From positions 62,001 through 126,000 of the forward strand of contig NEVA01000006.1 of the NCBI GenBank assembly GCA_002304445.1: 64,000 nucleotides of DNA. The letters run 5' to 3'. A program made the translations under genes and the position numbers. This document shows, in pieces, positions 1-64,000 of the stretch. Numbering within the stretch: the first letter of the stretch is position 1; the number at the start of each line of letters is the position of its first letter. The notes beneath the pieces are model-generated. The model made no database searches. It was not told the DNA's origin and was given only the letters and a program-made list of their open reading frames with translations. Source of the stretch: Opitutia bacterium Tous-C4FEB. Its GTDB lineage: Bacteria > Verrucomicrobiota > Verrucomicrobiia > Opitutales > Opitutaceae.

Positions 1-1605
1 GGTCGCGCGGAAAGCCTTGCGGCGGTTGTTGGAGAAATTGTTGCCGATGGAATCGGAGGCGAAATACGGCCGGCCGAAGTTGGGGTTGACCGCTCCGTTC
101 ACGAGCCGGCTTTGCATATCGACATGGATCGTCGCCGCGTCGAAGCCGATGATGCTGGTGTTGGCGCGGTCCTGTTTCTGCTCGTCGTAGGCGACTTCAA
201 AGCCGAGGGCGTCTTTGAAAAAGGTCTGCCGGAAACTGGCGTTGAAGGCGTTGAACTTCGCGCCCTCGCGTTTGTTGGGGCCGTCGAGCAGCGTGTTGTA
301 GAAATCGAAGACCGAAGGATCGCGGATCTCCTGGTATTTCCAAAGCCCGGCGTAAGCCTGGCCGGCGGGCGCGAACTGTTGGTTGAGGAAAAAGAGCGGG
401 TTGTTGCCCTGCGTCGTGTAGTTGCCGACGCCGAACCATTGGGTGAACGGATTGCCGCCGCGGCTGAGCATGAACGCCGGCGTGCCGGGGCCGCCCATCA
501 CGGCGGAGTTGGGATCCGTGAAGACGCCGCCGACTTGGCCGAACCAACGGCCCGCCGAGCCGAGATGCGCCGCAAGCAGCGGATTGGTGGTCACCGTCGT
601 GGGCTGGCTCGGATCGATGGCGACCTTGTTCAGCACGTTGAACCAAACCGAGAGTCCGTCCTGCGGCGGCGTGGGCCGGGGGCGGTTGGCCGAGATTTCC
701 CCGGTCTCATAGCTTACGTTGAGCTGCGTGAACGCGTCGCGGATCAGGCGCGGCTCCCAGCGCAGCGCCGCGTAGAGCCGGCGGTCGTCCTCGAAGGCGG
801 GCTTTTGGCGGAATTTCTTGTCGTCGTTCAGGCCGATGACGCGCACCGCCAACCGGTCCTTCATGATGGACTGGTTCAGATCGAGCACCTCGCGGTGCGA
901 ATCGTAGCGGCTATAGGTCTGCTGAAAGACCAAGGCATTTTTGCGCAGATTCGGGACTTTCAGCTGGTTGTTGATGATGCCCGCCGGGCTACCAAGGCCG
1001 AACAGAATGGCATTGGCCCCGCGTGAAATATCGACGCGCTCGGTGTTATACGAATCGAGCCCGATATCGGTGGGGAAAAAATCCCGGGTGAGATCGGCGC
1101 CGCTGAGCCCGCGCACCCGCGTCGAAACATTCGGGCTCTGAAGATTGGCTTCCGCGTTGGAAAAATTATTGCCCGTGCTGACGCCGGAGTAGTTGCCGCC
1201 GGGGCCGGATGCCTCCGTGCCCGTCGTGTAAACGAGAATCTCCTTGGTGTTCGTCGAGCCCGTGTCGGCCAAAAATTGGGCGTTCACCACGCTGATCGCC
1301 GCGCCGACATCGCGGAGCTCCGTCCGCAGGCGCGTGCCCGCCAACGTCGACGCCGACTGGTAGCCTTTGTCGGTGTCGGTCTCGACCACGAACGGCGTGA
1401 GCTTCACCACCTCTTCGGAATCGCGGACGACCGGCGCCGCAACCGATCCCGGGGCCACCGTCGATTTCCTATCCGCGGCCTTGGCGGCAGCCGGAGTGGG
1501 CGGCGCGGCCAGTTGAGCCGAGAGCGAGGAGGCGCCGAGCAGGCCGAAAACGGCGCACACGACTCGAATTGTCCGATCAAAAAAGAGCGAGGAATTGGAT
1601 TTCAT
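1..1605 (-). CDS. TonB-dependent receptor, N-terminal part (runs off the window)
   Basis: Outer-membrane active transporter of unknown substrate. The gene starts with ATG at 1605 and stays open to base 1, so 535 codons are seen and the C-terminal beta-barrel is missing. A signal peptide covers about residues 1-31 (hydrophobic VCAVFGLLGASSLSA). An alanine/proline linker follows, then a plug domain (VVKLTPFVVETD, RTELRDVGAAISVVN, RVRGLSGADLTRDFF, VDISRGANAILFGLGSPAGIINN). This is the large Opitutaceae style of plug-containing receptor. It lies downstream of a TIM-barrel enzyme and a Gfo/Idh/MocA oxidoreductase on the same strand, which suggests uptake of a carbohydrate-like substrate (inference). 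Family assignment is firm; substrate is unknown. Confidence 0.9.
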   Translation of the reverse strand, partial: MKSNSSLFFDRTIRVVCAVFGLLGASSLSAQLAAPPTPAAAKAADRKSTVAPGSVAAPVVRDSEEVVKLTPFVVETDTDKGYQSASTLAGTRLRTELRDVGAAISVVNAQFLADTGSTNTKEILVYTTGTEASGPGGNYSGVSTGNNFSNAEANLQSPNVSTRVRGLSGADLTRDFFPTDIGLDSYNTERVDISRGANAILFGLGSPAGIINNQLKVPNLRKNALVFQQTYSRYDSHREVLDLNQSIMKDRLAVRVIGLNDDKKFRQKPAFEDDRRLYAALRWEPRLIRDAFTQLNVSYETGEISANRPRPTPPQDGLSVWFNVLNKVAIDPSQPTTVTTNPLLAAHLGSAGRWFGQVGGVFTDPNSAVMGGPGTPAFMLSRGGNPFTQWFGVGNYTTQGNNPLFFLNQQFAPAGQAYAGLWKYQEIRDPSVFDFYNTLLDGPNKREGAKFNAFNASFRQTFFKDALGFEVAYDEQKQDRANTSIIGFDAATIHVDMQSRLVNGAVNPNFGRPYFASDSIGNNFSNNRRKAFRAT

Positions 1606-1679
1606 AAGATAAATGAGTGAAGCGTTGCCCGGCGGGAACCGGGCCAAAGTGAACGACTGCGTTTTCCCGTTCGACGGGA

Positions 1680-1711
1680 CAACCCACCGCGGCTGCCATG
1701 CGGTGGGGTTG
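1680..1711 (-). terminator. Hairpin after the TIM-barrel gene
   Basis: An inverted repeat (CAACCCACCGC, then GCGGTGGGGTTG) with a 9-base loop lies just past the stop of the gene ending at 1730 and before the TonB receptor start. There is no clear U-tract, so it may be an RNA-stabilising or attenuating hairpin rather than a true intrinsic terminator. Confidence 0.4.
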
Positions 1712-1729
1712 GGCAACAGGCAGTGCCGC

Positions 1730-2716
1730 TCAGAGCCGCGCGCGGATCTCTTCGAGGGCCTGCTTGGTGCGCTTGATGCCTTCGATTTCGCTGTGCTTGT
1801 GACCTTCGTATTCGATGCCGATGTAGCCGCTGTAACCGGCACCGACCGTGATCTTCACCATCCGCTCAAAATCGAGGATCATCTCGATCTTCTCACGCCG
1901 ATCCTCGGTATAGAAACGGCCGGCACCGGTGTCCCAGTCCCACGATTTGGCGCTCACGGACTGCTTCACCCAAGGCATGAACTCACGCAGACCTTGGTAG
2001 GGATTATAGAGTTCGGACTTAACCCGGTCGGTGTAGAAATTCCCAAAGTCAGGCAAGATGCCCACACGTTTGTGGTCGGCCAACTTCATCACATTTGTGA
2101 GCCACTTGCCATTGGAGGAAGGCCCACCGTGATTTTCGACGACGACCCAGAGGCCGCGTTTGTCGCCCTCGACGCACAATTGATGAAGTCCGGCGGCCGC
2201 GAGTTTGGCCTGTTCATCCCACGGGAGGGTGGCGTCGCTCGCCGCGTTGACGCGAATGCTGTGGCACCCGAGAAACGCCGCCGCATCCAACCACTTCAAG
2301 TGGTTCGCCACGGTTTTTTGCCGACCGGCTTCGGTCGGCGCGCCGAGGCTGCCTTCGCCGTCACACATGATGAGCAGGCTGGCGACGCCTTCGCCCGCCG
2401 CGCGGTTCTTCATTTCCCCGAGGTAGGCTTGGTCCGTCGCCTTGTCCTTAAACATCTGGTTCACGTATTCGATGCCGTCGATTCCGACGGATCGGGCGAT
2501 CTTCGCGAACTCCAGATGGTCGAGCGGCTCGGCCCCGGCGCGCTTGAGGAAGCGCTTGTTGAGCGACCATTGCGCGAGCGAAATCTTGAAGGCAGCCGGT
2601 TTTGTGGCCGGGGTCGCAGCCGCGCGGGCGAGCGGGCTCAGCGCACCGAGAGCACCAAGCGCGGCGGCAGATTTAAGAAAGGAACGGCGGGTGGAGGGGG
2701 CGTTTGGGTTGATCAT
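1730..2716 (-). CDS. Tat-exported sugar phosphate isomerase/epimerase (TIM barrel)
   Basis: Xylose isomerase-like TIM-barrel protein of 328 residues. Residues 8-35 carry a twin-arginine signal (STRRSFLKSAAALGALGAL), so it should be exported folded. The mature part shows family features: an N-terminal strand (KISLAQWSLN), GIDGIEYVNQMF, acidic or histidine metal-ligand candidates in VVVENHGGPSSN and GILPDFGNF, and a C-terminal GYIGIEYEGHKHSEIEGI. The usual reaction is isomerisation or epimerisation of a keto sugar or inositol derivative. It is next to a Gfo/Idh/MocA oxidoreductase on the same strand, a common pairing in keto-sugar metabolism. The exact substrate cannot be told from sequence. 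Confidence 0.85.
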   Translation of the reverse strand: MINPNAPSTRRSFLKSAAALGALGALSPLARAAATPATKPAAFKISLAQWSLNKRFLKRAGAEPLDHLEFAKIARSVGIDGIEYVNQMFKDKATDQAYLGEMKNRAAGEGVASLLIMCDGEGSLGAPTEAGRQKTVANHLKWLDAAAFLGCHSIRVNAASDATLPWDEQAKLAAAGLHQLCVEGDKRGLWVVVENHGGPSSNGKWLTNVMKLADHKRVGILPDFGNFYTDRVKSELYNPYQGLREFMPWVKQSVSAKSWDWDTGAGRFYTEDRREKIEMILDFERMVKITVGAGYSGYIGIEYEGHKHSEIEGIKRTKQALEEIRARL

Positions 2717-2721
2717 AAAGA

Positions 2722-2754
2722 GCGAAGCCGAGGTTTTTAAAACCTCGGCTTCGC
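2722..2754. repeat. 33-bp near-perfect palindrome
   Basis: Two 16-base arms (GCGAAGCCGAGGTTTT and its complement) are separated by one base. It sits in the short gap between the TIM-barrel gene and the upstream Gfo/Idh/MocA gene. The A/T bases in the centre of the hairpin do not make a normal U-tract. It looks like a REP-type intergenic hairpin that may work in both directions. Confidence 0.6.
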
Positions 2755-2807
2755 GGCAACCCAGAAACAGTTTCAGGCGAAAATCGCCCGATGAATACTC
2801 TGCTCGT

Positions 2808-4217
2808 TCAGACCATGTCGGCGATCGTCCAGCCCTTGCGGTAGGTCGGGTAGATCAATTTGTCGGCCTCGGGGTTGTTCGTCTTCATCGCGACGGGATC
2901 CCACGTGAACTTCCCGCCCACGAGAATCGCCATCGTGCCGAGGCAAACCATCTCCGTAAACGGCACCGAGTATTCGAAGTTCGAACCGGCGGCGAGCGGG
3001 TTGTTGGCGCGGATCGCGGCGGTCCACTCGTAATGCGGATTGTTCTCCGGCACGCGGGGAATCGTCTTCGGCGGGAACGACGGCGTGAGCTCCCGGTGCA
3101 ACGACTCCGGGATAAAGCGCGGGCTATTGCAGTAGTCGTTGCCGTCGTAAACGGTGCCCTTGCTGCCGATGATGAGCTGGCCGCCTTTGGCGAGTTGGCG
3201 GCTCTCTTCCATCTGCGCGGGTTTCGCGGGCTTCTCACCGCCTTCATACCAGGTGAGTTTGACGGGCGGGAGGTTGCCGCGCGCGGGGAACTGATACTCG
3301 ACGATGGCCGACTTTGGGAACGCGATCGGGCTCTTACCCACGATCTTTTTGAGTTCAACGCTGGTCGGTGCGCCAAGTTTCAAATTCCAGTAGGCGGCGT
3401 CCATAATGTGGCAGGCCATGTCGCCGAGCGCGCCGCAACCGTAGTCGATATACCCGCGCCATTTGAACGGATGGATCGCGTTGCTGTAAGGACGATCCGG
3501 AGCGCGGCCGAGGAAGAGATCCTGCGAGAAACCTTCCGGCGGCGTATCCGCCTTCGGCCACTCCTGCATGCCCTGCGGCCACACGACTTGCTCTTTGCCG
3601 TCGGGTCCCATCGCGGCCGAGCGGTTGGTCCAGATCTGCGCCTCGCGTACCTCGCCGAGCACGCCCGCGTTGAACCACTCCTGCACGAGGCGAATGCCTT
3701 CGCCGGCGTGGCCTTGGTTGCCCATCTGGGTGCAGACGCCGTTCAAGCGCGCCAGTCGCAACAGCTCCCGGGCCTCGCCGACGGTCTGCGTCAGCGGCTT
3801 CTGCACATACACGTGTTTGCCCAGCATGATGGCCATATAGGCCGGCAGGAAATGCATGTGGTCCGGCGTCGAGACGCAGACCGCGTCGATCTGGTCGTCC
3901 ATCTCGAGCAGCATCTTCCGAAAATCGGTGTAGCGCTTCGCATTCGGGAACTCCGCGATCAGCTTCTTGCGGTTGCTGCCCCCACGGGGGGTATCCAAAC
4001 TCCAATCCACATCGCAGAGGGCGACGACGTCCTCGTTCTTATGCGGCATGATGTCCGAGAAGCCCTTGCCGCCACACCCGATCTGCGCGAGGCGAATTTT
4101 GGCTCCGGCCGCGATCGGCCGCGGCTTGCGCGGATTCTTGGCCAGCGTCGCGCAGCCGGCGAAGCCGAGCATCGACGCGGCCACTGCGGAAAACGCGATG
4201 AAGTCGCGGCGATTCAT
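2808..4217 (-). CDS. Gfo/Idh/MocA family oxidoreductase with Tat/lipoprotein signal
   Basis: NAD(P)-dependent oxidoreductase of about 469 residues. The chosen start is ATG at 4217 (MNRRDFIAFSAV), which puts the twin-arginine motif at the N-terminus; an in-frame ATG at 4241 would add eight residues. The signal ends in a lipobox-like GFAGC, so the mature protein may be lipid-anchored. The Rossmann part has IRLAQIGCGGKG and VVALCDVDW. The family lysine motif is HVYVQKPLTQTVGEA. The C-terminal domain includes GALGDMACHIMDAAYW. Such exported dehydrogenases act on sugars or inositols. It lies upstream of the TIM-barrel gene on the same strand, 91 bases away with a palindrome between, so the two may be co-transcribed. 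Confidence 0.9.
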   Translation of the reverse strand: MNRRDFIAFSAVAASMLGFAGCATLAKNPRKPRPIAAGAKIRLAQIGCGGKGFSDIMPHKNEDVVALCDVDWSLDTPRGGSNRKKLIAEFPNAKRYTDFRKMLLEMDDQIDAVCVSTPDHMHFLPAYMAIMLGKHVYVQKPLTQTVGEARELLRLARLNGVCTQMGNQGHAGEGIRLVQEWFNAGVLGEVREAQIWTNRSAAMGPDGKEQVVWPQGMQEWPKADTPPEGFSQDLFLGRAPDRPYSNAIHPFKWRGYIDYGCGALGDMACHIMDAAYWNLKLGAPTSVELKKIVGKSPIAFPKSAIVEYQFPARGNLPPVKLTWYEGGEKPAKPAQMEESRQLAKGGQLIIGSKGTVYDGNDYCNSPRFIPESLHRELTPSFPPKTIPRVPENNPHYEWTAAIRANNPLAAGSNFEYSVPFTEMVCLGTMAILVGGKFTWDPVAMKTNNPEADKLIYPTYRKGWTIADMV

Positions 4218-4588
4218 ATGATTTGAGGATGATTCATTCATAACTTGGGGGGATTGAGGGGATCGGAGAGCCAGACGCTTGCCACCGAGGGCGGATGCTC
4301 ACGGTTAGAAAAAATTAACCCAATGCAACGCCTGTGATGCGTGCTGCCGAAATAATCTTACCCACTTATGCCTCCCATCGCTTTTGCGCCGCAGGCTTGC
4401 CGCCCGATCGCCCCGACTTCCCCGTCACCACCCACACCCCCGACCATCCCATCATCCGCGGCCCCGCGAAAAACGTCACCGTGCTCGCCACCGCGCTCCG
4501 TAGCGCCACCGCTTCAGTCCGCGAGTTCGTTCGCCGGCACACGCCTTTCCTGCTTCGCCCGCCGCCGGCAAGTTCCCACATTGGCCCC
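4218..4588. other. Divergent intergenic region
   Basis: About 370 bases between the divergent Gfo/Idh/MocA and DUF1572-type genes. It should hold promoters in both directions. A stretch around 4300-4330 is AT-rich (GGTTAGAAAAAATTAACC is a palindrome-like candidate box). The plus-strand reading frame of the next gene is open back to 4334, but the upstream codons read as low-complexity proline/alanine sequence and are not taken as coding. Confidence 0.4.
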
Positions 4589-5128
4589 ATGCCCGTCGAA
4601 ACCTACCTCTCTCTCGCACTCCGCGAGTTCGCCCGGCTCCGGCAGATCGCCGACCGTGCCATCGCCCAGCTCCCGCCGGGCACGTTTGCAACCCCACCCG
4701 CACCCGGCGACAACAGCGTAGCCGCCATCTTCAAGCACGTCGGCGGCAACTTGCTCTCCCGTTGGACCGATTTTCTCACGACCGACGGCGAGAAACCCGG
4801 CCGCGACCGCGACACCGAGTTCGTCATTCTGCCCACCGACACCCGCGAGCACCTCCTCGACTGTTGGGCGCAGGGCTGGGCCGCGCTCTTCACCGCGCTC
4901 ACCCCGCTCACCGCCGCTGATTTGGACCGCACCATCACCATCCGCGGCGAGCCTCTCACCGTCCTCCAAGCCGTCCAACGTCAGCTCACCCACTACGCCT
5001 ACCACATCGGCCAAATCGTCTACATCGCAAAACACTTCGCCGGCCCCCGCTGGCAAAGCCTCAGCATCGCACCCGGCCAATCCGCCGCCTTCAACCGCGC
5101 GCCAACGAAGTATCTGGAGAAATCCTGA
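4589..5128 (+). CDS. DUF1572 / DinB-like protein
   Basis: Protein of 179 residues resembling the DUF1572 branch of the DinB/YfiT four-helix metalloenzyme-like superfamily. Typical features are the N-terminal LREFARLRQIADRAIAQL, the histidine in AAIFKHVGGNLLSRWTDFLT (about residue 55), and the pair of histidines in QLTHYAYHIGQIVYIAKH (about residues 136-140). These three positions are the usual metal ligands. ATG at 4589 is chosen because homology-like sequence begins there (MPVETYLSLALREFARL). Possible roles in this superfamily are thiol-dependent transferases or stress proteins; the specific reaction is unknown. Confidence 0.8.
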   Translation: MPVETYLSLALREFARLRQIADRAIAQLPPGTFATPPAPGDNSVAAIFKHVGGNLLSRWTDFLTTDGEKPGRDRDTEFVILPTDTREHLLDCWAQGWAALFTALTPLTAADLDRTITIRGEPLTVLQAVQRQLTHYAYHIGQIVYIAKHFAGPRWQSLSIAPGQSAAFNRAPTKYLEKS

Positions 5129-5235
5129 GCGGCGTCGCCATCCCGCGCGTTCCGCCGCGCAAACCGAAATTCCCCGTCGGCCCGCTTGGGCTTGTGCTAC
5201 CCGCCACTCGCTCCTCACTACCCGCTACTCCTGCC

Positions 5236-6324
5236 ATGCAACTGACCAAACACTGGGCCGCCCAACTCGACGATTACGCCATCGACCTTGCCTGGTCGCC
5301 CGACGGCACCCAACTCGCCGCCGCCAGCTCCGCCGGCCCCGTTTCGCTTTTCGCCTCAGCCGACGGGAAAAAACTCCACGAGCTGCCCGGCCACGAGAAC
5401 GGCACCAACTGCCTCGCATGGCAGCCTTCCGCCTCAACCTCCGGCTCTCAACCCTCACCCCTCAACTCTCAACTTCATCTTGCCACCGGGGGCCAAGACG
5501 GTGCCGTGAAATTCTGGGACGCCACCGCCGGCCAACACACCGCGACCGCCCCCCTCGGCCCCACTTGGGTCGAACACCTCGCTTGGGTCCCCCCTTCCCC
5601 CTCCCGCTCGGAATCCGGCTCACCCCGCTCAGCTCTTAACGCTCAACTCTTGTTCGCCTCCGCCGGCCGTAAGCTCGTCGCCCTCCGCGCCGACGGCTCC
5701 GTGGCCCACACCTTTCCCCTCGCCGCCAAATCCATCTCCGCCCTCGCCGCCCAGCCCGCCGGCGGCTGCGTCGCCGCCTCGCATTTCGGCGGCGTGCAAC
5801 TCTGGGACGCCGACGATTTTGTCCTTCAAAAAGAGTTCCCCTACGCCAACGGCATCCACGCCCTCGTCTGGTCGCCCGACAACCGCTGGCTCGTCTCCGG
5901 CAACCAAGACCCGAGCGTTCACCTCTGGATTCCGGAAACCGATGTCGAACTCCACATGAGCGGCTACGAGTCGAAAGTGAAACACCTCTCCTACGACCAC
6001 ACCTCGCGTTGGCTCGCGACCGGCGGCGGCCGCGACGCCTGTATCTGGGACTGTGCCGGCGAGGGCCCCGAAGGCCGCGAACCCGCCATGCTCCCGCACA
6101 ACGCGCCGGTGTGCGCCGTCGCCTTCCAGCACGCCCATAGCCTCCTCGCCACCGCGAGCCTCGACGGCGTCGTGCAACTCTGGAGCCCCGAGCGTGCCAA
6201 ACCCCTCCGCGCCACCGTAAAAATGCCCGCCGCCGCGACGAAACTCGTCTGGTCCCCCGACGATCGCCTCCTCGCCATCGGCTCCGAAAAAGGCGCCGTT
6301 TACGTGCTCAAGAGCGAGGCGTGA
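5236..6324 (+). CDS. WD40 repeat protein
   Basis: Protein of 362 residues, almost wholly WD40 repeats. Repeat signatures include IDLAWSPDGTQLAAASSAG, LHLATGGQDGAVKFWD, IHALVWSPDNRWLVSGNQD.SVHLW, LATGGGRDACIWD, LLATASLDGVVQLWSPE and LVWSPDDRLLAIGSEKGAVYVL. About seven blades would make one beta-propeller. There is no signal peptide, so it is likely cytoplasmic, perhaps a protein-interaction scaffold. Two stretches (encoding SGSQPSPLNSQL near 5440-5477 and ALNAQL near 5633-5650) are low-complexity insertions of a CTCAACTCTCAAC-type DNA repeat in blade loops. Start ATG at 5236. Confidence 0.88.
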   Translation: MQLTKHWAAQLDDYAIDLAWSPDGTQLAAASSAGPVSLFASADGKKLHELPGHENGTNCLAWQPSASTSGSQPSPLNSQLHLATGGQDGAVKFWDATAGQHTATAPLGPTWVEHLAWVPPSPSRSESGSPRSALNAQLLFASAGRKLVALRADGSVAHTFPLAAKSISALAAQPAGGCVAASHFGGVQLWDADDFVLQKEFPYANGIHALVWSPDNRWLVSGNQDPSVHLWIPETDVELHMSGYESKVKHLSYDHTSRWLATGGGRDACIWDCAGEGPEGREPAMLPHNAPVCAVAFQHAHSLLATASLDGVVQLWSPERAKPLRATVKMPAAATKLVWSPDDRLLAIGSEKGAVYVLKSEA

Positions 6325-6476
6325 GCCGGCCGACGGAAATGGCTTTTAACTCAAACGTCGTTGAACCCCCAACTGCGGCCAATGGTTCGCTCTGGAAAGA
6401 ATCCCTCGCCTCAAAGAGGATTTGATATCCCGCCTCTTAGTTTGACCTGCCGAATCTTTCGGATTCTTTCCCCCCG

Positions 6477-7400
6477 GTGCCTGCTCCCTCTTTTCTCGAT
6501 CGAGCTTACAACACGTTTCTCTCCGCAAAGGTGAGAGCGGGGGCAGAGCGGTCCATCCTCGCGATCGCCATTCTTGGCTTTCTCGTGCATCTTACCTTGA
6601 TCGTTTTAGCCGATTTCGGAGTTTTTACGTTGGGAGCTGGCTCAAAAATGTTGAGTAATCCCATTGTAGCGACCTACACCCCGTTTTCGTTTATCATCGT
6701 TTACGAGGTCTATATGCTCGTTTATTATCTTCCGAGGTCGATCACGACTTACATAAGTAAACAGTATGAAATCATCACCCTGATCATCATTCGCCGGCTG
6801 TTTAAAGATTTGGGCAATCTCGAGATCACGTCCAACTGGTTCGACATCAGCGGAGACCTCCAATTCACCTACGATCTCATCGCATCGCTGGTACTTTTTT
6901 ATCTTCTATACCTCTTTGTTTTGAAGGGAAAACAAGCCCTGCCGGTGAAATCTGAGATCTGGCCTCAGCCAGCCAACTTAGCTCGCTTCATCAGATTTAA
7001 GAAGGGTCTAGCCGTCATTTTAATTCCGGTCTTACTAGGCTTAGCGCTCTTTACCTTCGTAACTTGGTCCATCGATATTTTTTCTCCAGCTACCTCTGCG
7101 CCGTTGGCTTTTAAAAATATCAATAGCATTTTCTTCGATCAATTCTTCACGATCTTGATTGTGGTGGATGTAATTCTACTCCTCTTCTCTTTTTTTCTCA
7201 CCAAGAGATTCCACACGGTCATCCGCAATTCTGGTTTCATCGTCTCGACCATTTTGATCAGGTTATCATTTTCGACTGAGGGTTTGGTCAACGTCGTCCT
7301 AATTGTGAGTTCAGTTTTGTTTGGGCTACTCATCCTTACGATCCATAACCTTTATCAAAAAATGCCTGAAGTTTTTGACAACGAGGAACGCGAGTCCTAA
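6477..7400 (+). CDS. Multi-pass membrane protein of unknown function
   Basis: Not recognised. The 307-residue protein starts with GTG at 6477 and has about six hydrophobic segments: residues near 27-50 (ILAIAILGFLVHLTLIVLA), 65-85, 130-150 (LIASLVLFYLLYLFVL), 178-200 (GLAVILIPVLLGLALFTFV), 225-245 (FTILIVVDVILLLFSFF) and 265-292 (LVNVVLIVSSVLFGLLILTI). The middle segment YEIITLIIIRRLFKDLGNLE is amphipathic. Codon use is richer in A and T than the neighbours, which fits horizontal acquisition. It begins a three-gene block of membrane proteins. It could be an ion-channel-like or sensor membrane domain, but nothing proves this. Confidence 0.65.
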   Translation: MPAPSFLDRAYNTFLSAKVRAGAERSILAIAILGFLVHLTLIVLADFGVFTLGAGSKMLSNPIVATYTPFSFIIVYEVYMLVYYLPRSITTYISKQYEIITLIIIRRLFKDLGNLEITSNWFDISGDLQFTYDLIASLVLFYLLYLFVLKGKQALPVKSEIWPQPANLARFIRFKKGLAVILIPVLLGLALFTFVTWSIDIFSPATSAPLAFKNINSIFFDQFFTILIVVDVILLLFSFFLTKRFHTVIRNSGFIVSTILIRLSFSTEGLVNVVLIVSSVLFGLLILTIHNLYQKMPEVFDNEERES

Positions 7401-7516
7401 GCGCAAAAATTCAAAACCGATCTACCGTTTATAAATTCAGCCCCCCCATCCCCCCCAACAACAATCCAGTCTCCTATCAGCTAAAACTCCCACTCAACAC
7501 CTCCAACACTACTGCC

Positions 7517-7702
7517 ATGTTCTCAAAGTTCACCCTCACCGACAAACTACTCTTCGTCTCTGCTTTCTTGTCCCTGATTTTCGCTGAAATCACTTTTTTC
7601 AACGGCCACAAAACGGAGGCTATTTTTGTAGGTCTCTGGGTGCCCTCTATCCTCGGTTTCGGTATCTACCTCAAACTCATCGGAATCTCCAAAAATGAAT
7701 GA
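7517..7702 (+). CDS. Small two-helix membrane protein
   Basis: Protein of 61 residues (starts MFSKFTLTDKLLFVSAFL) with two predicted membrane helices (about residues 9-26 and 36-55) and a charged C-terminus. No family recognised. Its stop overlaps the next small gene (ATG at 7695, stop at 7702), which suggests translational coupling. Base composition is like the preceding AT-richer gene. Confidence 0.55.
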   Translation: MFSKFTLTDKLLFVSAFLSLIFAEITFFNGHKTEAIFVGLWVPSILGFGIYLKLIGISKNE

Positions 7703-7859
7703 GCTGATTCTCTATTTCGCGGGCTTCATTATGGTGTTGTTCGGCATCGCCTTCTACTCCGCCATGTCCACCTTCCGCAAGTTGGCCAAGACTTCCGAAG
7801 CCAAGACAAGCAGCGACGAAGCCGCCGCTGACAAAAAAGCTGCCGATAAAGGGAGCTGA
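7695..7859 (+). CDS. Small single-pass membrane protein
   Basis: A 54-residue frame starting with ATG at 7695 inside the end of the previous gene. It encodes one N-terminal membrane helix (LILYFAGFIMVLFGIAFYSA) followed by a charged, alanine/lysine/aspartate-rich tail ending KKAADKGS. The hydrophobic helix plus acidic/basic tail resembles small accessory membrane subunits, but no family is recognised. The 8-base overlap with the upstream gene supports it being real. Confidence 0.5.
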   Translation: MNELILYFAGFIMVLFGIAFYSAMSTFRKLAKTSEAKTSSDEAAADKKAADKGS

Positions 7860-7891
7860 TCCGTCTGAGCTCCGCCCGCCGGACCTGCTGG

Positions 7892-9430
7892 TCAGGTGTT
7901 CGGCGGGTATAGCGACCCGTTGGGGAAGTTGCCGCAGAGCGGCCGATCCCCGTCGGTGAAGGCAGAGATCAGCAGATCACCACCCACGAAGGCGCCGCGC
8001 CACGAGGCACCCCGGCCGCCGAAAACCTCCTCCCGATCGCCGCGACTCCGCGGGGCGTTGACGCCAAACTTGAAAGACTGGACGTCTGGCCGGAGCCGCG
8101 CCGCGAAAGCAGGGTCATCGGTCGCGATGGAGGCTACTAAAGCACCGTTCGAGACATTCATAGCTGACAGGAGTTCAGACTCGGTATCGACGATGACGAT
8201 CGAGTCGATCGGTCCGAAAGGCTCGCTGTGATGGAAGGACCAACCCGTCGGCGGATTAAGCACGCAGGCCGGCGCGATGTAGGCCGACTGGTCCTGACCC
8301 GCGATGAAGCGACCGACTCCTAGGCCACCCCGGATTAAAGGGATGCCGCCGGCCACGATGGCTTCCTCGTATCGTGCCCGGAGATCGGTGGCCTTCGACT
8401 GAGATATGACCGGTCCGAAATCCAGCTCCGGCAACGGGTCGCCCGGCGCGGCCACCGCAAAGGGATTCCCGAACTTTAGGGAGGCGATGACTTCTTGGTA
8501 AGTGGCGAGGAAGTCGGGCAAGAGGCGGCGTTGGACGACATAGCGCGGATAGGCGGTGCAGCGCTGCTTGGCGTATTCGAAACCTTTCTTGAGATGGCCC
8601 GCGAGCAGCGGCCACTGCGAGAAATTCCAGATGCCCCATGTATTGAGGCCTTCCTGCTCGAGGATGTGCCGGCGACGCAAGTCAGCCAAGGTGCTCGCGG
8701 CTTTGCGGCCGTTGGAGCGCCCGCCGACGAACGCCAGCGCGCCCAGCTGCGGAGACGAGATGAGCGCGTCGCTGAGGTCGCCCCCAATACCAGAAAGCAA
8801 CGTCACGGGTAATCCCGCCCGTACCATCAGGGCATGCGCCAGCGTCAAAGCGTGGAAGCCGCCTTGCGAAGGGGTCTTGGCGATGACGGCGCTACCCGCC
8901 AGTAACTGCGCAAGTTCGGCATGGACCAGCACGCTCAGGGGGTAATTCCATGAAGCAATATTGGAAACGGGCCCCGCGAGAGGCGTCCGCCCTTCCATCT
9001 GTCGTTCGATTTCCTTGATATACCAATCCACCCCGTCGACGCAGCGATCGACGTCCGCGCAGGCGATACGCCAAGGTTTGCCGATCTCCCACATCAGGAG
9101 AAGCGCGAGGGTATCGCGGTGCTCGCGGAGGAGCCCGAGAGCCGCCTGCACGCGGCGCTGGCGCTCATCTAGCGGCACCTTGGCCCAGGAAGCATGCTGG
9201 CGGGCGGACGCCTCGACCGCCGCGACGGCCGTTTGTTTGTCGATCCGGGGCGGGCCAGGAATCAACGAGGCATCGATCGCTAAAGCGTGTGGGCGGGTTT
9301 CTCCGACAAATTTCCATTCCCCGCCAATCAGGTTGGCGATACGGTTAGCCTCAAAAGCCTCAGGAGCGGCTTGGCGGGCGCGACGATAGACGTCGTCCCA
9401 AGTGGTTCCTGGCTTGTGTTGTAGGGTCAT
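7892..9430 (-). CDS. Aldehyde dehydrogenase family protein
   Basis: NAD(P)-dependent aldehyde oxidation, 512 residues, cytoplasmic. Key positions are intact: the ASWNYPLSV segment at 159-167 (family PWNFP), K185 in VIAKTPSQ (cofactor binding), E258 in ILEQEGLN (general base) and the catalytic nucleophile C291 in KQRCTAYP. The C-terminal part carries SEPFGPIDSIVIVD. The N-terminal extension (DDVYRRARQAAPEAFEANRIANLIGGEW) is like the acyl-semialdehyde type of enzymes. The glutamate motif is unusual (LEQEG rather than LELGG). Substrate is not clear. Start ATG at 9430. Confidence 0.9.
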   Translation of the reverse strand: MTLQHKPGTTWDDVYRRARQAAPEAFEANRIANLIGGEWKFVGETRPHALAIDASLIPGPPRIDKQTAVAAVEASARQHASWAKVPLDERQRRVQAALGLLREHRDTLALLLMWEIGKPWRIACADVDRCVDGVDWYIKEIERQMEGRTPLAGPVSNIASWNYPLSVLVHAELAQLLAGSAVIAKTPSQGGFHALTLAHALMVRAGLPVTLLSGIGGDLSDALISSPQLGALAFVGGRSNGRKAASTLADLRRRHILEQEGLNTWGIWNFSQWPLLAGHLKKGFEYAKQRCTAYPRYVVQRRLLPDFLATYQEVIASLKFGNPFAVAAPGDPLPELDFGPVISQSKATDLRARYEEAIVAGGIPLIRGGLGVGRFIAGQDQSAYIAPACVLNPPTGWSFHHSEPFGPIDSIVIVDTESELLSAMNVSNGALVASIATDDPAFAARLRPDVQSFKFGVNAPRSRGDREEVFGGRGASWRGAFVGGDLLISAFTDGDRPLCGNFPNGSLYPPNT

Positions 9431-9618
9431 GGGTAACGTGTGGTTTTGAAAAATTAAGGCCTTAAACGGCGTTTGTTATTCGCGTTCTGTGAACAAGGAC
9501 GTGGCAGGACCAAAAATGTTTTAATCCGGTAGTGTGTTCATGAAATTAATGCAGGCAAACGTTGGGCCCACTTTAACCCCTTGGTCGGGTTAGGAGTACT
9601 TTGTGGCTTCAACGCGAA

Positions 9619-10236
9619 TTACTTCGTCAACCGCCGCAGCGACTGGTTGATCTTTGGGACGTCGCACACTTCGGCGTCGTAGTCGGGGCCGACCCACTCG
9701 CGCCACTCGCGGCCGAGTTCGGTCTCCGGCTCTTTCAGACACGCCAGCATGTCGTGAAACGCATCGAGCCCACCGCAATCCTCGGGCGGCCCCGCCCGCT
9801 CGCCGCCGACGCAGTGCGGATAACGCAGGCCCTTCTCCATCGCCACCGGCTTGTCCACGCGGATTTCGACCTGCCAGCCCTCGGCGAAATGGTAGCCGTA
9901 GGTGAATCGCTCGCGGTTCTCCAGATCGAGATCAGAGAGCGCGATGTCGCGGTCGTCCTCGATCACCAGCTCATCCCGCTTGAGCGGATTGCCATAGCGC
10001 AGGTCGTCGAAGTTGAACGCGTGGGTCTGATAATCGAACCAATCGAAGGCCACCTGAATGCAGTCGTGCAGGCGCGAGAGCCACATCGTCTCGCGCACGA
10101 GCACCATCCGCCACACGCGTGGCTCGCTGCCGACCAAGCTCAAGTGCAACGGGAACACGCGTTCCGCGGTTTTCTTTTTCGTGCGCGCCCCCGCGCCCTC
10201 TTGGATTCCAATCATGGGAGAAGTGGAACTACCCAC
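9619..10236 (-). CDS. Plasmid pRiA4b ORF-3 family protein
   Basis: Protein of up to 205 residues (ATG 10236, or ATG 10215 for 198 residues) with the pRiA4b ORF-3-like / IS1096-associated fold. Typical features are FPLHLSLVGSEPRVWRMVLV, the early histidine in LSRLHDCIQVAFDWFDYQTHAF, and the closing PHCVGGERAGPPEDCGG segment. The family is often next to transposons or plasmids; its biochemical role is not established. It is followed 40 bases upstream on the same strand by the NUC1-type nuclease gene, so the two may share a transcript. Confidence 0.85.
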   Translation of the reverse strand: MGSSTSPMIGIQEGAGARTKKKTAERVFPLHLSLVGSEPRVWRMVLVRETMWLSRLHDCIQVAFDWFDYQTHAFNFDDLRYGNPLKRDELVIEDDRDIALSDLDLENRERFTYGYHFAEGWQVEIRVDKPVAMEKGLRYPHCVGGERAGPPEDCGGLDAFHDMLACLKEPETELGREWREWVGPDYDAEVCDVPKINQSLRRLTK

Positions 10237-10275
10237 CGCCGGTGCGGCAAGAAAAGCCCGCCGTCGGAAACGCTC

Positions 10276-11247
10276 TCACCATGCCCGCGCCGCTCGCTTT
10301 GATTCGAGCGCTGCCTGCGCCGCGGCCGGCAACTCGTTCAAAAAGTCCAGCCCCGTACGTCGCTCCACCTCGTCGATCGCTACCAAATAGGAGTCGAGCG
10401 ACTCGTCCTTCGCGCTCTGCGGCAGCACAAACGCCGTCGCCCGCACCCCGCCTGCTTGTTCATCGAGGATGATCATGAAAAACGCCTCCGGCACGGCGAC
10501 CCGTCGCTTCAACCGGGCCGGCACCGCGCCGAAGATCGGCCCCGCAACCACCCAAATCTCCCCGAAGCGCGCAGGATAGTTCGTCGCGATGCGTTGCTCC
10601 AACGCCTTCCACAGACCGGCGTTCAGCGTGTGTTTCTGCGGCGTGATGTTCGACATCAGAAACGTGTCTTCCTGCGCCTCACGGCCGTAGCGCGTAGCGA
10701 TGGCGTAGTTGGGCGCGAGGTGGCCGCGATCGTAGCCGCTCCGCGTGTAGTCGCCCGGCTCAATCCGCGCGGCCGTGCGCGGATCGACGCGGAACTGCCC
10801 GGGCCGCGCCGCCGGTTCGCGCCAGTCGAGATCGCGCAGGCGATACGCCGCCCAAAGCGGATTTGCCAAAGCATCGCTGTAGCCGACGACGTAGCCGGAG
10901 TTGCTCAAGACCCGCACCGGTCCCGCCCCGCTGCCCGCACTCAATCGCGGCGCCCCGCCGAGCAGATGCGTGCGATCACCGGTCGGCGCGGCGCGAACAA
11001 ATTCGTCGCTATAGTAAAGCTGCCAAAGATCCCGGCCGACATCGAACGCCGTGACCTGCTTCCGGCCGTCGAACAAATTTCCGACGAGCCGAGCAACCTC
11101 CTGCTGCCGCGTCACCGGCTGAAACAAATACCAACCTCCGATCACGCCCCAGAGCACGAGATTCGCGACGACGAAGGCGCGCGTCCGGCGAAGCGAACGC
11201 GGCAAGGCGGATAGATTGAGACGACGGGCCATGGAGCGAGAAATCAC
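10276..11247 (-). CDS. DNA/RNA non-specific endonuclease (NUC1 family)
   Basis: Magnesium-dependent sugar-non-specific nuclease of about 323 residues; an in-frame ATG at 11232 would give 318. A membrane or signal-anchor helix (VVANLVLWGVIGGWYLF) lies near residues 25-42, so the catalytic domain is likely outside the cytoplasm. The active-site motif is GYDRGHLAPN with the catalytic histidine (DRGH), followed by MSNITPQKHTLNAGLWKALEQ, with asparagine ligands as in NucA/EndoG. The later strand WVVAGPIFG fits the family. It could serve nutrient scavenging or competition. Confidence 0.88.
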   Translation of the reverse strand: MISRSMARRLNLSALPRSLRRTRAFVVANLVLWGVIGGWYLFQPVTRQQEVARLVGNLFDGRKQVTAFDVGRDLWQLYYSDEFVRAAPTGDRTHLLGGAPRLSAGSGAGPVRVLSNSGYVVGYSDALANPLWAAYRLRDLDWREPAARPGQFRVDPRTAARIEPGDYTRSGYDRGHLAPNYAIATRYGREAQEDTFLMSNITPQKHTLNAGLWKALEQRIATNYPARFGEIWVVAGPIFGAVPARLKRRVAVPEAFFMIILDEQAGGVRATAFVLPQSAKDESLDSYLVAIDEVERRTGLDFLNELPAAAQAALESKRAARAW

Positions 11248-11305
11248 CCACAGCCCAACGACTCCGGTCCCACGAGGTCAACCGGCCAGCGCACGGGGAG
11301 CGCGA

Positions 11306-13426
11306 TCAGAACCGATACTCCGCGCTCACGCCGAACTGCCGCGGATCGGCCCGGGTCTCGTAGCGCGTCTCGACGTAGTCCGGGTCCTCGTTGCCGAAGA
11401 AAAACACCCGTTTCTCATAACGCGTATTCGTGAGATTTTTCCCCCAGAGCGTGAACGTCCATTCGCGCCACGCATAGCCGAGGCTGGCGTTGTAGAGGCG
11501 GAACGCGCGGCGCGCTTCGTTTTGATTGTTGGAGTCGAATTGCCGGGCGCGGGCGACGAGTTCGGCCGACGCGAAGAGCCCGGTCGGGGCCGGCCGGTAA
11601 CGCGTGCTCAACGTGGTGCCGGTGCGCGGCGTATTCGCGAGCGGGCGACCTCCGCCGGCATTGCCGTTGGTGAGCGAAAATCTATCGAGTTCAGACTCCA
11701 TCGCCGCGAGCGTGCCGGCGACGGACCAGTCGGGAGTCAGCGCATAATTCACCGCGGCCTCGAAGCCGGTAACGCGGGCGGCGCGGGCGTTGGCCGTGAA
11801 GAAGCGGTAGTTGCCGCCGAAACCCGCCGAGTCGCGCACCTGCGTGTCGGCGCGATCGAGGCTGAACGCGGTGATCTCGGCCGTGAGCGAACGCTCCAGC
11901 CACGAACCGCGCAGGCCAACCTCGGTGTTCCACAGCGTCTCGGTGCCGTAGGTCAGCGGATCGGCCGGCGGATTGATGCGCGCGTCGAGGTTGACGCCAC
12001 CTGCCTTATAACCGCGCGTGACCGAGGCAAACGCGAGCACGGCGCCGGTGAGATCGTGCTCAAGCGTGAGTTTCCCGCCGAGCAGGGTGTCGTCGAAGGC
12101 AGGCGAAAACGTGACCACCGGATCAAACGTGTTACGCGCTTGGCGGAAACGGGTCCTCGTGCCCCGACCGGCGAGGGCAATGTGCTCCGCGCGCAGACCA
12201 ACAATGAGACGCGTGCGCGGCGAAAAATCATGCGCGATTTGGCCGAAGCCCGCAAACTGGTCCGAATCGTAGCGCGTGCGCAGACCGCGCACGTTGCCCG
12301 GATCGGTGTTCGTGTAGGCGCTGTCTTCGACGAGGTTCGCGTAGAAGCCGCCAAGCGTCCACCGGTCGATGGCCCCGAACGCTCCGCGCGTGAGCAAGGA
12401 GTCAAGTCGCAGCTCCTGGTTAAAGCCGTCCCGCGAGCGCCGAAGATCACTGAAGCCTTGGTAAGACGCGGCGGTCCAGTCGTCATCATAACTGTAAACC
12501 GACTTCACCCGGGTACCGCTGGTGATGGTCGTGAGCCGCACGCCATCGAGCCCGGAGTAAGTGCCGCGCAGGCTGGCGGCGGTGGAGCGTTGTTCGTCGC
12601 GCCCCGGTTGATCGCTGAGCGTGCGGCGGCCGTTGTTATCGAGCGCAAACTCGTCGAAACCGTTGTTTACCTCGGAAAAAAGCACCGCGCCGTCCCAGCG
12701 CCAAGCCGGCGAGAGATTGGCCGTCAGACGGAGCCGGGCGTTGAACTCGTCACGGGCGTTGGTCGCGCGGCCGAGCGTGGCGTTGCGCCGAAAGCCGTCA
12801 CTCGCGTGCTGCTGCACCGCCAGACGCACCATGAAACGATCGGGCTGTGCAGCGACCAGTGGGCCACCGAGTGCAAATCCGCCCTCGCGCAACGCGTCTT
12901 CGCCGAAACGCGACTCGACGCGTCCCGTCCAAAACGGCGTCGGCGCGTTGGTCACCAAGCGCACGACGCCCCCGGCCGCGTTGGCCCCGAACGCACCGGC
13001 CTGCGGCCCGCGCAAGACCTCGATTTGGCTGACATCAAACGTGCTCCCGAGCGTGCCAAGCCCCGTGAAATCGAAATCATCGACAAGAAAACGCACCGCA
13101 GAATCCGGCGTCTCGCCCTCGTATTGGGAGTTCTCGCCGATGCCGCGGATCTGAAAATACCGCGGTCGCGAAGTGCCGCCGGTAAACGTGAGATTGGGAA
13201 TCCGGTCGGCCAAGTCGCCAAAATGACCGACCGCCCCGAAGCGTAGGGTCGCTTCGTCGAAGACCGTCACGCTCGCCGGAATTTGCGCGAGTGGGGACGC
13301 CCATAGATCGGCCGTGACGCGCACGGGCGCCAACGTCACGGCGCCGGGCGGCTGGGCCGGCTCGGCGGCAGGCAACGTCGCGGCGAGCGCGAAGCTGAGA
13401 AGAGAGATTCGAATCGGAGGATGCAT
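11306..13426 (-). CDS. TonB-dependent receptor under TPP riboswitch control
   Basis: Outer-membrane receptor of 706 residues, probably for thiamin or a thiamin precursor. Start ATG at 13426 gives a good signal peptide (ISLLSFALAATLPAA). The plug domain includes QIPASVTVFDEATLR, RYFQIRGIGENSQYEG and VSQIEVLRGPQAGAFGANAAGGVVRLVT. The barrel follows and the protein ends in the outer-membrane signature FGVSAEYRF. By sequence alone it looks like an iron-siderophore type receptor, but the upstream leader (13509-13604) is a clear TPP riboswitch. Known thiamin-linked TonB receptors in Bacteroidetes have the same arrangement. Substrate is inferred from regulation. Confidence 0.92.
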   Translation of the reverse strand: MHPPIRISLLSFALAATLPAAEPAQPPGAVTLAPVRVTADLWASPLAQIPASVTVFDEATLRFGAVGHFGDLADRIPNLTFTGGTSRPRYFQIRGIGENSQYEGETPDSAVRFLVDDFDFTGLGTLGSTFDVSQIEVLRGPQAGAFGANAAGGVVRLVTNAPTPFWTGRVESRFGEDALREGGFALGGPLVAAQPDRFMVRLAVQQHASDGFRRNATLGRATNARDEFNARLRLTANLSPAWRWDGAVLFSEVNNGFDEFALDNNGRRTLSDQPGRDEQRSTAASLRGTYSGLDGVRLTTITSGTRVKSVYSYDDDWTAASYQGFSDLRRSRDGFNQELRLDSLLTRGAFGAIDRWTLGGFYANLVEDSAYTNTDPGNVRGLRTRYDSDQFAGFGQIAHDFSPRTRLIVGLRAEHIALAGRGTRTRFRQARNTFDPVVTFSPAFDDTLLGGKLTLEHDLTGAVLAFASVTRGYKAGGVNLDARINPPADPLTYGTETLWNTEVGLRGSWLERSLTAEITAFSLDRADTQVRDSAGFGGNYRFFTANARAARVTGFEAAVNYALTPDWSVAGTLAAMESELDRFSLTNGNAGGGRPLANTPRTGTTLSTRYRPAPTGLFASAELVARARQFDSNNQNEARRAFRLYNASLGYAWREWTFTLWGKNLTNTRYEKRVFFFGNEDPDYVETRYETRADPRQFGVSAEYRF

Positions 13427-13458
13427 GGTGGGTGATGCCCAACCCAAACGGACCGCCG

Positions 13459-13482
13459 AAAAAGGGGGCGCGAGTCGCGCCC
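13459..13482 (-). terminator. Second hairpin of the riboswitch expression platform
   Basis: On the minus strand a GGGCGCG / CGCGCCC hairpin with a 3-base loop (13466-13482) is followed by a run of five U (13463-13459). It lies between the first terminator hairpin and the TonB receptor start at 13426. It may be a second terminator or an alternative fold. Confidence 0.6.
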
Positions 13483-13484
13483 TC

Positions 13485-13507
13485 AAAAAAAGGCGCAATC
13501 CGCGCCT
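13485..13507 (-). terminator. Intrinsic terminator after the TPP aptamer
   Basis: On the minus strand AGGCGC, loop GGATT, GCGCCT is followed by a run of U (13490-13485). It starts within a few bases of the 3' side of aptamer helix P1. This is the usual layout for ligand-induced transcription termination. Confidence 0.75.
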
Positions 13508-13508
13508 G

Positions 13509-13604
13509 CTGTTTCCTTCGTCGGCATGATCCGTTCAGGTTCGAAGGGTCGAGCGGCCGAATCGCGCCACAATCTCAGTCTTCCGCGGAAGACACCCCTA
13601 CAGG
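13509..13604 (-). promoter_or_regulatory. TPP riboswitch (THI element)
   Basis: Reading the minus strand, all the conserved THI blocks are present in order: GGGGTG at 13598-13593, the P3 hairpin TCTTCC/GGAAGA, CTGAGA at 13578-13573, ACCC then TTCGAACCTGA with ACCTGA at 13540-13535, CGGATCATGCCG with TCATGCCG at 13529-13522, and CGAAGG at 13520-13515. Helix P1 pairs CTGT (13603-13600) with ACAG (13512-13509). A U-tracted hairpin follows at once, so binding of thiamin pyrophosphate should switch off the TonB receptor gene. These motifs are highly specific and I consider the call firm. Confidence 0.96.
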
Positions 13605-13688
13605 CAAAGCGGAGCAAAAGCGTGATCGTGGGCGGCGCAAGAATTTCCTGCCAATTTCGCGAATTCAACGCGAAGCCGCCCCGCCGGG

Positions 13689-13849
13689 AAAAAAGAAGCC
13701 GCCCCGTTTAAGGGGCGGCTCACATAACCAAACACCAAGCAAACCGGAATGACTTACTAATCCTGACCGTGTTACCAGCACGGCCCTGCTATCTGGTCGA
13801 TAGATGCTGAATTTTGGAAAACGCTCAAAATTGCCCAAGGAAACTTTGG
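13689..13849 (-). ncRNA. Candidate structured small RNA, copy B
   Basis: Second of two tandem diverged copies (the other is at 13874-14033). On the minus strand it has a hairpin with 7-bp stem GGCCGTG / CACGGTC and loop CTGGTAA (13785-13765), a 14-base block GGTTTGCTTGGTGT (13745-13732) identical in both copies, and a strong terminal hairpin AGCCGCCCC / GGGGCGGCT (13720-13697) followed by UC and six U. There is also a possible CTATC/GATAG hairpin. No open reading frame is persuasive. The minus strand is favoured because the stems need G-U pairs and the U-tract is on that strand. Function unknown; no known RNA family recognised. Confidence 0.65.
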
Positions 13850-13873
13850 ATCCCAAATCCGGCCGCAGACCCC

Positions 13874-14033
13874 AAAAACGACAAGAGCCGCCTCCGATGA
13901 AGGAGGCGGCTCATGTAACCTGACACCAAGCAAACCATTGAACCTCTAACCTTGGCCGTCTTACCAGGACAGCCTTTTCATTAAGATAGATGCGCCCAAT
14001 TCAAAATTGCTCAAAAAAACCGAAAGTTTTTTT
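13874..14033 (-). ncRNA. Candidate structured small RNA, copy A
   Basis: First of two tandem copies, between the KamA-like gene (ends 14119) and the TPP riboswitch. Minus-strand features: hairpin GGCTGTC / GACGGCC with the same CTGGTAA loop (13974-13954), identical block GGTTTGCTTGGTGT (13936-13923), and a terminal hairpin AGCCGCCTCC / GGAGGCGGCT (13911-13886) followed by a looser U run (13878-13874). Compared with copy B the stem bases differ but pairing is kept, which is covariation. It could be a small RNA, a leader RNA or a part of a longer untranslated region. Confidence 0.65.
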
Positions 14034-14037
14034 CTCA
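14011..14037. terminator. A/U-rich hairpin downstream of the KamA-like gene
   Basis: AAAAAAAC, loop TTTCG, then GTTTTTTT on the minus strand, about 85 bases past the stop of the KamA-like gene. It could end that transcript in either direction, though the stem is weak. It also overlaps the 5' edge of RNA copy A. Confidence 0.4.
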
Positions 14038-14118
14038 CGACGCAATCAGCGCTTAAAACCCTAACTGATAAAAATTAAAAACACTGATCGATTCCTCAAT
14101 CCTCGCCGGAGAACTAAT

Positions 14119-15315
14119 TCAGTCCACTATCGTGGCTCCCGCCACGAGATCGCGCTCGCCTTCACCGACGGCCGGCACAGGCGTATTTGTCAGCGGATAT
14201 CTGAACCGTTGGCCTTCGTAGTTGCGGAACACCACTTCGGAGTCGGTGATTTTCTCCACATAATCGGGATTGATCGGAACTTTGCCGCCACCGCCGGGCG
14301 CATCGATCACGTATTGCGGCACCGCATAGCCGGTGGTGTGACCACGCAGAGCGCGGATAATCTCGATACCCTTGCGCACATCGACTTTGAAATGAGCGCC
14401 GCCCGTGATCAGATCCATCTGGTAGATGTAATAGGGCCGAACCCGCATCCGCAGCAGCCGGTGCATCAGGGCCTTCATGACCTCGGCATCGTCGTTGATG
14501 CCCTTCAATAACACGCTCTGATTCCCCAACGGCACGCCGGCAAACGACAAGCGCTCGCACGCCGCCCGTAGCTCGGCCGTCGCCTCCTTTGGGTGGTTCG
14601 TATGGATGCTCATCCAAATCGGGCCGTGCTTTTTGAAGATCTCGCACAATTCCGGGGTGATGCGCTGCGGCAAAAACACCGGAATTCGCGAGCCGATCCG
14701 GATAAACTCCACGTGCTTGATCGCCCGCAGCCGGGACAGCAAATTGTCCAACTTCTTGTCTGAGAGCAGCAGCGGATCGCCGCCGGAAAGCAGCACGTCA
14801 CGGATCTCCGGATGCGTCTCAATATACTTCAACCCTTGTTCAAATTCAGGGTGAAAATTGTAGTCCTGGGCGTTCGAAACCAGGCGGCTCCGCGTGCAAT
14901 AACGGCAGTAGGCCGCGCAACGGTCCGTGACCAAAAACAAGACGCGGTCCGGATAGCGGTGCACCAATCCGGGCACCGGCGAATGCTCATCCTCGCCGAG
15001 CGAATCGAGCATTTCTTCCTCACTCACCACCGCTTCGCCGCCCCGCGGAATCAACTGCTTCCGAATCGGACAATCTGGGTCGTCGCGGTCGATCAGGTTG
15101 AAGAAATACGGGGTGATCGCGAGCGCCAGCTTCTGACTGGCAAAAAGGCAACCGGCCTTCTCGTCGGCCGTGAGCATCATATGCTCTTCCAGCTGGGCCA
15201 CACTCGTGATTCGGTTCTTCAGTTGCCACACCCAGTCGCTCCAATCTGAGGCGGGTATATGCTGCCATAGGCCTTGGCCTTCATACCAGGCAGTGCGGTC
15301 TTCGGTGTAGGGCAT
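14119..15315 (-). CDS. KamA family radical SAM protein (lysine 2,3-aminomutase-like)
   Basis: Radical SAM and PLP enzyme of 398 residues. The iron-sulfur motif is C133-x3-C137-x2-C140 in VTDRCAAYCRYCTRSRLV. The family segment LLSGGDPLLLSDKKLD follows. The PLP-binding lysine is K345 in DAPGGGGKVP. The predicted reaction is the radical shift of the amino group of lysine (or another amino acid) from C2 to C3. The C-terminal tail after K345 has no cysteines, unlike the clostridial enzyme whose tail cysteines bind zinc. Length and N-terminal part (TSVAQLEEHMMLTADE) suit the KamA/YodO group rather than the shorter EpmB. Start ATG at 15315. Confidence 0.9.
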   Translation of the reverse strand: MPYTEDRTAWYEGQGLWQHIPASDWSDWVWQLKNRITSVAQLEEHMMLTADEKAGCLFASQKLALAITPYFFNLIDRDDPDCPIRKQLIPRGGEAVVSEEEMLDSLGEDEHSPVPGLVHRYPDRVLFLVTDRCAAYCRYCTRSRLVSNAQDYNFHPEFEQGLKYIETHPEIRDVLLSGGDPLLLSDKKLDNLLSRLRAIKHVEFIRIGSRIPVFLPQRITPELCEIFKKHGPIWMSIHTNHPKEATAELRAACERLSFAGVPLGNQSVLLKGINDDAEVMKALMHRLLRMRVRPYYIYQMDLITGGAHFKVDVRKGIEIIRALRGHTTGYAVPQYVIDAPGGGGKVPINPDYVEKITDSEVVFRNYEGQRFRYPLTNTPVPAVGEGERDLVAGATIVD

Positions 15316-15476
15316 CGAATTTTTGGAAGTGGGACGATTAGGCCCCTAATCACTGCTGTCAAATGACCAACGCACTTCAATTTAATGACGGCCGATGGAG
15401 AAAATTTTGGGCAAGTCCCCGCCTCGCGCACAAAACCCTTGGCACCCATGCCGCCGCGCCTTTTCTTTCAGCTTTA

Positions 15477-16649
15477 ATGTCCACGTTCAAACCCGGTGTC
15501 CTGGCTCTCGAAGATGGCAGTGTGTTTCGCGGTCGCGCGTTTGGCGCCGCCGCCGCCATCGCCGGAGAATGTGTCTTCAACACGTCGATGACCGGCTATC
15601 AGGAGATCATCACCGATCCCTCCTATTTTGGCCAGATCGTCACCATGACCGCCGTTCAAGTCGGCAACTATGGCCTCGCCCCCGCCGACGAAGAATCCTC
15701 CGGCCCGAAGTGCGCCGGTTTCGTCATCCGCGAGCTCTCTCCCGTCGTTTCAAACTGGCGCAGCGAAACCTCGCTCGACGCCTACCTCACGAAACACGGC
15801 ATCCCCGGTCTCGCTGAAATCGACACCCGCGCTCTCACCAAGAAACTCCGCGTCGACGGCGCGATGAAGAGCTGCCTCAGCACTCTGCCTCTTTCCGACG
15901 AAGAAGCCGTCGCCCGGGCCCGCGCCTGGCAGGACATGGCCGGCAGCGATTACGTGAAGGACGTGACTTGCAAAGAGCCTTACCTCTGGTCCGCCACCGA
16001 CGCCGGCAACTACAACGCCGCCTACCTGCCGGTCGGCACCACCTTCAACGCCCCCACCCCGCCCGCCAAACGTTTCAAAGTCGCGGCCTTCGATTTCGGG
16101 GCCAAGCACACGATTTTCCGGAAACTTGTCCGCCACGGTTTCGACGTGCAGGTCTTCCCCGCCACCGCCACCGCCGAGCAAGTGCGCGAGCACAAGGTCG
16201 ATGCGGTCTTCCTTTCCAACGGTCCCGGCGACCCCGCGGCGCTGGGCTATGTACACCAAACGGTCTCGGCGCTGCTGCCCGAATTCCCCATCTTCGGCAT
16301 CTGCCTCGGCCATCAGATGCTCACCCACGCCATTGGCGGCACGACGTTCAAACTCAAGTTTGGCCATCGCGGCGGCAACCAGCCCGTAAAGAATTTGGAG
16401 ACCGGCAAAGTCTCCATCACCGCCCAAAATCACGGTTTCGCCACCGATCCCACGAGCCTCGAAAAACACGGCGCCAAAGTCACCGAGGTCAACCTCAACG
16501 ACCAGACCGTCGAGGGCCTGCGGCACACGAAGCTCCCCGTTTTCAGCGTGCAATACCACCCCGAGGCCGCGCCCGGCCCCAACGACGCCGATCCGCTCTT
16601 CACCGATTTCTACCGGATGGTTGAAGCGCGCAAAGCCGGGAAAATCTGA
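15477..16649 (+). CDS. carA: Carbamoyl phosphate synthase small subunit
   Basis: Glutaminase subunit of carbamoyl phosphate synthase, supplying ammonia for pyrimidine and arginine synthesis. The 390-residue length is normal. N-terminal CPSase domain: LEDGSVFRGRAFG, GYQEIITDPSYFGQIV. C-terminal class I glutamine amidotransferase: FLSNGPGDPAALGY, catalytic cysteine in FGICLGHQML, and the His/Glu pair in QYHPEAAPGPNDADPLF. ATG at 15477 is chosen because family sequence (MSTFKPGVLALEDG) begins there. The large subunit gene carB is not in this window. Confidence 0.97.
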   Translation: MSTFKPGVLALEDGSVFRGRAFGAAAAIAGECVFNTSMTGYQEIITDPSYFGQIVTMTAVQVGNYGLAPADEESSGPKCAGFVIRELSPVVSNWRSETSLDAYLTKHGIPGLAEIDTRALTKKLRVDGAMKSCLSTLPLSDEEAVARARAWQDMAGSDYVKDVTCKEPYLWSATDAGNYNAAYLPVGTTFNAPTPPAKRFKVAAFDFGAKHTIFRKLVRHGFDVQVFPATATAEQVREHKVDAVFLSNGPGDPAALGYVHQTVSALLPEFPIFGICLGHQMLTHAIGGTTFKLKFGHRGGNQPVKNLETGKVSITAQNHGFATDPTSLEKHGAKVTEVNLNDQTVEGLRHTKLPVFSVQYHPEAAPGPNDADPLFTDFYRMVEARKAGKI

Positions 16650-16707
16650 AGACGAAGGGCGCTCAACCGCCTCTTTCGTCCTTCCGCGTCCCCGAACTCC
16701 GCGGGCT

Positions 16708-17454
16708 CTACCCGAGCCAACGCTCAAACTTTTCCCCGTCCTCCGGCGTGTCCACGCCGATCGTCGGGTCCTCGGTCAGGTCGCAGGCGATGCTGAACCC
16801 GTTCTCGAGCACGCGGAGCTGCTCCAATCTCTCGATCTGCTCCAAGCGTCCGACCGGCAGTCCTGCAAATTTTTCCAATAGCGCCGCCTTATAGGCATAG
16901 AGCCCGAGGTGCCGGAAACACGGATTCGCCCGCACCCAGGCGTCATCGACCTTGCCCGCCAAATCCCGCGCGTAGGGAATCGACGAGCGGGAAAAATAGA
17001 GCGCCTTCCGCCCGCCCGGCGCGAGCACGACCTTGACCTGATTCGGGTTGGCAAAATCCGCCGCCGTGGTGAACCGCGTGGCCAGCGTCGCCATGTCCGC
17101 CGGACCGGAGATCAACTCCGCCAACGCGCGAATCTGCCGCGCCGAAACCAACGGCTCATCCGCCTGCACGTTGATCACGTAGTCGGCACCGATGCTACGA
17201 TTGGCCTCCGCCAGACGATCCGTGCCACTGGCGTGGTCGCTCCGCGTCATGATCGCCTCAAATCCCGCCGTCGTCACGCATTCCGCCAGAAGCTCATGAT
17301 CCACCGCGAAATACAGCGGCATCTCCGGAGCCTCGCGCGCGATACGTTCGGCCACCCAAAGCAGCAACGGCTTGCCCTTGATCATGTGCAACAACTTGCG
17401 CGGAAAGCGGGTGGACTCGAGTCGACACGGGACGATCAGCGCAATTTTCGGCAT
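16708..17454 (-). CDS. kdsB: 3-deoxy-manno-octulosonate cytidylyltransferase
   Basis: Activates Kdo as CMP-Kdo for lipopolysaccharide inner core synthesis. The 248-residue protein begins [20 protein letters not shown], the nucleotide-binding signature, and contains [14 protein letters not shown] and [15 protein letters not shown], all typical of KdsB. Start ATG at 17454. It diverges from the HPr gene with 84 bases between them, so both promoters lie in that gap. It shows the organism makes a Kdo-containing outer membrane. Confidence 0.96.
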
Positions 17455-17538
17455 CGGGTGGCACCGTAGCCTCTGGCTTTGGGGTTGCAAGCCGAGGCAA
17501 CCCGCTTGATGTTTATCGGTCTTTCCCGCCACTCAGCC

Positions 17539-17841
17539 ATGAACAATCCTGCCGCCACACCGCCTGCCGCCCAGCCCCTCATCAAGGCGCTGATCGTGCA
17601 GAACAAGATGGGCATTCACGCCCGGCCGGCCGCGATGATCGTCCGGATCACCAACAAGTTCAAAGCCGAGGTTTTCGTCGAAAAAGACGAGGAGCAGGTC
17701 AACGGCAAGAGCATCATGGGGCTCATGATGTTGGCCGCCTGCAAGGGCTCGAAAGTCAAATTCATCGCCACCGGCGAGGACGCACCGCAAATGCTCACCG
17801 AGCTTGAATCGCTTTTCGCAAAGAAATTCGACGAAGCCTGA
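17539..17841 (+). CDS. ptsH: HPr family phosphocarrier protein
   Basis: Phosphocarrier of the phosphotransferase system, 100 residues. The active-site histidine is H27 in MGIHARPAAMIV and the regulatory serine is S58 in NGKSIMGLMML. There is an N-terminal extension of about 12 residues (MNNPAATPPAAQ). No enzyme I or sugar permease lies nearby, so it may serve a regulatory PTS. An intrinsic terminator follows at 17874-17898. Confidence 0.93.
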   Translation: MNNPAATPPAAQPLIKALIVQNKMGIHARPAAMIVRITNKFKAEVFVEKDEEQVNGKSIMGLMMLAACKGSKVKFIATGEDAPQMLTELESLFAKKFDEA

Positions 17842-17873
17842 GCTCCGTCGGCGTTCATTAGGCCGAAAACCAG

Positions 17874-17898
17874 GGCGTCCTTAGCGGGCGCCTTTTTT
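17874..17898 (+). terminator. Intrinsic terminator of ptsH
   Basis: Stem GGCGTCC / GGGCGCC (7 bp with one G-U), loop TTAGC, then six T. It lies 32 bases past the ptsH stop. Confidence 0.85.
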
Positions 17899-17927
17899 GT
17901 GCCCATAACCTTTCGTCCGTCGGCTGC

Positions 17928-18728
17928 CTAAAGCCCGAAAAATGCCCGGGCGTTTCGCGTCGAGACCTCGGCGATCTCTTGAAGCTCTACGCCAAAAAGA
18001 CCGGCCGCATACTCCGCCGTGTGCCTCATCAACGCCGGTTCATTGGGTTTCCCCCGGTGCGGCATCGGGGTCAGAAACGGCGCATCGGTTTCAAGCATGA
18101 GCCGTTGCAAGCCCTGAGCCCGCGCTGCCGCCCGCACATTCTCGGCCGATTTGTAAGTGAGCACCCCGGTGAAAGACCCAAAACCGCCCCGCTTCGTCAG
18201 CTCGGCCATTTCCGCGGCGCCTTCGGTAAAGCAGTGGAAGATCACCCGCTCCCACGCCACTCCGCTCCCATCAATCAACTCAACGCACTCCTGAAACGCT
18301 CCGCGCGAATGCACGACCAGCGGACACCCGAGCCGTCGGGCCAAGTCGAGCTGCACCCGAAATGCCGCCCGCTGCCAGCCCAGAATCTCCGCCGCTTTCG
18401 CCAAATCGTCCTTCGGCAGATGAAACCGATCCAGCCCGCATTCGCCCAGCGCCACCGGCTTCGGCCCGCGCCCAACCCAGAAGTCCTCCATCTGCCCGAC
18501 GGCCTCCGCCCAATTCGCGTCCACCGAACAGGGATGCAGCCCCACCGAATACTTGACCTGGTGACTGTGTTCTCGCGCCAGTTCCCGGTAGACGCCCCAA
18601 TCGTCCGCCGCGGTGCCGATCGCGATCATCTGTTCGACGCCCGCCTCCGCCGCCCGCGCCAACACCGCGGGCAGTTCTCCGCGCGCGGCGAACCCGTCCA
18701 AATGGGTATGCGTATCGATCAATTGCAT
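17928..18728 (-). CDS. tatD: TatD family metal-dependent hydrolase
   Basis: Amidohydrolase-fold protein of 266 residues, usually a DNase or D-aminoacyl-type hydrolase in the cytoplasm. Metal ligands: IDTHTHLDGF near the N-terminus, GECGLDRF, VVHSRGAF, FHCFTEG and ETDAPFLTPMPHRGKPNEP. Start ATG at 18728 (MQLIDTHTHLD). A long gap lies upstream. Symbol given by family; the exact paralog (TatD, YcfH or YjjV type) is not resolved, though the PHRGKPNEP ending suits the YcfH-like group. Confidence 0.9.
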   Translation of the reverse strand: MQLIDTHTHLDGFAARGELPAVLARAAEAGVEQMIAIGTAADDWGVYRELAREHSHQVKYSVGLHPCSVDANWAEAVGQMEDFWVGRGPKPVALGECGLDRFHLPKDDLAKAAEILGWQRAAFRVQLDLARRLGCPLVVHSRGAFQECVELIDGSGVAWERVIFHCFTEGAAEMAELTKRGGFGSFTGVLTYKSAENVRAAARAQGLQRLMLETDAPFLTPMPHRGKPNEPALMRHTAEYAAGLFGVELQEIAEVSTRNARAFFGL

Positions 18729-19245
18729 GACCTCCACAACGTGCCGCCCGCGGAGCGCGGCGCAATCTTGCAGTCCTGACCGAGTCCTTGCCCCGGGCGC
18801 AAATCCCCTCGGCCAAATCGAAAAAAAGCTGATAAGAATCCAAACTCACATGCCCACCGAAAGCGCGCCCGCACACGTGCGCGTGCGGGCCACCGCCGCT
18901 CAATGTGCCCGAGAGCGACGCTTGCCGACTCCCGCTTTGCCAAGCAGCCCAACGTTGCCGAGCTGACCCGTTAAGACCCTCTCCAGCCCGGGCTGAACGT
19001 CAGCTTTCTTTGGCTCCCCTTTTTGCCATCGGCTCCAGCAGAGCGATCGCACCCGCAAAATCTTTCTTCTGTCGCAGCGACCGCTGCCGTCGCCCCGTCC
19101 GCAACCTTGGCCCAGGCCGCACGGATCGAAAATCCAAACATCAGAATCAATGGGTAGGTTCCGGTCCCGCCACTCTAGCCGAAACCGCCCGGCCAACGCC
19201 TGTGCCGGAAGTCACGGCTACAACCATGATTTTCCGCAACTGCAC
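18729..19245. other. Gap of about 517 bases without a convincing gene
   Basis: No frame here has a recognisable protein. One visible structure is a hairpin GCCCGCAC / GTGCGGGC with an 8-base loop at 18867-18890, about 140 bases upstream of tatD. A minus-strand frame at 18900-19196 reads as arginine/glycine-rich sequence and is not supported. The region may carry the tatD promoter and the 3' end of the operon that stops at 19246. Confidence 0.4.
18867..18890. repeat. 8-bp-stem hairpin upstream of tatD
   Basis: GCCCGCAC and GTGCGGGC flank ACGTGCGC. No U-tract on either strand. Could be a REP-like hairpin or a protein binding site. Confidence 0.4.
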
Positions 19246-19494
19246 TCACACTTTCGCCGCGTTGTCGCACACGTAGTGCACCATGCTCCGGCGGTAATTG
19301 TAGGCCCGCAAGGCCGCGTCTTTCGCTCCGTCGCGCGACTTGATCAGGTGCCGGGTGTTGGCCAGCGCCGCCGCATCCTCCGACGCGACAATCGCGGCGA
19401 TGCAAACCATGGCCTCGGCGCGCGCATCGAGTCGGCTCGATGGAAATAGGGTGTGCGTGGCGAGCCAGCGGACAGTGGATTGCAGCGGATTCAT
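19246..19494 (-). CDS. Small hypothetical protein, last gene of a coupled operon
   Basis: Not recognised. An 82-residue, mostly helical and alanine-rich protein (MNPLQSTVRWLATHTLF start, MVHYVCDNAAKV end). No signal or membrane helix is clear. Its ATG (19494-19492) overlaps the stop of the preceding gene by four bases (ATGA), so it is translationally coupled. Confidence 0.6.
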   Translation of the reverse strand: MNPLQSTVRWLATHTLFPSSRLDARAEAMVCIAAIVASEDAAALANTRHLIKSRDGAKDAALRAYNYRRSMVHYVCDNAAKV

Positions 19495-20030
19495 AACGAT
19501 GAGTCGGACATTAAGACTTTTACCTCCATCCGCGCAAGCCGCTGCAAGTTTCTCCGCTCCGCCCGCACCGGCCACCAGTCGTAGAGATAAATCTCAAGCG
19601 GACGCCACATCGCCACCCAACCCACGATGGAGAGACTCTCGCGAACGATTTCCAGCACTGTTCCATGCGGCTCCAGCGCGATCCATTGCGCGACAATCAA
19701 GCACCCGGCCAGAAAAACCAACCCCACCACGAGGCTGAGCCGGCCCCGGCGCATCAGTTGCAAAAACTCCCGCTGCTTGTGCTCCGCCCGGTGACAGAAA
19801 TACGCCCGCACCGCCGCCGGCACGTCCATCGTTGTCGCCGGCGGCGTCGCCACATGGATCACCAGCGCGAGTTCGCGGTGCTTCGGAATCTCCGCCGCCC
19901 AGCTCTCGATGAACTCCTCCGCCTTGGCATCGAGATCGCGTTCCAAAAACGGCGACGGATCCAGCGAGTTGAACAACTGCGCGATCTCCCGCAGCCGCAA
20001 TTCGATCACCGTCGGATTCTCCGCGTTCAT
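19491..20030 (-). CDS. Conserved hypothetical protein with two membrane helices
   Basis: A 179-residue protein. The N-terminal half (ELRLREIAQLFNSLDPSPFLERDLDAKAEEFIESWA) looks cytoplasmic and ends in VIHVATPP. Two hydrophobic segments follow: about residues 100-117 (LSLVVGLVFLAGCLIVAQW) and 131-150 (SLSIVGWVAMWRPLEIYLYDWW). A basic tail RAERRNLQRLARMEVKVL closes it. The RPLEIYLYDWWPVR segment resembles a motif of uncharacterised bacterial membrane proteins. Four-base overlaps on both sides tie it to the ArsC-like gene and the 82-residue gene. Function unknown. Confidence 0.75.
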   Translation of the reverse strand: MNAENPTVIELRLREIAQLFNSLDPSPFLERDLDAKAEEFIESWAAEIPKHRELALVIHVATPPATTMDVPAAVRAYFCHRAEHKQREFLQLMRRGRLSLVVGLVFLAGCLIVAQWIALEPHGTVLEIVRESLSIVGWVAMWRPLEIYLYDWWPVRAERRNLQRLARMEVKVLMSDSSL

Positions 20031-20395
20031 TTGCCCTCCAGTCGCGCCGCCCAGACGGCTTCGTTAAAACCCACCAAACCCAGACCGTCGGCTCCGAGCA
20101 AAAAAGGGCGTTTCACCAGATTTCCGTTGCCCGCAAGCAACGCCAGCGCGGCCGTCTCCGTCATCGCCGGCAACTTCTCGCCCAATCCTTGCGCCCGGTA
20201 GTCGAGGCCCGAGGTGTTGAAAAGCTTCCGCAGCTCACCGCCCTGCGCCGCGAGCATTCGCCTCAACTCAGCCCCGCTTGGCGGCGTCTCGCGGATCGGC
20301 TTCTCGACAAAGTCCAGCCCGCGGCCGCGCAGCCACGTCACGGCGCGCCGGCAGCTGTCGCAGTTCGAATAGGTGTAGACGGTGAGGGTGCTCAT
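20027..20395 (-). CDS. ArsC/Spx-family thioredoxin-fold protein
   Basis: A 122-residue ArsC-like protein (arsenate reductase / Spx / YffB superfamily). The CxxC motif is in TYSNCDSCRRAVTWL near residues 9-13. LRGRGLDFVEKPIRETPPS and LVKRPFLL are typical, the latter holding the family arginine. Without other ars genes nearby, a general thiol-redox role is as likely as arsenate reduction. Start ATG at 20395 overlaps the stop of the upstream gene by four bases. Confidence 0.85.
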   Translation of the reverse strand: MSTLTVYTYSNCDSCRRAVTWLRGRGLDFVEKPIRETPPSGAELRRMLAAQGGELRKLFNTSGLDYRAQGLGEKLPAMTETAALALLAGNGNLVKRPFLLGADGLGLVGFNEAVWAARLEGK

Positions 20396-21897
20396 TTCAC
20401 CCAACTCGGGTCTTGGACGACAAACTGCCAACGCTCCCGAAAGGTTCCGAGCTCGCCGTAAAACCGCAGCATATCCCCGGCTTGGTGGTCCTCCCGCAGC
20501 TTGGCCAGCAGCGCGGGATCGTGACTGTAAACATCATAGGTCTCCCCCATGAACTCGACACTGAGGCGCTTGGCCTTCCCCACTTTGCCTTCCACGCGGA
20601 AAAGTTTTCCTTTGAAGGCGTCGGAGCGGATGCTCTGGTCCGCCGGAATCTGCGCTGCCTTGAGCGCGGTCTTTTCCACGTCGACTCCGGCATAATCGAT
20701 CTTCACCACCGCCACCGTCGCCGGCTCCGTCGAGGCGTTCTTCAGCGGCAGGTACTTGTCCGCCCGCCCGTCCGGCACGGTCACGAATCGCGCGTAGATC
20801 GGAAAATGATCCGAGAACCCCGAGCCGGTCGCGCCGTCACCCGACCAGCGCACCGGCAATCCTTTCGCATCGGCGTTCATCCCGGGAGTTTTAGCCACCG
20901 CAAACGAGTTGTCCGCGTATTGCACCCCGCGGAAGTCATAGAGTCCGCGGCTCACGATCAAGTGCATCAACGTGCCCCATTCCCCGCGGAACGTGTCGCT
21001 CCCGCGTTGCTCCGCCGGCAGTTCATACCAGAGATTATAGAGATCACGCGTCGTCCCACGCACCGCGAGTTCGTTGCCTTGCGACCCAAGCACGTCGTTG
21101 ATGCCGGTCTGCTTCATCGTCTTCGCGTAACGCCGGCTGTGATTGTATTGGGAATTGAGATCCCCGCCCACGATCACATCGGCATGCGGGTCTTCTTTGA
21201 GAATATCCGTCAGTCGCGTGCGCAACGTGCGCGCGTTTTCGATGCGGTCTTTTTCCGTCGCCGGATCGCTCGCGCCCGACTTCCAGTGATTGTTGAAAAG
21301 ATAGAGCGGCGCACCATCCACCTCGATAAGCACCTCCTGCACCGCGCGGGCGTTGGCCGTCGCATAGGACCGCGCGTGCTTCACGGGAAACCGCGTAAAC
21401 ACGACGCACTTCTGCTCCAGTTTTCGCTCGGGCGCATCCTTCGGCGCGACCACCGCCGGCACTTCGACAAAATAACCCGTCATCCCCCGGTCGGCCAAGG
21501 TCTTCAACAGGAGCGCCTCCGAAGGGAGGTCGGCGATTTCAGCGTTAAACTTCGCCCCGAGCATCGCGTCGATCTTCACCCCCGCGTAGCGCGCCAAAAT
21601 TTCCGCATAGTTCGGTGCCGCCTTGCCGGGTGTAAAATCCGCCTCCAATTCCTGAAACAGGATCACATCGGGTCCGCGCCCACCTTCGAATTGCGCCAAA
21701 ACTTTGGCGATGTTGTTCAACTTCGTCAGCACATGGGTCTTGGAGTAACGCGCCGGCTGATAGTCCTCAAAGGTCGCCACACCGTCCGCGTCGTGGAGAT
21801 TCTCCACGTTGTAAACCATCACCATAAACGGCCGCGCTTGCGCCGCCGCCACGGCCAACACGAGCAGGCCAAAAAACAACCGGATAACATTTCGCAT
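20392..21897 (-). CDS. Secreted endonuclease/exonuclease/phosphatase family protein
   Basis: A 501-residue protein with a signal peptide (MRNVIRLFFGLLVLAVAAAQA). The metal-dependent EEP fold is clear: VMVYNVENLHD, ILFQELEAD, VIVGGDLNSQYN and FSDHFPIYAR, holding the Asn/Glu/Asp/His ligands. Roughly 150 extra C-terminal residues follow, which look like a beta-sandwich or OB-type domain (KLFRVEGKVGKAKRLSVEFMGETYDVYSHD). Likely an extracytoplasmic nuclease or phosphodiesterase. It is the first gene of a four-gene operon with ATGA overlaps. Confidence 0.88.
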   Translation of the reverse strand: MRNVIRLFFGLLVLAVAAAQARPFMVMVYNVENLHDADGVATFEDYQPARYSKTHVLTKLNNIAKVLAQFEGGRGPDVILFQELEADFTPGKAAPNYAEILARYAGVKIDAMLGAKFNAEIADLPSEALLLKTLADRGMTGYFVEVPAVVAPKDAPERKLEQKCVVFTRFPVKHARSYATANARAVQEVLIEVDGAPLYLFNNHWKSGASDPATEKDRIENARTLRTRLTDILKEDPHADVIVGGDLNSQYNHSRRYAKTMKQTGINDVLGSQGNELAVRGTTRDLYNLWYELPAEQRGSDTFRGEWGTLMHLIVSRGLYDFRGVQYADNSFAVAKTPGMNADAKGLPVRWSGDGATGSGFSDHFPIYARFVTVPDGRADKYLPLKNASTEPATVAVVKIDYAGVDVEKTALKAAQIPADQSIRSDAFKGKLFRVEGKVGKAKRLSVEFMGETYDVYSHDPALLAKLREDHQAGDMLRFYGELGTFRERWQFVVQDPSWVK

Positions 21898-21992
21898 CCG
21901 AACAACGTGAGCCGTCACCCCGCGCCGCGCAACTCCCGGCTCCGCCCCCGGCCATTGACGCCGTGGGCCGCGAAAATTCATGCTCCCCTTCC

Positions 21993-22784
21993 ATGTCTCT
22001 GATTCTCGACGTTTCCGGCCTCCGCGTGACGCGCGGCGACACCGTCATCCTCCACGGTCTCGACTGGCGGGTGCGCCGCGGCGAACACTGGACGATCCTC
22101 GGGGCCAACGGTTGCGGCAAAACCACCCTGCTCAAGACCCTCCTCGGTTACCTCTCACCCACCGGCGGCGACATCGCCGTCCTCGGCCAACGCTACGGCG
22201 AAACCGATTGGCGCGACCTCCGCCTTAAACTCGGTATCGTCACCAGCGCGCTCCAAGCCAGCGTGCCCGCCGCCGAGCCTGCGATCGAAACTGTCGTCAG
22301 CGGCCGCTACGCCCAACTCGATCTCTGGCTGACGCCGACCCGAGCCGACCTCCTCGCCGCGAAAAAACTCCTCCGCCTGCTCGGGGCCACCCGTCTCATC
22401 AATCGCGAGTGGCAGTTTCTCTCCCAAGGCGAGCGCCAGCGTATCCTCATCGCCCGCGCTCTCATGGCTCGCCCGCGGCTGCTCATTCTCGACGAGCCTT
22501 GCGCCGGCTTGGATCCCGTCGCCCGTGAAGAGTTTCTCCGCTTTCTGCAAAAACTCTCCGGCCGGAAAAACTGCCCCGCCCTCGTCTTGGTCACGCACCA
22601 CGTCGAAGAAATTCTGCCCTGCTTCACCCACGCGCTCTTGCTCCGTGCCGGCCGCGTGGTCGCCGCCGGCCCCCGTGCCACCACGCTCACGACCGCCCGA
22701 CTCGCCGCCACCTTTGGCGCGCCGCTCCGATTGCGCCGCCGCCAAGGCCGCTATGCCCTCGGCTGGGTCGCCGACCGCGCGTGA
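21993..22784 (+). CDS. ABC transporter ATP-binding protein
   Basis: A 263-residue ATPase. Walker A GANGCGKTT (about residues 36-44), signature LSQGERQRI, Walker B RLLILDEPCAGLD and switch histidine VTHHVEE are all intact. Start ATG at 21993. No permease subunit follows; instead a small membrane protein begins with GTG overlapping the stop. It resembles the ModF/YlmA-like stand-alone ATPases, so partners may be elsewhere or it may not be a transporter. Confidence 0.9.
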   Translation: MSLILDVSGLRVTRGDTVILHGLDWRVRRGEHWTILGANGCGKTTLLKTLLGYLSPTGGDIAVLGQRYGETDWRDLRLKLGIVTSALQASVPAAEPAIETVVSGRYAQLDLWLTPTRADLLAAKKLLRLLGATRLINREWQFLSQGERQRILIARALMARPRLLILDEPCAGLDPVAREEFLRFLQKLSGRKNCPALVLVTHHVEEILPCFTHALLLRAGRVVAAGPRATTLTTARLAATFGAPLRLRRRQGRYALGWVADRA

Positions 22785-23002
22785 ATCCACTCGCCGAATC
22801 CATCGAGACTCTCGGCCTCGCCGGCCCGTGGACTTACCTTGCTCTGTTCCTCGCCGCCTCGCTCCTGATGATTTGGCGCTTCGAGGCGCTGCTCCGACAA
22901 TTCGTATCCTCCAGCGCCATGCACCCGTCGCATCACTCCAAACATAGTATCTCCCCGAAAGCTCCCGACGGCCGCGGGTTTTCAAAACCTCAATTCAGCT
23001 AA
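22781..23002 (+). CDS. Small single-pass membrane protein coupled to the ABC ATPase
   Basis: A 73-residue frame starting with GTG at 22781, overlapping the ATPase stop (GTGA). One membrane helix at about residues 14-36 (PWTYLALFLAASLLMIWRFE). The second half (HPSHHSKHSISPKAPDGRGF) is low complexity and may be a poorly conserved tail. The overlap supports translation, but no family is known. Confidence 0.5.
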   Translation: MNPLAESIETLGLAGPWTYLALFLAASLLMIWRFEALLRQFVSSSAMHPSHHSKHSISPKAPDGRGFSKPQFS

Positions 23003-23014
23003 CTCACCCATCTT

Positions 23015-23824
23015 ATGAAAAGTCGTCCCCTCGCTTCCAAGCTCCTCGCCTTAATCCTCCTCGGGGCTCTCGCACCAGTCGTCGCCATCGCCGCCCCGTC
23101 CACCGCCGCCAAAGCCGATATCGTCGACACCGCCGTCGCCGCCGGCTCGTTTAAGACGCTCGCCGCCGCCCTCACCGCCGCCGATCTCGTCGGCGCGCTC
23201 AAAAGCGCGGGACCGTTCACCGTCTTCGCCCCCACCGACGCCGCTTTCGCCAAACTGCCCAAGGGCACGCTTGAGTCGCTCCTTCAGCCCGAGAACAAAG
23301 CCCAACTCGTCGCGATCCTCAAACTTCACGTCATCGCCGCGCGCATCCCGCTTTCCACCGCCCTTGAAAAAGGCAGCGCGAAAACACTCGCCGACGAAAC
23401 CGTCGCCATCGCCTTCAAAGACGGTTCCGTCCGCGTCAACGGCGCCAAGCTCACCGCCGCCGATATCAACACGAGCAACGGCGTGATCCACGTCATCGAC
23501 ACCGTTCTTTTGCCCGAGAAAAAAGCCGTCGCCACCGCGGCCATGGTCGGCGGATCACCCGTCCGCCTGATCGCCCTCGCCATCGAACGCGGCGTCCCGC
23601 TCTTCAACGACGGCCAACCCGCCGCTTGCGCCGCCATCTACGAAGTGACCGCCGAATCTCTCATCGCCTTCGCCCAACTCCCGGCCGCAGCGAACCAAAT
23701 CCTCCGCACCGCGCTCGCCGAGTCGGCCAAAAACCCCGACCCCACCGAGCGCGCTTGGACGCTCCGCCGCGCCCTCGACCGCACCCTCGCCGCCGTCGAA
23801 CCCCTCCACCCCGCGCCACGCTGA
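23015..23824 (+). CDS. Secreted fasciclin (FAS1) domain protein
   Basis: A 269-residue protein with signal peptide (LLALILLGALAPVVAIAAPS). One FAS1 domain covers about residues 34-168: SFKTLAAALTAADLVGAL, GPFTVFAPTDAAFAKLP (FAS1 H1 box) and NGVIHVIDTVLLPE (H2 box). A separate C-terminal part of about 90 residues is helical and holds the only cysteine. FAS1 proteins act in adhesion or surface interaction. The gene ends 21 bases before hrpA on the opposite strand. Confidence 0.9.
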   Translation: MKSRPLASKLLALILLGALAPVVAIAAPSTAAKADIVDTAVAAGSFKTLAAALTAADLVGALKSAGPFTVFAPTDAAFAKLPKGTLESLLQPENKAQLVAILKLHVIAARIPLSTALEKGSAKTLADETVAIAFKDGSVRVNGAKLTAADINTSNGVIHVIDTVLLPEKKAVATAAMVGGSPVRLIALAIERGVPLFNDGQPAACAAIYEVTAESLIAFAQLPAAANQILRTALAESAKNPDPTERAWTLRRALDRTLAAVEPLHPAPR

Positions 23825-23844
23825 TCGTCGCTGCCGCCGCCGAG

Positions 23845-26800
23845 CTACCGCTGGATCAATTTACCAAGGGCGCCGAAGTTTTTCAGCGGCGCGCTTTTTT
23901 TGTCCGGCGTTTTCACAGTCGCCATCGGCACCGGTGCCACCGCCACCGCGGGTTTGGTCGCAATCGATTTTGGCGGCACCTCGGCCTTCGCCGCTTCCGG
24001 CCCCACCTTCGCCGCGCCCGCCAACCAGCGGTCCAATTTCACCGCCGACACCGGCTCCGAAGTCCCCAGTTCTTGGGCAAACACGCTCACTCGAAACTCC
24101 TCCACCAGCCAGCGAAACGCCGCGCCGTCCTCCCGCCCGCGCAGTTTCCCGACCGCCGCGATATACGGCGCCAACTGCCGGGCGCGCTCCGCGTCCTTTG
24201 CCGGATTCTGCCGCCAGCGATCCGCCCGTTGCTTCATCGCCTTCAAATAACGCGGAAACTGCGCGAGCTGCCCATAAGGCGTCACCCGCACAAAGTCCGC
24301 CGGCAACAACCCCGCCAACTCCGCCGCCATTCCCGCATAAGGGGTCGGGTGCACTTCCAGCGTCAGCCGCAGATTCAGGATCTCGCGCAATTGGTCCACG
24401 TAACGCGGCACCAGCCCGCGCAGATCCGCCTTCGCCCGATTCACGGCCGCTTCAAACCCCGCCGCCGTCAGCGCGCCCACGCGCTTCGCATCGCAAATCC
24501 ACGCCCGAATCGAGCCCAGCGCGTGCACCTGCAAATCCGCCAACGGCACCAGCGTCGCGAGCAGCGCCCCCAGATCACGCAACGCCTTCAAATCCCGCTC
24601 CAGCCAGCCGAGTTCATACCGCACCTGCGTTTCCAACAACGCCGCCAGCCCTCGCGCCGTCGCCGCCTGCGCTTCCTCCGGGGTGCGGGCCAGCCGCAAG
24701 GCCACGCCTCCCGCCTCGACCACCAGCGCCGGCCACGCCTCGACCGGCACGCCCGCCTGCTCGCTCACGTTCACCCGCGGCGGCAACTCCCCAAAGGTCC
24801 ACGCCGTCTGCGGCGGCTTCTCCCACTGCGCCCGCGCGCGCCGCCACACCTCGGGTTCCGCCTTCGCCACGGCCACCGTTGCCTCACGACCGCGTTGCTT
24901 CAGCGCCGCCTGAATCTCGCCCAGCTCCCGGCTGGCGCACAGCTCGACGCCGACGTCGTTCAACACCCGCACGCGCACGCGAAAATGATCCGGCGGCGCT
25001 TTGTCTTCCCAAATCTTCGCCTGCACCCCGAGGCCAAATCGCTCGCGCAACTCCGCCGCCAGCGCCTCGGTCAACGTCTCGCGCCGGTCCGTCAACCGGT
25101 CCCGCGCCGCCACCCAGCCCGCGAACTTTTTCGCATTTTCACTCAGGGGCACAAACGCCCGGCGCAATTCCTTGGGCAGCGCCCGCAGGTAATGCTCCAC
25201 CTTCGCCTCGAGGTGCCCGGGCACCGCCCAATCGAGCGCCGCCGGCGTGAGCGACGCCGCGTCCCGCACATTCACATCGAGCGTCACGCCGTCGTCGGCC
25301 TGCCCCGGCTTGTAAGTATAGGCCAACGGCAACGCCGAATTCGCCAGCGCCACCGCCTCGGGAAACGCCACCGCATCGTGCACCAAGGTTTCCGGATCAC
25401 GCAGGTCCTCCGGCTCCAACATCAGGAATTTCGGCTCCGCACCTTTGCGCTCGCGCACCAGATCGACCAGCTCGGCCACCGTGCTGATCCCCGTAGGAGC
25501 GTCGTTCGACGACGCCCTTTCTTCCACCAACCGCGCGGCGTAGAACCGGTAGATCGCCTCGTCCAGATTCAGATATCCCGTGTCGCGCGTGCGCGTGAGT
25601 GCGTTCTCGATTTTCGCCCGCACCGCCCGATTGTGAATCAGACAATCCAGCGGAAACACCACCGTGTCGTTCACGAGGGCTTCGCGGATAAAAATCTCCG
25701 TCGCGTGCGCCGGATTGATTTTGCCGTAGCCCACCGCGCGGCTCTCCAGTTCCAGTCCGTAAAGCCGCGTGCGTTGTTTCACCATCACGCGCCCCGCTTC
25801 TTCGTTCCAAAACGGCTCGCTGTGCGCCACGCGCACCACGTGAGACCCCAGCTCCAGCGCCCACATGGGGTCGAGCCGCGCACAGGTCCGCGCAAAAATC
25901 CGCGTCGTCTCCATCATCTCCGCCGCCATGATCCAGCGCGGCGTCTTCGGCCCTTTCTTCGGCGCGGCTGCGGGATCCGCTTTTCCCCGTTTCGGCTCCT
26001 CGCGCCTAAACAACACCGATCCCGGAAACAGCGCCACGCGCCGGTCGTTGGTCGCCTTGTAGCCGCCATTGTCCTCATCCAGTTGCGCGATGTTTCCGAG
26101 CAAACCCGCGAGCACGCTGCGGTGAATTGCCCGGTAGCCCGGCGTGCCAAAGGCCAGAGGTTGCTCCGGGTTTCGTTCCGCGTGCTCCCGCGTGCCGTCG
26201 TAGATCGACGTCATCCGAAACGCGTCGCGCTCCCGCAAGGTGTCGAGCAATTGCGCGTGCACGTCGCGCCACTCCCGGAGGCGCGTGTAGCTCAGAAAAT
26301 GATCGCGGCAGAACCGACGCAGCTTCGCCTGGGTGAGCCGCTCGAACTCGTCGTGAAACGTCTCCCAGATGTTGAGCAACGTGAGAAAATCCGAATCCGG
26401 ATGCGCGAACCGCCGGTGCGCCGCGTCGGCCTGCTGCTGCTTGTCCATCGGCCGGTCGCGGGGATCTTGAATGCTGAGTCCCGCCGCGATCACCAGCACT
26501 TCGCGCAACGCCCGCTCGGTGCGCCCCTGGAGAATCATGCGCCCCACCGTGGGGTCCACCGGCAGCCGCGCCAGCTCACGCCCGATCTCCGTGAGCGGTC
26601 GCGCCAGCTCACCCGCCGCCTCCCCCTCGAGCGCCCCGATCTCCTCCAGCAGCAGATACCCCGAGCGAATCGCCTTCGGCGCCGGCGGATTGATAAACGG
26701 AAACCGCTCGATGTCACCGAGGCCAAACGCCTTTAGGCGCAAAATCACGTCCGCCAGATTCGCCCGCCGGATCTCCGGCTCCGTAAACCGCGGTCGCTCC

Positions 26801-27948
26801 AAAAAGTCCTGCTCCGAAAACAGGCGGATGCACACGCCCTCCGCCACGCGCCCGCTGCGGCCTTTGCGCTGGTCGGCGCTCGATTGTGAAACCGGCTCGA
26901 TCGGCAGGCGCCGCGTGCGCGACGCCGCCGTGTAGCGACTCACCCGCGCGAGACCGGTATCGACGACAAACTTGATCCCCGGGATCGTCAGCGACGTTTC
27001 CGCGATGTTCGTCGCGAGCACGATTTTCCGCCGTTGGGACGAGGAGAACACCCGCTGTTGCTCCGCGTTGGAAAGTCGGCCGAAGAGCGGCACGATTTCG
27101 CAGTTTCTCAGTCTGCGGCCTTCGAGCAGGTCCCCGGCTTCGCGGATGTCCCGCTCGCTCGGCAGAAACACCAACACATCGCCCGCCTCGCTCTCGTGCG
27201 TGATGCGCTCGACGGCTTCGACCGCCCCGTCGATGTAGTGCAACGCCTCCGCCTTGGCCGAAGCCACCGCCGCCGCATCGCTCCGGTCTTCGTTCTCGTC
27301 GTTTTCGTCGTAGTCGGAGCCCAGTCCGTCCAGCGGCGCGTAGATGACCTCGACCGGATACACCCGGCCTTCCACCTTGATGATCGGCGCGCCGTCAAAC
27401 GCCTCGCTGAACGCCTCCGTGTCGATCGTCGCGGAGGTGATGATGATCTTCAGCTCGGGGCGCTTGAACCGCAGCGTGCGCAGGTGCCCGAGCAGGAAAT
27501 CGATGTTGAGCGAGCGTTCGTGCGCCTCGTCGATGATCACCGTGTCGTAATCGCGCAGCAGCGGATCGCCCTGCACCTCGGCGAGCAACATGCCGTCGGT
27601 CAGAAACTTGATCACCGTCTTCCCCGTCGTGCGGTCGTCGAAGCGGATCTTGCAGCCGACTTCGCGGCCCCATTCCACGTTCAGCTCGTCCGCCACCCGC
27701 CGTGAAATCGACAACGCCGCCACCCGCCGCGGTTGCGTGCACGCGATCCGCCCGCGCTGCCCCCGCCCGGCCGCCAGACACATTTTGGGGATCTGCGTCG
27801 TCTTGCCGGACCCTGTTTCACCCGCGAGAATCACGACCTGATGCTCCGCGATCGCCGCCGTGATTTCATCCGCGCGCGCGCTGATCGGCAGCTCCGGCGG
27901 GAACTCGATGCGGAAGGGAAACGAAGGTTGCGGGTCGGATGCGGCCAC
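23845..27948 (-). CDS. hrpA: ATP-dependent RNA helicase HrpA
   Basis: DEAH-box RNA helicase of about 1367 residues. Motif I is LAGETGSGKTTQIPK, motif II VIIDEAHERSLN, motif III ITSATIDTEAF, motif VI SSADQRKGRSGRVAEGVCIRLF. Then the HA2/OB-fold part and the large DUF3418 C-terminal domain of bacterial HrpA. The frame is open upstream to 28632, but those codons are antisense to the next gene, so I choose GTG at 27948, just before family sequence begins. No strong ribosome binding site is seen. HrpA resolves stalled ribosomes and processes mRNA. Confidence 0.93.
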   Translation of the reverse strand: MAASDPQPSFPFRIEFPPELPISARADEITAAIAEHQVVILAGETGSGKTTQIPKMCLAAGRGQRGRIACTQPRRVAALSISRRVADELNVEWGREVGCKIRFDDRTTGKTVIKFLTDGMLLAEVQGDPLLRDYDTVIIDEAHERSLNIDFLLGHLRTLRFKRPELKIIITSATIDTEAFSEAFDGAPIIKVEGRVYPVEVIYAPLDGLGSDYDENDENEDRSDAAAVASAKAEALHYIDGAVEAVERITHESEAGDVLVFLPSERDIREAGDLLEGRRLRNCEIVPLFGRLSNAEQQRVFSSSQRRKIVLATNIAETSLTIPGIKFVVDTGLARVSRYTAASRTRRLPIEPVSQSSADQRKGRSGRVAEGVCIRLFSEQDFLERPRFTEPEIRRANLADVILRLKAFGLGDIERFPFINPPAPKAIRSGYLLLEEIGALEGEAAGELARPLTEIGRELARLPVDPTVGRMILQGRTERALREVLVIAAGLSIQDPRDRPMDKQQQADAAHRRFAHPDSDFLTLLNIWETFHDEFERLTQAKLRRFCRDHFLSYTRLREWRDVHAQLLDTLRERDAFRMTSIYDGTREHAERNPEQPLAFGTPGYRAIHRSVLAGLLGNIAQLDEDNGGYKATNDRRVALFPGSVLFRREEPKRGKADPAAAPKKGPKTPRWIMAAEMMETTRIFARTCARLDPMWALELGSHVVRVAHSEPFWNEEAGRVMVKQRTRLYGLELESRAVGYGKINPAHATEIFIREALVNDTVVFPLDCLIHNRAVRAKIENALTRTRDTGYLNLDEAIYRFYAARLVEERASSNDAPTGISTVAELVDLVRERKGAEPKFLMLEPEDLRDPETLVHDAVAFPEAVALANSALPLAYTYKPGQADDGVTLDVNVRDAASLTPAALDWAVPGHLEAKVEHYLRALPKELRRAFVPLSENAKKFAGWVAARDRLTDRRETLTEALAAELRERFGLGVQAKIWEDKAPPDHFRVRVRVLNDVGVELCASRELGEIQAALKQRGREATVAVAKAEPEVWRRARAQWEKPPQTAWTFGELPPRVNVSEQAGVPVEAWPALVVEAGGVALRLARTPEEAQAATARGLAALLETQVRYELGWLERDLKALRDLGALLATLVPLADLQVHALGSIRAWICDAKRVGALTAAGFEAAVNRAKADLRGLVPRYVDQLREILNLRLTLEVHPTPYAGMAAELAGLLPADFVRVTPYGQLAQFPRYLKAMKQRADRWRQNPAKDAERARQLAPYIAAVGKLRGREDGAAFRWLVEEFRVSVFAQELGTSEPVSAVKLDRWLAGAAKVGPEAAKAEVPPKSIATKPAVAVAPVPMATVKTPDKKSAPLKNFGALGKLIQR

Positions 27949-27996
27949 GGAAAGAGGCTTGAGATTCGGGGCCGGCGCGGGAATGACAACCCTTCC

Positions 27997-28515
27997 ATGC
28001 GCGCGCCGCCCTTGCTTCCCGAAGAAACCTTGTTCCGCGTGCTGCGCCTTGCCCGCTTCAACGGCCTCAGCGTCCTCGGCATCGCGGGATTCTTCGCCGT
28101 GATCTCCGCCGCCGCGCAGGATGTGCCCGGCGCCCTCGTCGGTGTCCTCGTCGCCGGCGCCGGCGCTCTCGAACTGCACGGCGTGAGCCTGCTCCGCCGC
28201 AGCGACGACCGCGGCACGCACTGGCTGGTGGGCAGCCAACTTTATCTGCTGGTCGTCGTTCTCGCCTACGTTGCCTTCCGCCTGAACCACATCGACGTCG
28301 AGCCCATGCGCCAGATTCTGACCGAGCAGCAACGCGAGACCATCGCCGAGGCCGGCTTCACCGACGATCAGTTTTTGCGCACCGTTTATACCCTGAGTTC
28401 CTCGGTCTTTGGCGTGGTGGCGTTTCTCTACCAAGGCGGCATGGCCCTTTACTATCATCGTCGCCGCGCCGCGATCACCGCCGCGCTGAACGCCGATTCC
28501 GACTCCGAAAAGTAG
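27997..28515 (+). CDS. Membrane protein of unknown function, divergent from hrpA
   Basis: A 172-residue protein with three or four hydrophobic segments: about residues 23-40 (GLSVLGIAGFFAVISAAA), 43-58, 77-94 (LVGSQLYLLVVVLAYVAF) and 132-152 (TLSSSVFGVVAFLYQGGMAL). A soluble stretch (PMRQILTEQQRETIAEAGFTD) lies between. Starts with ATG at 27997, 48 bases from the hrpA start. No known function. Confidence 0.8.
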   Translation: MRAPPLLPEETLFRVLRLARFNGLSVLGIAGFFAVISAAAQDVPGALVGVLVAGAGALELHGVSLLRRSDDRGTHWLVGSQLYLLVVVLAYVAFRLNHIDVEPMRQILTEQQRETIAEAGFTDDQFLRTVYTLSSSVFGVVAFLYQGGMALYYHRRRAAITAALNADSDSEK

Positions 28516-28516
28516 A

Positions 28517-28540
28517 GCAGAGTCTCCGACCCGCCCTCCG
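28517..28540. repeat. GTCTCCGACCCGCC palindromic unit
   Basis: Imperfect hairpin sequence directly after the stop at 28515. The same core recurs right after other stops at 33042 and 52605-52626 and, more weakly, near 45341. Confidence 0.5.
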
Positions 28541-28604
28541 CGCCAAGCGCTCACGCCGCGCGCCCGCCCTTGCGCCCGGCGTCCTTCGCGCCACATTTCC
28601 CACC

Positions 28605-29246
28605 ATGTCCAAAGCACGCTACATCGAAGCAAAACAGAGATGGGCCGAAAAACAAAAAGCCCGCGGCGTCACCGCCCGCGCCGTGCCCTCGCAAGATCGT
28701 CTTCCGCCCGGCCAAAAACTCACCGATGGGTTTCCCGTGCTCGACCTCGGCGTGCAACCCGCCATCGAGCCCGCCGACTGGACCCTCACGCTCGACGGCC
28801 TCGTCGAAAAGCCGGCCAAGCTCGATTGGGCCGCCTTCCACGCTCTGCCGCAGGTCGAGGACGTAAGCGACTTCCACTGCGTGACCACGTGGAGCAAATT
28901 CGACTGCCTTTGGGGCGGCGTGGCCTTTACCACGCTCTACGAACTCGCCCAGCCCAAGCCCGAGGCGCAGTTCGTCTACTTCACGAGCTACGACGGCTAT
29001 TCGACCAATTTACCCCTCGCCGCGTGCCTCGACGACGACGTGCTCGTCGCCACGCAGTTCGACGGGGCGCCGCTGGAGCGCGAGCACGGCGGCTTGGCCC
29101 GCGTGATCGTCCCGAAGCTTTACGCGTGGAAAGGCGCGAAATTCGTGCAGGCGATCAGCTTTCTCGCCGAGGACAAACTCGGCTTCTGGGAAGTCCGCGG
29201 TTACTCCAACGGCGCCGACCCGTGGACCGAGGACCGCTACGCCTGA
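28605..29246 (+). CDS. Sulfite-oxidase-like molybdopterin-dependent oxidoreductase
   Basis: A 213-residue cytoplasmic-looking protein of the sulfite oxidase / MsrP / YuiH family. The molybdenum-ligand cysteine is in VSDFHCVTTWSKFDCLW (about residue 90). Other family features are WTLTLDGLVEKP, YTSYDGYSTNLPL and ARVIVPKLYAWKGAKFVQ. No Tat signal is present. No heme-binding partner is beside it. The substrate is unknown. Confidence 0.88.
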   Translation: MSKARYIEAKQRWAEKQKARGVTARAVPSQDRLPPGQKLTDGFPVLDLGVQPAIEPADWTLTLDGLVEKPAKLDWAAFHALPQVEDVSDFHCVTTWSKFDCLWGGVAFTTLYELAQPKPEAQFVYFTSYDGYSTNLPLAACLDDDVLVATQFDGAPLEREHGGLARVIVPKLYAWKGAKFVQAISFLAEDKLGFWEVRGYSNGADPWTEDRYA

Positions 29247-29315
29247 TTCCGGTTCTCATCGCACGCGGCCCCGCGCGCGCCGATCACTGCACCGCGCCGC
29301 GGCCGGCCCGATCCT

Positions 29316-29891
29316 TCAACCCACCTTGGGCTTCGGCCGCGGTCCGAGCCGCACCGCCGCCGCGCGCTTGGGAGCCGGCGGCCCGTGGGGCACCGGTTTG
29401 GCCCGCCAAAAAAGCAACGTAAGAAAATAACCCATCACCCCAAGAATCGGCCCAAGCACCACGGCCCCGAGATAGAGCGCGCCCAAATTGCCCTGCCACC
29501 CGGTCACGATCGCCATCGGGTCGCCCCACACCCGATGCCATTCGGACTGAAGGTCCGTACCCAACACAATTTTACCCACGAGGTAACACGCCGGCAGGTG
29601 AACGATCGCGGTCGCCGGCGAAGAGAGGAACTGAAGCAAAAAACTCACCGGCAGATTGGCCCGCGCCCAAAATGCAAAGGTGCATGCGAACAGCGATTGC
29701 GCCGGCAAGAAGGGAATGATGGTCACCGGCATGCCCACCAAAAACGCCCGGGCCAGGCTATCGCGGCTCGGCACCCACAATTCCCGTTCCAACAAGCGGT
29801 CGCCCAACCGCGTGTGCAGAATACCCCCGCGCAGTTTGTAGCGCGAAAGGCCCCACTCGTTAAGTCGGCGCAGTGTCCAACGGAAATTCAT
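29316..29891 (-). CDS. DUF2062 domain membrane protein
   Basis: A 191-residue protein. DUF2062 features: basic N-terminus, then SRDSLARAFLVGMPVTIIPFLPAQSLFACTFAFWARANLPVS, and hydrophobic segments about residues 110-125 and 145-170. The C-terminus is proline/arginine-rich (PHGPPAPKRAAAVRLGPRP). The function of DUF2062 is not established. Start ATG at 29891. Confidence 0.88.
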   Translation of the reverse strand: MNFRWTLRRLNEWGLSRYKLRGGILHTRLGDRLLERELWVPSRDSLARAFLVGMPVTIIPFLPAQSLFACTFAFWARANLPVSFLLQFLSSPATAIVHLPACYLVGKIVLGTDLQSEWHRVWGDPMAIVTGWQGNLGALYLGAVVLGPILGVMGYFLTLLFWRAKPVPHGPPAPKRAAAVRLGPRPKPKVG

Positions 29892-29994
29892 ACTCCCCGC
29901 CATTCACGCGGCCCGCCGGCCTTACGCCAGCGAAATCATCCGGTGTTCCACTTCCCGTTGGACAACTCCCGCCGGTCCCGCTCATCACCCTTCC

Positions 29995-31317
29995 ATGTCC
30001 GAATCCAACCGCCCCCTTGCGAATCGTATCCTGATCGGTCTCGGCATCGGCGTCGTCGCCGGCGCGGCCACGCTCATCGTCGGCCGTTTCTCGCCCGAGT
30101 TTCTGGCGTTCATGCGCAACGTCTCGACCACCTACCTCGATCCCATCGGCCAAATTTTCCTCCGTCTGCTTTTCTTCGTCGTCATTCCCCTGGTCTTCGC
30201 CTCCCTCGCCGCCGGCGTCGTGCAACTCGGCCGGCTCGACAAACTCGGGCCCCTCGCCACCCGCACGTTCGCCCTCTTTTTTCTCAACATGGCCATCGGC
30301 GTTGCCCTCGGCCTACTGATGATGAACCTGCTCCAACCGGGCAACCATCTCTCCCCCGAGGCCAAGACGAGCCTCATGACGGAGTTCGGCGGGGCCGCCC
30401 AGCGGACCATCGCCACCCATCAGGCCAGCCAAGGTTTTGGCCTCACCACGCTCGTCGAGATGTTTCTCCCGAAAAATCTCTTCGGCGCTTTCGTCGGCAA
30501 CAACCGCACCACCCTCGGCGACGTCCTGCCGCTCATCGTCTTCGCCATTATGATCGGCGCCGTCGGCACGCAACTCGTCGCCGCCAAACGCCAGAAATTG
30601 CAGGACTCCCTCGACCTCGTCTGCGAGCTCATGACGGGCATCGTCAACTTTGCGCTGCGGCTGGCACCTTACGCCGTGCCGCTCATGATCTACAGCGTCA
30701 CCGTCAAAGTCGGCGTCGACATTCTGATCGCCCTCGGCGCCTTCGTCCTCGGCGTGCTCGGGGTGCTCGCACTCCACCTCTTCGGCTCCATGAGCGTGTT
30801 TCTCAAGATCTGGACCAAGCGCTCACCCCTCCAGTTTTTCAAAGATGTCCGCTCCGTCCTCATCACCGCGTTCTCGACCAGCTCCAGCAACGCCACTCTG
30901 CCGACCGCGATCACCTGCGTCCGCGACACGCTCAAGGTCAGCCCTTCGACGTCAGGCTTCGTGATCCCGCTCGGCGCCACCATGAACATGAGCGGCACCG
31001 CCCTTTACGAGGGCTGCGTCGTGCTCTTCGTTGCCCAAGTGTTCGGCGTCGATCTCACGCTCGTGCAACAGGGCACCTTGCTCCTGCTCTCCGTCATCAG
31101 TGCCGTTGCGGTCGCCGGCATCCCCGGCGGCTCGCTCCCATTGATTGCCGGCCTGCTCGTGACCTTCAATATCCCCCCCGAGGGCATCGGCATCGTCCTC
31201 GGTGCCGACCGTATTTTGGACATGGCCCGCACCACGACGAACGTCGGCTGCGATCTCGTGACCGCCGTCATCGTTGACGAGCAGATCGAACGCGCCGAAG
31301 CGGCCAAGTCCGCCTGA
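29995..31317 (+). CDS. Dicarboxylate/amino acid:cation symporter (DAACS family)
   Basis: A 440-residue inner-membrane transporter for C4-dicarboxylates or glutamate/aspartate with sodium or protons. Family features: FLRLLFFVVIPLVFASLAAGV, the serine-rich loop FSTSSSNATLPT and the substrate motif GFVIPLGATMNMSGTALYEG, AGIPGGSLPL, and GADRILDMARTTTNVGCDLVTAV with the conserved aspartate, arginine and asparagine. Full length; start ATG at 29995. Confidence 0.95.
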   Translation: MSESNRPLANRILIGLGIGVVAGAATLIVGRFSPEFLAFMRNVSTTYLDPIGQIFLRLLFFVVIPLVFASLAAGVVQLGRLDKLGPLATRTFALFFLNMAIGVALGLLMMNLLQPGNHLSPEAKTSLMTEFGGAAQRTIATHQASQGFGLTTLVEMFLPKNLFGAFVGNNRTTLGDVLPLIVFAIMIGAVGTQLVAAKRQKLQDSLDLVCELMTGIVNFALRLAPYAVPLMIYSVTVKVGVDILIALGAFVLGVLGVLALHLFGSMSVFLKIWTKRSPLQFFKDVRSVLITAFSTSSSNATLPTAITCVRDTLKVSPSTSGFVIPLGATMNMSGTALYEGCVVLFVAQVFGVDLTLVQQGTLLLLSVISAVAVAGIPGGSLPLIAGLLVTFNIPPEGIGIVLGADRILDMARTTTNVGCDLVTAVIVDEQIERAEAAKSA

Positions 31318-31512
31318 TCCTGCCGGCAACGCCCGGCGATTTGCGATCAACCTCGCGGTCGGGCTCCGGTGACCGCGCCGTTTCCCAACGTCGGAGTGCG
31401 CCGGCGTTCAGGTTGAAATTTTCCGCACCGCGCGCTTGCGCCCGGGAGGTCGATCCGCGTCAACTTCGCCCGTGCCCGCGTTCTGCGGGCGCTTTGTCGC
31501 CTACCCCACGCT

Positions 31513-33042
31513 ATGCTTCTCCCGACTCTTCACTTCGCCGCCATCACGCCGCGCACGCTCTCGTGGCCCGACTACCTCGCGCTCACGCTCTACTTCGCGC
31601 TCAACCTCGGGATCGGCTGGTGGTGCACCCGCCGCAAACGCGCCTCCAGCGGTGACTTCTTTCTCGGGGGCGGCCGCATCGCGTGGTGGGCCGCCGCGAT
31701 CAGCTTTTTCGCCACCGCCACCAGCAGCATCAGCTTCATGGCGCTTCCGGCCAAAACCTATTCCACCGACTGGGGCGTCTTTCTTTCCGCTCCCGCCCAA
31801 GCTCTCGCCGGCTGCATCGTCGGGCTCGTCTTCGTCAACCTGCTGCGCCGCCTCGGCGTCGTCTCCATCTTCGCCTACCTCGAACGCCGCTTCGACAAAC
31901 GCGTCCAACTCGTCGGCGCCGGCCTCGGCATGATGCTCAAGATTTTTGGCCGCATGAGCGTCGTCATGCTGCTGCCGTCACTCGCGCTCAGCACCGTCAC
32001 CGGGCTCAACGTTTACGTGAGCATCGCTCTCATCGGCGTAGTCACGACGCTTTACTCCCTGGAAGGCGGCTTCGAGGCGGTCATCTGGACCGATGTGCTC
32101 CAAGCCTTTGTCATGCTCGGCGGCGTCGTCGTCGCGCTCTCCTTCCTCGGTGCCGGACTCCCCGGCGGACTGGGCAGTCTGATTCCCGCGGCCACCGAGG
32201 CCGGTAAATTCAACCTGATCAATTGGGCGCCCAACTTCTCCCAGCCCACCGTCATCGTCTTCGTCGCGCAGTTTCTCGCCACCGTGTTTATCCAGATCGG
32301 CGACCAGCCGCTCATGCAACGCATGTTGTCCGCCTCCAACGAAGCCGAAGCCCGCCGTACCGTCATCCTCGGCAACCTCATCGGCGTCGGCAGCTCCATC
32401 CTCTTTTTCTTCGTCGGCACCGCCCTCTGGGCTTTCTACCGCGCGCACCCCGACCGCCTCGCCGCCGGCCTGCCCAACGATTCCATCTTCCCGTTCTTTA
32501 TCGCCAACGAGCTCCCGCCCGGCGTCGTCGGCGTGATCATCGCCGGTCTCTTCGCCGCCGCGATGGGCGCGCTCTCCAGTATCCTCAATAGCACCGCCGC
32601 CGTCGTCGTCTCCGACTTTCAAGGCACCTTCCAACCGCACGCCACCGAGGCCCAACGTCTCCGCCTCGCGAAACTATCCACGTTGATCTGCGGGGCCCTC
32701 GGCATCGGCATGGCGAGCTGGCTCGCCGCACAAAACGCGGCTTCGCTCTGGGACGAATTCATGAAGCTCATCGCCCTGCTCGGCGGCGGGTTCGCCGGCG
32801 TGTTCGCCCTCGGTCTGCTCACCCGCCGCGCGCACGCTGTCGGCGTCATGATCGGTGCGCTCGCCAGCATCGCCGCGACTTGGTCCGTCCAAAAATTCAC
32901 AACCGTCTCCCCCTTTGCCCACGGTTTCGTCGCCGTCGCCTCGTGCATGGTGATCGGCTACCTCGCGAGCCTCTTGCTCCCCGCTCCGGCCAAAAAGTCC
33001 CTCGTTGGCCTGACCCTCTGGGACCCCGCAGCTCCAAAGTAG
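31513..33042 (+). CDS. Sodium:solute symporter family protein
   Basis: A 509-residue SSS-family transporter with about 13 membrane helices. The start region LSWPDYLALTLYFALNLGIGWW and SSGDFFLGGGRIAWWAAAISFFATATSSISFMALPAKTY are typical of helix 1-2. FIQIGDQPLMQRMLSA and AAAMGALSSILNSTAAVVVSDF correspond to the family motifs near helices 7-8. Substrate unknown, but relatives often take sugars, sialic acid or carboxylates. Lies 195 bases after the DAACS gene on the same strand. Confidence 0.93.
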   Translation: MLLPTLHFAAITPRTLSWPDYLALTLYFALNLGIGWWCTRRKRASSGDFFLGGGRIAWWAAAISFFATATSSISFMALPAKTYSTDWGVFLSAPAQALAGCIVGLVFVNLLRRLGVVSIFAYLERRFDKRVQLVGAGLGMMLKIFGRMSVVMLLPSLALSTVTGLNVYVSIALIGVVTTLYSLEGGFEAVIWTDVLQAFVMLGGVVVALSFLGAGLPGGLGSLIPAATEAGKFNLINWAPNFSQPTVIVFVAQFLATVFIQIGDQPLMQRMLSASNEAEARRTVILGNLIGVGSSILFFFVGTALWAFYRAHPDRLAAGLPNDSIFPFFIANELPPGVVGVIIAGLFAAAMGALSSILNSTAAVVVSDFQGTFQPHATEAQRLRLAKLSTLICGALGIGMASWLAAQNAASLWDEFMKLIALLGGGFAGVFALGLLTRRAHAVGVMIGALASIAATWSVQKFTTVSPFAHGFVAVASCMVIGYLASLLLPAPAKKSLVGLTLWDPAAPK

Positions 33043-33063
33043 GGCAGGATCTCCGGGCCGCCC
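33042..33063. repeat. GTCTCCGACCCGCC-like palindromic unit after the symporter
   Basis: Imperfect hairpin (GGGCAGG ... GGCCGCCC around ATCTCCG) starting at the last base of the symporter stop codon. It resembles the units at 28517 and 52605. Confidence 0.45.
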
Positions 33064-33070
33064 CCACGCA

Positions 33071-33523
33071 TCACACCCGGACCTTCAACCCCTCGGCCAC
33101 CGCGAGCTTTTTCTGATTCGCATCGAACGTCAGAAATTCCTCCGCCCCGAGGTGCAGCGCCGTTGCGACGTGCACGATGTCGGCCAGCCGATGTCCCCCG
33201 CTCACCGTATACCGCGCGCTCAACGCCTCAGAGCGCTGAAACACGTCGGACCAGTCGACCGGGATCATTTGCAGCACCTGCGCCGCAAGATCGCTCTGGA
33301 GGAAACGCAACATCACTTGCCCCTCCGTTCCGGCAAAGTCCTTCGTGCGATCATGAGCGTGCAGCCGCGCTTGCACGCGTAGCGATTGGCGAAACTCCAG
33401 CAGCAGAAAACTGGAAACGGAAAGCGGGGCGGCGTGCTTTTCCAAATAGGCGATCGCCTGAGGTGAGTTGTCCTGCCGCCGATACAGCGAGCAAAGGAAA
33501 GACGTATCGGGAAACACGCTCAT
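33071..33523 (-). CDS. PIN domain toxin (VapC-like)
   Basis: A 150-residue PIN-domain ribonuclease. Acidic active-site residues appear in FPDTSFLCSLY (N-terminal Asp), SSFLLLEFRQS (Glu), RLADIVHVATAL (Asp) and FLTFDANQKKLA (Asp). Start ATG at 33523 overlaps the antitoxin stop by four bases. The neighbour is a Phd/VapB-type antitoxin, so this is a type II toxin-antitoxin module. Confidence 0.88.
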   Translation of the reverse strand: MSVFPDTSFLCSLYRRQDNSPQAIAYLEKHAAPLSVSSFLLLEFRQSLRVQARLHAHDRTKDFAGTEGQVMLRFLQSDLAAQVLQMIPVDWSDVFQRSEALSARYTVSGGHRLADIVHVATALHLGAEEFLTFDANQKKLAVAEGLKVRV

Positions 33524-33777
33524 CCGAGATCGCCCTCGTGCTCCGCGTCGCGCATCGCCTTCACCTCCGCCGCCGTGAAGACCCGATCGCCCCAAGTCTC
33601 CTTCAATCGCCCCATAAAGTCCGGCAGCTTGAACGCCTTGCCCTTCGCCCGCGGCAACGCCGTCAGCAGTGCGACCGGCTGCCCGCGTTTCTCAATGCGC
33701 ACCGACTCCCCGTCACTCAACCACGCTTCGAGCTTGGAGAAGTTGTTGCGTAGGTCGCGGACCGTAGCGGTTTTTAT
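33520..33777 (-). CDS. Phd/VapB-type antitoxin with non-standard start
   Basis: DNA-binding antitoxin of the PIN toxin. The natural N-terminus for this family (KTATVRDLRNNFSKLEAWL) begins exactly at an ATA codon (33777-33775); no ATG, GTG or TTG precedes it before an in-frame stop. The first ordinary start is TTG at 33720, which would remove 19 residues of the DNA-binding part. A promoter with a perfect TTGACA and 17-base spacer would start transcription at or beside the ATA. So either ATA is used on a leaderless message, or the antitoxin has lost its start. The rest of the protein (SVRIEKRGQPVALLTALPR) is normal. Confidence 0.75.
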   Translation of the reverse strand: MKTATVRDLRNNFSKLEAWLSDGESVRIEKRGQPVALLTALPRAKGKAFKLPDFMGRLKETWGDRVFTAAEVKAMRDAEHEGDLG

Positions 33778-33812
33778 GTGGACATAATTAGTTCACATCA
33801 ACCGCCTGTCAA
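33776..33812 (-). promoter_or_regulatory. Promoter and palindromic operator of the toxin-antitoxin pair
   Basis: Minus strand: -35 TTGACA (33812-33807), 17-base spacer, -10-like AATTAT (33789-33784). A 23-bp palindrome (ATGTGAAC, 7 bases, GTCCACAT; 33798-33776) overlaps the -10 and reaches the ATA start. This fits autorepression by the antitoxin-toxin complex. The predicted transcription start, about seven bases after the -10, falls at the antitoxin start codon. Confidence 0.65.
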
Positions 33813-33888
33813 TTTTGCCACACCGGCCCATCGGCTGCTCCGAAAACGACTCTTTGTTTTCAGACCGCGATCTTTTTGACTCCCTGCC

Positions 33889-34944
33889 ATGCAACTTCCG
33901 CCGCGCCGGACCATCGAAATCGGCCTTGATAGTTTTGCCACCGCGTTCCGCAAGGAATCCACCGACTTCGCCGTCGACGCTTCGGCCTCCCTTCGCGATC
34001 TCGTCACGCGCATCGCCCACGCCGAAGCCGTCGGACTCGACCACTTTGGCATCGGCGAACATCACCGCCGCGACTTCCTCGACTCCGCCCCGCCCGTCAT
34101 CCTCGCCGCCGCCGCCGCGAAAACTTCCCGCATCCGCCTCACCAGCGCCGTCACCGTGCTCAGCGCCGCCGATCCCGTGCGCGTGTTTCAACAATTCGCC
34201 ACCCTCGATCTGCTTTCGCAGGGCCGCGCCGAGATGGTCGTCGGCCGCGGCTCCTTCATCGAGTCGTTCCCACTCTTCGGCCTGCAGTTAAAAGACTACG
34301 ACTCTCTCTTCACCGAGAAGCTCGATCTCCTCCTGAAGATCCGCGCCCACGAACACGTCACGTGGTCCGGCCGCCACCGCCCCGCGCTCACCGGCCAAGG
34401 CGTCTATCCGCGCCCGCTGCAAAACCCGTTGCCCGTCTGGATCGGCGTCGGCGGCACGCCCGAGTCGTTCGTCCGCGCCGGCACACTCGGCCTGCCCCTG
34501 ATGGTCGCCATCATCGGCGGCGAGACCCGCCGCTTCCGCCCGCTCGTCGATCTCTATCGGGAAGCCGGAGCCGCCGCCGGGCATGCTCCGGCGCAACTCA
34601 AAGTAGGCGTGCACGCTCTCGGCTATGTCGCCGCCACCACCGAGCAAGCCGCCGAAGAGTTTTTTCCCGGTTACGCCCACGCTTTCACCGAGGTCGGCAA
34701 AGAGCGCGGCTGGCCGCCCGTCACGCGCGCTCATTTCAACTCGCTCATCGGCCGCCATGGCGCGCTCCTCGTCGGCGGCCCCGATGAAATCGCGCAAAAA
34801 ATCCTCGAACACAGCGCCGCTCTCGGCGGCATCTCGCGGCTCAGTTTCCAGATGGACGTCGCCGCGCTCCCACACGCAAAACTCATGCAGGCCATCACCC
34901 TGCTTGGCGAACGCGTCGCCCCGCTCGTGCGTGCGACCGCTTGA
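33889..34944 (+). CDS. LLM class flavin-dependent oxidoreductase
   Basis: Luciferase-like monooxygenase family protein, 351 residues, using reduced FMN or F420. Typical features: EAVGLDHFGIGEHHRRDFLDSAPPVILAAAAAKT (residues 52-85), AVTVLSAADPVRVFQQFATLDLLSQGRAEMVVGRGSF and PVWIGVGGTPESFVRAG. The C-terminus includes GGPDEIAQKILEHSA. It resembles the group of uncharacterised LLM oxidoreductases known from many genomes. Cytoplasmic. Start ATG at 33889. Confidence 0.92.
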   Translation: MQLPPRRTIEIGLDSFATAFRKESTDFAVDASASLRDLVTRIAHAEAVGLDHFGIGEHHRRDFLDSAPPVILAAAAAKTSRIRLTSAVTVLSAADPVRVFQQFATLDLLSQGRAEMVVGRGSFIESFPLFGLQLKDYDSLFTEKLDLLLKIRAHEHVTWSGRHRPALTGQGVYPRPLQNPLPVWIGVGGTPESFVRAGTLGLPLMVAIIGGETRRFRPLVDLYREAGAAAGHAPAQLKVGVHALGYVAATTEQAAEEFFPGYAHAFTEVGKERGWPPVTRAHFNSLIGRHGALLVGGPDEIAQKILEHSAALGGISRLSFQMDVAALPHAKLMQAITLLGERVAPLVRATA

Positions 34945-34973
34945 CGCGCCGCGCCGTTGACCGACCGTCACCC

Positions 34974-35582
34974 ATGCGCCCTTTCCGTTCCCCCGTATCG
35001 CTCGTGGTTCTAACCGCCGCGCTGCCCGTTCTCGTCGCCGCCGAAACAACCAAAGGTCTGCCGAGCTCACCGCCGGCACCCGCAACCTTTATGACTCTCT
35101 TCGATTTCTCCGGCTCCGCCGCCGAGCCCGGCTGGACTGCCGTCAACGACGGCGTCATGGGCGGCGTCTCTCGCGGAGGCGCAAAACTCGTCGATGGCTC
35201 ACTCCACTTTCGCGGCATTCTCTCCCTCGACAACAACGGCGGCTTTTCCTCGATCCGCTCGGGCGGCCCCATCCGCGACTTGAGCGCGGCGCAGGTGATC
35301 GTGCTCCGCGTCAAGGGCGACGGTCGCCGCTATCGCCTCCAGCTCGCGACCGACGCCCAATACCGCCGCTCCCGCATTTCTTACCAGGCCGAGTTCCCCA
35401 CCCAAGTCGGAACATGGCTCGAAGTCCGCGTGCCGCTCGCCACGCTCGTTCCGATGTTTCGCGGGCAAACCCTTTCCGGCCCGAAGCTGGACCGCGCTCG
35501 GATCGAAGAGGTCGGCGTGTCGCTCGCCGACGGCAATCCCGGCGCCTTCGCGCTCGAGATCGACTGGATCAAGGCCGAGTAA
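34974..35582 (+). CDS. Exported CIA30 family protein
   Basis: A 202-residue protein with a signal peptide (SLVVLTAALPVLVAAE). The rest matches the CIA30 / NDUFAF1-like beta-sandwich: GWTAVNDGVMGGVSRGGAKLVDGSLHFRGILSLDNNGGFSSIRSG, VLRVKGDGRRYRLQL and the closing LADGNPGAFALEIDWIKAE. In bacteria the role is unclear; it may bind sugars or other ligands outside the cytoplasm. Start ATG at 34974. Confidence 0.9.
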   Translation: MRPFRSPVSLVVLTAALPVLVAAETTKGLPSSPPAPATFMTLFDFSGSAAEPGWTAVNDGVMGGVSRGGAKLVDGSLHFRGILSLDNNGGFSSIRSGGPIRDLSAAQVIVLRVKGDGRRYRLQLATDAQYRRSRISYQAEFPTQVGTWLEVRVPLATLVPMFRGQTLSGPKLDRARIEEVGVSLADGNPGAFALEIDWIKAE

Positions 35583-35588
35583 CCCACA

Positions 35589-35608
35589 GGAACGGGTTCG
35601 CCCGTTCC
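35589..35608 (+). terminator. UUCG-loop hairpin after the CIA30 gene
   Basis: GGAACGGG, TTCG, CCCGTTCC, an 8-bp perfect stem with a very stable tetraloop, six bases past the stop at 35582. No U-tract follows, so it may stabilise the mRNA end or be a REP-like unit rather than a true terminator. Confidence 0.5.
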
Positions 35609-35748
35609 GACCCTGGAGATCGACTCCACCCCACGGCCGTTCGGGGGCTGAAAATTCAGCTCGGAATCTGACCGACCCAATTCCGTGCCTCGGCGCTTGC
35701 AGTCGTTGTCCCGCGGCCTTGATTCTCACTCTTCCCCACTCCCGAAAA

Positions 35749-38700
35749 ATGCTATTTCCTCGTCACCGATTCTGGTCTGTCTGCGGACTGTTTGCTGTCA
35801 GCGCGACCTTGTTGATCTTTCAGGCCAGCGGCCGCTCCGGCACCGCTCCGAGCCAACCCGCCGCGAAAGCGGAAGCCAGCGCCCAGTCTCAAACCGTCGC
35901 CACCACCACCCCCGTGGCGAAACTCTCTTTCGGCACCCACATCCAGCCCATCATCTCCGAGCACTGTTACCATTGCCACGGTCCTGATGCCGGCACCCGC
36001 AAAGCCGATCTGCGCCTCGACCAAGCTGCCAGCGCCACGCTCGACCGCGGCGGCTACTCCGCCATCAAACCTTTCAAGCCGGAGGAGAGCGAAATCATCG
36101 CCCGGATCGTTTCCACCGACGCGGAAGAAATGATGCCGCCGCCCGAGGCGCACAAACGTCTCTCGCCCGACGAGATCGCAAAACTCCGCCAGTGGATCAG
36201 CGAGGGCGCCGTTTACGAAAGCCACTGGGCCTTCGCCGTCCCCACCCGCCCCACCGTGCCGGCCATTCCGGTCGCTCAACTCTCAACGCTCAACTCTCAA
36301 CCCTCCCCGAATCCCATCGACGCCTTCATCGCCGCAAAACTCGCCGGCACCGGCCTTACCCCTTCGCCCGAAGCGGACCGCACCACGCTCATCCGCCGCG
36401 TCACCTACGATCTCACCGGTCTCCCGCCTGCACCCGCCGAGGTCGCCGCGTTTATCGCCGATCTGAAACCCGGCGCTTACGAGCGCGTCGTCGACCGCCT
36501 CCTCACCAGCCCACGCTACGGTGAGCACCGCGCCCGCTACTGGCTCGACTACATGCGCTACGCCGACACCCACGGCATCCACTTCGACAATTTCCGCTCG
36601 ATCTGGCCGTACCGCGACTACGTCATCCGCGCCTTCAACGCCAACAAGCCCTTCGACCGTTTTGTGCGCGAGCAGCTCGCCGGCGACCTGCTCCCCGACC
36701 GCACGTTCGACTCGCTCACCGCCACCGGCTTCGTCCGCTCCAATCTCACCACCAACGAGGGCGGCACCGTGACGGAGGAAGTCTTCGTCAACCAGACCCG
36801 TGACCGCGTCGAGTCCTTCGGCGCGACTTTCCTCGGTCTCACCACCGGTTGCGCCGCCTGCCACGACCACAAATTCGACCCCACCTCCCAACACGACTTC
36901 TACGCCCTCGCCGCCTACTTGGGGAACACCTCTGAAAAACCCTGGGACTTCAACATCGCCGACCCCGCGCCGGTCTTGCGCCTGCCCAAACCCGAAAACG
37001 CCGCCACCGCCGAACTGCTCTTCACGCAACGCTCCGCGCTCATCACCCAGCTCGACGCCCGCCGCACCCGCGCCGTCGATCTCACCGCCTCATGGCTCGC
37101 CGCGGGTAACGCCCCGAAAGCCGTCCCCACCGACGGCTTGGAGATCCGCCTGAAATTCGACGAGGGCAAAGGCGACGTGGTCAAAAACTCCGCCCCGCTC
37201 GCAAAGGTCGAGTATTTCAAGGCCGACACCAATCCACTGCTGTGGACCGAGACCAACTGGCTCTGGCCGGCGATGCGCATGGACATCAACACCCGCATTT
37301 CCCTCGGTGACCAAGGCGACGTCAGCGCCGACCAGGCGTTTTCCGCCGGCAGTTGGATCATGCTCCGGGATAAGCCCGGCGGCAACGCGATCACCCGGGG
37401 TGGCACGGGCAACGGCTCCCTCATCGCCCGCATGGGCGATTCCAAACGCCGCGGCGGCGCCGGCTGGGATATTGCCCAAGACGGTCGGCGGATCGTCGTC
37501 AGCCTCATGCCGGAACTGACCGAGGCCGAGCTCGCCGCGATCGCCGCCGCCGCGCCGAAACCCGCCACCCCGCCCGCAGCACCCGCCGCCGCCGTCGCGG
37601 CCAACGCCACTCCTCCCACCCCGGCCGCGCCGCCCATCGCAGCGGCGCAGACCGTCGCCACTCCACCGGGCCGCGGCCTGCGCATCGCCACGCTCCCCGG
37701 CCTCATCAACCGCGATGAATGGGTCCACGTCTTTGTCACCTACGACGGTTCCCGCAAAGCCTCCGGCCTCACCGTCTATCTCAACGGCAAACGCGCCGAC
37801 ACCGAAATCACCATCGACGCCCTCAGCGCCAGCGACTGCATCGAGACCGACGCCGAAATGCACGTCGGGCGCCGCGACGACTACAATCCGATGCGCGAAA
37901 CCCGCTTCCAAGACCTGCGGTTTTACCGTCGGCTGTTAACGGCTCCCGAGGTCGCCCGTCTCCCCTTCGAGGACGTCGCCGCCGAGATCTTCGCTCGCCA
38001 GCCCGATCCGAAAAAGTGGACCACCGACGAACGCTTCGTCGTCGTCGACCGTTTTTATCTCGGCGAAAAGGACGCCGATGCGATCGCGCTGGCCTCGGCC
38101 GTTGCCTCTCACGACAAGGCCTTTGCCACGCTCACCAAAGACGGCACGCCGACCTTGATCGCCCTCGAGAAAGACACCCCGGCATTCTCCGATATTCTGA
38201 AACGGGGCGATTACTTTGCCCGCGGCGAACGCGTCGAGCCCGCCCCGCCCCACTTCCTCGCGCCTTTGCCCAAAGGCGCGCCCAACAATCGCCTCGGCCT
38301 CGCCGAGTGGTTGCTCGCACCCGACCAGCCGCTCATGGCCCGCGTCACCGTCAACCGCATGTGGCAGGAAGTCTTCGGCCACGGCATCGTCGAGAGCGCC
38401 GGCGACTTCGGCATCACCGGCGACCGCCCGTCACACCCCGAGTTGCTCGACTGGCTCGCCGTCGAATTCCGCGAGAGCGGTTGGGACGTTAAGAAACTCT
38501 ACCGCCTGCTGGTCACCTCCGCCACCTACCGCCAGTCCGCCGTGGCCACACCCGAGAGCCTCGCAAAAGACCTCGGCAACAAATTCCTCGCCCGCGGCCC
38601 GCGCTTCCGCATGGACGCCGAGATGCTGCGCGACAGCGCCCTCGCCGCCTCCGGCCTGCTCGTCGAGAAAATCGGCGGCCCACCCGTGAAGCCTTATCAG

Positions 38701-39231
38701 CCGGCCGGTATTTGGGAAGAGGTCGCCATGCCCGAGTCCAACACCAAAACCTACGCCCAAGGCAAAGGCGAAGACCTCTACCGTCGCAGCGTCTACACCT
38801 TTTGGAAACGGGCCTCCGCCCCCGCGAGCTTGGAGACCTTCGATGCGACCTCGCGCGAGGTCGCGTGCACCCGACGCGCCCGCACCAACACCCCGCTTCA
38901 GGCCTTCGTCACGATGAACGACCCGCAATGGCTCGAAGCCGCGCGCAAGCTCGCCGAGCGCGCCGTCAAGGCCGCGCCCAACGCCGAAGCGCGCATCGAC
39001 TACATGGCGCGCCGCACCCTCGCCCGTCCGCTCGCCGCCCGTGAAACCGCCATCCTCCTCCGCAGCGCGGAGACCTTCCGCACCCGCTTTGCCGATCGGG
39101 GCGAGGAAGTCGCCGCCCTCCTCACCATCGGCGATTCCCCTGCCGATCCGACCCTCCCGCCCCTCGAACTCGCCCAATGGACGATGGTCGCCAGCCAGTT
39201 TCTCAACCTCGACGAGTTCCTCACCAAGTAA
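35749..39231 (+). CDS. PSD1 / DUF1549-DUF1553 protein with cytochrome-like domain
   Basis: A 1160-residue exported protein of the planctomycete/verrucomicrobial type. After an N-terminal hydrophobic segment comes a cytochrome c-like domain with heme motif CYHCH (about residue 72), DUF1549 with RRVTYDLTGLPPAP and DYMRYADTHG, and a second CxxCH (GCAACHDHKFDP, about residue 365). A LamG-like beta-sandwich follows (near 470-730, with an alanine/proline-rich insertion). The last part is DUF1553 (RLGLAEWLLAPDQPLMARVTVNRMWQEVFGHGIV, RRARTNTPLQAFVTMNDP). The stretch QLSTLNSQP near residue 180 comes from the CTCAACTCTCAAC repeat. Likely forms a unit with the next gene in polysaccharide or phenolic breakdown. 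Confidence 0.93.
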   Translation: MLFPRHRFWSVCGLFAVSATLLIFQASGRSGTAPSQPAAKAEASAQSQTVATTTPVAKLSFGTHIQPIISEHCYHCHGPDAGTRKADLRLDQAASATLDRGGYSAIKPFKPEESEIIARIVSTDAEEMMPPPEAHKRLSPDEIAKLRQWISEGAVYESHWAFAVPTRPTVPAIPVAQLSTLNSQPSPNPIDAFIAAKLAGTGLTPSPEADRTTLIRRVTYDLTGLPPAPAEVAAFIADLKPGAYERVVDRLLTSPRYGEHRARYWLDYMRYADTHGIHFDNFRSIWPYRDYVIRAFNANKPFDRFVREQLAGDLLPDRTFDSLTATGFVRSNLTTNEGGTVTEEVFVNQTRDRVESFGATFLGLTTGCAACHDHKFDPTSQHDFYALAAYLGNTSEKPWDFNIADPAPVLRLPKPENAATAELLFTQRSALITQLDARRTRAVDLTASWLAAGNAPKAVPTDGLEIRLKFDEGKGDVVKNSAPLAKVEYFKADTNPLLWTETNWLWPAMRMDINTRISLGDQGDVSADQAFSAGSWIMLRDKPGGNAITRGGTGNGSLIARMGDSKRRGGAGWDIAQDGRRIVVSLMPELTEAELAAIAAAAPKPATPPAAPAAAVAANATPPTPAAPPIAAAQTVATPPGRGLRIATLPGLINRDEWVHVFVTYDGSRKASGLTVYLNGKRADTEITIDALSASDCIETDAEMHVGRRDDYNPMRETRFQDLRFYRRLLTAPEVARLPFEDVAAEIFARQPDPKKWTTDERFVVVDRFYLGEKDADAIALASAVASHDKAFATLTKDGTPTLIALEKDTPAFSDILKRGDYFARGERVEPAPPHFLAPLPKGAPNNRLGLAEWLLAPDQPLMARVTVNRMWQEVFGHGIVESAGDFGITGDRPSHPELLDWLAVEFRESGWDVKKLYRLLVTSATYRQSAVATPESLAKDLGNKFLARGPRFRMDAEMLRDSALAASGLLVEKIGGPPVKPYQPAGIWEEVAMPESNTKTYAQGKGEDLYRRSVYTFWKRASAPASLETFDATSREVACTRRARTNTPLQAFVTMNDPQWLEAARKLAERAVKAAPNAEARIDYMARRTLARPLAARETAILLRSAETFRTRFADRGEEVAALLTIGDSPADPTLPPLELAQWTMVASQFLNLDEFLTK

Positions 39232-39241
39232 CGCGCTCCCC

Positions 39242-40792
39242 ATGAATCCTCACGCCCATCACTCCGCCGCCGACCACGATCTCTGCTCCGACCACGGCGG
39301 CGAACACCCAACCGTGCTCGATTTGCCCCACGTGCCCCTCGGCCTGAAACGCGAGTGGCTCGACCTCGAAACACGACGGCACTTCCTCGGCAAAGGCGTC
39401 AAAGCCCTCGGCTGGGCCGGCCTCGCCACTCTGCTTGCCAAAGCCACGCCCGATCTCGCGGCCAAGGCCGCCCTCCAAGGCGTCCGCACCCACTTCGCTC
39501 CAAAGGCGAAACGCGCGATCTATCTCTTCATGGCCGGCGCGCCCTCCCAATTCGAGACGTGGGACTACAAGCCCGCCTTGCCCGGTCTCTTCAACAGCGA
39601 CCTGCCCGAGTCGGTGCGCGGTGGCCAGACGCTCACCGGCATGACCGCCAGCCAGACCCGTTTCCCGATCGCGCCGAGCTTTGCCAAATTCAGCCAACAC
39701 GGAAAATCCGGCACGTGGGTCTCCGATCTCCTGCCGCACACTGCCAAACTCGTGGACGACATCTGTCTGATCAAGTCGCTCCACACCGATGCGATCAATC
39801 ACGAGCCCGCCATCCTCCAGCTCACCACCGGCAACATGTTTCCCGGCCGCCCTTCGATCGGCTCGTGGCTTTCCTACGGCCTCGGCGCCGCCAACGAAGA
39901 ACTTCCGACCTTCGTCGTGATGACTTCGAAGATGCCCCACCGCACCAACGTGCAGGCACTTTCCAACCGGCTCTGGTCGTCCGGTTTCCTCTCCCCCGAA
40001 CACACCGCCGTCACCCTCCGCGCCGGCGCCGATCCCGTCCTCTACATCAACAACCCGAAGGGCATCCAAAGCGATGTCCGCCGGGCCATGATCGACGGCG
40101 TCAACGACCTGAACCGCCACCTGTTTGAGAGCGTCGGCGATCCCGAGATCAACGCCCGCATTTCCCAATACGAGATGGCGTTCAAGATGCAGACTTCGGT
40201 GCCCGAACTCGCCGATTTCTCGAAGGAACCGCAGTCCACCTGGGACCTTTACGGCGAGAAAGCCAAGGAGCCCGGCACCTTCGCCTACAACTGTCTCATG
40301 GCCCGCCGCCTCGCCGAGCGCGGCGTGCTCTTCAGCCAGATTTTCCTCCGCAGTTGGGACCAGCACAGCAATCTGCCGAGAAACATCGGCCTCATGTGCG
40401 AAGACTCCGACCGGCCGACCGCCGCGCTTCTCACCGATCTCAAACAACGGGGTCTCCTCGACGACACCCTCGTGATCTGGGGCGGGGAATTCGGCCGCAC
40501 CGTTTACTCCCAAGGCACCCTCAGCGGCACCAACTACGGCCGCGACCATCACCCGCGTTGCTTCAGCATGTGGATGGCGGGCGGCGGCGTGAAACCCGGC
40601 ATCTCCTACGGCGAGACCGACGATTTTTCCTACAACATCACGAAGAACCCGATCCACATCCGCGATCTTCACGCGACGATCCTCAATCAGTTCGGTCTCA
40701 GCCACGAACGCCTCACCTTTAAATTCCAAGGCCTCGACCAACGTCTCACCGGCGTCAATCCGGCGAAAGTCATCAAGGAACTCCTCGCCTGA
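39242..40792 (+). CDS. DUF1501 domain-containing protein with Tat signal
   Basis: A 516-residue protein, the usual companion of PSD1 proteins. A twin-arginine segment (TRRHFLGKGVKALGWAGLATLLA) lies near residues 38-60. The DUF1501 body has FMAGAPSQFETWDYKP, MLPHTAKLVDDICLIKSLHTDAINHEPA, LWGGEFGRTVYSQG and GRDHHPRCFSMWMAGGGVK; it is alkaline phosphatase-like with conserved His and Asp residues. It starts ten bases after the PSD1 stop, so the two are one operon. Function unproved. Confidence 0.94.
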   Translation: MNPHAHHSAADHDLCSDHGGEHPTVLDLPHVPLGLKREWLDLETRRHFLGKGVKALGWAGLATLLAKATPDLAAKAALQGVRTHFAPKAKRAIYLFMAGAPSQFETWDYKPALPGLFNSDLPESVRGGQTLTGMTASQTRFPIAPSFAKFSQHGKSGTWVSDLLPHTAKLVDDICLIKSLHTDAINHEPAILQLTTGNMFPGRPSIGSWLSYGLGAANEELPTFVVMTSKMPHRTNVQALSNRLWSSGFLSPEHTAVTLRAGADPVLYINNPKGIQSDVRRAMIDGVNDLNRHLFESVGDPEINARISQYEMAFKMQTSVPELADFSKEPQSTWDLYGEKAKEPGTFAYNCLMARRLAERGVLFSQIFLRSWDQHSNLPRNIGLMCEDSDRPTAALLTDLKQRGLLDDTLVIWGGEFGRTVYSQGTLSGTNYGRDHHPRCFSMWMAGGGVKPGISYGETDDFSYNITKNPIHIRDLHATILNQFGLSHERLTFKFQGLDQRLTGVNPAKVIKELLA

Positions 40793-40847
40793 TACTTTCC
40801 CATCGATCAACTTTCATTCTTTGCCTTCACCCTTCATCCGTCCCCCT

Positions 40848-41900
40848 ATGCAAACTCGCCGCTCATTCCTCACCCAAATCGCCGCCACCGCCGCTGTCAC
40901 CTCAGTCTCCGCTCCCTTTATCCGCGCCCAGACGAAGACCGGCTCGGCTTCCCTGATCACCGGCACCGGCGCGCACACTTACGAGGTGATCCACGACTGG
41001 TTACCCGAGCCACAGGGCCTCGTCTGGGGCGACACCCACGGTCTGGCCCAGGACAGCCAGGGCCTCATCTACGTCGCCCACACCGTCAACACCACGTCGA
41101 TGCGCCCCGAGTCCGTCATCGTTTACGATGCCAAGGGCAAATTCGTCCGCGCCTTCGGTGAAGAATTCCGCAGCGGCGCCCACGGCCTCGGCGTCCGCAA
41201 AGAGGGCAGCAACGAGTTCCTCTATCACTGTGACACCGCCCGCTGCAAAGTCGTGAAGACCACGCTCACCGGCGAGGTCGTTTGGACCGCCGGCTACCCG
41301 ACGGCCAATCCCGCCTACAACGCCAAGCCCGTCCGCTTCATTCCCACCAACGTCGCCTTCGCCCCCAACGGCGAAGTCTTCATCGGCGACGGCTACGGCT
41401 CCAGCCGGATGCTGCGCTACTCCATCGACGGGAAATTCATCAACGAAGTTTCGAAGCCCGGCAAAGGCGACCAGGAGCTCAGCGGACCCCACGGCCAATA
41501 TGTCGACTCGCGCGGCAAAGAGCCCGTGCTCGTCATCGCCGACCGCACCAACCGCCGCCTTCAAACCTATACCCTCGCCGGCCAACACCTCCGCACCATC
41601 AAGGACGACACCAAGCTCCGCGAACCGTGCCACTTCGACGTGCGCGGCGACCTCATGGTGTGCCCCGACCTCGACAGCCAAGTCTGCTTGCTCGACAAAG
41701 ACTACAAAGTCATCGCCCAGCTCGGCGACGGCATCGAGGAAAACGGCAAACGGGGCTCCCGCCGCGGCCAGTCGCGCGCCGAGTTTACTCCCGGCAAATT
41801 CATCACCCCCCACGGCGCGATCTTCCTCAACAACGGCGACATCCTCGTCGCCGAATGGCTCCCCATCGGCCGCATCACGCTCTTGCGCAAAATCGCCTGA
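40848..41900 (+). CDS. Exported beta-propeller (NHL-like) protein
   Basis: A 350-residue protein with a Tat signal (MQTRRSFLTQIAATAAVTSVSAPFIRA). The mature part is a six-bladed NHL-type propeller: HGLAQDSQGLIYVAHTV, GAHGLGVRKEGSNEFLYHCD, FAPNGEVFIGDGYGSSRMLRYS, ISHPHG-type GPHGQYVDSRG and ILVAEWLPIGRITLLRKI. It resembles peptidyl-alpha-hydroxyglycine lyase-like propellers but no active-site claim is made. It follows the PSD1-DUF1501 pair by 55 bases and probably belongs to the same operon. Start ATG at 40848. Confidence 0.88.
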   Translation: MQTRRSFLTQIAATAAVTSVSAPFIRAQTKTGSASLITGTGAHTYEVIHDWLPEPQGLVWGDTHGLAQDSQGLIYVAHTVNTTSMRPESVIVYDAKGKFVRAFGEEFRSGAHGLGVRKEGSNEFLYHCDTARCKVVKTTLTGEVVWTAGYPTANPAYNAKPVRFIPTNVAFAPNGEVFIGDGYGSSRMLRYSIDGKFINEVSKPGKGDQELSGPHGQYVDSRGKEPVLVIADRTNRRLQTYTLAGQHLRTIKDDTKLREPCHFDVRGDLMVCPDLDSQVCLLDKDYKVIAQLGDGIEENGKRGSRRGQSRAEFTPGKFITPHGAIFLNNGDILVAEWLPIGRITLLRKIA

Positions 41901-41911
41901 GTCAGCCGGGG

Positions 41912-41938
41912 CACGGGCACCTCGCCCGTGATATTTTT
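41912..41938 (+). terminator. Terminator of the PSD1-DUF1501-propeller operon
   Basis: CACGGGC, loop ACCTC, GCCCGTG, followed by ATATTTTT. A 7-bp stem with a partial U-tract, 11 bases after the stop. The stem belongs to the same CACGGGCG/CGCCCGTG palindrome family as the in-gene hairpin at 46167-46185. Confidence 0.75.
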
Positions 41939-41992
41939 CGCGGACTCCGCTCCCGCCGAAGGTCAAGTCCACGGCGCGGGAAATCCATCGAA

Positions 41993-42394
41993 TTGCTTTC
42001 GCCGTTTGCGCCGAAGGTCAGCCAACCGCGCATCCGGCGGGAGCACTCGGAGGCAGTTCAACTCGCCGCCGTGGCGCGGCTCTTCAATCAGACTGACGCC
42101 ACCGACAGCATTTGCTTTATCGAACCCGGTAAGCTGCTGGTCCGGTTGGAACCACCCGGCGCTGAACGCACCGCACTCCATCAAATCAAAGCCCGCGATC
42201 GCCTAATACCAACGTCCCTTGATCAACAGACGGTCATTGCGAGAAGCGCCGCGAAGAAGCAATCCAGCTGGATTGCCACGGCGCGCTTCGAGCACCTCGC
42301 AATTACAAACGTCTGGAAATTAAGGGACGTTGGTATCAGCGAGATGGCGCTCGACCGACACGGCCCAAGCCCTCTGCGATCTTGCGGGGATTGA
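41993..42394 (+). pseudogene. Possible small gene or gene remnant split by a MITE
   Basis: A frame beginning at TTG 41993 reads plausibly as protein (ELLSPFAPKVSQPRI, AVQLAAVARLFNQTDATD, SICFIEPGKLLVRLEPPG, ERTALHQIKARDRL). It is then interrupted by the MITE-like hairpin at 42204-42338 and continues as SEMALDRHGPSP to a stop at 42394. Without the insertion the two parts would join as a helical run. No family is recognised and no ATG is present, so this is a weak call. Confidence 0.3.
42204..42338. mobile_element. MITE-like 135-bp hairpin element
   Basis: Ends in 17-base terminal inverted repeats, TAATACCAACGTCCCTT and its complement with one mismatch. An inner pair (CATTGCGAG ... CTCGCAAT) and a central perfect 18-bp palindrome GCAATCCAGCTGGATTGC (42259-42276) make the whole element fold as one long hairpin. 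The inner CATTGCGAG...GCAATCC sequence resembles a repeat family seen in many bacterial genomes. It encodes nothing itself. No target duplication is obvious. Confidence 0.75.
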
Positions 42395-42470
42395 GTCTTC
42401 CACGCGCCCGACTCCCAACCATCGTCTGGTCGCCGCCAACCGGTGACCCAACGGGCGCAGCACGCTCGAG

Positions 42471-42938
42471 CTACTTTTTTACCTCGGGCTTGGCCGGCGA
42501 GAAAGTACCCTCCTCGGCCGCGTGCACGAAGCCCTCCGTCACGCTCTTCAATTCCTCCCAGCGGGCCCGGATTTTTTTGGCCTCGTCCTTGGTGATCACG
42601 CTATCCGACGAGGAAATCGCGATCGTCGCCAACATATCCGCAAATTCCTGCACAATCCCGTTCGTCAACGGAACCAAGGATTGGTTGGGCGGCAAATTTT
42701 CCGGATTTCGGATGTAAAAACCTCCCGCCTGCTCGGCCACCCACTGGGCGATTCGCACATCCTTCGTGCTCCGGATCAGCTGCCCCACGCGGTCCAACGG
42801 ATTGTTTGCGCCCGCCGTATCCCCCTCGGGCAATTCAGCCCATTTGTAGATCAGTGAAAGCGAAAGCTGCAAATCCGACGCAATCTGCTTCGCGCTGGTT
42901 TTCTTCAAAACTTCCCGGATGACTTCATGCGATTCCAT
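42471..42938 (-). CDS. Putative DNA-binding protein, phage CII-like
   Basis: A 155-residue protein with an N-terminal helix-turn-helix (HEVIREVLKKTSAKQIASDLQLSLSLIYKWAE, residues 4-35). After a linker (GDTAGANNPLDRVGQLIR) comes a helical region with IAQWVAEQAGGFYIRNP and a C-terminal helix ending in lysines. The layout resembles phage regulatory CII-type proteins found in verrucomicrobial and deltaproteobacterial chromosomes. No phage genes surround it. Start ATG at 42938. Confidence 0.75.
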   Translation of the reverse strand: MESHEVIREVLKKTSAKQIASDLQLSLSLIYKWAELPEGDTAGANNPLDRVGQLIRSTKDVRIAQWVAEQAGGFYIRNPENLPPNQSLVPLTNGIVQEFADMLATIAISSSDSVITKDEAKKIRARWEELKSVTEGFVHAAEEGTFSPAKPEVKK

Positions 42939-43072
42939 TCGGTAAATTATGAGAGGCGTTTTCGACTGATGGCAATCCCACGCATCGGCCCGTGTTCGGC
43001 GTCTGGAATTCGCTTTTGTGCGTGCCAGCCCCCGATCTCTTCTGCCACACCTTCGGGCTTTCCCTTTTAATA

Positions 43073-44254
43073 ATGAACATCCACGAGTATCAGGCCAAAG
43101 CCCTCTTTGAAAAATTCGGTGTCGCTGTCCCCAAGGGCACCACCGCCACCACCCCCGAGGGATTCATCACCGCGCTCGCAGCGCTGCCCGAAGGCCCGAC
43201 CATGGTGAAATCCCAGATCCACGCCGGCGGCCGCGGCAAAGGCACTTTTACCAACGGCTACAAGGGCGGCGTCAAGTTCTGCAAGACCAAGGCCGACGCC
43301 CTCGACATCGCGGGAAAGATGCTCGGCAACACCCTCGTCACCGCGCAAACCGGCCCCGCCGGCCGCAAGGTCCAGACCATCTACTTCACCGTCGCGAGCG
43401 ACATTAAGAAGGAATACTACCTCGCCATCCTCCTCGACCGCGCGTCCTCCAAGCCCGTGATCGTTGCCTCCACCGAGGGCGGCATGGACATCGAGACCGT
43501 CGCCCACGACACCCCCGAAAAACTCTTCAAGGTGCTCGTCGATCCCGCTTACGGCCTCGCCGATTTCCAAGTCCGCGACCTCATTACCCGCCTCGGCCTC
43601 GCCGGCGCCGAAGCCAAAAACGCCGCCAAACTCATCCGCAATCTCTACACGATGTTCTGGGAGACCGACGCCGCGATGCTCGAGGTCAACCCCCTCATCA
43701 CCACCCCGACCGGCGACGTCCTCGCCCTCGACGCCAAGGTCTCCTTCGACTCCAACGCCCTTTACCGTCACCCCGAGATCGTCGCTCTCCGTGACCTCAA
43801 CGAGGAAGATTCCAAGGAAATCGAAGCCTCCAAGTTCTCGCTCAGCTACATCGCCCTCGACGGTAACATCGCCTGCCTCGTCAACGGCGCCGGCCTCGCG
43901 ATGAGCACGATGGACATCATCCAGCACTTCGGCGGCACTCCCGCCAACTTCCTCGATGTCGGCGGCGGCGCCTCCAAGGACCAAGTCATCGCCGCCTTCA
44001 AGATCATCCTCGGTGATCCCAACGTGAAGGGTATCCTCGTTAACATTTTCGGCGGTATCATGGACTGCAACGTGATCGCCACCGGCATCGTCGAAGCCGT
44101 GAAGGAAGTCGGCCTCAAGCTCCCACTCGTCGTCCGCCTCGAAGGCAACAACGTCGCCGCCGGCAAAGCCACCCTCGCCGCCTCCGGCCTCGCCCTCGTC
44201 TCCGGTGACACCATGGCCGACGCCGCCCAGAAAATCGTGAAGCTCGTCGCGTAA
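43073..44254 (+). CDS. sucC: Succinate-CoA ligase, ADP/GDP-forming, beta subunit
   Basis: TCA cycle enzyme subunit, 393 residues. ATP-grasp N-terminal part begins NIHEYQAKALFEKFGV, with SQIHAGGRGKG (nucleotide binding). MLEVNPLITTPTGDVLALDAKVSFD and FLDVGGGASKDQV follow, and the CoA-ligase part has GGIMDCNVIATGIV and VVRLEGNNV. Start ATG at 43073. It is followed after 102 bases by sucD on the same strand. Confidence 0.97.
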   Translation: MNIHEYQAKALFEKFGVAVPKGTTATTPEGFITALAALPEGPTMVKSQIHAGGRGKGTFTNGYKGGVKFCKTKADALDIAGKMLGNTLVTAQTGPAGRKVQTIYFTVASDIKKEYYLAILLDRASSKPVIVASTEGGMDIETVAHDTPEKLFKVLVDPAYGLADFQVRDLITRLGLAGAEAKNAAKLIRNLYTMFWETDAAMLEVNPLITTPTGDVLALDAKVSFDSNALYRHPEIVALRDLNEEDSKEIEASKFSLSYIALDGNIACLVNGAGLAMSTMDIIQHFGGTPANFLDVGGGASKDQVIAAFKIILGDPNVKGILVNIFGGIMDCNVIATGIVEAVKEVGLKLPLVVRLEGNNVAAGKATLAASGLALVSGDTMADAAQKIVKLVA

Positions 44255-44261
44255 AGCACAC

Positions 44262-44341
44262 CCGCGAATCAACCGAATCCACGCGAATAACTTCCCCTCA
44301 TCTCCCGCTTGAATTCGCGCCTATTCGCGTGATTCGCGGGT
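44262..44341. repeat. Imperfect inverted repeat between sucC and sucD
   Basis: CACCCGCGAATCA and CACGCGAATA near 44262-44290 are matched by TATTCGCGTG and ATTCGCGGGT near 44322-44341, giving a hairpin with two paired segments around a pyrimidine-rich loop. It may change the ratio of sucC to sucD message or be a REP-like unit. Confidence 0.6.
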
Positions 44342-44356
44342 CAAAAAACTTCTCTC

Positions 44357-45280
44357 ATGGCTATTCTCATCACTCCCACGACCAAGATCATCGTCCAAGG
44401 TATCACCGGCGATTTCGGCGGCCGCCACGCCAAGCTTTCCCTCGACTACGGCACCCAGGTCGCCGCCGGTGTCACCCCCGGCAAGGGCGGCCAATTCTTC
44501 GAACACGCCGGGCACAAGGTTCCGATTTTCAACTCCGTCGCTGACGCCGCCAAGGCCACCGGCGCCACCGTCTCGGTCATCTTCGTCCCGCCACCGTTCG
44601 CCGGTGACGCCATCCTTGAATGCGTGGACGCCGGGCTCGACCTCGCCGTCGCCATCACCGAAGGCATCCCGGTCCGCGACATGGTTCGCGTGAAGCGCGC
44701 GATGCAGGGCAGCAAGACCCGCCTCCTCGGCCCCAACTGCCCCGGCGTCGTCACGCCCGGCACCGGCAAAGACTCCCACGGCGGCTGCCGCATCGGCATC
44801 GCCCCCGGCTACATTCACAAAAAAGGCCACGTCGGCGTCGTCTCCCGCTCCGGCACGCTCACCTACGAAGCCGTCTTCCAACTTACGTCGAAGAACATCG
44901 GCCAGACCACCTGCGTCGGCATCGGCGGCGACCCGGTCAACGGCACGAGCCACCTCGATGTCATCAAACTCTTCAATGCCGACCCGGAGACGCACGGCAT
45001 CATCATGATCGGCGAAATCGGCGGCAACGCCGAGGTTGAGGCCGCCCGCTGGATCAAAGCCAACTGCACCAAGCCCGTCGCCGGGTTCATCGCCGGAGCG
45101 ACCGCTCCTGCCGGTCGCCGCATGGGCCACGCCGGCGCCATCGTGGGAGGCGCGGAAGACACCGCCGCCGCCAAGATCGCCGTCTTCAAAGAATGCGGCA
45201 TCGAAGTCGCCATCACCCCCAGCGACATGGCCGACGCCCTCCTCCGCGCCGCCAAAGCCAAGGGCGTGACGCTGAGCTAA
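44357..45280 (+). CDS. sucD: Succinate-CoA ligase alpha subunit
   Basis: The 307-residue alpha subunit carrying the phosphorylated histidine. N-terminal CoA-binding Rossmann domain: TKIIVQGITGDFGGRHAKLSLDYGTQVAAGVTPGKGG. ITEGIPVRDM and LGPNCPGVVTPG are conserved. The active-site histidine is in RRMGHAGAIVGG. Start ATG at 44357. A strong intrinsic terminator at 45302-45329 ends the operon. Confidence 0.97.
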   Translation: MAILITPTTKIIVQGITGDFGGRHAKLSLDYGTQVAAGVTPGKGGQFFEHAGHKVPIFNSVADAAKATGATVSVIFVPPPFAGDAILECVDAGLDLAVAITEGIPVRDMVRVKRAMQGSKTRLLGPNCPGVVTPGTGKDSHGGCRIGIAPGYIHKKGHVGVVSRSGTLTYEAVFQLTSKNIGQTTCVGIGGDPVNGTSHLDVIKLFNADPETHGIIMIGEIGGNAEVEAARWIKANCTKPVAGFIAGATAPAGRRMGHAGAIVGGAEDTAAAKIAVFKECGIEVAITPSDMADALLRAAKAKGVTLS

Positions 45281-45301
45281 ACCCTCACACTCGTCTTCTC
45301 G

Positions 45302-45329
45302 GGCGGGCCTTCATCGGCCCGCCTTTTTT
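45302..45329 (+). terminator. Intrinsic terminator of sucCD
   Basis: Stem GGCGGGCC / GGCCCGCC (8 bp), loop TTCATC, then six T. Lies 21 bases past the sucD stop. Confidence 0.93.
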
Positions 45330-45340
45330 CATGCCCGCAA

Positions 45341-45356
45341 GCGGGGAGTCTCCGCC
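45341..45356. repeat. Short GTCTCCGCC palindromic unit
   Basis: GCGGGGAGTCTCCGCC, a compact hairpin related to the GTCTCCGACCCGCC units at 28517, 33042 and 52605. It follows the sucD terminator. Confidence 0.4.
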
Positions 45357-45517
45357 CGTCCAGCCACAAAGTTCCCCGATCATCCTCCAAGCCGCCGCGC
45401 AGTTTCTGCATTCCGACAATCATCGTGGAACGGCGGTTTCCCAACTGCCGATGTTGAGGGCTGGAAAAGCGCTCCTCGGCATTCAAGCCCCGGCCTCAGC
45501 TGACCCGGTCGGAGGTA

Positions 45518-45892
45518 GTGTCCGTAGAGTTCAGCAAAAAAGCGGAGCATGGTAAGCGGTTTGGTGCTAAAGCGAAAACCACCAACAAAAGGAATACTGT
45601 GACCCGCCCAAAGCGGAATGATGAGCCGATCCAACTAACGAAACACGACCTGATGCGGATGCGGACTGAAGACGACGCTATAAAGAGCCTGCTGCAAACG
45701 CTCCTGCAGGAGGTGTTGAAAGCGGAGATGGACGAAGCGCTGCGCGCCGGCAAAAACGAGCCGACAATCGGCCGGCTCGGCTATCGCAGCGGGCACTATC
45801 CGCGGACGCTCGTGACGCGGGTTGGCAAATTGGAACTGCGTGTGCCACAGGGGTCTGAAAAAGGGCCGCGCCTTGCTTTTGCAGTCGACTGA
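45518..45892 (+). pseudogene. IS256-type transposase N-terminal fragment
   Basis: The first about 110 residues of a Mutator/IS256 family transposase: LLQTLLQEVLKAEMDEALRAG, GRLGYRSGHYPRTLVTRVGKLELRVPQ. After RVPQ the frame changes and stops, so the DDE catalytic part is missing; family members are about 400 residues. A GTG at 45518 is the first start. The sequence GTAGTGTCCGTAGAGTTC at its left edge may be the old inverted repeat. Downstream 45893-45977 shows no rest of the gene. Non-functional remnant. Confidence 0.85.
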
Positions 45893-45977
45893 GGCTCTCG
45901 CGACGTGTCGAGGGCCACAGGGAGCGGCTGGTTCAAAAAATGCAGAAACTGAAAAGGTCTCAGTCTTTGGCGGCTCA

Positions 45978-47450
45978 CTACACCACCCGGCACGGCAGCA
46001 GCGCGGCGTCGGTCATGCCGTGGATGATTTTTTTGTCGGGCGGGCAGAAAGTGGCGAGGGCGCCCGAAAGGCGGGTTTGGCCGGCGATGACGAAATAATA
46101 CGGACAGAGGCGGAGCCGGCCGGCGGTTGGGCGGGCGATAAAGGCTTCGCCTGATACCGGCGAACCCACGGGCGGGACGCCCGTGCCACTTTCCTGCCGA
46201 TACAACCGGTGTTCGAGGCGGCGGGGTTTTTTAAACGTCTGGAGAATGTGCAGGTTGGTCGGCGCGAGCGCGATCGCTTGGTCGAGACCATTTTGCCATT
46301 CCTCGCGCGAGCAATCGCTGCCGAGAATCACGCTGCGGGCGCCCCATGCGGTCTCGTGGTAGCCGGAAATTTTGATGATGAGATCGCGCTCTTTCTGCGT
46401 GGCATTGGCCAGATCGCGCCACTCGCTCAGCGGGCGGCCGGCGGCGTGGGGCGCATCAAGGATCGCCCCCGGCGGCAGCGGCGCGGGGTTCATGATCCAC
46501 GAGGGCGGGATCAGCGCGCGAAGGAGTTTGAGCGAGCGGCCGCCGAGCGCCTCAGCCCAGTAATCGGCGAGCAGGTGATGATGAAAGAGCGCGAGGGCGA
46601 TTTTCTCCTCTTGGAACGGGCGCATGGGCGGCGCGAGGGCGACTTCGCCGGCCGCCCACGATTCAAAAATAAACTTCTCCGTGCGGATGTTGGCCAAATC
46701 GAAGAGTTCGAAAAAACGGTAGATGACGTCGATTTTTTCCGGATTGCCGTCGGCCGAGAAAAAGAGGGCGTTTTCGAGGGGAAAAATATCCTCGGGCTTC
46801 AGGCAAAACACGCGGTGGCCGAGGAGTTGCAGTTGATGCGCAAGCCAGTGCATCTCGGGGCGGTAGGTCGCGGCTTCGTCGCTCACCACGAGCGCGATGA
46901 GGGGATTGCGTTCTCCGGGACGCAGAGCGGCGAGCGAGGCGTGGAAGTTTTTGATCATCGCATCCCCGGATCCGAGGATGGGTTCGCGGGGTGGGGCCAC
47001 CCCGCCCACACCGGAAGCGTCGGCGGCGTAGAGGCGATTCAGAAAGGCGGTGAGACCGATGCCGCCCGGCACGGAGTCGAGCTCGGTCATGACGAAGCCT
47101 TCGTCGGTCAGCAGGAGGTCGGGCCGGAGGACGGTGGGAAACGTGCCGCGATTATTCGGATCACGGGCGTGGGCGATGAGATGCGCGGGCTTGCCGCGGT
47201 CGAGGTAATCGGCGACCCACGGCGCGAGCAGGGGCTTGTTGCGCAGAAGATTTTTTCCGGCGGCGGAGCGCAGGTAGAGATTCTCGAGCGCCTGGTGAAA
47301 CTCGAGGCAGGCGACGCCGATGGCTTCGAGTTGCGCGACTTGCTCGGCGGAGAGCGGCCATGCCTCGGGCGAAAGTTGCCAGGTCTTGTCCTCAAACAGC
47401 GACTGCGCGGCGAACGTGGAGCGGAGGTGTTCGTAGGACAGGTCGGGCAT
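45978..47450 (-). CDS. Hypothetical protein, possibly ATP-grasp-like
   Basis: A 490-residue cytoplasmic protein that I do not recognise with certainty. Features such as FPTVLRPDLLLTDEGFVMTELDSVPGGIGLTAFLNRLY, KISGYHETAWGARSVILGSDCSREEW and a late LCPYYFVIAGQTRLSG suggest a circularly permuted ATP-grasp or glutathionylspermidine synthase-like fold. Near the C-terminus, ESGTGVPPVGSPVSG is encoded by a palindromic repeat unit (46167-46185) inserted in frame. Start ATG at 47450; the upstream frame is low-complexity CTCAACTCTCAGC repeat and is excluded. Next to an IS remnant. Confidence 0.75.
   Translation of the reverse strand: MPDLSYEHLRSTFAAQSLFEDKTWQLSPEAWPLSAEQVAQLEAIGVACLEFHQALENLYLRSAAGKNLLRNKPLLAPWVADYLDRGKPAHLIAHARDPNNRGTFPTVLRPDLLLTDEGFVMTELDSVPGGIGLTAFLNRLYAADASGVGGVAPPREPILGSGDAMIKNFHASLAALRPGERNPLIALVVSDEAATYRPEMHWLAHQLQLLGHRVFCLKPEDIFPLENALFFSADGNPEKIDVIYRFFELFDLANIRTEKFIFESWAAGEVALAPPMRPFQEEKIALALFHHHLLADYWAEALGGRSLKLLRALIPPSWIMNPAPLPPGAILDAPHAAGRPLSEWRDLANATQKERDLIIKISGYHETAWGARSVILGSDCSREEWQNGLDQAIALAPTNLHILQTFKKPRRLEHRLYRQESGTGVPPVGSPVSGEAFIARPTAGRLRLCPYYFVIAGQTRLSGALATFCPPDKKIIHGMTDAALLPCRVV
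46167..46185. repeat. In-gene CACGGGCG/CGCCCGTG palindrome
   Basis: An 8-bp stem with a 3-base loop lying inside the coding region and translated as GTGVPPV on the minus strand. The same stem family makes the terminator at 41912-41930. It looks like a mobile palindromic unit tolerated in a surface loop. Confidence 0.7.
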
Positions 47451-47558
47451 GATGAGAGAATCAGAACTGAGAGCTGAGAGTTGAAAGCTGAGAGTCAAAG
47501 ACGATTGAGCAGCGGAGAACAGAAAGGGCAAATACGGCGCAACGGGCGGAGCGGGCGC

Positions 47559-47591
47559 AAAAAAAGCCCGATGAGGACATCGGGCTCCACC
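47559..47591 (-). terminator. REP-type palindrome serving as prfB terminator
   Basis: On the minus strand, GGTGG then AGCCCGATG, loop TCCT, CATCGGGCT, followed by seven U (47565-47559). It lies 20 bases past the prfB stop. The sequence is the same palindrome family as the paired REP units around the RAYT gene at 56 kb. Confidence 0.85.
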
Positions 47592-47611
47592 TTTCGCGAT
47601 TTGGGCGCGGC

Positions 47612-48755
47612 TTACTCGTCCATCTGGATATCTTTGTTGCGGTGGCGCGGACAGCCGGCGCGGAGCCAGGCGTTGACGAAACGGTCAAGGTCGCCGTCGA
47701 GGACGCCTTGCGTGTCGCTCGTGCTGATGCCGGTCCGCAGGTCCTTCACCATTTGGTAGGGTTGGAGCACGTAACTGCGGATCTGGGCACCGAAACCGAT
47801 TTCGCCCTTCTCGCCGTAGAATTTGTCCATCTCGGCGCGTTGCTCGTCCTGCTTCCGCTCGTAGATGCGAGCTTTGAGCACGACCATGGCGGTGGCTTTG
47901 TTTTTGATCTGCGAACGTTCGTTTTGGCAGACGACGACGATACCCGTCGGCGCGTGCGTGAGGCGGACCGCGGAATCGGTCGTGTTGACGCCTTGACCGC
48001 CTTTGCCGGAAGAGCGGTAAACGTCCACGCGGATGTCGGATTCGTTGAGCTCGACGTCGATATCTTCGGTGATCTCGGCGACCACATCGACGGCACAAAA
48101 CGACGTATGGCGGCGCTTGTTGGAATCGAACGGGCTGATGCGCACGAGGCGGTGGACGCCGCGCTCGGCCTTGGCGTAGCCGTAGGCGTTTTCGCCTTTG
48201 ATCAAGATGGTGGCTTTGCTGATGCCGGCGGTGTCGCCGGGCTGCACGTCCATGAGCTCGACGGTGTAATTGCGCCGCTCGGCCCAGCGGGAATACATGC
48301 GAAACATGATATCGGCCCAGTCGTTGGACTCGGTGCCACCGGCGCCGGCTTGGATGGAGAAGATGGCGTTGTTGCGGTCGAACTGGCCGGTGAGGAAGGA
48401 GGCGATCTCAAGCTCGTCGAGTTCGGTCGTGAGCGCGGCGAGGGTGCCGGTGAGCTCCTTGTCGTAGGTTTCTTGGGCGGCGGCGTCTTCGCCGGCCATG
48501 AGCTCGTTCATCATCGCCATGTCATCGAGCTTCTTTTGATAAGCCACGACGGGAAACACGGCTTTCTTGAGGCCGTTGAGTTTCGCGATGTGTTTCTGGG
48601 CGCGGTCGTTGCTGTTCCAGAAATCCGGGTCGCCCATTTGGGCGTCCATCGACTCTATTTCACGCTGCTTTTGATCGCAGTCAAAGAAACCTCCATAGAT
48701 GCCCGGCGCGCTTCTTAATGGCTTCGATCTGATTGTTGTTTTCGGTGGAGACCAT
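47612..48755 (-). CDS. prfB: Peptide chain release factor 2, programmed +1 frameshift
   Basis: Release factor for UGA and UAA stops. Translation starts with ATG at 48755 ([20 protein letters not shown]), reads 24 codons to an in-frame TGA (48683-48681), then shifts +1 at CTT TGA C and goes on as [17 protein letters not shown] to the stop at 47612. The GGQ motif ([17 protein letters not shown]) and the SPF anticodon-like motif ([15 protein letters not shown]) are intact. The frameshift allows self-regulation by RF2 level. The first zero-frame methionine after the shift is at 48649, so a naive start would truncate it. Confidence 0.96.
48680..48694 (-). promoter_or_regulatory. RF2 programmed frameshift site
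   Basis: Shine-Dalgarno-like GGAGG (48694-48690), TTT, then the slippery CTT TGA C (48686-48680). This matches the classic RF2 layout: internal ribosome-binding-like sequence a few bases before a CUU UGA C slip. Confidence 0.95.
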
Positions 48756-48947
48756 GATGGGAAAGAAGAAACTCGCCGACAACCGGTGACGGCGGCAAAC
48801 GAAAACGCCTGACGAGCGAAGCGAACCCCGAACCCCGTTTATTCGAGTGAAGCTCTTTGGAGATGCGAGGCCCTCGTCGCCTTCTGCGCTCCGCGTCCTC
48901 CCGACCCAAGGGCCAATTGAGGAACGGGGATCGGAGTAAGCCTGTTT

Positions 48948-49883
48948 TTACGCACGCAGCGTGCCGGCGGCCTGTTCTGAGAGAAAGGCGGCGTAGGTCT
49001 TTTCGACTCCGGCCCGCAGCACGATTTTCGCCGTCCAGCCAAGACCCGAGAGACGGGAAACATCCATGAGCTTGCGCGGCGTACCGTCGGGCTTCGTGGC
49101 ATCCCAGACGATCTTCCCGGCAAACCCGGTGACGGCGGCGACACATTCGGTGAGTTCGCGGATGGTCACATCGGTGCCGGTGCCGACGTTGATCCAATCG
49201 GGCGGGTTATCCATCCCGAGCAGGAAGGCACAAGCATCGGCGAGGTCGTCCACGTGGAGAAACTCGCGTTTCGGCGTGCCGGTGCCCCAGGCGACGACCT
49301 CGGGCCGACCCGCGGCTTTGGCCTCGTGAAATTTCCGGATCAGGGCGGGTAACACGTGCGAGTTCTGCAGGTGATAGTTATCGCCGGGGCCGTAGAGGTT
49401 AGTCGGCATCGCGGAGTGATAGAGCACGCCGTATTGCTTGCGGTAGGACTGGGCGAGCTTGAGGCCGGTGATCTTGGCGATGGCGTAGGCCTCGTTGGTC
49501 GGCTCGAGCGGTCCGGTGAGCAGGCAATCCTCGGGCATCGGCTGCGGCGCGTGCTTCGGGTAGATGCACGAACTGCCCAGAAAGAGCAGGCGCTTCACAC
49601 CCGCGCGGTAGGCGCCGTTGATCGTGTTGGCGGCGATCGCCAAGTTCTCGAAGAGGAACTCGGCCGGGTAGGTGTTGTTGGCGTGGATACCGCCGACCTT
49701 GGCCGCGGCGATGATGGCGACGTCGGGCTTCTCGGCGGCGTAAAACGCGTCAACCGCGGCCGCCGAGGTGAGATCGAGTTCGCGGCGGGTGCGGAGCAGC
49801 AACGTGGTGCCGGACTCGCGGGAGAAGCGACGGACCAGCGCGCCGCCGACCATGCCGTTGTGACCTGCAATGAAGAGCCTCAT
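48948..49883 (-). CDS. fcl: GDP-L-fucose synthase
   Basis: The last enzyme of GDP-L-fucose synthesis (epimerase-reductase), 311 residues. NADP-binding [11 protein letters not shown] at the N-terminus, SSCIYPK and the catalytic Tyr-x3-Lys in [11 protein letters not shown], and conserved [29 protein letters not shown]. Start ATG at 49883. Lies 99 bases after gmd on the same strand, so the pair makes the fucose donor for surface polysaccharide. Confidence 0.96.
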
Positions 49884-49982
49884 GGTGGGAAAGGGCAATT
49901 TACCACGAAACCTACCACACCACGAAAGCGAGCCCGGCAATTAGACCGGTTTCGTGTCTTTGGTGTATTCCGTGGTTCCAAA

Positions 49983-50999
49983 TCAGGGCAAAGGCAGTTT
50001 CGCGATCTGAGCCTCGCGCTTGGCCAGTTCGAGGTCGGCCTCGGTCATAATTTTCACGAGCTCCTTGAACTTAACTTTCGGCTCCCAACCGAGTTGCTTT
50101 TTGGCTTTGGCAGGATTGCCGATCAGGAGTTCGACCTCGGCGGGACGCTCATAACGGGCGTCGTAGCTCACGTATTTCTCCCAATCGAGATTCAGCAGAC
50201 CGAATGTCTCTTGGATGAATTCCCGCACCGTGTGGGTCTCATTCGTCGCGACCACGTAGTCGTCGGGTTGGTCCTGTTGCAGCATGACCCACATCATCTC
50301 GACGTATTCCTTGGCGTAGCCCCAGTCGCGCTGGGCGTCGAGGTTGCCCATGTAAAGGCGGTCCTGGAGGCCGAGTTTGATCCGGGTGGCCGCGCGGGTG
50401 ATTTTACGGGTGACGAAGGTTTCGCCCCGGCGCGGGCTCTCGTGGTTAAAGAGAATGCCGTTGGAGGCGTGAAGATTGTAGCTCTCGCGGTAATTCACCG
50501 TGAGCCAGTAAGCATACATTTTTGCGCAACCGTAGGGCGAGCGCGGCCAGAACGGCGTGGTCTCAACCTGCGGGACCTCTTGGACCTTGCCGAACATCTC
50601 GGACGACGAAGCTTGGTAGAATCGGCATTTCTTCACCAGGCCGGCCTCGCGGATCGCCTCGAGGATTCGCACCGAGCCGAGCCCCACGACGTCGCCCGTA
50701 TACTCCGGGATATCGAAGGAAACGCGCACATGGGATTGAGCGCCGAGATTGTAGATTTCGTCGGGCTGGAGCTCGTAGAGCAGCTTTACCATCTGCACGG
50801 AATCGGCGAGGTCTCCGTAGTGGAGATGGAGCTTCACGCCGTTGACGTGCGGGTCGCGGTAAAGGTGATCGATCCGGCTCGTATTGAAGGTCGAGGCCCG
50901 GCGAATCACGCCGTGAACTTCGTAGCCTTTGGCGAGCAAGAGCTCGGCGAGATACGAACCGTCTTGTCCGGTGATACCGGTGATGAGGGCTTTCTTCAT
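49983..50999 (-). CDS. gmd: GDP-mannose 4,6-dehydratase
   Basis: Converts GDP-mannose to the 4-keto-6-deoxy intermediate used by fcl. The 338-residue protein has [15 protein letters not shown] (NADP binding), [35 protein letters not shown] with the catalytic Tyr and Lys, and [16 protein letters not shown]. Start ATG at 50999. A divergent 243-base gap separates it from pyrH. Confidence 0.97.
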
Positions 51000-51242
51000 G
51001 AAGCCCGCGAACGTGAGAGAGCCAATGGAGGCCGGCAAGCCCGCAGTCGTCGTGAGCCGGTGGGTCGGGGAAACACTTAACGTTTCTGGCGACCCCGGCG
51101 GCGAAGCCTAGTTTTCCCCCGCCGCGCCGTCGGTCGGATTTCGCGGAAAACCACTGTCTTCACGTCCGGTTACAGCGGTTTGCCTCGGTCGTGCCATCTC
51201 GGGCATTGACGCCGATTTTGCACAATCGTTTCCTGACGCTCC

Positions 51243-51983
51243 ATGCATGCCAACAAACGTGTCGCGCTCGGCGTGAAGTATAAACGCATCGTCCTTAAGC
51301 TCTCCGGCGAGGTCCTGCGCGGAGGTAAAACCGGCGATCCCATCGACGCGGCCACGCTTGAAAAAACTTGCAGCCAGGTAAAGGAAATCGCCGATCTCGG
51401 CGTCGAAGTCTGCGTCGTGATCGGCGGCGGCAACATCTTCCGCGGCCTCCAAGGCTCCCAACGCGGCGTCGACCGCACAACCGGCGACTACATGGGCATG
51501 TTGGCCACCGTCATCAACGCCCTCGCTCTCATGGACGGCTTGGAAAAAATGGGAGTCACCACCCGCGTCCAGAGCGCCATCCCGATGAACCAGATTGCCG
51601 AGCCGTTCATCCTCCGCCGCGCCATGCGCCACCTCGAAAAGGGCCGCGTCGTCATCTTCGCCGCCGGCACCGGCAACCCGTATTTTTCCACCGATACCAC
51701 GGCCGCCCTGCGCGCCTCCGAGATGCACGCCGACATCATCATGAAGGCCACCAAGGTCGACGGCATCTACGACAAGGACCCGAAGAAATTCCCCGACGCC
51801 GTCAAATACGACCAAATCACGTTTATCGACGCCCTCAAACAGCGGCTCAACGTCATGGACTCGACCGCGTTTTCCCTTTGCTTGGACAACAACGTCCCGA
51901 TCCTCGTTTTCGACCTCAACGACGAGCACGCCATCCGCAAAGCGGTCCTCGGTGAAAAGATCGGCACCTTGGTCAAAAACTAG
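51243..51983 (+). CDS. pyrH: Uridylate kinase (UMP kinase)
   Basis: Phosphorylates UMP to UDP, 246 residues, hexameric amino acid kinase fold. [16 protein letters not shown] at the N-terminus, [11 protein letters not shown], and [44 protein letters not shown] are diagnostic. It is followed by frr after 63 bases, a common gene order. Start ATG at 51243; a good coding start despite a short extra N-terminus. Confidence 0.97.
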
Positions 51984-52046
51984 TTTCCGGCGCCGTCGCT
52001 CCGGCAACGGAAAATCTCCCATCGTTAATCCCAATTTTCTCCACCC

Positions 52047-52592
52047 ATGTCCTCTCCCTTCCTCGCCGAAGCCCAAGCCAAAATGAAAAAAGCCGTGGAT
52101 CATACGCTCCACGAGTTTAGCTCCATCCACACCGGCAAAGCCACGCCGGCCATGGTCGAGACCGTGCTCGTCGAAGCCTACGGCTCCCGCACGCCGCTCA
52201 AGCAATGCGCCGCCATCAGCACGCCCGACGCCCGCCTGATTCAAATTCAGCCGTGGGACACCTCACTCATCAAAGACATCATCAAGGGCATCCAAGAGGC
52301 CAACCTCGGTTTCAACCCGATCCCCGACGGCAAAGTCATCCGCATTCCGCTGCCCGACATGAGCAAGGAGCGCCGCCTTGAGTTCGTGAAGAACGCCCAT
52401 CGCCTCGCCGAGGAAGGCCGCGTTCACGTCCGCAATGTCCGCCGCGACGTCATGGAATCGGTCAAGAAAGCCAAGCTCCCCGAAGACGAGGCCAAGCGCC
52501 TCGAAAAAGACATCCAAGCCGCGACCGACGCCTCCATCAAGAGCATCGCAGACCACCTCGCGCACAAAGAGAGGGACCTGCTCACCGTCTGA
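52047..52592 (+). CDS. frr: Ribosome recycling factor
   Basis: Splits post-termination ribosomes with EF-G. The 181-residue protein has the family ends: KMKKAVDHTLHEFSSIHTGKATPAMVE, PDARLIQIQPWDTSLIKDIIKGIQEANLGFNP and VRNVRRDVMESVKKAKLPEDEAKRLEKDIQ. Start ATG at 52047. Likely co-transcribed with pyrH. Confidence 0.97.
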   Translation: MSSPFLAEAQAKMKKAVDHTLHEFSSIHTGKATPAMVETVLVEAYGSRTPLKQCAAISTPDARLIQIQPWDTSLIKDIIKGIQEANLGFNPIPDGKVIRIPLPDMSKERRLEFVKNAHRLAEEGRVHVRNVRRDVMESVKKAKLPEDEAKRLEKDIQAATDASIKSIADHLAHKERDLLTV

Positions 52593-52604
52593 GCCTAAGT
52601 CGCA

Positions 52605-52626
52605 GGGCGGGGTCTCCGACCCGCCC
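52605..52626. repeat. GTCTCCGACCCGCC palindrome after frr
   Basis: GGGCGGGGTC, TCC, GACCCGCCC: nearly perfect stem, 12 bases past the frr stop. No U-tract follows on the plus strand. Best copy of the palindrome family also at 28517 and 33042. Confidence 0.6.
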
Positions 52627-52672
52627 TTCCCCGCCGCCCGTTTGCCCGCCCGCTCTCTCCGCGTCCTCCGCG

Positions 52673-53785
52673 TTGAAAAAAGAAATCTCCAGCCGCGCTT
52701 ACCGGCGTGTCGTCGTCAAACTCGGCACCGGCGTCCTCACCTCCGGCATCGGCCAGCTCGACACCGCCCGCATCGCTGACCTCGCCGAGCAACTCGCCGC
52801 GCTTCGCTCCGCCGGCACCGAAGTGATCGTGGTCTCCTCCGGAGCCGTCGGCCTAGGCATGGGTGCGCTCGCGCTCACGAAAAAGCCCAAAGACGTTTCC
52901 AAAAAACAGGCCTGCGCCGCCATCGGGCAATCGCGCCTCATGCAGGTGTGGCAAACTGCCTTCACGCCCCACGCGCTCACCGTCGCCCAAGTTCTCCTCA
53001 CCCACGACGACCTCCGCGTCCGCTCCCGCTACCTCGGCGTCCGTGAAACGCTCCGTCAGATCATCGGCTACGGCGCCATCCCGATCATCAACGAAAACGA
53101 CACCGTGAGCGCCGCCGAAATCAAATTCGGCGACAACGATACCCTCTCCGCCCTCGTCGCCAGCCTCGTCGAGGCCGATCACCTCCTCATTCTCTCCACC
53201 GCGCCCGGTCTCATCGACCTGAAGGGCACCGGCGAAATCGTCCCCGTCGTGGAGAAAATTACGCCCGCCATCGAGGCCATGGCCGGCGGCACCACCAGCG
53301 AGACCGCCACCGGCGGCATGATTTCCAAAATCACCGCCGCCAAACTAGCCACGCGCGCCGGCTGCGGCGTCTTCATCGCCAGCGGCGACGCTCCTGCGAT
53401 CATCGCGCGCCTGCTTGGCGGCACGGGCCGCGGCACCTTTTTTGTCCCAAGCGGAATCCCCCTGGATGCCAAGAAACACTGGCTCGCGTATTTCCAGCGC
53501 CCCGCCGGCACGATCTTCGTCAACGCCCCCGCCGTGCCCATCCTCCGAGAGCGCGGCAGCAGCCTGCTCGCTGTCGGCATCACCCACGCCCGCGGGGATT
53601 TCTCCGCCGGCGATATCGTCAACATCGCCGGCCCCGACGGCACCGTGCTCGCCCGCGGAAAAACCCATTTCTCGGCCAAAGAAATTCCCGCCCTCGCCGG
53701 TCTGAAGGCCGACGCTCTCCGCGCTCTGCACCCCGCCCGTAAGCGCCTCGAAGTCGTCCACCGCAACGACCTCGTCCTCCTCTAA
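52673..53785 (+). CDS. proB: Glutamate 5-kinase
   Basis: First step of proline synthesis, 370 residues. Amino acid kinase domain: VVVKLGTGVLTSG, VVSSGAVGLGMGALAL, IINENDTVSAAEIKFGDNDTLSALVA. C-terminal PUA domain from about residue 275 (RERGSSLLAVGITHARGDFSAGDIVNIAGPDG). The best start is TTG at 52673, because the family N-terminus begins only a few codons later and no ATG or GTG is nearby. A single-residue change from the usual KVGSSVLT to KLGTGVLT is noted. Confidence 0.95.
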   Translation: MKKEISSRAYRRVVVKLGTGVLTSGIGQLDTARIADLAEQLAALRSAGTEVIVVSSGAVGLGMGALALTKKPKDVSKKQACAAIGQSRLMQVWQTAFTPHALTVAQVLLTHDDLRVRSRYLGVRETLRQIIGYGAIPIINENDTVSAAEIKFGDNDTLSALVASLVEADHLLILSTAPGLIDLKGTGEIVPVVEKITPAIEAMAGGTTSETATGGMISKITAAKLATRAGCGVFIASGDAPAIIARLLGGTGRGTFFVPSGIPLDAKKHWLAYFQRPAGTIFVNAPAVPILRERGSSLLAVGITHARGDFSAGDIVNIAGPDGTVLARGKTHFSAKEIPALAGLKADALRALHPARKRLEVVHRNDLVLL

Positions 53786-53865
53786 CCTTTGGCGCCGGCC
53801 GCCCCCGCCGGCCATCCAACCAAGCCCACGCCTCCCGCCTTCCGCCCCTCGCCCGCGCCTCCCGT

Positions 53866-55875
53866 ATGGATTTCGAACTCGACGCCCCTTCCGGCCCCCC
53901 CGGCTTCCCGCCCATTGATTTTCGGGCGCTGCTCAACGACGAACAGTTTGCCGCGGTCACCGCCCCGCCCGGGCCAATCCTCGTCCTTGCCGGTGCCGGC
54001 TCCGGCAAGACCCGCACCCTCACCTACCGCGTCGCCTACCTCATTTCTCAAGGCGTGAAGCCTTGGGAAATTCTGCTGCTCACGTTTACCAACAAAGCCG
54101 CCAAAGAAATGCTCCACCGCGTGCAACAGCTCACCGGTTACGAGCCCGGTCGCTTTTGGGGCGGCACCTTTCACGGCATCGGCCACCGCGCCCTCCGGAT
54201 GCACGGCGAGGCCATCGGTCTGCCCAAAAATTTTACCATCCTCGACGCCGACGAATCCGAATCGTTGCTCAAGCAAACGGTCGAGTCCGAGGACAAACTG
54301 TTTTTCAAAGACAAAACCAACCCCAAGCCCGGCCCGCTCTTCAGCGTCCTCTCCCTCGCCCGCAACACCCAGCTCTCCCTCGCGCAGACCGTCACCGACC
54401 AGTTCCCGCAATACGGCGAGATTTCCCACCGCTTTCCGCCCTTCGCCGCTGCCTACGCCAAAAAGAAACGCGAGCAAAACGTCGTCGATTACGACGACCT
54501 GCTCGAACTTTGGCTCAAGCTCCTCAGCGACGCCCCCGAGGTCGCCCAGCATTTTGCCCAGCGCTTCCGCCACGTCCTCGTCGACGAGTATCAGGACACC
54601 AACACGCTCCAGGCCCAGATCGTCGACAAACTCGCCGCCCACCACCGCGTGATGGCCGTCGGCGACGACGCCCAGTGCATCTACTCATGGCGCGGCGCCG
54701 ACTTCGAAAACATCATGACGTTCCCTGAGCGTCACCCCGGCACCGTCATCCACCGCATCGAGACCAATTACCGTTCGACGCCCCAGATCCTCGCCCTCGC
54801 CAACGGCGTCCTCGAGGCCCAACCCAAAGGCCGCCACTTCGAGAAAGAGCTCCGTGCCCATCGCGCCAACTCGCAAAAACCATTCGTCGTCCAAGCCATG
54901 GACGACCGGGAACAAGCCGAGTTTATCCTGAAGCGCATCCGCTCTCTCGTCGAAGACGACGGCGTTTCGCTCAACGAGATCGCCATCCTCTACCGCTCGC
55001 ATTTTCTCGCGCTCGAAATCCAACTCGCCCTCTCCCGCGCCGCCGTTCCCTACCAGATCACGAGCGGGGTTAAATTTTTCGAGCGCCAACATATCCGCGA
55101 CCTCATCGCCCTCCTCCGCTTCGTCTACAACCCCGCCGACGAACAGGCTTGGCAACGCATCGCCATTCTTCTCCCCAAAATCGGCGAAAAGGGCGCGCAG
55201 AAGATCTACACCGTCGCCCGCGAAAACGCCCAGCTCCTCCAAAAAAACTTCATCGACGTCCTCGCGACCGACGACGTCCTCAGCAAAGTCGCCAAAGACG
55301 CCCGCGAAGACTGGCCGAATTTCTGCAGCTCGCTCCAACAGGTCGCCGAGGCGATGCAGACGCGCAAGCCGCCCGAGACCGTCGAGATCGCCATCGAGGG
55401 CTGGTATGGCGACTACCTCAAAGGCGCCTACGCCGATTACGTTGACCGCCTCGAAGAACTGAAAGCCCTCATCGGCTTCGCCCAACGCTTCGAGGAGACG
55501 CAGGACTTCCTCGCGCAAATCGTGCTTCTCAACGGCGAGACCAGCGAGCGCCGCGTCGACCCCGAAACCGACGCCGTGAAACTCACGACGATCCATCAGG
55601 CCAAAGGCCTCGAGTATGACGTCGTCTTTTTGATCGGTCTTGCCGACGGCCAATTCCCCGGCCGCCGCGCGATCGAGAGCGGCGACGTCGAAGAGGAGCG
55701 CCGCCTCTTCTACGTGGCCGTGACGCGCGCGCGAAACGAACTCTATCTGAGTTACCCGAAGATCGCCTCCCGCGCCGGCCCCGGCGGCATGATGCTGACC
55801 CCAAGCCGCTTCATCACCGAGCTCTCCCCTGACCTCTACGAAGCCCTCCGCATCAAGCGGAACTACGGCTGGTGA
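53866..55875 (+). CDS. UvrD/Rep-family ATP-dependent DNA helicase
   Basis: Superfamily 1A helicase of 669 residues. Motif Q LNDEQFAAV, Walker A LAGAGSGKTRTL (about residues 41-50), Ia LLLTFTNKAAKEM, II VDEYQDTN, III AVGDDAQCIYSWRGAD, IV TNYRSTPQIL, V TIHQAKGLEYDVVFLIGL, VI RRLFYVAVTRARNELYLSYP. This is closest to the PcrA/UvrD/Rep type involved in repair and replication restart. Start ATG at 53866. About 80 bases after proB on the same strand. Confidence 0.95.
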   Translation: MDFELDAPSGPPGFPPIDFRALLNDEQFAAVTAPPGPILVLAGAGSGKTRTLTYRVAYLISQGVKPWEILLLTFTNKAAKEMLHRVQQLTGYEPGRFWGGTFHGIGHRALRMHGEAIGLPKNFTILDADESESLLKQTVESEDKLFFKDKTNPKPGPLFSVLSLARNTQLSLAQTVTDQFPQYGEISHRFPPFAAAYAKKKREQNVVDYDDLLELWLKLLSDAPEVAQHFAQRFRHVLVDEYQDTNTLQAQIVDKLAAHHRVMAVGDDAQCIYSWRGADFENIMTFPERHPGTVIHRIETNYRSTPQILALANGVLEAQPKGRHFEKELRAHRANSQKPFVVQAMDDREQAEFILKRIRSLVEDDGVSLNEIAILYRSHFLALEIQLALSRAAVPYQITSGVKFFERQHIRDLIALLRFVYNPADEQAWQRIAILLPKIGEKGAQKIYTVARENAQLLQKNFIDVLATDDVLSKVAKDAREDWPNFCSSLQQVAEAMQTRKPPETVEIAIEGWYGDYLKGAYADYVDRLEELKALIGFAQRFEETQDFLAQIVLLNGETSERRVDPETDAVKLTTIHQAKGLEYDVVFLIGLADGQFPGRRAIESGDVEEERRLFYVAVTRARNELYLSYPKIASRAGPGGMMLTPSRFITELSPDLYEALRIKRNYGW

Positions 55876-55897
55876 ACCCTTAAGGCGGAACTCAATT

Positions 55898-55987
55898 GGT
55901 GGAGCCCGATGTCCCTATCGGGCTTCCCGAATTCATCGAACGCCTCGTCACCGGCCATCCAGCCCGATGAAGACATCGGGCTCCACC
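55898..55987. repeat. Paired REP (REPIN), left of the RAYT gene
   Basis: Two inverted REP units: GGTGGAGCCCGATGTCCC at 55898 and its reverse partner ending ATCGGGCTCCACC at 55987, about 40 bases apart. Each has its own ATCGGGC/GCCCGAT hairpin. The right end touches the RAYT stop codon at 55988. Substrate-like element of the RAYT enzyme. Confidence 0.85.
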
Positions 55988-56449
55988 TCACCGCTCCGTC
56001 CTACAAACCCAGCGCCAGTCCTCTTCTTTCTCGCACAACCCTTTCGCCACCGGGTTGCGCAGCACATAGATCCAAGTCTCGGCCAACTCGCGTTCACTCC
56101 TAACGCGATGGTCGAAGAAATTGACCTGCCATTTCACTCCCAGCGACCGCGCCGCATAACGCTTCCAACTCCCGACCACCGTCGCCATCGCTTTCCCTGA
56201 AGGAAACGCCAACAGCGCGTGAACATGATCAGGCATCATTAGCATCAACAGACACCGCCACTCGTTGCGTTCATCGTAGTTTCTCGCCGCCGCCAACAGC
56301 CGCTCGGCCAGCTCCGGATCAGTCAGCAACGGAAACTGCGAGACATCGGCTCTCAGCCGCACATGAAACACCGCGCCGGCCTTAACCCAACCCGGCACCT
56401 CATGATGAAGGCGCTGTGGCCAAGCCCATGTCTCGCCTGATCCAGCCAT
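55988..56449 (-). CDS. REP-associated tyrosine transposase (RAYT)
   Basis: A 153-residue Y1/IS200-like transposase of the REP-associated group. The HUH-type metal motif is in MLMMPDHVHALLAF, and the region FFDHRVRSERELAETWIYVLRNPVAKGL contains typical family sequence with the candidate catalytic tyrosine in TWIYVLRN. GAVFHVRLRADVSQ starts the fold. It is flanked on both sides by paired inverted REP palindromes, which it is expected to bind. Likely domesticated rather than a free insertion sequence. Start ATG at 56449. Confidence 0.93.
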   Translation of the reverse strand: MAGSGETWAWPQRLHHEVPGWVKAGAVFHVRLRADVSQFPLLTDPELAERLLAAARNYDERNEWRCLLMLMMPDHVHALLAFPSGKAMATVVGSWKRYAARSLGVKWQVNFFDHRVRSERELAETWIYVLRNPVAKGLCEKEEDWRWVCRTER

Positions 56450-56501
56450 TAGCCGACCGTGCCCGCCTCCTTCTCAAACTCAAGCCCGGTGAGCCCGATG
56501 T

Positions 56502-56585
56502 GGTGGAGCCCGATGTCCCCATCGGGCTTTCCGAAACCCATGCCACCGCCCCAACCCAAGCCCGATAGGGACATCGGGCTCCACC
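56502..56585. repeat. Paired REP (REPIN), right of the RAYT gene
   Basis: GGTGGAGCCCGATGTCCC at 56502 and the inverse ending ATCGGGCTCCACC at 56585, separated by about 30 bases. A partial extra copy (GAGCCCGATG, 56491) lies just before. Same family as the left pair and the prfB terminator. Confidence 0.85.
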
Positions 56586-56729
56586 CGGAATCTCTAAACC
56601 CGCGCCGCTCGTTTCCGGGCCGCCCCCCCACCCACACCCAAATCTTGACCGTAAAGCTTCTGTGTCCCTTCCGCCGCTTGCAATGCCCGTTCCAGCGTGC
56701 ATCGTTTCAACATCAAAGCATCGACTGCC

Positions 56730-57686
56730 ATGAACCCCGCGACCACCGCCTCCAACCTCCATCTCACCGGCCTTCACCACGTCACCGCCGTCGCCGGTGA
56801 CCCCCGTCGCAATGTCGAATTCTACACCCGCGTGCTCGGTCTGCGCCTCATCAAGCGCACCGTGAACTTCGACGACCCGTCCACTTACCACCTCTACTAC
56901 GGCGACAGCGTCGGCACCCCCGGCTCCGTCCTCACGTTCTTTCCCTGGGCCGGTGTCCGCCGCGGCCGTCCGGGCACCGGCCAAGCCTACGCCACCGCGT
57001 TCTCCGTGCCCGCCGGTAGCGTGCCCTTCTGGACCGCCCGCCTCCTAGCCCACGGCGTCACACCCGCTGCGCCCGTCACGCGCTTCGGCGACGAAGCCCT
57101 CGCTTTCAACGACCCCGACGGCCTCGTCTTGGAACTCATCGCAACCTCAGAGCCCGACACCCGCACCGCCCACGCGCACCCGGAGATCTCCGCCGCCCAC
57201 GGCATCCGTGGCTTCCACTCGGTGACGCTCGCCGTCACCTCCGCCGCCCCCACCGCCGCGCTCCTCACCGGCCCGATGGGCTACCGCGCCACCCTGTCTT
57301 CCCCGGGGCGCATCCGCTACTCCGTTGGCACCGCTGGTCCTGGCAGTTACATCGACCTCCTCGTGGATCCGAAGCTCGCCCGCGGCCTTCCCGGCGCCGG
57401 CACGGTCCACCACATCGCCTTCCGCACGCCGGACGACGCGACTCAAGCCGAAGCCCGCAAAATTCTGGTCGACCTCGATCTACAGGTCAGCCCGGTCATG
57501 GACCGAAATTACTTCCACTCGATCTACTACCGCGAGCCCGAGGGCGTCCTCTTCGAGATCGCGACCGACAACCCCGGCTTCACCGTCGACGAACCGCTCG
57601 CGACGCTCGGCCACGCGCTCAAGCTCCCCGCCCAATACGAGTCGCAGCGCGCCGAGATCGAAGCTCACCTCCCAAAAATCGACTGA
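56730..57686 (+). CDS. Ring-cleaving dioxygenase, MhqO-like (VOC superfamily)
   Basis: A 318-residue protein with two vicinal-oxygen-chelate domains. Domain 1: LTGLHHVTAVAGDPRRNVEFYTRVLGLRLIKRTVNFDDPSTYHLYYGD. Domain 2: IRGFHSVTLAVTSAAP, VHHIAFRTPDD and GVLFEIATDNPGFTVDE. The metal ligands are the His of HHV and HHI and the terminal Glu of FEIAT. Relatives such as MhqO break down hydroquinones and catechols. The next gene encodes an MhqD-like hydrolase, matching the Bacillus arrangement. Start ATG at 56730. Confidence 0.92.
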   Translation: MNPATTASNLHLTGLHHVTAVAGDPRRNVEFYTRVLGLRLIKRTVNFDDPSTYHLYYGDSVGTPGSVLTFFPWAGVRRGRPGTGQAYATAFSVPAGSVPFWTARLLAHGVTPAAPVTRFGDEALAFNDPDGLVLELIATSEPDTRTAHAHPEISAAHGIRGFHSVTLAVTSAAPTAALLTGPMGYRATLSSPGRIRYSVGTAGPGSYIDLLVDPKLARGLPGAGTVHHIAFRTPDDATQAEARKILVDLDLQVSPVMDRNYFHSIYYREPEGVLFEIATDNPGFTVDEPLATLGHALKLPAQYESQRAEIEAHLPKID

Positions 57687-57750
57687 ACTCACTTCTCCAA
57701 TTTCCGTATGTCGGCGGGGTGACCCCACTCCGCTTCCTTCTGCTTCCCCG

Positions 57751-58365
57751 ATGAACTTCTCCTACCACCACATCTTCCAACCCGGCAGCGATCCCGCCGC
57801 CGCCCCCCTACTTCTGCTCCATGGCACCGGCGGCAACGAGCGCGATCTCCTCCCCCTCGCGCGCACGCTCTCGCCCGGCGCCGCCGTCCTCAGCCCGCGC
57901 GGCGACGTCTCGGAGCACGGTGCGCTTCGCTTTTTCGCCCGGCTCGCCGAGGGCCGTTTCGATCCCGCCGAGGTCACCCGGCGCACCCACACCCTCGCCG
58001 ACTTCATCGCCGCCGCCTCGACGCACTACGGCCTCGATCCCGCTCGTCTCACCGCCGTCGGATTCTCCAACGGCGCCAACATCGCGGCCACGATCCTCCA
58101 GCTCCGTCCCACCGTCCTCGGCGGCGCCGTGATCCTCCGTTCGATGGTGGTCCTCGATCAACCCGCCACCTCGGCGTCCCTCTCCAACAAGCGCGTGCTT
58201 CTCCTCAACGGCGCCGCCGATCCCATCGTCCCGCTCGACCACCCGCCCCGCCTTGCGGCCCTCCTCCGGGCCGGCGGAGCCGAAGTGACGCAGCAGATGG
58301 TCACAGCCAGCCACGGCCTCATCGCCGACGATCTCACCGCCGCTAAATCCTGGCTCAGCCCATGA
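57751..58365 (+). CDS. Alpha/beta hydrolase, MhqD/carboxylesterase-like
   Basis: A 204-residue serine hydrolase. Oxyanion region LLLLHGTGGNERDLLPLA, nucleophile serine in AVGFSNGANIAATIL (GxSxG form GFSNG), aspartate in NGAADPIVPLDH and histidine in TASHGLIADD. Such proteins accompany MhqO in quinone resistance. Start ATG at 57751, 64 bases after the dioxygenase. Confidence 0.9.
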   Translation: MNFSYHHIFQPGSDPAAAPLLLLHGTGGNERDLLPLARTLSPGAAVLSPRGDVSEHGALRFFARLAEGRFDPAEVTRRTHTLADFIAAASTHYGLDPARLTAVGFSNGANIAATILQLRPTVLGGAVILRSMVVLDQPATSASLSNKRVLLLNGAADPIVPLDHPPRLAALLRAGGAEVTQQMVTASHGLIADDLTAAKSWLSP

Positions 58366-58398
58366 TTCGCCCGGTTTCGTATCTCCCGGTTTGAATTC

Positions 58399-58427
58399 TT
58401 CCGTGTCTTCCGTGTGTTCCGTGGGCA
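58399..58427. repeat. TTCCGTGT-type microrepeat
   Basis: CTTCCGTGTCTTCCGTGTG and TTCCGTGG follow each other, a short tandem of TTCCGTGT. A similar degenerate run occurs at 49949-49977 between fcl and gmd. Low-complexity intergenic element. Confidence 0.45.
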
Positions 58428-58475
58428 CAACCTCCCCGAACTCCAATCCACCAACTCCGCTCACCGAATCCTCAC

Positions 58476-59459
58476 ATGATTTACCGCAACCTCGGCCGCT
58501 CCGGACTGCAAATTTCCGCGCTCTCCTTCGGTGCTTGGGTCACCTTTGGTAAACAGATCGGCGATCCCGTCGCCAAGAAGCTCCTCCACACCGCCTACGA
58601 CGCCGGCATCAATTTTTTCGACAACGCCGAAGTTTACGCCGCCGGCCAAGCCGAGATTGTCATGGGCGCAATTCTGAAAAAATCCGGTTGGCGCCGCAGC
58701 AGCTACCTCGTTTCGAGCAAAGCTTACTTCGGCTGCGAAGACGAAAAGCCCAACCAGACCGGCCTCTCCCGCAAGCACCTCTTCGAGGCCTGCCACGCTG
58801 CCCTCACCCGCCTGCAAGTTGACTATCTTGACCTCTTCTATTGCCACCGCCCCGATCCCACGACGCCGATCCTTGAAACCTGCCGCGCGATGCACGACCT
58901 CATCGCCCAAGGCAAAGTTCTCTATTGGGGCACCAGCGAGTGGAGTGCCGTGCAACTCCAGGAAGCGTTCCGGCTCTGCGCTGCGCACAACCTCCACGCG
59001 CCCATCACGGAGCAGCCCCAATACAGCCTTTTTCACCGCACCCGCGTCGAAAAGGAATACGCCCCGATCTTCCGCGATCACGGCCTCGGCACCACGATCT
59101 GGTCACCTCTCGCGAGCGGACTTCTCACCGGCAAATACAACGCCGGCATTCCGAAAGATTCCCGTCTCAGCGCCCCCGGCATGGAATGGCTGCGCGACAT
59201 GGTGCTCAATGATCCCAAGACGCCCGCAAAACTGGCCACGGTACCAAAATTCGCCGCGCTCGCCGAAGAACTCGGCACCACCCTCCCGCGCCTCGGCGTC
59301 GCCTGGTGCCTCAAGAACCCGCACGTCAGCACCGTGATCCTCGGCGCCTCCCGCCCGGAGCAACTCACCGAAAACTTGGGCGCCCTCGATCTCATTGAGA
59401 AACTCACCCCGGCCTTTATGAAGCGCCTCGACGCGATTTCAAAACCCGTCGCCGACTGA
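58476..59459 (+). CDS. Aldo/keto reductase
   Basis: A 327-residue NADPH-dependent reductase with a TIM barrel, close to the Kv-beta/YghZ group. Catalytic tetrad: Asp in NFFDNAEVYAAG, Tyr in AEVY, Lys in VSSKAYFG, His in FYCHRPDP. Other features: MIYRNLGRSGLQISALSFGAW at the start and GTTIWSPLASGLLTGKY. Start ATG at 58476. Downstream of the MhqO/MhqD pair; may extend a carbonyl/quinone detoxification set. Confidence 0.93.
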   Translation: MIYRNLGRSGLQISALSFGAWVTFGKQIGDPVAKKLLHTAYDAGINFFDNAEVYAAGQAEIVMGAILKKSGWRRSSYLVSSKAYFGCEDEKPNQTGLSRKHLFEACHAALTRLQVDYLDLFYCHRPDPTTPILETCRAMHDLIAQGKVLYWGTSEWSAVQLQEAFRLCAAHNLHAPITEQPQYSLFHRTRVEKEYAPIFRDHGLGTTIWSPLASGLLTGKYNAGIPKDSRLSAPGMEWLRDMVLNDPKTPAKLATVPKFAALAEELGTTLPRLGVAWCLKNPHVSTVILGASRPEQLTENLGALDLIEKLTPAFMKRLDAISKPVAD

Positions 59460-59534
59460 CCGCATAATTTTTTCGGGCGAGTCACACAACCACCCCGCGT
59501 GGCGGTCCTCTCGATCGGGCGCGCTGAGCGGAAA

Positions 59535-60542
59535 CTATCGCGCAGAGACCCACGCCCGGGTCACGTCGGTGAAATCCGTAAACACCCCGTCGACCCCCGC
59601 GTCGCGAAACAACGCCGCGTGCAACGCCGCCATCGAGGGACAACGCTTCGGCAGCGCGTCCGACCGCACCGTGTAGGGATGCACCACCAGGCCCGCCGCG
59701 TGCGCGTCCTTGACCAACGCCGTCACCTTCGCCTCGCCCGCGGCGCTCCACGTTACCACACGCCCGAGCGGCGGTCCGATCCCCTGCACCGTCTGCGCGA
59801 TTTTTATCAAACCCGCCGGCGTACACATCTCATCGTAATTTGTGCCGTCCTCACTGGTCGCGTCGCCCTCGATCAACAGCACCAATCTCCCCTCCCAGCC
59901 CAGTTCATTGCGGATGCGTTTCAACTCCTCCCACTCAAAGCATTGCACGAAACACGCATCGGCTTTCGTGGCGTAGCCGTAGCGCGCAAGAATCTGAAGC
60001 ACGACCTTGCTGAGATCGCGCCCTTGCTCGCGGTGCCATTTCGGCTGCTTCAGCTCGGGATAGACCCCAGCCATGCGCCCCGTGCTGCGGTTCATTCCGT
60101 CGATCAGTTGCAACTCCTCTTCCAACGTCGCGATCCGAAATTCCGCCAGCTCCGCCGGAAAGCGCCGCGGAAAAACTCGCTCGCCCGTCTTCGCATCGAA
60201 CCGCTCCGAGACGCGCAGCCGCTTCAACTCCGCCACCGTAAAATCCAGCGCGTAAAAACGACCGTCCGCGCGCTTCCTCTCCGGAAAAACCTTCGCCACA
60301 TCCGTCACCGTGTCGATGTGCACGTCATGTAACACCACCGGCACGTCGTCCTTGGAGAGCACGAGATCCTGCTCGATGTAGTCCGCGCCCTGTCCGTGCG
60401 CCATCGCCTTCGCCGCGAGCGTGTGCTCCGGCAAATACCCGCTCGCCCCGCGGTGCGCGATCACGAGCGGCCGGGTTTCCGCCGCTTGGGAGCCCCCCGC
60501 CAACAGCGTCGCCATCGTCAGAATCATTCGGATTTTTTTCAT
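59535..60542 (-). CDS. glpQ: Secreted glycerophosphodiester phosphodiesterase
   Basis: Hydrolyses glycerophosphodiesters to glycerol 3-phosphate and an alcohol. The 335-residue protein has a signal peptide (RMILTMATLLAGGSQA), then the GDPD motifs PLVIAHRGASGYLPEHT (His and Arg), IEQDLVLSKDDVPVVLHD (Glu, Asp, His) and VYPELKQP. GDGVFTDFTD ends the barrel. ATG at 60542 overlaps the stop of glpT by four bases. The combination matches a periplasmic GlpQ with its transporter. Confidence 0.94.
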   Translation of the reverse strand: MKKIRMILTMATLLAGGSQAAETRPLVIAHRGASGYLPEHTLAAKAMAHGQGADYIEQDLVLSKDDVPVVLHDVHIDTVTDVAKVFPERKRADGRFYALDFTVAELKRLRVSERFDAKTGERVFPRRFPAELAEFRIATLEEELQLIDGMNRSTGRMAGVYPELKQPKWHREQGRDLSKVVLQILARYGYATKADACFVQCFEWEELKRIRNELGWEGRLVLLIEGDATSEDGTNYDEMCTPAGLIKIAQTVQGIGPPLGRVVTWSAAGEAKVTALVKDAHAAGLVVHPYTVRSDALPKRCPSMAALHAALFRDAGVDGVFTDFTDVTRAWVSAR

Positions 60543-61885
60543 GGTGAAATCGAACGGCTGGTCGTCGGCTGCCCCAGCGTCATCGCGCTGAACCCCATCG
60601 TCAGCACACAGCACGCAATCATCGTTCTAAAGACGCCGTCCCAGCCCCAGGTGTGCGCGATCCAACCCACGCCCGCGCCCGAGGGCGCCGAACCGAGGAA
60701 GTAGCCAAAAAATCCCGTGAACCCCGCGGCCGTGCCCGCCGCTTTTTTCGGCACGAGATCCAGCGCGTGCAGACCTATCATCATAATCGGCCCGTAAATG
60801 AAAAAGCCGATCATGATCAGCGCCGCGACGTCGATCCAGTAAGGGCCGGTGTCGTTCCAACGGTAGATCAACAACCCGACCAGCGTGAGTCCCATAAACA
60901 AAATAGTCGCCGGCGCCCGCCGCGCCTTGAAGACGCGGTCAGAAATCCACCCGCACAAAAGCGTGCCGGGGATTCCGGCGAGTTCGAAGGCCGTCCACGC
61001 AAAACCAGATTCTTTGAAATTGAACCCTTTCGCCGTTTGCAGGTAGGTCGGAATCCAGTTCACCACCCCGAAACGCACGAAATACACGAACGCGTTCGCG
61101 ATCGCGATTGCCCACAAAAATTTGTTATTCAGCACGTGGCTGACGAAAATCTCCCTGAAGGTAAACGTGCGCTCGTGGTCGGCGGAATAGTTCGGCGGAT
61201 AGTCATCTTTGTGGCTTTCAATGGCCGGTAGCCCACAGCTCTGGGGCGTATCGCGCAGCAGCAGCAAAATCAGTCCGGCCACCCCGGCGGCAATCGCCGC
61301 GTTGAAGTAAAACGTCGCTCCCCAGTCGCCGAACCGCACAACCGCCCACGTCGCAAACACCGCGACGAGCGCGCCGCCGACATTATGCGCAGCGTTCCAC
61401 GCGGCCACAATTTTTCCCCGTTCTTTGGTGCTCCACCAATGCACCATCGTTTTACCGCACGGCGGCCAGCCCATGCCGTTGAACCAACCGTTGAGGGCCT
61501 GGAGCACAATAATCAGCGCCAATGAATCGTAGATCGCCGGAACCGTGCCAAACGCAAAGGTAACCCCGCTCGTGAGCAGCAGGCCGAGCGCCATGAACCA
61601 GCGCGGATTGCTGCGATCCGACACCGAGCCCATGATGAACTTTGAAATCCCATACGCCACCGAAAGGCTCGTCATCGCCCAGCCGAGTTGAACTTTTGTA
61701 AACTCAGGATGCGCCTTTAGGATCGAAGGCAGCGCCAGCGCAAAATTGTTTCGCACCAAATAGAACGCCGCATAGCCGACGAAAATTCCGGCAAATACCT
61801 GCCAGCGAAGGCGACGGTATTCCGGATCGATGCGATCCGCGGGTAGCGGTGAAATACTCTGGGCGGGTTTTAGAAAGGAGATCAC
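60539..61885 (-). CDS. glpT: Glycerol-3-phosphate transporter family (OPA/MFS)
   Basis: A 448-residue transporter of the organophosphate:phosphate antiporter group. Typical features: RLRWQVFAGIFVGYAAFYLVRNNFALALP, SDRSNPRWFMALGLLLTS, NGWFNGMGWPPCGKTMVHWWSTKERGK and FLGSAPSGAGVGWIAH. Overlaps glpQ downstream. GlpT is the best reading because of the glpQ partner, though hexose-phosphate transport is possible. The upstream TonB receptor gene ends 159 bases earlier on the same strand. Confidence 0.9.
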   Translation of the reverse strand: MISFLKPAQSISPLPADRIDPEYRRLRWQVFAGIFVGYAAFYLVRNNFALALPSILKAHPEFTKVQLGWAMTSLSVAYGISKFIMGSVSDRSNPRWFMALGLLLTSGVTFAFGTVPAIYDSLALIIVLQALNGWFNGMGWPPCGKTMVHWWSTKERGKIVAAWNAAHNVGGALVAVFATWAVVRFGDWGATFYFNAAIAAGVAGLILLLLRDTPQSCGLPAIESHKDDYPPNYSADHERTFTFREIFVSHVLNNKFLWAIAIANAFVYFVRFGVVNWIPTYLQTAKGFNFKESGFAWTAFELAGIPGTLLCGWISDRVFKARRAPATILFMGLTLVGLLIYRWNDTGPYWIDVAALIMIGFFIYGPIMMIGLHALDLVPKKAAGTAAGFTGFFGYFLGSAPSGAGVGWIAHTWGWDGVFRTMIACCVLTMGFSAMTLGQPTTSRSISP

Positions 61886-62044
61886 GAGGGTAAAACGAAA
61901 AGACGCCCGAGCTAAGACATCGGTGGCGGGCTAGGCAATCCGTGGCATGCACCCGGCCCGAGCGGCCTCGACCGGCGCTACCAACATCCACGCGCGCGCA
62001 GGTTCACGATAGCCCCGCACCTGCGGCGCGACGCCCGCGCGGAA

Positions 62045-64000
62045 TCAGAATTTCCTCGAAACTTCAAAAGTGAACTGGCGCCCCCGGGGATTGGCCGAGC
62101 CGGCCAGATAACCGTATTGTTCATCCGCCAATCGCGGCTCGGCATCGAGCACGTTGTTGATCCCGCCACGCACGGTCACGCCCTTCAACCACGCCCCCTG
62201 TTTTCCGGAGAACCGGTAGGACGCCCACGCGTTGTGGTTGTAGGTCGGCTTAATGCGCAGCAAGTAGCGCGTGATACCGTTGTCGTTGTAAACCCGGATG
62301 TAGTCCGGCGACCCAAGTGCACGGAAAACCGCTTCGGTGGTCGCCGCCGAGGTGTCCACCGTCGAACCAAAGTAGCTCGTGAACCAACCCGCCGAGATAC
62401 CGCCCAACCGCCACGAAACCGAACCGCTGGCGCGCCATTTCACGCGGCCGTTGCGGTCGAGTTCGTCGAGGACCCGGGAGGTGGCGTTCTCTTGCGAAGT
62501 CCGAAGGACGTAGTGGGTCGCGTCACCGTTGAAGGTGAACTGCCCGTAACCCGTCTTCGGCGAACGCCACTGCGCCCCGAATTCATAGCCTTGGATATCG
62601 CGGCCGCTCAAATTGAGGTAGTCGTCGATGACGCTCACGATCTCGCCGACGGCCGCGCGCCGGGCGTTGTTGCTCGTCTGCTGGGCATTGTAGGTCGCAA
62701 ACGCCAGCCGGTCCGCATCGGTCACCGGCTTGCGCACGATTTTTTCCGAGCCCTTGTAGGCCACCGTGCCGGAACCAAGATCGATCTGGTTAATGTTGGT
62801 GCCCTTCGCGAGTTCGGCCTGCGTGGCGAGCTCGAGCACCAATTCATCGCGGTCAATCGCCGCTTGGCCGCCTACGTTTTCAATCACCTTGTTCTGGTTC
62901 AGGTGAAAATAATCAAAGGACAGCGAGAGACCGCGCACTTTGGGCACGTCGAAGACGAACCCTGCGACCCAAGTCTTCGCCTCTTCGGGTTCGAGGTCCT
63001 GGTTGCCCTGCCGGAAAACCGTCCGTTGCGCGATGCCATCCGAAGCGAGGCCGGTCGCGGCCAGGCGATAGGGATCGTCCGCGCCGATCTGGCGCCGCAG
63101 CGGAGTGGTGTTGGTCTGCACCAGATTCGGCGCCCGAAACGATTCGGCCGCCGAAGCCCGGAGCTTGAGGAACGAAAACGGTTTCCACACGAGACTGGCC
63201 TTCGGTTTCGTCGTCTGGCCGAAGATCGAGAAATGCTCGAAGCGGCCGGCCAAGGTCAGCTCGAGGCTTTCCACGAGCGTGAGGCGATTTTCGCGCGTCA
63301 CGAGGGGCAGCGCCGTTTCGAGGTAGGCGGCGTAGATGGTCTGCGCCGCGCTGATCGGCACGTTCGAGCTGAGCGCGAGGAAGTCGTTGTCGCCTTCACG
63401 CAAAAACGGAAACTGGCTGCCCGACCCGGGCGGATTGAGGCCGACGAAACTGGCGCGTTTGTCGTCGTAGGTCTCGTAGCGCACCTCGGTGCCGCTCGCG
63501 ACGCCGATGCGCCCGCCGTTGAACAACCGCCAGAGCTGCCCGTTGATCTTCGCGTCCCAGATGAAAAGATTCGTGCGGCCAAACCGGTCTTCGTCGCCGT
63601 AGATGCCGTCATAAATCGAGGCCGGATTCTTATACGGCTGATCGACGACGATCTGGTTGTTCACGATTTTAAACGTCACGGGGAACGGGTTAAACGCCGT
63701 CGCATCCGTGCGGTTCAAGGCGCGCCGCAGGAGCGATTCGCGCACTTGGAAACGTTCGTATTCGTGCGTCTGCGAGCCGGAGGCGACGACCGCTGACTCC
63801 CACTCCCACGATGGGCCGAGCTTGCCGCGCAGGCCACCAAGCACGCGCCATGAGTAGGTGTAGACTTCGGTCACGCGGGGCTCGAGGCCCTCGCTGGAGT
63901 TTTGCCCGGGCGAGATCCCGGTCCACAGCGAGACATCGGCCGGCGTGCCCGTGAGGCGCGGCGTTCCATCCGCGTTCGCGGCGCCCGTGGGACTATAGAA
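62045..64000 (-). CDS. TonB-dependent receptor, C-terminal part (runs off the window)
   Basis: Outer-membrane receptor barrel; the N-terminal signal, plug and start lie beyond base 64000. About 651 residues are seen, open to the window edge. Barrel features: SLELTLAGRFEHFSIFGQTTKPKASLVWKPFSFLKLRASAAESFRAPNLVQ, GFVFDVPKVRGLSLSFDYFHLNQNKVIENVGG and a C-terminal GVTVRGGINNVLDAEPRL...GRQFTFEVSRKF ending in aromatic Phe. Upstream of glpT and glpQ on the same strand, so it may import glycerophosphodiesters or related phosphate compounds (inference). Confidence 0.9.
   Translation of the reverse strand, partial: FYSPTGAANADGTPRLTGTPADVSLWTGISPGQNSSEGLEPRVTEVYTYSWRVLGGLRGKLGPSWEWESAVVASGSQTHEYERFQVRESLLRRALNRTDATAFNPFPVTFKIVNNQIVVDQPYKNPASIYDGIYGDEDRFGRTNLFIWDAKINGQLWRLFNGGRIGVASGTEVRYETYDDKRASFVGLNPPGSGSQFPFLREGDNDFLALSSNVPISAAQTIYAAYLETALPLVTRENRLTLVESLELTLAGRFEHFSIFGQTTKPKASLVWKPFSFLKLRASAAESFRAPNLVQTNTTPLRRQIGADDPYRLAATGLASDGIAQRTVFRQGNQDLEPEEAKTWVAGFVFDVPKVRGLSLSFDYFHLNQNKVIENVGGQAAIDRDELVLELATQAELAKGTNINQIDLGSGTVAYKGSEKIVRKPVTDADRLAFATYNAQQTSNNARRAAVGEIVSVIDDYLNLSGRDIQGYEFGAQWRSPKTGYGQFTFNGDATHYVLRTSQENATSRVLDELDRNGRVKWRASGSVSWRLGGISAGWFTSYFGSTVDTSAATTEAVFRALGSPDYIRVYNDNGITRYLLRIKPTYNHNAWASYRFSGKQGAWLKGVTVRGGINNVLDAEPRLADEQYGYLAGSANPRGRQFTFEVSRKF

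Follow-up and report, generated by a model that had tools for sequence, protein, structure and literature searches.

The question raised by this locus is what two similar stretches on its minus strand represent: sibling small RNAs (sRNAs), a tandem regulatory leader, or sequence that gives rise to no functional RNA. A first-pass annotation of the window (the whole stretch of DNA that was analysed, 64,000 nucleotides) had proposed a conserved structured minus-strand RNA, acting either as sibling sRNAs or as a leader; the conserved RNA was borne out by covariation across the family. We consider it fairly probable that the copies are independent, trans-acting sibling sRNA genes with ECF-type promoters, which would stand under alternative sigma control and pair with mRNAs through a shared core. 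Independent sRNAs are argued for by the own promoter and own terminator of each copy, the free spacing, the partly changing downstream neighbours and the presence of several copies.

Two related units lie on the minus strand between kamA and a TonB receptor gene

Gene and riboswitch model searches of the window agreed with the annotated location of the copies. A gene encoding a KamA-family radical SAM protein (LAM_C/Radical_SAM) is located at 14119-15315 on the minus strand, scoring above the cut-off of TIGR00238 and below that of TIGR03820 (lysine 2,3-aminomutase). On the other side, on the same strand as the copies, a domain search identified a TonB receptor gene at 11306-13498, preceded by a TPP riboswitch (RF00059) at 13609-13496 of the minus strand. 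The position of this riboswitch immediately 5' of a TonB-dependent receptor gene suggests thiamin-related uptake; in other genera, too, both are found together downstream of the sRNAs.

When the letters were re-examined, two related units were indeed present on the minus strand, the upstream copy B at approximately 13993-13871 and the downstream copy A at 13807-13682. They have a 14-base block in common, and sequence changes in their hairpin and their terminator are compensated. Each contains, in this order, TTGAGC, CATCTATC, a hairpin with a CTGGTAA loop (hairpin 1), GGTTTGCTTGGTGT, and a G/C hairpin with a T run behind it. The block GGTTTGCTTGGTGT is identical in both copies (13936-13923 in B, 13745-13732 in A) and has exactly these 2 occurrences in the own genome; measured from block to block, the copies are 191 bases apart, not about 187 as first given. 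The stems of hairpin 1 are unlike in sequence, GGCTGTC/GACGGCC in copy B (13974-13954) and GGCCGTG/CACGGTC in copy A (13785-13765), whereas pairing and the CTGGTAA loop are kept, with one G-U pair per stem when read on the minus strand. Likewise, the terminator stems change together, AGCCGCCTCC/GGAGGCGGCT and AGCCGCCCC/GGGGCGGCT, with T after each; the terminator of copy B covers 13911-13874 (hairpin 13911-13886, T run 13878-13874) and that of copy A 13720-13689. If the transcript start is placed about 7 nt past the -10 element, RNAs of about 105 nt each are predicted (13978-13874 for copy B, 13792-13689 for copy A), shorter than the 130-160 bases originally expected.

A search of the window against Rfam 15 at gathering score returned only TPP at 13496-13609, in keeping with the earlier view that the copies belong to no known Rfam family. 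The best sub-threshold overlaps of the copies (E <= 5, 13400-14200) were BTnc231 on the minus strand (18.6 bits, gathering 80.4) and, on the plus strand, BsrF (24.7 bits, gathering 50). Among related loci, Rfam gave one tRNA alone in 13 loci and TPP alone in 19 of 20 further loci. An identity of the copies as TPP riboswitch or as a member of another Rfam family was rejected, since neither copy gave a match at gathering score; RF00059 shares the intergenic stretch with the copies but is a separate, known element.

Both helices are maintained by compensatory changes

The tested structure, hairpin 1 plus terminator, was drawn by eye from the same alignment that was used for testing, using pairs common to several copies, because RNAalifold on the MAFFT alignment yielded a poor 10-pair consensus in which hairpin 1 was not recovered. 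In the MAFFT alignment of 40 copies, 18 of 22 pairs showed double changes and 86.1% of the cells were paired. None of 500 shuffles reached the observed values for pairing, double changes or covariation, and shifting the pair partners by 1-3 columns abolished the covariation signal. In a larger set of 100 copies from 81 sources, all 22 pairs showed double changes and 90.6% of cells were paired; this model-fitted alignment leans towards the model structure and overlaps with the 40-copy set. For the terminator, double changes were found in 12 of 15 pairs (MAFFT) and in 15 of 15 (model-fitted alignment). Helices 1-2 (hairpin 1) and helix 3 (terminator) thus covary, and a predicted intrinsic terminator, a G/C hairpin followed by T, is found at the 3' end of the copies.

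Across genera the structure of hairpin 1 was kept and its sequence was not, the CTGGTAA loop being mostly an own-genus feature in the alignment; some copies lack the hairpin altogether (L015:1257-1353, L031:1451-1556). Folds of the whole sequence of the two window copies were only moderately better than those of shuffles (z -1.62 and -2.42). For the core, no conserved fold was apparent. Its predicted openness was 0.45; the whole RNA had 0.38 and the 5' flank of the core 0.48 (99 of 100 copies). The spacing between the -10 element and the core varies freely, which counts against coding.

The copies are members of an Opitutaceae RNA family

With one mismatch or none, the 14-base block occurred in 50 of 57 genomes, the own genome included, a count that contains chance sites; real copies were told from these by their context of promoter, core and terminator. 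Covariance model R1 was built from 40 aligned copies of 27 genomes, and only copies with promoter and terminator were admitted. In the kind of search that the annotation had suggested, homologues were found in the Opitutaceae: at E <= 0.01, R1 matched 110 of 150 family genomes, which represent 34 of 49 genera; among these genomes, 21 had also supplied model copies. The likeness of the two window copies is therefore not due to chance. Both are themselves part of the model and were matched at 13871-13993 (copy B, 100.5 bits) and 13682-13807 (copy A, 102.9 bits). No R1 match was present in the other 40 of the 150 family genomes, some of them near complete.

Beyond the family matches were rare. 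The order sample gave 15 of 177 genomes (13 in Opitutaceae) and the phylum sample 23 of 288 (21 in Opitutaceae), and the matches outside the family came from 3 genomes (G202, G275, G455). A similar promoter, a G/U-rich stretch and a terminator were observed at one locus each of G202 (L095) and G275 (L096), which are possible distant relatives. When 84,980 species genomes were scanned for the exact 24-base core, at least 100 stretches were found; among the matches listed, 79 of 80 titles named Verrucomicrobia or subgroups (Opitutus, Lacunisphaera, Ereboglobus, Didemnitutus, Oleiharenicola) and one says just 'bacterium'.

Altogether, the copies are members of a large RNA family in the Opitutaceae that has apparently not been described before. 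Nothing on point was found on sRNAs of Verrucomicrobia, Opitutaceae or Akkermansia in open-licence papers, a scope by which the family is not proven undescribed. Opitutus and Verrucomicrobia are unmentioned in the main text of three structured-RNA surveys (PMC2864571, PMC11109978, PMC6429828). For the PVC group as a whole, a review from 2022 counts 8 sRNA families in Rfam (PMC9029176), and a start-site study that includes Akkermansia presents the promoter logo just as a figure (PMC4782308). Few sRNA records thus seem to exist for Verrucomicrobia.

A conserved promoter motif precedes each copy

The nonamer GCATCTATC (13993-13985 and 13807-13799, minus strand) had been regarded as a shared element of the RNA. 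This assignment was rejected: GCATCTATC lies at a near-constant distance from TTGA(A/G)C, and the likeness of the copies also extends upstream to TTTTGAGC, so that it rather forms the -10 part of a promoter-like pair. The predicted, ECF-sigma-like promoter of copy B, TTGAGC...CATCTATC, is located at 14014-13985 and has 1 mismatch to the pattern TTGARCG-N15-CRTCTNYC, and that of copy A, TTGAGCGTTTT...GCATCTATC, at 13828-13799 has 0 mismatches to it.

The motif TTGA(A/G)CG...C(G/A)TCTATC was found ahead of copies across the family. A promoter expression matched 149 of 171 candidate places. The gap between GARC and CRTC measured 16 bases in 129 of these and one base more in the remaining 20, although the expression left its spacer free to vary between 12 and 16 bases. 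The -35 element reads TTGAGC or TTGAAC followed by G, the -10 element CGTCTATC or CATCTATC, and the spacing between them is nearly fixed. The logo from these 149 copies displays an A-rich stretch, TTTTGA(G/A)CGTTT, the gap and (G/C)C(G/A)TCTATC; some of its letters were fixed by the expression, and the flanking T, the GTTT, the C before RTCT and the C after it were free. At 22 places the expression was missing; L008 and L016 among them seem to be chance matches inside coding sequence, and most others have slightly different promoters.

Within 353 loci (1.6 Mb) the promoter pattern had 127 distinct sites, 123 ahead of the core and 4 ahead of another G/U-rich stretch with terminator, whereas 12 permuted patterns gave 0-3 matches each in the same 1.6 Mb. 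Since these loci, the 4 coreless ones included, were mostly retrieved for their sRNAs, this exclusivity (127 of 127) is not a genome-wide census. An earlier scan restricted to CGTCT had given 87 sites, 79 of them with core. In 20 whole genomes a stricter pattern produced 29 matches against 7 for its reversed control: all 8 exact matches lay at sRNA copies, as did 6 of the 21 one-mismatch matches, the other 15 lying elsewhere. In 9 of these 15 off-copy sites that were examined, no sRNA was found.

Promoters of ECF sigma factors often resemble GAAC/CGTC, and the motif of the copies resembles such promoters, which suggests the class of the sigma factor. In Streptomyces coelicolor, sigmaE promoters have AAC as part of the -35 element and TC as part of the -10 element, 16 or 17 bp apart (PMC6767563). 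The motif ahead of the copies is of this kind (AAC / TC, 16-17 bp spacer; PMC6767563), and how exactly it fits depends on where the element boundaries are drawn. Conservation of promoter and terminator together would be consistent with a discrete transcript from each copy. In some short siblings (L317, L320, L321, L322; see below) a TGTAAAC-like sequence was observed some 25 bases ahead of the -35 element, possibly an activator site.

Association with kamA is commoner than association with the receptor gene

Copies were present at 137 distinct loci, at 99 of which (98 with type I and 1 with the shorter type II described below) kamA was located no more than 1.5 kb upstream and in the same orientation; 29 loci were elsewhere, and in 9 the flank was too short to judge kamA. 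At a narrower limit of 900 bases the count was 68 of 137. Since only 37 of the 137 loci contained two or more copies, most loci are non-tandem as fetched. At 26 loci the downstream 1.5 kb contained, in the same orientation, a TonB receptor gene homologue, 12 of the own genus (including L090, the own genome) and 14 of others; it was absent from 88 loci with sufficient flank, and the flank was insufficient in 23. A TPP riboswitch was present at 19 of 20 loci picked from the own genus or for their receptor homologue. The order kamA, sRNA, TPP riboswitch, receptor gene is thus kept in part of the family, and as the counts of 99 and 26 of 137 indicate, association with kamA is commoner than that with the receptor.

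These data bear on the reading of the copies as cis-acting elements, either an attenuator or leader belonging to the TonB receptor gene with its TPP riboswitch, or a 3' end processed from the kamA mRNA. In the own genus the copies sit between both genes on the same strand, and the idea gained weight because the gene order extends past the own genus, with 14 of the 26 receptor homologues beyond it and TPP in 19 of the 20 chosen loci. However, every copy comes with a conserved promoter and terminator of its own, the TPP aptamer (13609-13496) is a separate element, and the receptor homologue is missing within 1.5 kb downstream at the 88 loci mentioned. In addition, at 2 loci examined in detail (L298, L299) the next gene is on the opposite strand, and the short siblings are mostly found at other loci. 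We therefore regard cis action as unlikely, and the tandem regulatory leader offered by the first-pass annotation is disfavoured.

Even less credit is due to the notion that the copies are a conserved operator and promoter before a small ORF, or a mobile repeat, with no functional RNA. Several copies per genome and GC-rich inverted repeats would fit this notion, but compensatory changes preserve both helices and the length variation does not come in threes. The place downstream of kamA, kept across genera (99 of 137 loci), is unlike a mobile element. We consider this reading very improbable.

Shorter and diverged siblings share the promoter

A shorter sibling type (type II) keeps promoter and core and lacks hairpin 1. 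The loop AGGGGT of its terminator was invariant in 9 aligned copies, with the stem changing in pairs. One short copy is encoded elsewhere in the own genome (G000:C1:122347-122434), where it is divergent from an M12-type peptidase gene and adjoins a TonB receptor gene. Together with the family-wide R1 matches, this short sibling supports the interpretation of the copies as sibling small RNAs.

Model R2, built for the short type, matched 28 of 150 genomes at E below 1e-9, 8 of which had supplied R2 sequences; the count with all matches, 115 of 150 genomes, includes weak matches on type I copies and possibly chance ones. In the phylum sample 20 of 288 genomes were matched at E <= 1e-4, all of them Opitutaceae, and up to seven matches per genome were obtained when weak ones were included. 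Promoter, core-like stretch and terminator were displayed for 28 of the 30 short-sibling loci (L300-L329), the other 2 being on short contigs. Diverged siblings combine a similar promoter with a different G/U-rich core (L331, L332, L342, L346). Among 20 core-like stretches, L245, L252, L253 and L254 were seen as further likely siblings, most others being inside ORFs.

The G/U-rich core is nearly invariant and lacks long complementary targets in the searches performed

The 14-base block is part of a longer conserved G/U-rich core, approximately GTAGTTCTTACGGTTTGCTTGGTGTTAGGTCA. This core may be a target-binding seed, as proposed for the block, and could equally bind a protein. The complement of 16 core bases, CCTAACACCAAGCAAA, was searched with up to 2 mismatches in 15 genomes and had 49 sites, of which 41 were sRNA copies (one of them, in G010, counted without reading its context) and 8 were others, compared with 21 for the reversed control. 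Within 30 bases from ATG, the 11-base complement ACACCAAGCAA had 13 matches in 20 genomes; 8 were antisense to sRNA copies and 5 were others, against 2 in the control, and among these 5 a shared site was found in one close genome pair alone. An extensively complementary, conserved mRNA target of the core was thus not found by these complement searches. Sigma-dependent sRNAs of the RybB/MicA/FoxI class pair with mRNAs of outer-membrane proteins; among the 49 ORF starts of the window, no convincing outlier emerged as a pairing partner, the best z, computed for copy A, being -3.2 at 7892-9430 (60 mononucleotide shuffles). In two genomes of one genus, a one-mismatch complement of the 14-base block was observed near an ORF start (L251, L258), a candidate target site. 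Short or imperfect pairing of the core, or binding of protein, is possible.

Hfq, which an Hfq-dependent sRNA presupposes in the genome, was detected in none of 20 Opitutaceae genomes by a PF17209 search that was positive in 5 of 14 control genomes.

The same data can be read in a less probable but still plausible way, namely that the copies are independent sRNAs whose core sequesters a protein, as CsrB and 6S RNA do, or decoys another RNA, with additional copies raising the dose. The core is nearly invariant across the family and yet no target of long complementarity was found, and several copies per genome carry the same core. On the other hand, neither repeated GGA motifs of the CsrA type nor a closed 6S-like fold was seen by eye, and the siblings that combine other G/U-rich cores with a similar promoter (L331, L332, L342, L346) fit target-specific seeds better.

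We accordingly retain trans-acting sRNAs that pair with mRNAs as the preferred reading. Because the same unusual start signal stands ahead of each RNA gene, the sRNAs probably regulate other genes, in bacteria seemingly without Hfq.

Proposed mode of action and comparison with known sRNAs

Each copy would be a gene of its own for an RNA of about 105 nt (approximately 65-110 nt in the family), composed of a 5' hairpin that varies in sequence, keeps its structure and is absent in the short siblings, followed by a G/U-rich core with hardly any variation and by the terminator. In the likeliest scenario, several siblings would be switched on together by an alternative sigma factor of the stress type, and the shared core would base-pair with short C/A-rich sites in several mRNAs. 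This model follows the sigmaE-dependent sRNAs of enterobacteria and Fusobacterium.

RybB and MicA of Salmonella and E. coli work with Hfq. They are short sRNAs (approximately 70-80 nt) with conserved sigmaE -35/-10 motifs (PMC1804206), which the predicted short RNAs and the ECF-like motif of the copies would resemble. The copies differ in that Hfq was undetected in the 20 Opitutaceae genomes and that the copies have no Rfam match at gathering score. In GcvB a conserved G/U-rich region pairs with C/A-rich mRNA sites, and a G/U-rich conserved region is common to GcvB and the copies; in length, structure, control and distribution GcvB presumably differs from them, the two having been compared through the Rfam scans alone.

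The failure to detect Hfq in any of the 20 genomes led to a comparison with FoxI and FoxJ of Fusobacterium nucleatum, which are sigmaE-dependent sRNAs of a host described as lacking Hfq and ProQ and which have overlapping, non-identical target sets from similar seed regions (PMC11005410). The likeness is one of description: a pair of sRNAs controlled by a single ECF sigma factor in a host without Hfq (PMC11005410), ECF control being suggested here by the promoter motif. Unlike the G/U-rich core of the copies, the seeds of FoxI and FoxJ are C-rich, and target repression and sigmaE control, which we infer for the copies, were demonstrated there (PMC11005410).

A more far-reaching version, that one alternative sigma factor reads a dedicated Opitutaceae promoter class transcribing essentially only sibling sRNAs with shared or diverged G/U-rich cores, free of Hfq, is tentative and we would rather doubt it; if true, the members of this sigma regulon would all be RNAs, working without Hfq. 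With its gene set, promoter motif and two covariance models, the family allows Hfq-free sRNA regulation to be tested in Opitutus and Lacunisphaera; if the promoter is read by an ECF factor, it also opens a way into an unknown stress response of the phylum.

Further conserved elements at the loci studied

Another conserved RNA of the Opitutaceae was observed close to the middle of L335, L336, L343, L350 and L351, and also at L334. It consists of a hairpin, AATTGGGGTAAGTAAGAAAGCAAT or a similar sequence and a terminator that shares the AGGGGT loop of the short siblings, and it is not preceded by the sRNA promoter. The possibility that the sRNA promoter is common to tmRNA genes was dropped, as the pattern occurred in 0 of 20 loci fetched for tmRNA (18 upstream regions; 2 loci gave no tmRNA). 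In several genera the region upstream of tmRNA genes contains a block like GTTCTTTGATTGG (e.g. L281, L277, L288, L289).
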